DNA of 17,718 nt from Promethearchaeota archaeon (GTDB lineage Archaea; Asgardarchaeota; Lokiarchaeia; Sigynarchaeales; SOKP01). The notes below the pieces were generated by a model, which saw only the letters and a program-made list of their open reading frames with translations, was not told the DNA's origin and made no database searches. A program made the position numbers and the translations under genes. Below are positions 1 to 17,718 of the stretch, piece after piece (position 1 is the first letter of the stretch; each line of letters starts with the position of its first letter). The DNA lies in the NCBI GenBank assembly GCA_030605085.1, contig JAUWBH010000126.1:1-17718 (forward strand). Direction: 5' to 3'.

Positions 1-3000
1 GTTTAATATTAATCGATAAGTTCCATCTTCCAAGTTTTTGAATTCTCCCTCAACAGGCGGATAGGTACCTAATGCTAAGTATGTGACAGTTCCATCAGTT
101 ATAGACTTTGCGTTATCTTCATCAGTAAATGTCAACGTAAGGGTGAAATTTTCGGTCCAGACTTTTGTAATACTGGCTACGCTTGGTGTTAAAGAACTAT
201 GTATTACAGTTATGTCAATCGTTATGAAGATTTCTTTCAGTTGATAGTTGAGTTTGTAGGCTATTATTGACAGTGTATAAGTACCTATTTGCACGAATTC
301 AGTACTATTTATGTTCAAGTAATACCATCCATCTGTTTCATTTTCAACTAAATTTCCTGAGACCGACGGATTTCCAGGCACAGAATAAGATACATCACTT
401 TCATTTAAGCCAATATCTCCGTGTAGAGTATCGTTATAATAAACTTGTAAAGTAATGTTATGCATCCATGGAACTTTGATAGAACTTATTCCACCTTCTG
501 CAGTTAAATTTGTCCTGATAGATTTTAAAGTAAATGTAATAAATTCTTGTTTTATTTCATAGCCTGGACTTTCTGCTTTAACTTCAATTTGGTATGATCT
601 ATCACTAATTAAATCTAATTCAATACTATTTGTATCTATACTAGTATTATAATATCCTGGAGGATTCTCGGTGTCAAATGAATAGGCTCCCGTTCCTTTA
701 ATTTCTAAAGTACTAGCATCACGAATTGTATAAGTAACTGAAGCTTCAATTATAGAATGGTTTCCTTTTTGAATATCGGATTGGTTTGTCCAATAATACC
801 AATACGAAAGATCAATTAAATCTCCTTTAAATTTATCTTCTATAGGGACGACTGTAGGCTTTAATCTATCCAAATTTGTCTCATAATCTTCAATATTCAC
901 TTCAATATCGTCTGGTGTTTCGCTTTCGAATGTATAATTCAATGAAGAAGATAAATTAACTAACCTCGGAATCCCCAAAGCCTTAACATTGACGGATATA
1001 TTAGCTATATCTTGAGAAACATTTCGCCAAATAAACAATACTTTTCCGTATTGATCAGATTTTAATGATTTTATTGGACCAATCCTATCTCCTGTTGAAT
1101 TTTTATACCAGAATTCTACATCCGCACCGGAAATTGGATCATTGTAATCACCACGTCGGAATAAATATAAGTTTAATCTAGTTAAATTTAAATGGTTCAC
1201 AATTATAGTCTTTTCAGCGTCAACTATTACCGGGACATTTGTTTTTACATAAAATTCTCCCCAATAATCGTCAGTATATGTAAAATTCATTATATATGTC
1301 CCATTAGATAATCTCAAAAAGGTAGTACGACCTAAACTATTAGTAGTTTGATTTAATTCAAGATCATCCTCTTGTTCCTTAATATTGGTTGTATTATAAA
1401 TGTAAACTTTCACTCCTTCAACTAAATTATCATCGGTATCTCTGGTTTCAACCGTTAAATCGAAAAAAGTTGATTCTTCGATATCCTTTGATTGTATTAA
1501 TGGATGTATAAGAGAATTATATATGGCTACGAATGCATTATTTGCTGCATTATTATTTGCGAAATTTGTGTCATTTAAATACTCCCAAAATGTAATTATT
1601 AAATAGTTACTTGAACCTCCTGCATCATTATCTAAACTAGTATTATCAGCAGGTCTTATATTAATTAGTTTTGTAGTTGCATCATAATCAATACTCCAAT
1701 CAATAGTTTCTAGGCTTAAACTTCCTCCTTCATTGATATCAGAAATGAACATACCTAAACTTACTCTGTTAATAGTTGTTCCGTTAACCACGGTATAATT
1801 TTTAACCGTAAAATCATCTGGGGGATCATTTATACCATTAATTGTCCATGTATTGTCATAAAAGTAATTGTTAAAGAATCCCGCTTCTGTATTATTATAA
1901 AATGTATTGAATACTGAAAATGGCATATCATCGTGATCGTCCTCCCACCAAAATGTTCTTTCCGATTTCCATAAGCTATAATTGTTATATACTGTTATTA
2001 TATCTGTAGTGTGCATATCTCCAGAATTTTCCCAATCAACACTATATCTTGAAAAAACAGGACCAATTTCTTCTTCTGAGACTTCTGAAATGCTCTCTAT
2101 AATGGGTAAAGGTGGTCGCATTGCTATGTCTAAATTTGTTATTTTATCGGGATCGTTCTGCGGGCTAGTTCCATATGTAAGATTACTATTGTTAGAAAAT
2201 CTAAAATGAAAACCCATTTCACCCGTATTTTCCTCAACTAATACAATGAAATTATACCATCTTCCCGCCTCAAATGTTAACGGGATATATTCTCTATCTG
2301 GACGAGGTGATCTTAAAACATGGTTCTCATGAATTAATTCACCATCTCTCCAAATTTTTATTCCATCATCAGACCCTACTTTCAAATAGACTTCGTTTAA
2401 ATCAACCGGACTCCTAATATAAGTAGAAGCGTAACCACATAGATAATCGGGATATCCCCAGTGCCCACCACCAAAATAGTAATTTAAATCTATAAATCCG
2501 TTTAAACTCGTGTAATCATATTGATCTTCAAAATCTTTTGCTTCCCATTGTTTTGATTCGTCTAAGAATCCTTCTGCGTCTCCTCCTGTAGCATAATCAT
2601 CTTCAACGTATTGGTTAGTTACATCAAAATGGTACTTCGAGGCAGTTATTGGGTTATCCCAATTAGGATTAAAATAGTCAAAAGTCCCTAATACTAACCA
2701 TTTGGCGATTGCTCCACCTTCGTCAGGATCTGGATGAGCATAAGGATCATTATCTAATACGCCGTTCGCAATCCATGGCGCTAACGAATTATCGGTGTGG
2801 TAATTTCTCCCATCCTTTGTAAAATTGTATACACCACGCCCTTTCTCCATCTCTAAACTCAGTTTATTTGTACTTATACTTAGTTGATCGTTTACAGGGT
2901 CCAATGAAGATGTAAGTGTCGATTCTGCGTTATATCGTTGTTTAGGATTAAAAATGCCAGTATTGTCGTCAGAATAATAAATGTAATACGGCTTTCTTTG

Positions 3001-3465
3001 TCCTATACTTACTGTTGCAAGGAATGTAATTGTACAAGTTTGTATAAAATCAGGATCGCTATACAAATTTACATCCCATATTTGACTATGAATTTCGTCA
3101 TTTTTTTCTCCCTCAATGTATTCAACAACTCGAATTGTGTCTTTATGACATTTTCCACCATCAAAAGTAATATCAATATCTACAGGTTCGTTTACTCGGT
3201 TAAAGTAACCTGGTTCTGTTAAATTAACTTCTACTCTATACCGAAATGTACCATTCCACCAAGGGGCAATACCTGATGTTTTTATATTTTCGTCTCTCTC
3301 TTTAATATCTTCTTCAATATTGTTTTCAATCTGGTTGTTATCGTCAATAGATTCAGTCAATTCATTATTATTAATGTTTGGAATATACCCGATCATTAGT
3401 GAAGATATCAGAAATGCGAAGATTACTGTTAAAGTTTTAATTTTATTTTTTTTCAAAGACTTCAT
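1..3465 (-). CDS. Giant secreted/cell-surface protein, 3' end beyond window
   Basis: The frame reads without a stop from the ATG at 3465 to the window edge, 1155 codons, so the C-terminus is missing. Residues 1-30 look like a signal peptide: basic MKSLKKNKIK, then a hydrophobic run ending near IGYIP. The mature part is rich in Asn, Thr, Tyr and Trp and dotted with N-x-S/T sequons, as expected for an archaeal S-layer or extracellular protein. Residues about 330-430 resemble a PA14-like lectin fold (GSDDGIKIWRDGE followed by a W-Y-N-F strand). Residues about 670-740 and 760-815 read like Ig/carboxypeptidase-regulatory beta-sandwiches (D-N-L-V-E-G-V-K-V-Y; I-S-G-A-D-V-E-F), and more such modules continue to the edge. 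Substrate or partner is not identifiable. A C-terminal membrane anchor cannot be assessed. The frame and secretion are solid; domain names are inferred by eye. Confidence 0.85.
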   Translation of the reverse strand, partial: MKSLKKNKIKTLTVIFAFLISSLMIGYIPNINNNELTESIDDNNQIENNIEEDIKERDENIKTSGIAPWWNGTFRYRVEVNLTEPGYFNRVNEPVDIDITFDGGKCHKDTIRVVEYIEGEKNDEIHSQIWDVNLYSDPDFIQTCTITFLATVSIGQRKPYYIYYSDDNTGIFNPKQRYNAESTLTSSLDPVNDQLSISTNKLSLEMEKGRGVYNFTKDGRNYHTDNSLAPWIANGVLDNDPYAHPDPDEGGAIAKWLVLGTFDYFNPNWDNPITASKYHFDVTNQYVEDDYATGGDAEGFLDESKQWEAKDFEDQYDYTSLNGFIDLNYYFGGGHWGYPDYLCGYASTYIRSPVDLNEVYLKVGSDDGIKIWRDGELIHENHVLRSPRPDREYIPLTFEAGRWYNFIVLVEENTGEMGFHFRFSNNSNLTYGTSPQNDPDKITNLDIAMRPPLPIIESISEVSEEEIGPVFSRYSVDWENSGDMHTTDIITVYNNYSLWKSERTFWWEDDHDDMPFSVFNTFYNNTEAGFFNNYFYDNTWTINGINDPPDDFTVKNYTVVNGTTINRVSLGMFISDINEGGSLSLETIDWSIDYDATTKLINIRPADNTSLDNDAGGSSNYLIITFWEYLNDTNFANNNAANNAFVAIYNSLIHPLIQSKDIEESTFFDLTVETRDTDDNLVEGVKVYIYNTTNIKEQEDDLELNQTTNSLGRTTFLRLSNGTYIMNFTYTDDYWGEFYVKTNVPVIVDAEKTIIVNHLNLTRLNLYLFRRGDYNDPISGADVEFWYKNSTGDRIGPIKSLKSDQYGKVLFIWRNVSQDIANISVNVKALGIPRLVNLSSSLNYTFESETPDDIEVNIEDYETNLDRLKPTVVPIEDKFKGDLIDLSYWYYWTNQSDIQKGNHSIIEASVTYTIRDASTLEIKGTGAYSFDTENPPGYYNTSIDTNSIELDLISDRSYQIEVKAESPGYEIKQEFITFTLKSIRTNLTAEGGISSIKVPWMHNITLQVYYNDTLHGDIGLNESDVSYSVPGNPSVSGNLVENETDGWYYLNINSTEFVQIGTYTLSIIAYKLNYQLKEIFITIDITVIHSSLTPSVASITKVWTENFTLTLTFTDEDNAKSITDGTVTYLALGTYPPVEGEFKNLEDGTYRLILN

Positions 3466-3500
3466 TTTTAAACTTTTGTTTTTGCAAAATTTTAAATATT

Positions 3501-3514
3501 AATATTATAAAGGG
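3501..3514 (-). promoter_or_regulatory. Probable TATA box of the surface-protein gene
   Basis: On the minus strand the tract reads CCCTTTATAATATT, about 40 nt upstream of the ATG at 3465. A C-rich BRE-like edge precedes a TATA core. This would place the transcript start about 10-15 nt before the start codon. Pattern-based; not measured. Confidence 0.45.
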
Positions 3515-3562
3515 ATAACAAAAATATAAATGATTAAATAATTTTTTATTAAAACTTCTTTC

Positions 3563-4195
3563 TTATTCCTTTTTTAACACCAAAAATATTTTCCTTTTTT
3601 TTGGATTGTTCGGATTATCAATCACAAATTTTCCGCTAAAATTAGTGTTATCTATAAAAATTTTCCCTATCTCATCCATAATCGTTTTAGCTTTTGGATA
3701 AAACTGAAATATAGCTTTAGAATTTTTTTTAAGAATGTTGTTAAAAGATTTTGCCAAACTTACAAGTTTATTATGCATTACTTTATTATTTAACTTTCTA
3801 TAAATCCATTGCAATGCGGAAATTGAAATGATTGCGTCAAAACTACTTGATTTAAATGGGGGAAAGCACATATCTGCTGCAATTGGATTAAGTTCTTTGA
3901 TGTCGTAAAAGTATAAAAATTCTGATATAATGTCAAGTGCAATTACGCTGTGTCCAATCTCTCTTAAATATATAGATGTAAATCCTGGACCGCAACCAGC
4001 ATCTAAAATTAAAGAGTTCTTATTACTTAGGTTTAACAATTCTAACGCTCTAACTGTGATTTTTTCTTGAATTTTTATCATACTTTTTGACTTTGCATAT
4101 CTAAAAAGATTTTCGCCTTTATAATAATCTTGAACTCTATCGTAAATTTCTTCTGGTCTTTTTCGTTTTACACTGAAATTATAATCGTTATTCAA
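3563..4195 (-). CDS. bud23: Bud23/WBSCR22-like rRNA guanine-N7 methyltransferase
   Basis: A 210-residue Rossmann methyltransferase. SAM motif I is D-A-G-C-G-P-G at 65-71, and the acidic end of beta-2 is LD at 88-89. Whole-length resemblance to eukaryotic Bud23 is clear: an N-terminal R-P-E-E-I-Y-D block (13-19), Y-A-K-S-K-S-M-I-K-I-Q (33-43), ISISALQW (123-130), F-Q-F-Y-P (163-167), and a closing FSGKFVIDNPNNPKKRK block (186-202) that parallels the human FSGGMVVDYPNSAKAKK block. In eukaryotes Bud23 with Trm112 methylates a P-site-region guanine of 18S rRNA during small-subunit assembly; the same role on 16S rRNA is inferred. It lacks the longer basic C-terminal tail of eukaryotic Bud23. The start is TTG at 4195; the conserved block begins 12 residues later, so a much later start is unlikely. 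It is divergent from the S25e gene. Confidence 0.85.
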   Translation of the reverse strand: MNNDYNFSVKRKRPEEIYDRVQDYYKGENLFRYAKSKSMIKIQEKITVRALELLNLSNKNSLILDAGCGPGFTSIYLREIGHSVIALDIISEFLYFYDIKELNPIAADMCFPPFKSSSFDAIISISALQWIYRKLNNKVMHNKLVSLAKSFNNILKKNSKAIFQFYPKAKTIMDEIGKIFIDNTNFSGKFVIDNPNNPKKRKIFLVLKKE

Positions 4196-4216
4196 TTTTA
4201 AATAGCCCCAAAAGAT

Positions 4217-4227
4217 TAAATCGTTAA
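4217..4227 (-). promoter_or_regulatory. Possible TATA box for the Bud23-like gene
   Basis: The minus strand reads ACGATTTAATC, centred about 27 nt upstream of the TTG start at 4195. That spacing implies a leaderless or nearly leaderless transcript. No Shine-Dalgarno-like purine run precedes the start. Tentative. Confidence 0.35.
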
Positions 4228-4308
4228 AAGTGGAATTCTTGGATAAAATTAGGAATCATTTCTAAAGAAAAAATTTTATTAAACTTTAATAATTTTAATA
4301 ATTCAAAT

Positions 4309-4320
4309 CGCTTTAAATTT
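4309..4320 (+). promoter_or_regulatory. Probable TATA box for rps25e
   Basis: CGCTTTAAATTT lies about 35 nt upstream of the TTG start at 4352, with an A-rich/CG BRE-like context before it. A start of transcription near 4342 would leave a leader of about 10 nt. Assigned by position and composition only. Confidence 0.4.
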
Positions 4321-4351
4321 TAATATTATTAAGTAACGTTTGTGATTATTT

Positions 4352-4654
4352 TTGTCTCAGAAAGATGATAAAATATTAGTAAGGAAAGCAACAATAAATT
4401 TAAGAAGGAAATACGGAAGAGTAAAGCAAATCAGCATAGTTGAGAGGGATGCGTTTATCCCGGCCAATGTTGAGAAAGAACTTAGGGAAAATTTCTTAAA
4501 GAAAAAAGCAATTACATCTACGGACATTGCGTTAAGATATGATATAAGAGTTTCTACCGCAACATTACTGTTAAAACAATACGAACAAGAAGGGTTAATA
4601 AAACTTTTAGATCCTTCTCTAAAATTAAAGGTTTATGTACCTACTTCTAAATAG
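4352..4654 (+). CDS. rps25e: Small-subunit ribosomal protein S25e
   Basis: A 100-residue protein whose C-terminal two thirds form the winged-helix core of the archaeal/eukaryotic S25e family: a conserved F-I-P-A-N-V-E-K-E-L strand/helix entry at 35-44, A-I-T-S-T-D-I-A at 53-60, I-R-V-S-T-A-T-L-L-L at 65-74, then E-Q-E-G-L-I-K-L and the terminal L-K-V-Y-V-P. S25e is present in archaea and eukaryotes, absent from bacteria, and sits on the 30S head. The N-terminus is basic but shorter than the Lys-rich extension of many homologues. A TGA lies in frame at 4343-4345, so TTG at 4352 is the only reasonable start. It is divergent from the rRNA methyltransferase gene; both act on the small subunit. 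Confidence 0.93.
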   Translation: MSQKDDKILVRKATINLRRKYGRVKQISIVERDAFIPANVEKELRENFLKKKAITSTDIALRYDIRVSTATLLLKQYEQEGLIKLLDPSLKLKVYVPTSK

Positions 4655-4657
4655 ATG

Positions 4658-4664
4658 TTTTTTT
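4658..4664 (+). terminator. Oligo-T terminator after rps25e
   Basis: A run of seven T begins 3 nt after the stop codon. Archaeal RNA polymerase commonly terminates on such runs without a hairpin. Confidence 0.45.
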
Positions 4665-4776
4665 GAGCAATTCAAAATTCTCATTATTGTTGTTCAGACA
4701 CTATCACAAGAATAGTCGAACATAACCTAAAGAAATTTATATTTTTCACGGTTTATGATTAATAAGAATTTTAAGT

Positions 4777-4788
4777 TTTATATTTAAA
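4777..4788 (+). promoter_or_regulatory. TATA box of the tRNA-Ser gene
   Basis: TTTATATTTAAA is centred about 24 nt before the first base of the tRNA, the standard archaeal distance from TATA box to transcription start. Confidence 0.55.
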
Positions 4789-4805
4789 TTTCTGATGTTA
4801 TTAAA

Positions 4806-4910
4806 GCAGATGTAGCCTAGCTGGTAAGACGCCGGCCTCGAGTGATGTTTCTAAAAACCAAGAAAGCCGGTGCGCGCAAGCGCTCGGGGGTTCGAGTCCC
4901 TCCATCTGCG
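4806..4910 (+). tRNA. tRNA-Ser (anticodon CGA) with intron
   Basis: Acceptor strands GCAGATG (4806-4812) and CATCTGC (4903-4909) pair fully; the discriminator is G4910, as in serine tRNAs; CCA is not encoded. The anticodon stem CCGGC (4832-4836) pairs with GCCGG (4866-4870). The loop is C-T-CGA-G plus A, giving anticodon CGA for codon UCG. The long variable arm has stem GCGC with loop GCAA, making it class II. The T stem GGGGG/CCCTC closes the TTCGAGT loop. A 22-nt intron lies at the canonical 37/38 site. The D stem G-C-C-T/A-G-A-C carries a C11-A24 mismatch. Confidence 0.95.
4843..4864 (+). other. 22-nt archaeal tRNA intron at position 37/38
   Basis: Removal of these 22 nt joins C-T-C-G-A-G to A and gives a normal 7-nt anticodon loop. 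A bulge-helix-bulge can be drawn: loop bases C32-U33-C34-G35 face intron CAAG (4859-4862), three of four pairs good and one C-A opposition, with 3-nt bulges AG|U and AA|A at the two cut sites. Removal by the tRNA splicing endonuclease is expected. Confidence 0.85.
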
Positions 4911-4922
4911 CTTATATAGTAA

Positions 4923-4951
4923 AGATAAAAAAATAGTGAGAATTTTTATCT
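4923..4951. terminator. Inverted repeat between tRNA-Ser and the converging GTPase gene
   Basis: AGATAAAAA (4923-4931) and TTTTTATCT (4943-4951) form a perfect 9-bp stem with an 11-nt loop. It sits between two converging transcription units and gives an A/T tract on both strands, so it may terminate transcription in both directions. AT-rich inverted repeats also arise by chance here. Confidence 0.4.
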
Positions 4952-4973
4952 AACTCTACTCTATTTAAATTAT

Positions 4974-5909
4974 TTATTGAATAATTTGTAAAATCAAATT
5001 TTCCATTTGAGGTTTAGCAGCTTCGATTTTGTCAAGAATATTAATTGTCTTCTCCATATCCTCGTCCTCTTCTATTATAAACAATAAATAAAAATCTAAA
5101 TTACCAAGCTTCAAGACTTCTACCACACCACTAAAACGCTCACCTGTTTCAAATACATCAGAAAATTCAAACAATTTTCGATTTTCTGCCACAATTCTTT
5201 TTTGAACTCTAAGATATATCTCATACATTTTTAGTTTTTCAATCAAACTGAGATTTGGACGATGATATTCTCCTATTGTTATCCCCTTTGAGTCAAAGAG
5301 AGTGATGAGAATAGATTTATAATTTTTACTTATTTCTTCGAATAAATTCGACATTATTTCAAATTCAGTTTTGAAAACTAACGATAATCCGCTTGAAAAA
5401 GAGTCCATTACAGATTTAATATCGTATACGCTCGTTTCGAAGAAAAACATGTCAAATGCTATTGAATATTTAGCTAACATTTGCTTAAGAGTAAGAGCTT
5501 TATTATTTATTTCCTTATCTTGGGCAATTGAAGGATCAAATTTGTGAAAAAGTACAGCTATAGGAGGATAATTTTGTGCTTCTTTAAAATATAAGAGTAT
5601 TTGCTCTAAATAATCTATGGATTCGATGTATCGTTTTGGATCCTGAATATCAACGACATAAAAAACCAAATCAGTCCCCCCTAAGAACTTAGAAGGGCTC
5701 TTTAAATAATCTTCTCTATATTTTTTTTGACCTCCAAAATCCATCCTTATAAACTCAATACCTAAAAATTGAAATGTTTCTCTATCAACTCTTCGGGTTG
5801 GAGTTAATTTGATTACTTCTTCTTCGAAGCCAAATCGTTTCGTAATTGCCGTAATGATACTGGTTTTTCCTGCATTGTCTAACCCGAGATATGCAATTTT
5901 TTTAGCCAA
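4974..5909 (-). CDS. Rag/Gtr-like small GTPase with C-terminal roadblock-like domain
   Basis: A 311-residue protein. The GTPase core has the P-loop GLDNAGKTS at 9-17, a candidate switch-I T-P-T-R-R at 36-40, G3 D-F-G-G-Q at 57-61, G4 H-K-F-D at 122-125 and a G5-like E-T-S at 158-160. HKxD instead of NKxD and GGQ in G3 are traits of RagA/Gtr1. The later part parallels RagA: an E-T-S-V-Y-D block resembling R-T-S-I-W-D, then a 185-310 segment of alternating strands and helices consistent with the C-terminal roadblock/longin-like dimerisation domain. Rag GTPases signal amino-acid status on lysosomes; in an archaeon the partner and role are unknown. There is no lipidation motif or membrane helix. 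TTG at 5909 is used as start because a TGA lies in frame upstream and no ATG or GTG intervenes before the P-loop. Confidence 0.85.
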   Translation of the reverse strand: MAKKIAYLGLDNAGKTSIITAITKRFGFEEEVIKLTPTRRVDRETFQFLGIEFIRMDFGGQKKYREDYLKSPSKFLGGTDLVFYVVDIQDPKRYIESIDYLEQILLYFKEAQNYPPIAVLFHKFDPSIAQDKEINNKALTLKQMLAKYSIAFDMFFFETSVYDIKSVMDSFSSGLSLVFKTEFEIMSNLFEEISKNYKSILITLFDSKGITIGEYHRPNLSLIEKLKMYEIYLRVQKRIVAENRKLFEFSDVFETGERFSGVVEVLKLGNLDFYLLFIIEEDEDMEKTINILDKIEAAKPQMENLILQIIQ

Positions 5910-6049
5910 TTTGATTTCAACTCTTTTTCTTATATTTCATCTTGAAAAATTTATCGTTAATTACTTTATAAAAAAATTTAATTTTAAAGTTAGGTTTTCT
6001 AAAAAATTATTATATTAAAATAATAAATTCTTACTTTTAACTTAAAAAT

Positions 6050-6110
6050 GACTTTCCCTTCCTTTAGTAGCTGACTCGTAGGGTGCTCGTTCCTTTAGAT
6101 ATAAGTAGTT
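6050..6110. other. GC-richer intergenic island with a 9-bp direct repeat
   Basis: In the 204-nt gap between the MoaD-like and GTPase genes, this tract is visibly richer in G and C than the surrounding poly-A/T. TTCCTTTAG occurs at 6059-6067 and 6090-6098, 31 nt apart, around a segment reading GCTGACTCGTAGGGTGCTCG. It could be a small RNA, a 3' UTR element or a regulator site. No C/D-box pair, tRNA fold or reading frame was recognised. Confidence 0.3.
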
Positions 6111-6113
6111 TAC

Positions 6114-6395
6114 TTAACCACCTGCTATTGGGACAGAGATGTGGATGTTATCCCCGTTTCTCAGTTTCGTTCTGTATTTATTCAAATATTTTATGTTCCT
6201 ACCATTTAATAAAACAAGAATTTGAGAATCCATTTTTTTTCTATTCTTACTTAACAATGAATTATCAAGTTTTTCGTTGTATTCCTTTATAAACTTAGAT
6301 ATTACATCTCCAACAGTTTTTCCTTCGTATTCTAATAGTTTTTTGTTGGTTTTTAGATAAAAAATATTTAATAAATGCAAATTCACTTCAACCAT
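6114..6395 (-). CDS. MoaD/ThiS-like sulfur-carrier (ubiquitin-fold) protein
   Basis: A 93-residue beta-grasp protein with the family's hallmarks: V-L-L-N-G-R-N-I near 61-68, L-R-N-G-D-N-I-H-I at 78-86 and the C-terminal S-V-P-I-A-G-G. The free terminal Gly-Gly is what an E1-like enzyme adenylates and thiocarboxylates. Such proteins donate sulfur for molybdopterin or tRNA thiolation, or act as SAMP-type protein modifiers in archaea. No molybdopterin-synthase or E1 gene is in the window, so the choice is open. The nearby ThiI-like gene makes tRNA sulfur transfer attractive. It probably has its own promoter (an AAAATATAAAA-type tract about 40 nt upstream). Confidence 0.85.
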   Translation of the reverse strand: MVEVNLHLLNIFYLKTNKKLLEYEGKTVGDVISKFIKEYNEKLDNSLLSKNRKKMDSQILVLLNGRNIKYLNKYRTKLRNGDNIHISVPIAGG

Positions 6396-6631
6396 AAAGA
6401 TATCTTCCGTTTTATTGTATATTAGAAATTTTATATTTTCTTATCGGTTTTTTTATATTTCTCAAGTAATAATAGAATTTTCTAAATTATTTAAATCTTA
6501 TAATTCAATATTATAATGTTATCTTGAAAAATAGGGATTGACTAGAATTGCTATTAAGGTTTTTTCCCTTTTTTATTTATATAAAAAAAAGCAGATTTTA
6601 TAGTTTTAAAACTATTCTTGGCTTAATTCTC

Positions 6632-6886
6632 TCAATTACCGCCTGCTTGCGTCGCCATAACAGTTATAACATCTTTCTTGGGATGTATTCCAATTTTTGT
6701 AAATTTCAAATTATCAGGTATAACTTTCCCTTTGAAGATAAATTGTATGGCTAAAATGGGATTTAATTTATATTCTTTCTGTACCATTTTTTTAATTTCT
6801 GCTATTAATTGATTTGGATCTACTTCAATTAATTTTATAGCTTGGTCTGGAGGGACACCTGTAAGCCTAAACCTATATTGGGTCAT
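6632..6886 (-). CDS. Ubiquitin-like protein with Gly-Gly-Asn C-terminus
   Basis: An 84-residue beta-grasp protein that reads more like ubiquitin than MoaD: an N-terminal Y-R-F-R-L-T-G strand, V-D-P-N-Q-L-I-A-E-I-K (22-32) over the main helix, the I-Q-F-I-F-K-G-K-V-I-P-D turn (47-58, compare ubiquitin R-L-I-F-A-G-K-Q-L-E-D), then I-G-I-H-P-K-K-D-V-I-T-V and a tail ending A-G-G-N. The single residue after Gly-Gly would need removal, as JAB/Rpn11-type proteases do in Asgard ubiquitin systems. No E1, E2, RING or JAB gene is in the window. It sits between the ThiI-like and MoaD-like genes on the same strand. An alternative reading is a Urm1/SAMP-like sulfur carrier. Confidence 0.85.
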   Translation of the reverse strand: MTQYRFRLTGVPPDQAIKLIEVDPNQLIAEIKKMVQKEYKLNPILAIQFIFKGKVIPDNLKFTKIGIHPKKDVITVMATQAGGN

Positions 6887-7035
6887 TTTACATCACAATT
6901 TCTTTCTTTAATTTTAAAATTTTTGGATTTAATTAAAAATTAAAATATAAATTTAATTATAATTTTGAATGCAAATTTTTAAAGTACTAAAATTTAGAGA
7001 AATCTAAAGTAATTTATATCAAATTTAATATTTAT

Positions 7036-8268
7036 TTAAATAATTTTAAATTCTTCTAAATTCTTTAAGCAATCATTTATTAAGTCCCTTAAATTTAACG
7101 TTTTATACAATTTTTTAAGATCTTCAGTATTTATTTTTTGATTTTTAGGTTTAAATTGACAGTATTCAAAATTTTTTAAATTCTTTGATACTTTATCTGA
7201 AAATTGGGCAATCTCTTTTGAGTCTAGGCTTATTACTGGCGTAAAGATAGGATATCTTGAAAATAAATAATTGAGTGAAATTGACTCTAAATCAACATTA
7301 TTGGGACAAAAAGTAGAAAAATTTAAACTAGTTCCATCCGATATTGCTTTTATTCCTTTAAAATCTACGATCCTTGATTCTTTTAACATTTTCGATAAAA
7401 TTTCAAATCTAATTAGTCGGCAAATAGCACAAAAATATTTTTTTTCGGTTAAATTACTCTGCAATTGTTCTAAGATTTTAAACAAATTAATTTTTCTCAC
7501 GAAAAAATCAAATTGTGGAGAAAACTTTTTTAACTCTTTCCAATTGGATAACCATATCTCTAAAATATTCTCGTTTTCTGTTAATTTAAATAATACAGGA
7601 AAAATTTCACAACCCCTCCTCATCAATAAAAATCCTGCGAGTAAATCGTTTAATCTACCTGTGTCCATGCATAAAACTTTTTTGCTTCTTTCTATAGGTA
7701 AACCGCCCCATTTGCTCTTTATAACATCGGTGTAAATATATGAAAATTGACCTCTAATTTCTACGTAGATTTTTTTTTGGGGATTTGTTAGATTAACTTT
7801 TAATTGTAAATCTTGGAAATTATCGATAACGGCTTGTCCCACTTTAATAGCGACTTCTTGAGAATTATATTCGTGTATTCCGGATCTTTTTACTCTAAGC
7901 GCAAAGGTATCGTTCGGCTCTAAAATTTGTCTACTGATATCAATTGTTCTATCGATTATATTTTTGATTAATGTGCCTGTTCTAAGTGCCGGACTGAATG
8001 TGTATATCCCTAATACATTTTCTAAGATCTCTAATGCTTTTGGAATATCTTCATTATTGAAAAAGAAAAAAATTCTACCCGAGTCTTTACTCATTTGATA
8101 TTTATTAAATTTAATTCCTTCGCGAATGAGCATGTTTTTAATGTTGTTCATTAAGATTTTTAGCATTCTAATTTTTACCGGTTGCGACTTAAGCCAAATC
8201 TCGGAGTTATAACTTATACGAATTAGATTATACGATTCTAAAACAGAAATTTTTTTCATTTTTTTCAA
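7036..8268 (-). CDS. ThiI-like THUMP/PP-loop protein with degenerate PP-loop
   Basis: A 410-residue protein with ThiI architecture: an N-terminal ferredoxin-like region, a THUMP domain about 90-190 (N-S-Q-E-V-A-I-K-V-G-Q-A, then V-E-I-R-G-Q-F-S-Y-I-Y and W-G-G-L-P-I), then a PP-loop-type domain. ThiI makes 4-thiouridine in tRNA, adenylating the base through an S-G-G-x-D-S loop. Here the equivalent loop is M-D-T-G-R-L-N-D (201-208), so the ATP-binding signature is lost. C280-A-I-C283, at the start of the R-L-I-R-F-E-I helix, and C370 match the CxxC plus third Cys of archaeal ThiI. The protein may bind tRNA or carry sulfur without adenylating. The annotated start is TTG at 8268; ATG at 8259 is equally good. 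It lies 12 nt after the metallophosphoesterase stop, so they are probably co-transcribed. Confidence 0.8.
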   Translation of the reverse strand: MKKMKKISVLESYNLIRISYNSEIWLKSQPVKIRMLKILMNNIKNMLIREGIKFNKYQMSKDSGRIFFFFNNEDIPKALEILENVLGIYTFSPALRTGTLIKNIIDRTIDISRQILEPNDTFALRVKRSGIHEYNSQEVAIKVGQAVIDNFQDLQLKVNLTNPQKKIYVEIRGQFSYIYTDVIKSKWGGLPIERSKKVLCMDTGRLNDLLAGFLLMRRGCEIFPVLFKLTENENILEIWLSNWKELKKFSPQFDFFVRKINLFKILEQLQSNLTEKKYFCAICRLIRFEILSKMLKESRIVDFKGIKAISDGTSLNFSTFCPNNVDLESISLNYLFSRYPIFTPVISLDSKEIAQFSDKVSKNLKNFEYCQFKPKNQKINTEDLKKLYKTLNLRDLINDCLKNLEEFKII

Positions 8269-8280
8269 TGGATCATAAAA

Positions 8281-9893
8281 TTAAGTTAAGATGTGTATGT
8301 TATATTTACCGATTATACGCCTTACCATCGTTTTTAGGTTATATTCCGTTAATACAACCAAACCATCTTTATATATATCAATTTCATTAAATGATTCGTC
8401 AAAGTATTCTCCTTGAAGGTTACCACCGTTAGAAAATATTGAATTCTCGATTTTGACATTGAAAGATATGCTTGGTGAGCTATTGAGAACGAGATCTATT
8501 TGAGAAAGCGCAAATTGAGAAAGCGCATCTCCAGCGTCAATTAACTCTGTCCTCCAAACGCTTAATGGGGTAGGAATTAAATTATGATAACAACAGACTC
8601 CAAAAATCTTCTGATGACTTAAACTTAATACTTTATCGATAAATTTACGCAATTTTTGGCGTCCTATAAAACCTATCTTCGAATCAGGAGTTGTAGAGTT
8701 GATACTTTTGAAATATAATTTGTCAGTTTCATATAGAGGATCTAAAGAACCGATATGTTGCTCCCAATGTTGCCATGATGGGGGTTTTGAATCAGTATAG
8801 CCTGGAATAACCATATAAGGATGTTTTATTTGACTTAATTTGCTTTTTGCTATTTTAAATTCTTCTTTATAGCTATTTTTTGTTAAATTACCAGTATGTA
8901 TTACTAAGTCCACATCTTGGATTTTGTTTATTTCTTCAATGGCTTTATCAAAGTTAGTATTTTCTTTTTCTGATTTTTCTGTAATTAGGGTATTACATAT
9001 CTGAATAAACTTACAGAACGGTTTTTCATCACTTTTAGTTTCTCGAGGTGCATAGTAATTAATAGCACGCAAAATGTTTTTTTCAATTGCGGATTTAAAA
9101 ATAGGTAAAATCTTGAAATTAAGCGTATTTCCCTCGATATCAATGATGCTATAAGTACATGGTTCTCTATACCTTGTTTTATTACACGAAAATGTGCCAA
9201 CATTTTTAATATATAAGTCTTTCTGAACGCTGCTTAATTTATACAAATTCGAGATGTGCCTATGACCATTTAATACCAAGTCTACTTTAGTTTCAATAAG
9301 CATTTTAAGCATATTCCCCGAATCATCAATACTCGACCTATCTCTGCCTACATTTGGTATTGGAATGAGTTGATGATGAAAACAAATAATTTTAAACTTA
9401 TCTTGATGTATTTCAAATTTTTCTCTAAGTGTATTTATCGTTTCGTGATGAATCACACCAGTCGCTAATACCAGTAGCTCTGGACTTCAGAAACTAAATC
9501 TGGTTTTGTACTGTCTATTCCTATTATGTAATAATGCGTATCCTCGTATTCAAAATACCTTTCTCCTATTAGTTCTTCAAAAAACAAATAACCAACATTT
9601 TTCGCATCGTGGTTACCCATTACATATCTTATTGGAGCTTTAGATATTGGATTAAATTTCTTCATCAATTCCTCCGCCATTTCATAATCTGGCTGAAGAC
9701 CGTACTGCGTAATATCTCCTAGATGGATGTACAGAGCAACATCCTCAATTTCATTAATCTTTTTAATGCCCCTATCAAATGCTTTGTGATTAAACCTTAT
9801 ACCCGTTGAATCGAAATGTGTATCTGAAATTACAACAATTCTTTTTTTAGGATAATCCACATTCTTTAATTTTACTTTCTCTTCCATATTCAT
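8281..9893 (-). CDS. Tandem-domain calcineurin-like metallophosphoesterase, interrupted by a 29-nt insert
   Basis: Two frames, 9465-9893 and 8281-9456 (its first codon is GTG), are one gene split by an insert at 9459-9487. Joined, they give 527 residues. Domain 1 (about 17-260) has intact metal ligands: D24-T-H26, G-D at 59-60, G-N-H-D at 93-96, F-H-H at 162-164 and N-G-H-R-H at 199-203. Domain 2 (about 284-475) copies the same fold, but each motif is altered: N-T-L, G-N, G-Y-T-D, Y-H-N and N-S-S-P-S. It is therefore likely catalytically dead and perhaps regulatory or a dimer partner. The matching S-T-x-P-D-x-x-x-G-x-I in domain 2 shows what domain 1 should read at the break. Substrate is unknown; the fold covers phosphodiesterases and phosphatases. 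No signal peptide or membrane helix is seen. Start: ATG at 9893. Confidence 0.8.
9459..9487 (-). other. 29-nt intervening sequence in the metallophosphoesterase gene
   Basis: On the minus strand the exon ends ...GTTTCTG and resumes GTGTGATTC.... Removing 29 nt turns the broken S-E-V-Q-S-Y-W-Y-stop into L-V-S-G-V-I-H-H-E-T, matching I-G-F-I-G-R-Q at the same place in domain 2. The insert brings a TAG stop and shifts the frame by 2. It can fold from its 2nd to its 28th base: AGTC/GACT, a CAGA bulge, GCTA/TAGC and a 7-nt loop. The junction may slide by up to 3 nt (CTG on both sides) with the same product. Confidence 0.75.
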
Positions 9894-10190
9894 TATTCTT
9901 CAATCTTGTCTTATTTCTACTGAATGACCAATATATAAAGAAATCTCTTCTAGAGCATAGCCAAAATTCACAATCTTTTTTTTAGCTAAAGAGAATCTCT
10001 TGATTTATGAATATAATGTTAATTATTAAAAAAGTTTTAGATTGCATAAAATCAAAAAAATGAAGAACTTTTGAAAGAACTTGAGTCCAAAAAGAAAAAC
10101 GATTAATGCGAATTTTAAATATGATTATGACGTAAATCTCTATAATAATTTCTAAAATAGTAATTTGTTCTGCATTCATAATATCGTATC
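9894..10190. other. AT-rich gap upstream of the metallophosphoesterase gene
   Basis: This 297-nt stretch should hold the metallophosphoesterase promoter. A 70-codon minus-strand frame starts at GTG 10194, overlapping the preceding gene's end, but its product has no recognisable motif and is mostly Ile/Phe, as expected from AT-rich noise. No RNA gene or repeat was recognised. Confidence 0.3.
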
Positions 10191-10928
10191 TCACTCTTTT
10201 TTTTTTAATTTTGCTGGGTGACCACTATATATTAAATTTTCTTCTAAAATACTGTCAAAATTTGTATATGAATGAGCAGAGAGTTTCGCACCTTTCTTAA
10301 TAACCGTTCCGGGCATTAATACACATTTTGCTCCAACAAGAGCATCATTTTCTATTACAATTTTTTTTAAAATGAATTTATCTTGTTCAATTCCAAAACT
10401 TAAGATCGTACTGCCCATTCCTATAATAACATCTTTGCCAATTGATACAAACTCCGAAGAGATCCAACTATTATCACATATACAATGAGATCCTATTTTT
10501 GTGCCTAAGAATTTTAATGTAAATCTATTTTTAAGCCACGGAAAAGGATTTGAAGCGGCTATGTATAGTGGCCATTTTTTTATCATATTTCTTAAATTCC
10601 AAAATAAATAATCTCTGTCTTTCGGATCTCGTTGGAAAATTCCCTCTTTTGGTTGATGAATTAAATTTATTAATGTTAAAAACAAATAGGAGATAAAAAT
10701 CGCACTGAGATGAAGTAAGTATATTAGAAAAAATATATTTAAAGGTAATAGCAGAAAAAACAACCAATAACTTCCGTCATTCCAAAAAAATATATAATAA
10801 CTATATTCAAATAACGAACAGGGAATAAAGCTAAACAGTATTATTACTATGTAAAGAACGAGATATTTATTGCGAATTCTTTCGTCTATTGGACAAGCAT
10901 ATCCTTTCAACGAAGCGGGTTGAAACAC
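10191..10928 (-). CDS. Membrane-anchored hexapeptide-repeat acyltransferase-like protein (downstream paralogue)
   Basis: A 245-residue protein. Hydrophobic segments at about 20-48 and 54-90 give two or more membrane spans. A linker P-K-E-G-I-F-Q-R-D-P-K-D-R-D-Y (93-107) is followed by an amphipathic stretch and a left-handed beta-helix from about 140 with imperfect hexapeptides (I-G-S-H-C-I, I-G-K-D-V-I, V-G-A-K-C-V, K-K-G-A-K-L) ending with S-G-H-P-A-K, typical of acetyl/acyl transferase trimers. The acceptor is unknown; its position in the membrane suggests lipid or surface-glycan modification. It clearly resembles the upstream gene and starts 9 nt after that gene's stop. A GGAGGA motif 12 nt upstream supports the GTG start at 10928. 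Confidence 0.75.
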   Translation of the reverse strand: MFQPASLKGYACPIDERIRNKYLVLYIVIILFSFIPCSLFEYSYYIFFWNDGSYWLFFLLLPLNIFFLIYLLHLSAIFISYLFLTLINLIHQPKEGIFQRDPKDRDYLFWNLRNMIKKWPLYIAASNPFPWLKNRFTLKFLGTKIGSHCICDNSWISSEFVSIGKDVIIGMGSTILSFGIEQDKFILKKIVIENDALVGAKCVLMPGTVIKKGAKLSAHSYTNFDSILEENLIYSGHPAKLKKKE

Positions 10929-10937
10929 TTAGAAACT

Positions 10938-11792
10938 TCATCCTCCATTATTATTTTTATATTCTGACTTCTTCAATGCCTCAACTTTATCTATAGACTC
11001 TTCTAAAGATTGAACTGGAAAAGAAATGGTTGCAGGTGTACCAACATAGATTAAATCGCTACTTAATTCTTGCCCTATACTTGTGTAACTATTTGCTCCT
11101 AAAACTGACCCTTCTTGCATTATAGTTCCTGGAGATACTATTGTTTGAGGTCCTACTATACATTTTTTCCCAATCTTGACCTTTTTAATAACAACTTTAT
11201 CATGATAAATAAGATGAGAAAAAATGCAAATGTGTAATGAGGTCATAGTAAAGTCTCCGATTTCTATAAATCTAGCTACTGGATCGATATAACCCTCGTA
11301 AGCTACTACATTTTTGCCAATCCGCACTCCAAAAAGCCGATAGCAAACAATATCTGCCCATGGCAGTGGAGTTACTCTAGCTAACCAAATCGGAAAACAA
11401 GCCGTCCAAAATCTTCGATGCATATATTTCCAATCTTTACTTCCCTTTTTAAAAACACCTTCGCGAGGAGGATATCTCCAATTTAAAAATTTTAAAATAC
11501 CCGCAGAAAAAATTATAATCGAAAATACAAATATAAAAATATTTCCATAAAGATTTAACGGTAAAAGAAGTATTAATAACCATTTCAACCATTCTTCGTC
11601 AATTACTTCCATAGGATAAATTAATTCTCCAGTAATAAAATAATATAAATAATTCCAATACCATAAATTAGCTAAAATTACTACAATTACTCCCACATAA
11701 AATTGAAGAAGAAAAATTAATGTAAACGGAGTTTTATATACGCCTGATGTGGAGATATAATCGATAATTTGTTCATCCTCGGCATTATTCAT
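10938..11792 (-). CDS. Membrane-anchored hexapeptide-repeat acyltransferase-like protein (upstream paralogue)
   Basis: A 284-residue protein. Hydrophobic segments at 22-54 and 68-104 are likely membrane helices. The linker P-P-R-E-G-V-F-K-K-G-S-K-D-W-K-Y (108-123) matches the paralogue downstream, as does F-P-I-W-L-A-R-V-T-P-L-P-W (133-145). From about 150 a left-handed beta-helix follows: L-F-G-V-R-I-G-K-N-V, I-E-I-G-D-F, K-I-G-K-K-C-I-V-G-P, S-P-G-T-I-M, E-G-S-V-L-G-A and Y-V-G-T-P-A. H188, H193 and H197 are candidate catalytic histidines. The C-terminal 30 residues are charged and perhaps disordered. It is the first gene of a two-gene operon; the two products may form a heteromer. Start: ATG at 11792, preceded by a GGAGAG purine run. 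Confidence 0.75.
   Translation of the reverse strand: MNNAEDEQIIDYISTSGVYKTPFTLIFLLQFYVGVIVVILANLWYWNYLYYFITGELIYPMEVIDEEWLKWLLILLLPLNLYGNIFIFVFSIIIFSAGILKFLNWRYPPREGVFKKGSKDWKYMHRRFWTACFPIWLARVTPLPWADIVCYRLFGVRIGKNVVAYEGYIDPVARFIEIGDFTMTSLHICIFSHLIYHDKVVIKKVKIGKKCIVGPQTIVSPGTIMQEGSVLGANSYTSIGQELSSDLIYVGTPATISFPVQSLEESIDKVEALKKSEYKNNNGG
10941..10946 (-). promoter_or_regulatory. Shine-Dalgarno site fused to the upstream stop codon
   Basis: The minus strand reads GGAGGATGA; the TGA is the stop of the upstream hexapeptide gene and GGAGGA lies 12 nt before the GTG at 10928. This supports that GTG as start and suggests coupled translation of the pair. Confidence 0.55.
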
Positions 11793-11834
11793 ATTGAATA
11801 CAACTCTCCGTTGGTTTATAATAATTTATGTCTA

Positions 11835-11844
11835 CATTATAAAG
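11835..11844 (-). promoter_or_regulatory. Probable TATA box of the hexapeptide-transferase pair
   Basis: CTTTATAATG on the minus strand, about 47 nt upstream of the ATG at 11792, leaving room for a short leader with GGAGAG. Assigned by pattern and position. Confidence 0.4.
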
Positions 11845-11968
11845 ATTAATCAGAAATTAACCTTTTTTTATTATAAAAAGTAAAGAAAGAATCATTAATT
11901 ATATATATTTATTATTTTATTTTATTATAAATTAATTCTAATATAAAATGGAAAAGATATTAAAAAAG

Positions 11969-11994
11969 TTATTTAAATAACAATTAAAAGGTGA
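11969..11994 (+). promoter_or_regulatory. TATA-like palindrome and Shine-Dalgarno of the coiled-coil gene
   Basis: TTATTTAAATAA (11969-11980), a perfect 12-bp palindrome, lies about 26 nt before the ATG, a TATA-box position for a leaderless message. AGGTGA (11989-11994) lies 6 nt before the ATG and would serve a leadered message from an upstream AT tract. Which is used cannot be decided. Confidence 0.4.
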
Positions 11995-12000
11995 GTAATA

Positions 12001-12848
12001 ATGCCGATAGACTGGGCAAAAGCGGAGGAGTCACCTGAAAAATCTCAAAAAGTTGAAGGTAGGTTTTTACTGGATTTGAGGGCTAAAGTAAATGATTTAG
12101 AAAAACAAATAACCGAATCAAAAAGTGCGTTAACTCAAATGCAAAGTGAATTGGAACAAACAAAATCTTCGCTTGAAACAACGAACTCTGCTCTAAATTC
12201 AACAAAATCTGAACTAGATACAATGAGATCTAATCTTGAATCAACCCAATCCGACAATCAAGCAAAGTTGGGAGAAAAAGACGGGATTATTAATGATTTA
12301 AACCAAAAATTAGAAGTTTCTAACGCAAAATTGAATGAAATACAAAATGAATTATCTAAATTAACGGAATCCTCAGGAGACTTGTCTGCAACATTAGAAA
12401 GTTTAAAAGGACAAATAAGTAACACTACTAATTCAGTCGCAACAAAAAACGAAGAAATAAATAAATTAAATGCAGAAATCGCCGATTTAAAAAGTAAAAG
12501 CTCGGAAACCGAACCATTAAACGCTCAAATAGCCGAATTAAATAGTAAAATTGACGAATTAAATAAAATAATTGAAGAAAAAGAGAAAGTCGTCCCAGGA
12601 AAACCTCCTCCTGTAGAAAAAGTATCCGTATCAACACCTCAACAAGAACCAACTACTGGGGGTTTTGCTCGCGAAGAACGGCTCTCATGCCCAAGTATTC
12701 AATCACTTCGGTTGATAAGGTATTGTGTGGAGCCGTTGGATTTAACATAAAAACTGTTGAAGATAAATCAAAAATTCTTAGTTATATCGGACATATTCCA
12801 ATGTATGCAAAGAAAAATGTATGTAAGAAGTGCGGGTATGAATTTTAA
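12001..12848 (+). CDS. Coiled-coil protein with C-terminal zinc ribbon, interrupted by a 29-nt insert
   Basis: As read, the frame ends at 12750 (249 residues), but its last 20 residues look out of frame. Removing 29 nt at 12696-12724 gives 272 residues ending with a four-Cys zinc ribbon: C230-P-x-C233-G-A-V-G-F-N-I-K ... V-C265-K-K-C268-G-Y-E-F. Residues about 25-200 are a long coiled coil of E/Q/K/S-rich heptads with a dozen near-repeats of L-x-x-T/S-K-S-x-L; 200-222 is a Pro/Lys/Val linker. The protein has no membrane segment. Function is unknown; the shape suggests a cytosolic scaffold or filament with a zinc-binding tip for protein or nucleic-acid contact. Downstream the aminotransferase gene begins 155 nt later, probably with its own promoter. 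Confidence 0.7.
12696..12724 (+). other. 29-nt intervening sequence in the coiled-coil/zinc-ribbon gene
   Basis: The exon ends TGC-CCA-AG and resumes G-TGT-GGA-GCC. Any 29-nt deletion in this immediate register rebuilds the C-P-x-C-G knuckle in frame with the second knuckle C-K-K-C-G; no shorter frame-restoring deletion does. The insert shifts the frame by 2 and splits the knuckle exactly. It can form a small stem (TAT-CAA with TTG-ATA). The flanking exons contain a perfect 8-bp complement, AACGGCTC (12677-12684) and GAGCCGTT (12730-12737). Confidence 0.75.
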
Positions 12849-12857
12849 TTTTTTTTT
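12849..12857 (+). terminator. Oligo-T terminator after the zinc-ribbon frame
   Basis: Nine consecutive T begin directly after the TAA at 12846-12848, followed by more T tracts. The location after the second frame's stop, not after the premature stop at 12750, fits 12848 being the true gene end. Confidence 0.5.
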
Positions 12858-12972
12858 ATTCTTTTTATTCTTTTGATTATTACAATACATTTTTAATTCA
12901 TCTGTAGATTCATTTCGTGGTATTATAGGTTTTAGATGGTATAATTGTGCCAGAGATTATAATTTTCAAAAT

Positions 12973-12981
12973 TTTAATATA
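12973..12981 (+). promoter_or_regulatory. Probable TATA box of the aminotransferase gene
   Basis: TTTAATATA is centred about 27 nt before the ATG at 13004, so the message would be nearly leaderless. No Shine-Dalgarno-like sequence precedes the ATG, which agrees. Confidence 0.4.
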
Positions 12982-13003
12982 CAACTTTCTGATTATTTAA
13001 ACT

Positions 13004-14337
13004 ATGGAAAAAAAGTCAAAGAAAAAATTCATTGGGACCTTGTCTCAAAAAGAATTGCTTAAACTCTACGCAAAGTATGTGAATAAACCTAAGGTATCGA
13101 CTTTTAGGGGATTTGGATTTGGAGTAATTCCTGGAGAAAGGAATGGCATTTACTTTAAAACATTAGCAGGAGCAAGATCCTCTGAACCTCCTTTAGAAAT
13201 GATAAATTGCCGATCCTCAGGTGGAGTATTTAATCTTGGTCATCATAATCCGAGAATTGTGCAAATTCTAAAAGATGCTTTAGATGGAGGATTAGATCTT
13301 GGCGATCATATGCTTTTATCCGAATGGAGAGCTATTTTAGGCAAAAAATTAGCTGAATTAATGCCTCCAGGCATAACCAAAACCACTTTTGGTGTGAGTG
13401 GAGATAAATCAGATTTTTCTGATTTAACATAAGTGAAGCGGTAGACACCGCTATAAAATTTGCTCGAGGCGTTAATAAAAGAAAAGGTTGTATTTCAGCT
13501 ATTGGGGCGTATCACGGTCATACAATGGGTGCATTAGCATGTGGGAATTCTGGATTTAAAGATCCTTTTCTTTGGAATATTCCCGGTTTTCAACAAGTAC
13601 CTTTTGGAGATGCTGATGCGATGCGAAAAGCTGTTACTAATGAAGTTTCATCTGTTATATTAGAGACTATTCCGGCTTCTGGAGGTGTTTTAATTGCTCC
13701 AGAGGATTATTTTTCTGAAGTTCGTGAAATTTGCGATGAAATGGGTGCTTTAATGATAATAGATGAGGTTCAAACAGGATTAGGAAGAACAGGAGAGTTT
13801 TGGGGTATATATGGTGGATTATATCCAAATGAGAAGGTAGTTCCTGATTTTATTGTGTGCGGAAAAGGAATGAGTGCAGGTATTTACCCCCTTTCAACTT
13901 GCAGTTATAAATCATTTGTTGAAAAAGTATTCAAAGACGACCCCTTCATACATATTTCTACTACAGGTGGATCCGATTTAGGTTGTGCAGTTACGTGCGA
14001 AATGCTGGATATTCAATCTGATCCTAAATTTTTAGAAAATGTAAAAAAAATGGGAAAGTTGTTCTTGAAAGGATTAGAGGAAATAACTACTGAAAATTCT
14101 GATTTAATAAAAGAAGTGAGAGGGAGAGGTTTAATGACCGGGATGGAGTTTTACAAAGAATCTGATGCTCTGTTGGGAATGTTAAGTATAATAAAAGAAG
14201 GCGTATTGCAGAATTATTGTGGTAATAAAAAGGATACATTAATTATTATGCCACCTTTAATCGTGAAAAAAAACGAACTCGAAGATATTATTAATAGAAT
14301 TCAACGAGCAATGTCAAATTTAAAAAAATTAAAATAA
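13004..14337 (+). CDS. Class III PLP-dependent aminotransferase, interrupted by a 29-nt insert
   Basis: Frames 13004-13432 and the downstream frame (open from about 13433 to 14337) are one gene; joined without 13404-13432 they give 434 residues, the usual family length. Landmarks in order: an N-terminal G-V-I-P-G-E-R-N-G block, N-L-G-H-H-N-P (substrate/cofactor region), F-G-V-S-G at the break followed in the other frame by E-A-V-D-T-A-I-K-F-A-R, Y160-H-G-H-T-M-G, I-I-D244-E-V-Q247-T-G-L-G-R-T-G (Asp contacts the pyridine N), and C-G-K278-G-M-S-A-G, where Lys is the Schiff-base residue. The family includes GABA, ornithine and glutamate-semialdehyde enzymes; the substrate here is not evident. 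All PLP residues are intact apart from the interruption, which argues against long-standing decay. It converges with the large gene at 14521. Confidence 0.85.
13404..13432 (+). other. 29-nt intervening sequence with 9-bp hairpin in the aminotransferase gene
   Basis: The exon ends AGT-GGA-G and resumes GT-GAA-GCG-GTA. Removing 29 nt restores V-S-G-G-E-A-V-D-T-A-I-K, the class III signature; sliding the cut by a base or two only changes the x of S-G-x-E-A. The insert holds a perfect 9-bp stem, TAAATCAGA (13405-13413) with TCTGATTTA (13418-13426), around TTTT, then a 6-nt tail. It ends the first frame with TAA and shifts the frame by 2. Confidence 0.8.
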
Positions 14338-14373
14338 AAATATTAGCAAAAATGACTTTTAAGATGTAATATA

Positions 14374-14381
14374 TTTTTTTT
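14374..14381 (+). terminator. Oligo-T terminator after the aminotransferase gene
   Basis: Eight T lie 37 nt after the stop codon, in the 183-nt gap between converging genes. No other feature was recognised in this gap. Confidence 0.35.
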
Positions 14382-14520
14382 CATTTACTTATTGTGCAAA
14401 TATCCTTGAAAACAAATGTAATTCCATTCAAAATGTTTTGAGCGCTTTTGAGTTAAAGTCTATTATTCACCATGACATAGAAATAATTATAACTAAATTT
14501 TTTTTTTTAATCTATAAAAA

Positions 14521-17500
14521 TTAAAAAAAAGGTTCTTCTTCATCCGAAAGTGATAAATTTTCATAATAGCTCTTAAAAAAAAATAATAAATGCACAATTC
14601 TTTTTCCTTCCTCACTCATATAAAATCTAGTTGGATTGTTACTATCTCCAAAAATAATTGTACCATATTTTTCCAAACTATTCTTTCTTCTTCTAAAGAA
14701 TGAGCGTATAGTACTTACATCATCTTTTCCCATTTCATTCGCAAGATCAACAGTAGAAACTTTATCCTTTTCTTCCATAATTTTAAATATTGCAAATAAG
14801 TATTTCATAAAAGCTTTATATTTTACAATCTCAGACTTTAAAGGATTTTTAATTGATCCTATACTATGAATAAGGTTTTGTTTATATTTTCTTAATGTAT
14901 TTTCTTTATCCTCACGAACTTTTCTTATTATATTTTGATCGTCATAAGTCTTTTCTACTAATTCCAAATCAGTATGGATAACAGTATGGCAATTATGACA
15001 AACATAACCCCCTTTATGATATTTCTCTTGCATTTCTCTAACAAGCTCAGCACAAGAATATTTTTTATATAAGTCGATAAGCCTTTTTTTCTTCCTTTTT
15101 TCCCTTTCCTCTGGCGTTAGGTCTCTTAATTTATACAAATGGCTATAGTCAAATGCACGTGAGTGATCTACTATATTAAATTCTCCACAAACAGGGTAAA
15201 TTCCCCCATAAATACGATCAACAATGTATCTTTTTTTTATTCTATGAATAAGCCTAATTTTTATCTCTTTTTTATCTCTTTTACTTAACTTCCCTTGATA
15301 AAAAGCCTCTACACAAATATAAGCAAGTATATGAATAATCTCAGCTGGGAGGTCAAATATATCTTTATAAGGAAACTCTTTAGGTATGTTTTCCCAATTT
15401 ACAAATTTGTTAAAATGGGGATAGTCATCATGAATTACATTGTGGTGACATCCACATTTTATAACTACTGATTCTCTTTCCATTTTTTTAATTAAATCTT
15501 GTAAAAAATATGGATTACCTCGATTCTCGTTAAATAAGCTATACAATTCGGTAACTGTATATCCCTCTAATCTTGAATATTCATGATGAAATACTTTAGA
15601 TCTTATTCTCGGAAGAGATGTGTTTACAGTAAAACCTTCATTTAAACAATCGGGACATAAAGCCACCCCATTTCTAAAATCAAAATGTATTCCACCATCA
15701 ATATATTTCATTACATAAAGTTTTATTCTACTACCAACAATCCATTGCCGTTTTTTTCCTGTTTTATCTATCCAATATAACTCATCTTCTTTAGATTGTG
15801 TTTTAGCGGGGAATAAATCGGAATATTCTGTTTCTTTTAAAAAATTAAAAATATCTACAATTACATCAAGAAGCCCTCGTTTTGTTAAAAATAAATTAAT
15901 TTTTTTATTTATTAAATATTTAACGAATGGAGCCATAGAGAAAACAGCCCCAATTATTTTATGAGTTTTGTTTGATATTATCAATAATTTTATTATATTA
16001 ACCAAATCAGTAAAATATTTAGTAAATGTATCTGAATAATTGTTCGCCACATCTTGAAGCGTTTTAATCTCTTTCTTTGTAAGGTGTTTAAGTAAATTCT
16101 TTTCTTTTGATGTTAATTGCCTCAAAATTTCTTTATTCGCATTAGTAATAATCTCTCCTAAGCGCAAAACGATTCTAGATGTATCTATCTTCCTTAAACG
16201 TAAAATAAGTTCAGATAAGTCAGTTTTTGCAATTAGTAATAATTCAAAAATATAGAGTGATATAATCCTTCTAGAGCTTTTCAACTGAGCGCTTTGAAAA
16301 TTAAAATTTAATTTTGGTGCTAAATCTTTATACCATTTATTATACAGTTCATTGACTGCTTTCGGATTTGCTTCAATCAATTTTGCCAATCCTCTTCCTG
16401 TAAGTATAGGCATGTTTTCATTTGAAACGGTAACTGCGTAAATAATTGCCGCCGCATGCGTTAACGGATTTGAGTTTTTAGGTATGGTTATTTTACCTCT
16501 TACGGCTCTTAAAATATGTTTGTCTAATATCTCCTCGGTTTTTTCTAATATAAGTTCTTTTTGATTATCTGTGGCTTCAAATAAGGGAGCTAACCTTCTT
16601 ATATCGTTCATTACTCTCTCCTTAAAGTTAGAAACATTAATAAATCCATTAAATCCATTAAAAGTCTGCCAATATTTTTCCATGTATTGTTTATATCCTT
16701 TACCTAATAACGATTTCAATTCTTCAGAATGAAGTTTGCTTAGTATATGTCTTAATTCTTCTTTATCTTCTTCTGTAAGTTGCTCCTTTTGAATAATCTT
16801 TATTAGTTTAGATTTTTCATTTATGCTAACCATTGTACTTTTATATAGATTTTCCCTTAAAACCTCCTTGAAATTTTTTATATCAGAGTTTTGTTCGTTT
16901 AAAACTTCTTGTAAGAAAGTCTCGTTTATAATTGACTCTAATTTTTTTCCAAGTTTTTTAGCTACACTCTTTCCCTTAATGATTAAACTCTTTTCGTATC
17001 CCTTTGTTGCATATTCCTCGTGTATTGCTTGAAAGTCTCTTAGATTTTCAAAAAGGTGGCGATAATTAGGATTGAGTTTTTTACCTATTTCCGCTAAAAG
17101 CTTATCTTTTCTTTCGTTTGAAATTTTATTACTATAAAAAATATTCTTAAGGTTGCTATAGATTTCAATTATATTTTTTAGCTCGGCGTTAATTTCTTTC
17201 GATAATTCCCCTTCTGGAACTTCGTCAATATGCTCTTCTAACGTTTTTGCCCATTCTTCTTTTGGCTTATCTGATAGAATTTTATTAATCTCATTAATTT
17301 CTTCTTGTTCCTTCAAATTCTTTACTATGTGTTGCTTCCATTCTTTAAAGTCTTTAGCCTCCTTTCCAGCGCTTATGGCTCTCCTCCCTGTTTCTCGTTT
17401 ATACATCTCTTTAAGGTGTTCGTACTTATCGTCTATTTCAGATCTTAGCTTTTCTAATTTTTGAGCAAGAAGGATAGGATATCTTTCTTTTCTTGAATTA

Positions 17501-17718
17501 ATTACCGAATCGTACAAACATTTTTTATTATAATCGTAAAAACGCCGAAAATAGTACAGTTCCTCAAACATTTCCGCATTTTTTTCGGTTGTTTCCTTAA
17601 ACTTTTCGGATAATTCTTTAAGCTCTTTCTTTTCTTCTTCTGAAATTTCCCTACTTTCGTTTTTTAGACGTAGATATTGTTTTCGTTTAAAAAATTCTCT
17701 TGCCTCGTTGTATTTTTT
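14521..17718 (-). CDS. Large TFIIB-cyclin-fold/HNH-like zinc protein, 5' end beyond window
   Basis: The frame is open to the right edge, so the N-terminus is missing: 49 codons precede the first in-window ATG at 17571, for 1065 codons in all. Numbering from that ATG: 1-330 is charged and helical, probably coiled coil. Residues 362-425 (S-N-P-L-T-H-A-A-A-I-I-Y, L-T-G-R-G-L-A-K-L-I, Y-N-K-W-Y-K-D-L) resemble a TFIIB/TFB cyclin repeat. Cys/His groups follow: C-P-D-C near 638, K-C-G-C-H-H near 705, and an HNH-like module from P-V-C-G-E-F-N-I-V-D-H-S near 790 to C-H-N-C-H-T-V-I-H near 858. Residues 930-975 (V-S-T-V-D-L-A-N-E-M-G ... S-F-F-R-R-R) look like a winged helix. The combination points to DNA binding, perhaps a nuclease or transcription-associated factor, but no known family was recognised. 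The last residues are acidic. Confidence 0.65.
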   Translation of the reverse strand, partial: KKYNEAREFFKRKQYLRLKNESREISEEEKKELKELSEKFKETTEKNAEMFEELYYFRRFYDYNKKCLYDSVINSRKERYPILLAQKLEKLRSEIDDKYEHLKEMYKRETGRRAISAGKEAKDFKEWKQHIVKNLKEQEEINEINKILSDKPKEEWAKTLEEHIDEVPEGELSKEINAELKNIIEIYSNLKNIFYSNKISNERKDKLLAEIGKKLNPNYRHLFENLRDFQAIHEEYATKGYEKSLIIKGKSVAKKLGKKLESIINETFLQEVLNEQNSDIKNFKEVLRENLYKSTMVSINEKSKLIKIIQKEQLTEEDKEELRHILSKLHSEELKSLLGKGYKQYMEKYWQTFNGFNGFINVSNFKERVMNDIRRLAPLFEATDNQKELILEKTEEILDKHILRAVRGKITIPKNSNPLTHAAAIIYAVTVSNENMPILTGRGLAKLIEANPKAVNELYNKWYKDLAPKLNFNFQSAQLKSSRRIISLYIFELLLIAKTDLSELILRLRKIDTSRIVLRLGEIITNANKEILRQLTSKEKNLLKHLTKKEIKTLQDVANNYSDTFTKYFTDLVNIIKLLIISNKTHKIIGAVFSMAPFVKYLINKKINLFLTKRGLLDVIVDIFNFLKETEYSDLFPAKTQSKEDELYWIDKTGKKRQWIVGSRIKLYVMKYIDGGIHFDFRNGVALCPDCLNEGFTVNTSLPRIRSKVFHHEYSRLEGYTVTELYSLFNENRGNPYFLQDLIKKMERESVVIKCGCHHNVIHDDYPHFNKFVNWENIPKEFPYKDIFDLPAEIIHILAYICVEAFYQGKLSKRDKKEIKIRLIHRIKKRYIVDRIYGGIYPVCGEFNIVDHSRAFDYSHLYKLRDLTPEEREKRKKKRLIDLYKKYSCAELVREMQEKYHKGGYVCHNCHTVIHTDLELVEKTYDDQNIIRKVREDKENTLRKYKQNLIHSIGSIKNPLKSEIVKYKAFMKYLFAIFKIMEEKDKVSTVDLANEMGKDDVSTIRSFFRRRKNSLEKYGTIIFGDSNNPTRFYMSEEGKRIVHLLFFFKSYYENLSLSDEEEPFF

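Follow-up and report, generated by a model that had tools for sequence, protein, structure and literature searches.

The intron in the pre-mRNA of crenarchaeal cbf5 forms a bulge-helix-bulge (BHB) and has been shown by cDNA in several species (PMC2738675). As of 2009, splicing was confirmed for no other archaeal protein gene, introns in others being predicted (PMC2738675). The cbf5 fold is mostly an unconventional BHB with cuts between the second and third bulge bases, and its splicing has been credited to a hetero-oligomeric endonuclease (PMC2738675). Among Asgard archaea, introns were reported in 92-95% of the tRNA genes of Atabeyarchaeia and Freyarchaeia (three genomes), many of them at non-canonical positions (PMC11291895). 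Frame-breaking inserts of another kind are the translational bypassing elements, among them T4 gene 60 and the byps of Magnusiomyces mitochondria (PMC8211752).

Our analysis concerns a 17,718-nt stretch of a contig from an uncultured Asgard (Lokiarchaeota-like) archaeon, hereafter the window. Three neighbouring genes within 4 kb, encoding a metallophosphoesterase, a coiled-coil/zinc-ribbon protein and a class-III aminotransferase, all unrelated to one another, are each interrupted by an insert of exactly 29 nt. Judging from computed folds and from comparison with relatives, these inserts are probably BHB-type introns, which the tRNA-splicing endonuclease is predicted to excise from the pre-mRNA. 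Like the cbf5 intron, they are short, lie in protein genes and are absent from some relatives, with gain and loss (PMC2738675). Whereas cbf5 is one gene with cDNA, the present case comprises three unrelated genes in 4 kb, a single length and an Asgard host, and is a prediction from sequence. With BHB mRNA introns already known from crenarchaeal cbf5, the novelty would lie in finding three of equal size within 4 kb. No report of introns in Asgard protein genes was found in the open-licence PubMed Central literature, as far as the available parts of those texts extend and with preprints outside the scope. The intron-rich Atabeyarchaeia and Freyarchaeia are likewise Asgard archaea, and differ in that their introns concern tRNA genes; protein genes are not mentioned in the portion of that paper at hand (PMC11291895).

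A sequence-only reading of the window had proposed that the three genes are each split by 29 nt, and comparison with relatives confirmed this. In a mechanical scan the insert length was 29 in 46/46, 9/9 and 56/56 flagged comparisons for the three genes, many of the references being close kin of one another. The scan covered 158 sequences (157 loci of relatives and the window, amounting to 1,786,627 bases with inter-locus overlaps and 788 merged gene blocks including those of the window) and detects only inserts whose length is not divisible by three. It returned no further 29-nt insert in the 157 sampled loci; the only candidates beyond the three in the window were of +1, +16 and +19, all resting on one reference protein. 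Smaller preceding scans were concordant apart from the zinc ribbon, which the first of them did not pick up. The proposed fixed 29-nt class is therefore represented by these three cases and by one relative, in which the full insert length is not seen, and gained no other member among the sampled relatives.

Each insert is 2 mod 3 in length, as the earlier reading stated; the zinc-ribbon insert contains no in-frame stop and only shifts the frame. When the exons are joined, the proteins align with uninterrupted orthologues and show no gap closer than about 10 residues to the joint, at 15/15 loci for the aminotransferase (14 Asgard and one distant bacterial), 6/6 for the phosphoesterase and 8/8 for the zinc ribbon, and the single insert is the only frame damage in each gene. 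The orthologue alignments called for in the earlier reading did reveal empty sites: the aminotransferase is unsplit in 40/40 and the phosphoesterase in 52/52 Asgard genomes with a match. The exons look to be under constraint, with dN of 0.08-0.28 in the 19 of 20 pairs that yielded a value and dS above 1 in the 14 computable pairs. Peptides predicted to span the joints of the joined proteins include GVSGGEAVDTAIK and SCPMCGAVGF.

In the aminotransferase gene (plus strand), exon 1 (13004..13403) was delimited by alignment of the joined protein to orthologues, and exon 2 (13433..14337) carries the downstream half, which corresponds to PF00202. The motif GGEA, found in 14/14 Asgard orthologues, pins the joint to 13403|13433, and the predicted 29-nt intron (13404..13432) has the sixth best BHB energy among 35,196 positions of the window (-12.7 kcal/mol). 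In the predicted fold, bulge 1 (13402-13404) and bulge 2 (13431-13433) flank a central helix of 13398-13401 with 13427-13430 (3/4 pairs), the hairpin occupies about 13405-13426, and exon sequence forms an outer helix within 13391..13449 (13391-13395 with 13445-13449) whose stability exceeds that in 30 of 31 distinct intron-less relatives. P0002, an aminotransferase from another Asgard assembly and species, known from its protein only and corresponding to the upstream half, ends in GVSGDKSEYSDLP, as compared with GVSGDKSDFSDLT in the window. The two insert-encoded tails are nearly identical, and that of P0002 lies at the same base as in the window. The MAG behind P0002 seems to be without the phosphoesterase insert (P0128), a point against the reading as BHB introns.

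The zinc-ribbon gene, also on the plus strand, consists of exon 1 (12001..12694), the predicted 29-nt intron (12695..12723) and exon 2 (12724..12848), the latter set by alignment of the joined protein to relatives. The joined frame aligns to 8/8 relatives, and rejoining the split codon A|TG gives back the Met of CPMC, as found in all eight. The best joint is therefore 12694|12724, which moves the insert one base upstream of the position first given for it (12696-12724). This intron has the top constrained BHB energy among the 35,196 positions (-20.9 kcal/mol), with bulge 1 at 12693-12695, a hairpin at about 12696-12717, bulge 2 at 12722-12724 and a central helix of 12689-12692 with 12718-12721 (3/4 pairs). 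The predicted outer helix, made of exon sequence within 12677..12737 (12677-12684 with 12730-12737 and 12686-12688 with 12725-12727), exceeds in stability those of all 36 distinct intron-less relatives.

The metallophosphoesterase gene lies on the minus strand, and PF00149 is recognized in both halves. The protein sequence by itself allows the joint to lie at any of about 10 positions. In the register 9463-9491, which we use here, exon 1 (9492..9893; supported by alignment to orthologues) and exon 2 (8281..9462) flank a predicted 29-nt intron (9463..9491) that ranks about 33rd of the 35,196 positions (-7.8 kcal/mol). The register 9461-9489 is equal in score, and the 9459-9487 of the sequence-only reading is lower; the central helix has 4/4 pairs at 9463-9491 and 3/4 at 9461-9489. 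Two observations weaken the case for this gene: its BHB fold lies 7 kcal/mol above the free minimum, which counts against BHB splicing, and its outer helix is unremarkable, 3 to 9 of 31-32 relatives being equally stable.

The BHB geometry used for scoring was taken from published descriptions (PMC4090602, PMC2738675). The ranks of 1 (zinc ribbon) and 6 (aminotransferase) were obtained in the register favoured by the protein. For the three joints together (5, 1 and 5 registers allowed) the Fisher value is about 3e-8. Against the BHB reading, the geometry was noticed by eye first and scored afterwards, and the hairpins supply much of the energy. Scores equal to that of the aminotransferase joint also occur elsewhere in the window, at 9497 and 12176 on the minus strand and, inside a tRNA gene, at 4851-4852 on the plus strand. 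A relaxed BHB, with both borders between the second and third bulge base, is found at the joints, more weakly in the phosphoesterase. The strict canonical form, with four perfect central pairs and two 3-nt bulges, is absent from the aminotransferase and the zinc ribbon (3/4 pairs) and is present in the phosphoesterase (4/4) in one of its two registers only. The opposite orientation, pairing the 5' part of the insert with exon 2, was rejected: the aminotransferase and the zinc ribbon offered too few pairs, and the phosphoesterase a weak fit. Free folding of the three joints produced no minimum-energy shape in common. A shared register G|29|GTG had also been proposed. Each joint can indeed be written in this way, and the proteins neither force nor require it; with this register the central helix falls to 1/4 pairs in the zinc ribbon and 2/4 in the phosphoesterase, and we discarded it.

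As a positive control, the contig offers a tRNA-Ser(CGA) gene (4806..4910, plus strand; Rfam RF00005, 42.9 bits, isotype read by hand) with a 22-nt intron at 37/38 (4843-4864, plus strand, borders read by hand). Under the same BHB rule this intron scores -12.2 with 3/4 central pairs, and 0/6000 random positions are as good. The three inserts resemble archaeal 37/38 tRNA introns, including this one, in pairing the 3' portion of the intron with exon 1 and in having 3-nt bulges; they also share with the tRNA-Ser intron one imperfect central pair and the same energy range. Unlike in tRNA introns, the host is an mRNA, and the outer helix is therefore made of coding sequence. The lengths also differ (29 versus 22 nt), and 29 nt is not demanded by BHB splicing.

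In the computed folds at the joints that the proteins favour, each cut site can fall in a 3-nt bulge, and the two bulges flank a four-position central helix between exon 1 and the 3' portion of the insert, the hairpin occupying about insert positions 2-23. The 29 nt would then be composed of one bulge base, a 22-nt hairpin part, four helix positions and two bulge bases. In each bulge the endonuclease would cut behind the second base; ligation of the exons by an RNA ligase and translation of the joined message would follow. Endonuclease PF01974 is present in the genomes of 14/15 relatives, with at least two copies in 13. Of the two paralogues of the relatives, one has the K-P-R loop of the broad-specificity crenarchaeal enzyme; this loop was found in 5/5 catalytic paralogues examined and aligns with that of 3p1z_B. 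The sampled relatives nevertheless carry no such 29-nt insert despite possessing the endonuclease, which counts against BHB splicing.

Very short archaeal mRNA introns were among the explanations originally suggested, and the exact length, the empty sites in relatives, the nearly identical tail of P0002 and the top-ranking BHB folds at protein-favoured joints all support them. The data agree less well with pseudogenes, with assembly error or with ribosomal bypass. If the inserts were not real, or were kept in genes that are dead through recent decay, one would understand why they come from a single contig and occur in none of the relatives examined, and the metagenome aminotransferase proteins P0007 and P0008 do show ordinary frame errors. 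However, one length occurs three times in joined genes that have no other frame damage, a closely similar tail lies at the same base in P0002 from another assembly, and the joints match top-ranked BHB folds; we therefore regard assembly error or recent pseudogenization as unlikely.

Programmed bypassing, in which the ribosome hops over the insert, is suggested by the shortness of the inserts, by their hairpins and by the apparently functional state of the genes, features shared with the described elements (PMC8211752). The phosphoesterase contains an exact TTA...TTA pair for a skip of 29, which would yield DLATGVIHH. Matching take-off and landing codons fail, in contrast to those elements, in the two other genes: the zinc ribbon has no exact pair at nine skips (20-44, in steps of 3) and no stop after its take-off region, and the aminotransferase has a pair only at a skip of 35, losing both conserved Gly. 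Bypassing, raised in the initial reading, fits one gene of three and appears very improbable as the mechanism. Excision of 29-nt elements from RNA by an unknown nuclease, or from DNA, could account for a fixed length without clear sequence likeness among the inserts, for the two imperfect central helices out of three and for joints writable as G|29|GTG. Yet the BHB fold appears in the very registers favoured by the aminotransferase and zinc-ribbon proteins, and for excision at the DNA level nothing was found in favour, the inserts being present in the assembled DNA; we give these routes little credence.

Returning to BHB introns, their common length may perhaps reflect, as a conjecture, one intron family held at one size. 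A broader proposal is that 29-nt BHB introns form a mobile family of constant length throughout the genome of an Asgard lineage, entering and leaving protein genes at set sites, so that many messages have to be spliced by the tRNA endonuclease before translation; this is tentative, and we lean against it. Asgard archaea are regarded as near the ancestry of complex cells. If BHB introns are indeed present here, the tRNA endonuclease can come to splice mRNA routinely close to the eukaryotic root, gene callers break real Asgard genes into two, and the locus would offer a testable system for the entry and exit of introns in coding sequence without a spliceosome. A family extending genome-wide would mean that close archaeal relatives of eukaryotes splice mRNA routinely with no spliceosome.

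The palindrome of the aminotransferase insert was considered as a dispersed element and rejected: with one mismatch allowed, it occurs at 6 places, spread over 5 of 227 Asgard genomes, and of the five places examined, four lie within unbroken frames and one outside any frame of 50 codons. It was absent from the viral contigs searched. Finally, the phosphoesterases P0021 (144 aa) and P0022 (138 aa) end within 1-2 codons of the insert site of the window. A follow-up search, with 120 of its 228 matches listed, favoured neither of two causes: an insert may be present there, or the contigs may end at that point.

Three genes of the window are each broken by 29 nt. They encode a class-III aminotransferase, a coiled-coil protein ending in a zinc ribbon at its C terminus, and a metallophosphoesterase, the last on the minus strand. 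Joined without these nucleotides, their frames carry the final stop only and align with uninterrupted orthologues, no gap lying closer to the joint than about 10 residues, in 15/15 loci for the aminotransferase (joint 13403|13433), 8/8 for the zinc ribbon (12694|12724) and 6/6 for the phosphoesterase. The common length claimed in the sequence-only reading also held in a mechanical scan with 1506 reference frames, many of them mutual kin, in which an insert is flagged if its length cannot be divided by 3: every flagged comparison gave 29 nt (46/46 for the phosphoesterase, 9/9 for the zinc ribbon and 56/56 for the aminotransferase). The same kind of scan found no 29-nt split in 157 loci of relatives. 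The search for empty sites in orthologues, which that reading had called for, yielded unsplit frames. Among 227 Asgard genomes, the aminotransferase was found in 40 (E up to 1e-50; open frames of 434–453 aa) and the phosphoesterase in 52 (E up to 1e-25; 371–574 aa), and the frame of about 140 aa expected from an insert was absent from all 40 and all 52. The zinc ribbon was matched in at least 74 genomes, and the best 31 rows among the matches listed cross the ribbon without a stop. Some otherwise full-length zinc-ribbon rows (genome:contig) carry a single in-frame stop in the aligned region, TAA in G109:C258, G131:C50, G149:C335 and G154:C56, and TAG in G114:C183.

By its sequence, the window belongs to an Asgard archaeon. 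The joined aminotransferase is 67–79% identical to proteins of 13 Lokiarchaeota or Lokiarchaeia assemblies and matches one Heimdallarchaeota assembly at 57%; the gene order around it recurs in several of these assemblies. A neighbouring minus-strand frame of more than 1000 residues (14521–17718) has Cys-rich stretches in its C-terminal half, gave zero Pfam matches at E 0.01 and has a counterpart in only 1 of 77 compared loci.

The textbook bulge-helix-bulge (BHB) has a 4-bp helix between two 3-nt bulges, exon 1 pairing with the intron in tRNAs, according to PMC4090602, and PMC2738675 places the cuts between the second and third bulge residues. We noticed this geometry by eye, and then scanned every position on both strands for the best constrained energy of a fixed geometry with a 29-nt intron and at least 3 of 4 central pairs, hairpins contributing much of the energy. 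Among 35,196 positions, the zinc-ribbon joint ranked first (−20.9 kcal/mol; intron 12695–12723, the register restoring a conserved Met) and the aminotransferase joint, in the sole register giving GGEA, sixth (−12.7 kcal/mol), behind the zinc-ribbon joint, 12176 minus, 9497 minus and 4851–4852 plus, inside a tRNA gene. For the phosphoesterase, two registers (9463–9491 and 9461–9489) reached −7.8 kcal/mol, with 33 positions as good. Fisher's method gave a combined value of about 3e-8 when 5, 1 and 5 registers were allowed; by a later count the phosphoesterase has about 10, and recalculation by hand gave about 6e-8. The constrained fold lies less than 2 kcal/mol from the free minimum at the zinc-ribbon and aminotransferase joints and about 7 kcal/mol above it in the phosphoesterase, which is therefore, as modelled, the weakest case. 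The outer helix, formed by coding exons, is more stable than in 36/36 distinct intron-less relatives for the zinc ribbon and 30/31 for the aminotransferase; for the phosphoesterase it is as stable in 3/31 (9463–9491) or 9/32 (9461–9489) relatives. The earlier comparison with very short archaeal mRNA introns gains from the ranks of two joints and is weakest for the phosphoesterase. With the BHB orientation reversed, the aminotransferase and the zinc ribbon form too few pairs and the phosphoesterase folds weakly.

The tRNA gene at 4806–4910 (plus), an Rfam match missed by ARAGORN, offers a control from the same organism. Assigned by hand, it is probably a tRNA-Ser(CGA) whose variable arm is long and whose intron, following position 37, measures 22 nt, in contrast to the 29 nt of the protein genes. 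Under the same rule at length 22, this intron has 3/4 pairs and −12.2, with 0/6000 random positions as good; two of the inserts therefore equal or exceed its score. A tRNA match of equal length (105 nt) was present in 5/5 relatives examined (loci L005, L006, L007, L011 and L012).

Splicing endonuclease genes (PF01974) were found in 14 of 15 related genomes searched, two or more in 13; two paralogues occur in Lokiarchaeal genomes (loci L187, L188, L189, L190 and L158–L161). By eye, the second paralogue seems to lack the active-site His. The catalytic paralogue resembles chain 3p1z_B, which we take to be the Aeropyrum pernix enzyme. A K-P-R motif was seen in this paralogue in 5/5 genomes inspected; in G107 its loop is aligned with an identical K-P-R of that chain and is similar to the crenarchaea-specific loop. 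In PMC12397907, the loop mutations P45A and R46A of the A. pernix enzyme are reported to reduce intron cleavage drastically, and K44 to be conserved across crenarchaeal enzymes. According to PMC6379350, (alpha-beta)2 and epsilon2 enzymes cleave relaxed BHBs efficiently, the loop-less M. kandleri enzyme being an exception. Given the paralogues, the K-P-R loop and these specificities, relaxed mRNA BHBs are plausible candidate substrates in the relatives.

Judged from the protein P0002, another species has a closely similar aminotransferase insert that starts at the identical base. P0002, from a 4293-nt contig of a MAG labelled Hermodarchaeota, has 142 residues resembling the window's truncated aminotransferase product and ends in GVSGDKSEYSDLP where the window has GVSGDKSDFSDLT. 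A further hint lies in its protein sequence: in ungapped alignment, a Pro codon of P0002 would put a C at both position 24 and position 25 of the insert (A and C in the window), and this C24 would pair with a G mismatched in the window. In a tree of the first 133–140 residues, P0002 groups with the insert-free P0003 (91% identical); a clade of P0002 and the window was rejected (p-AU 0.006) in a test posed after the first tree was viewed and on a thin basis of 133 residues. This position would be accounted for by gain and loss of the insert or by its lateral transfer to a single site. The phosphoesterase insert is apparently missing from the MAG of P0002, since P0128, a phosphoesterase with the accession prefix of that MAG, reads straight through the site.

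Assembly error would poorly explain the similar insert of P0002 and the equal length of three inserts, and excision from DNA finds no support in the assembled sequence, which retains the inserts. Programmed ribosomal bypass, which had also been proposed, finds an exact take-off/landing pair at skip 29 (and another at 44) in the phosphoesterase; among nine skips (20–44), however, the aminotransferase has one only at 35, with both conserved Gly lost, and the zinc ribbon none, so bypass fares poorly across the three genes. As to pseudogenes, exon dN was 0.08–0.28 in 19/20 pairs (one failed) and dS exceeded 1 in the 14 pairs computable and was saturated in 5 more. This argues against pseudogenes of old date but leaves very recent ones untouched, because young inserts would have arisen after most of the divergence; P0002 argues against the aminotransferase insert being very recent, barring its lateral movement. 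Under the intron reading, the length would fit a plan of 1 + 22 + 4 + 2, which accommodates 29 nt without demanding it. The simplest idea for the common length is that the inserts descend from a single intron family, but they show little mutual likeness, as the sequence-only reading had observed.

The phosphoesterases P0021 and P0022 (ENA metagenomes, the window's broader group) end within one or two codons of the insert site, which may mark another site of recurrent insertion or the ends of contigs. The aminotransferase proteins P0007 and P0008 (metagenomes) switch frame close to the GVSGGEA motif at the joint, on inspection probably through one-base shifts rather than 29-nt inserts.
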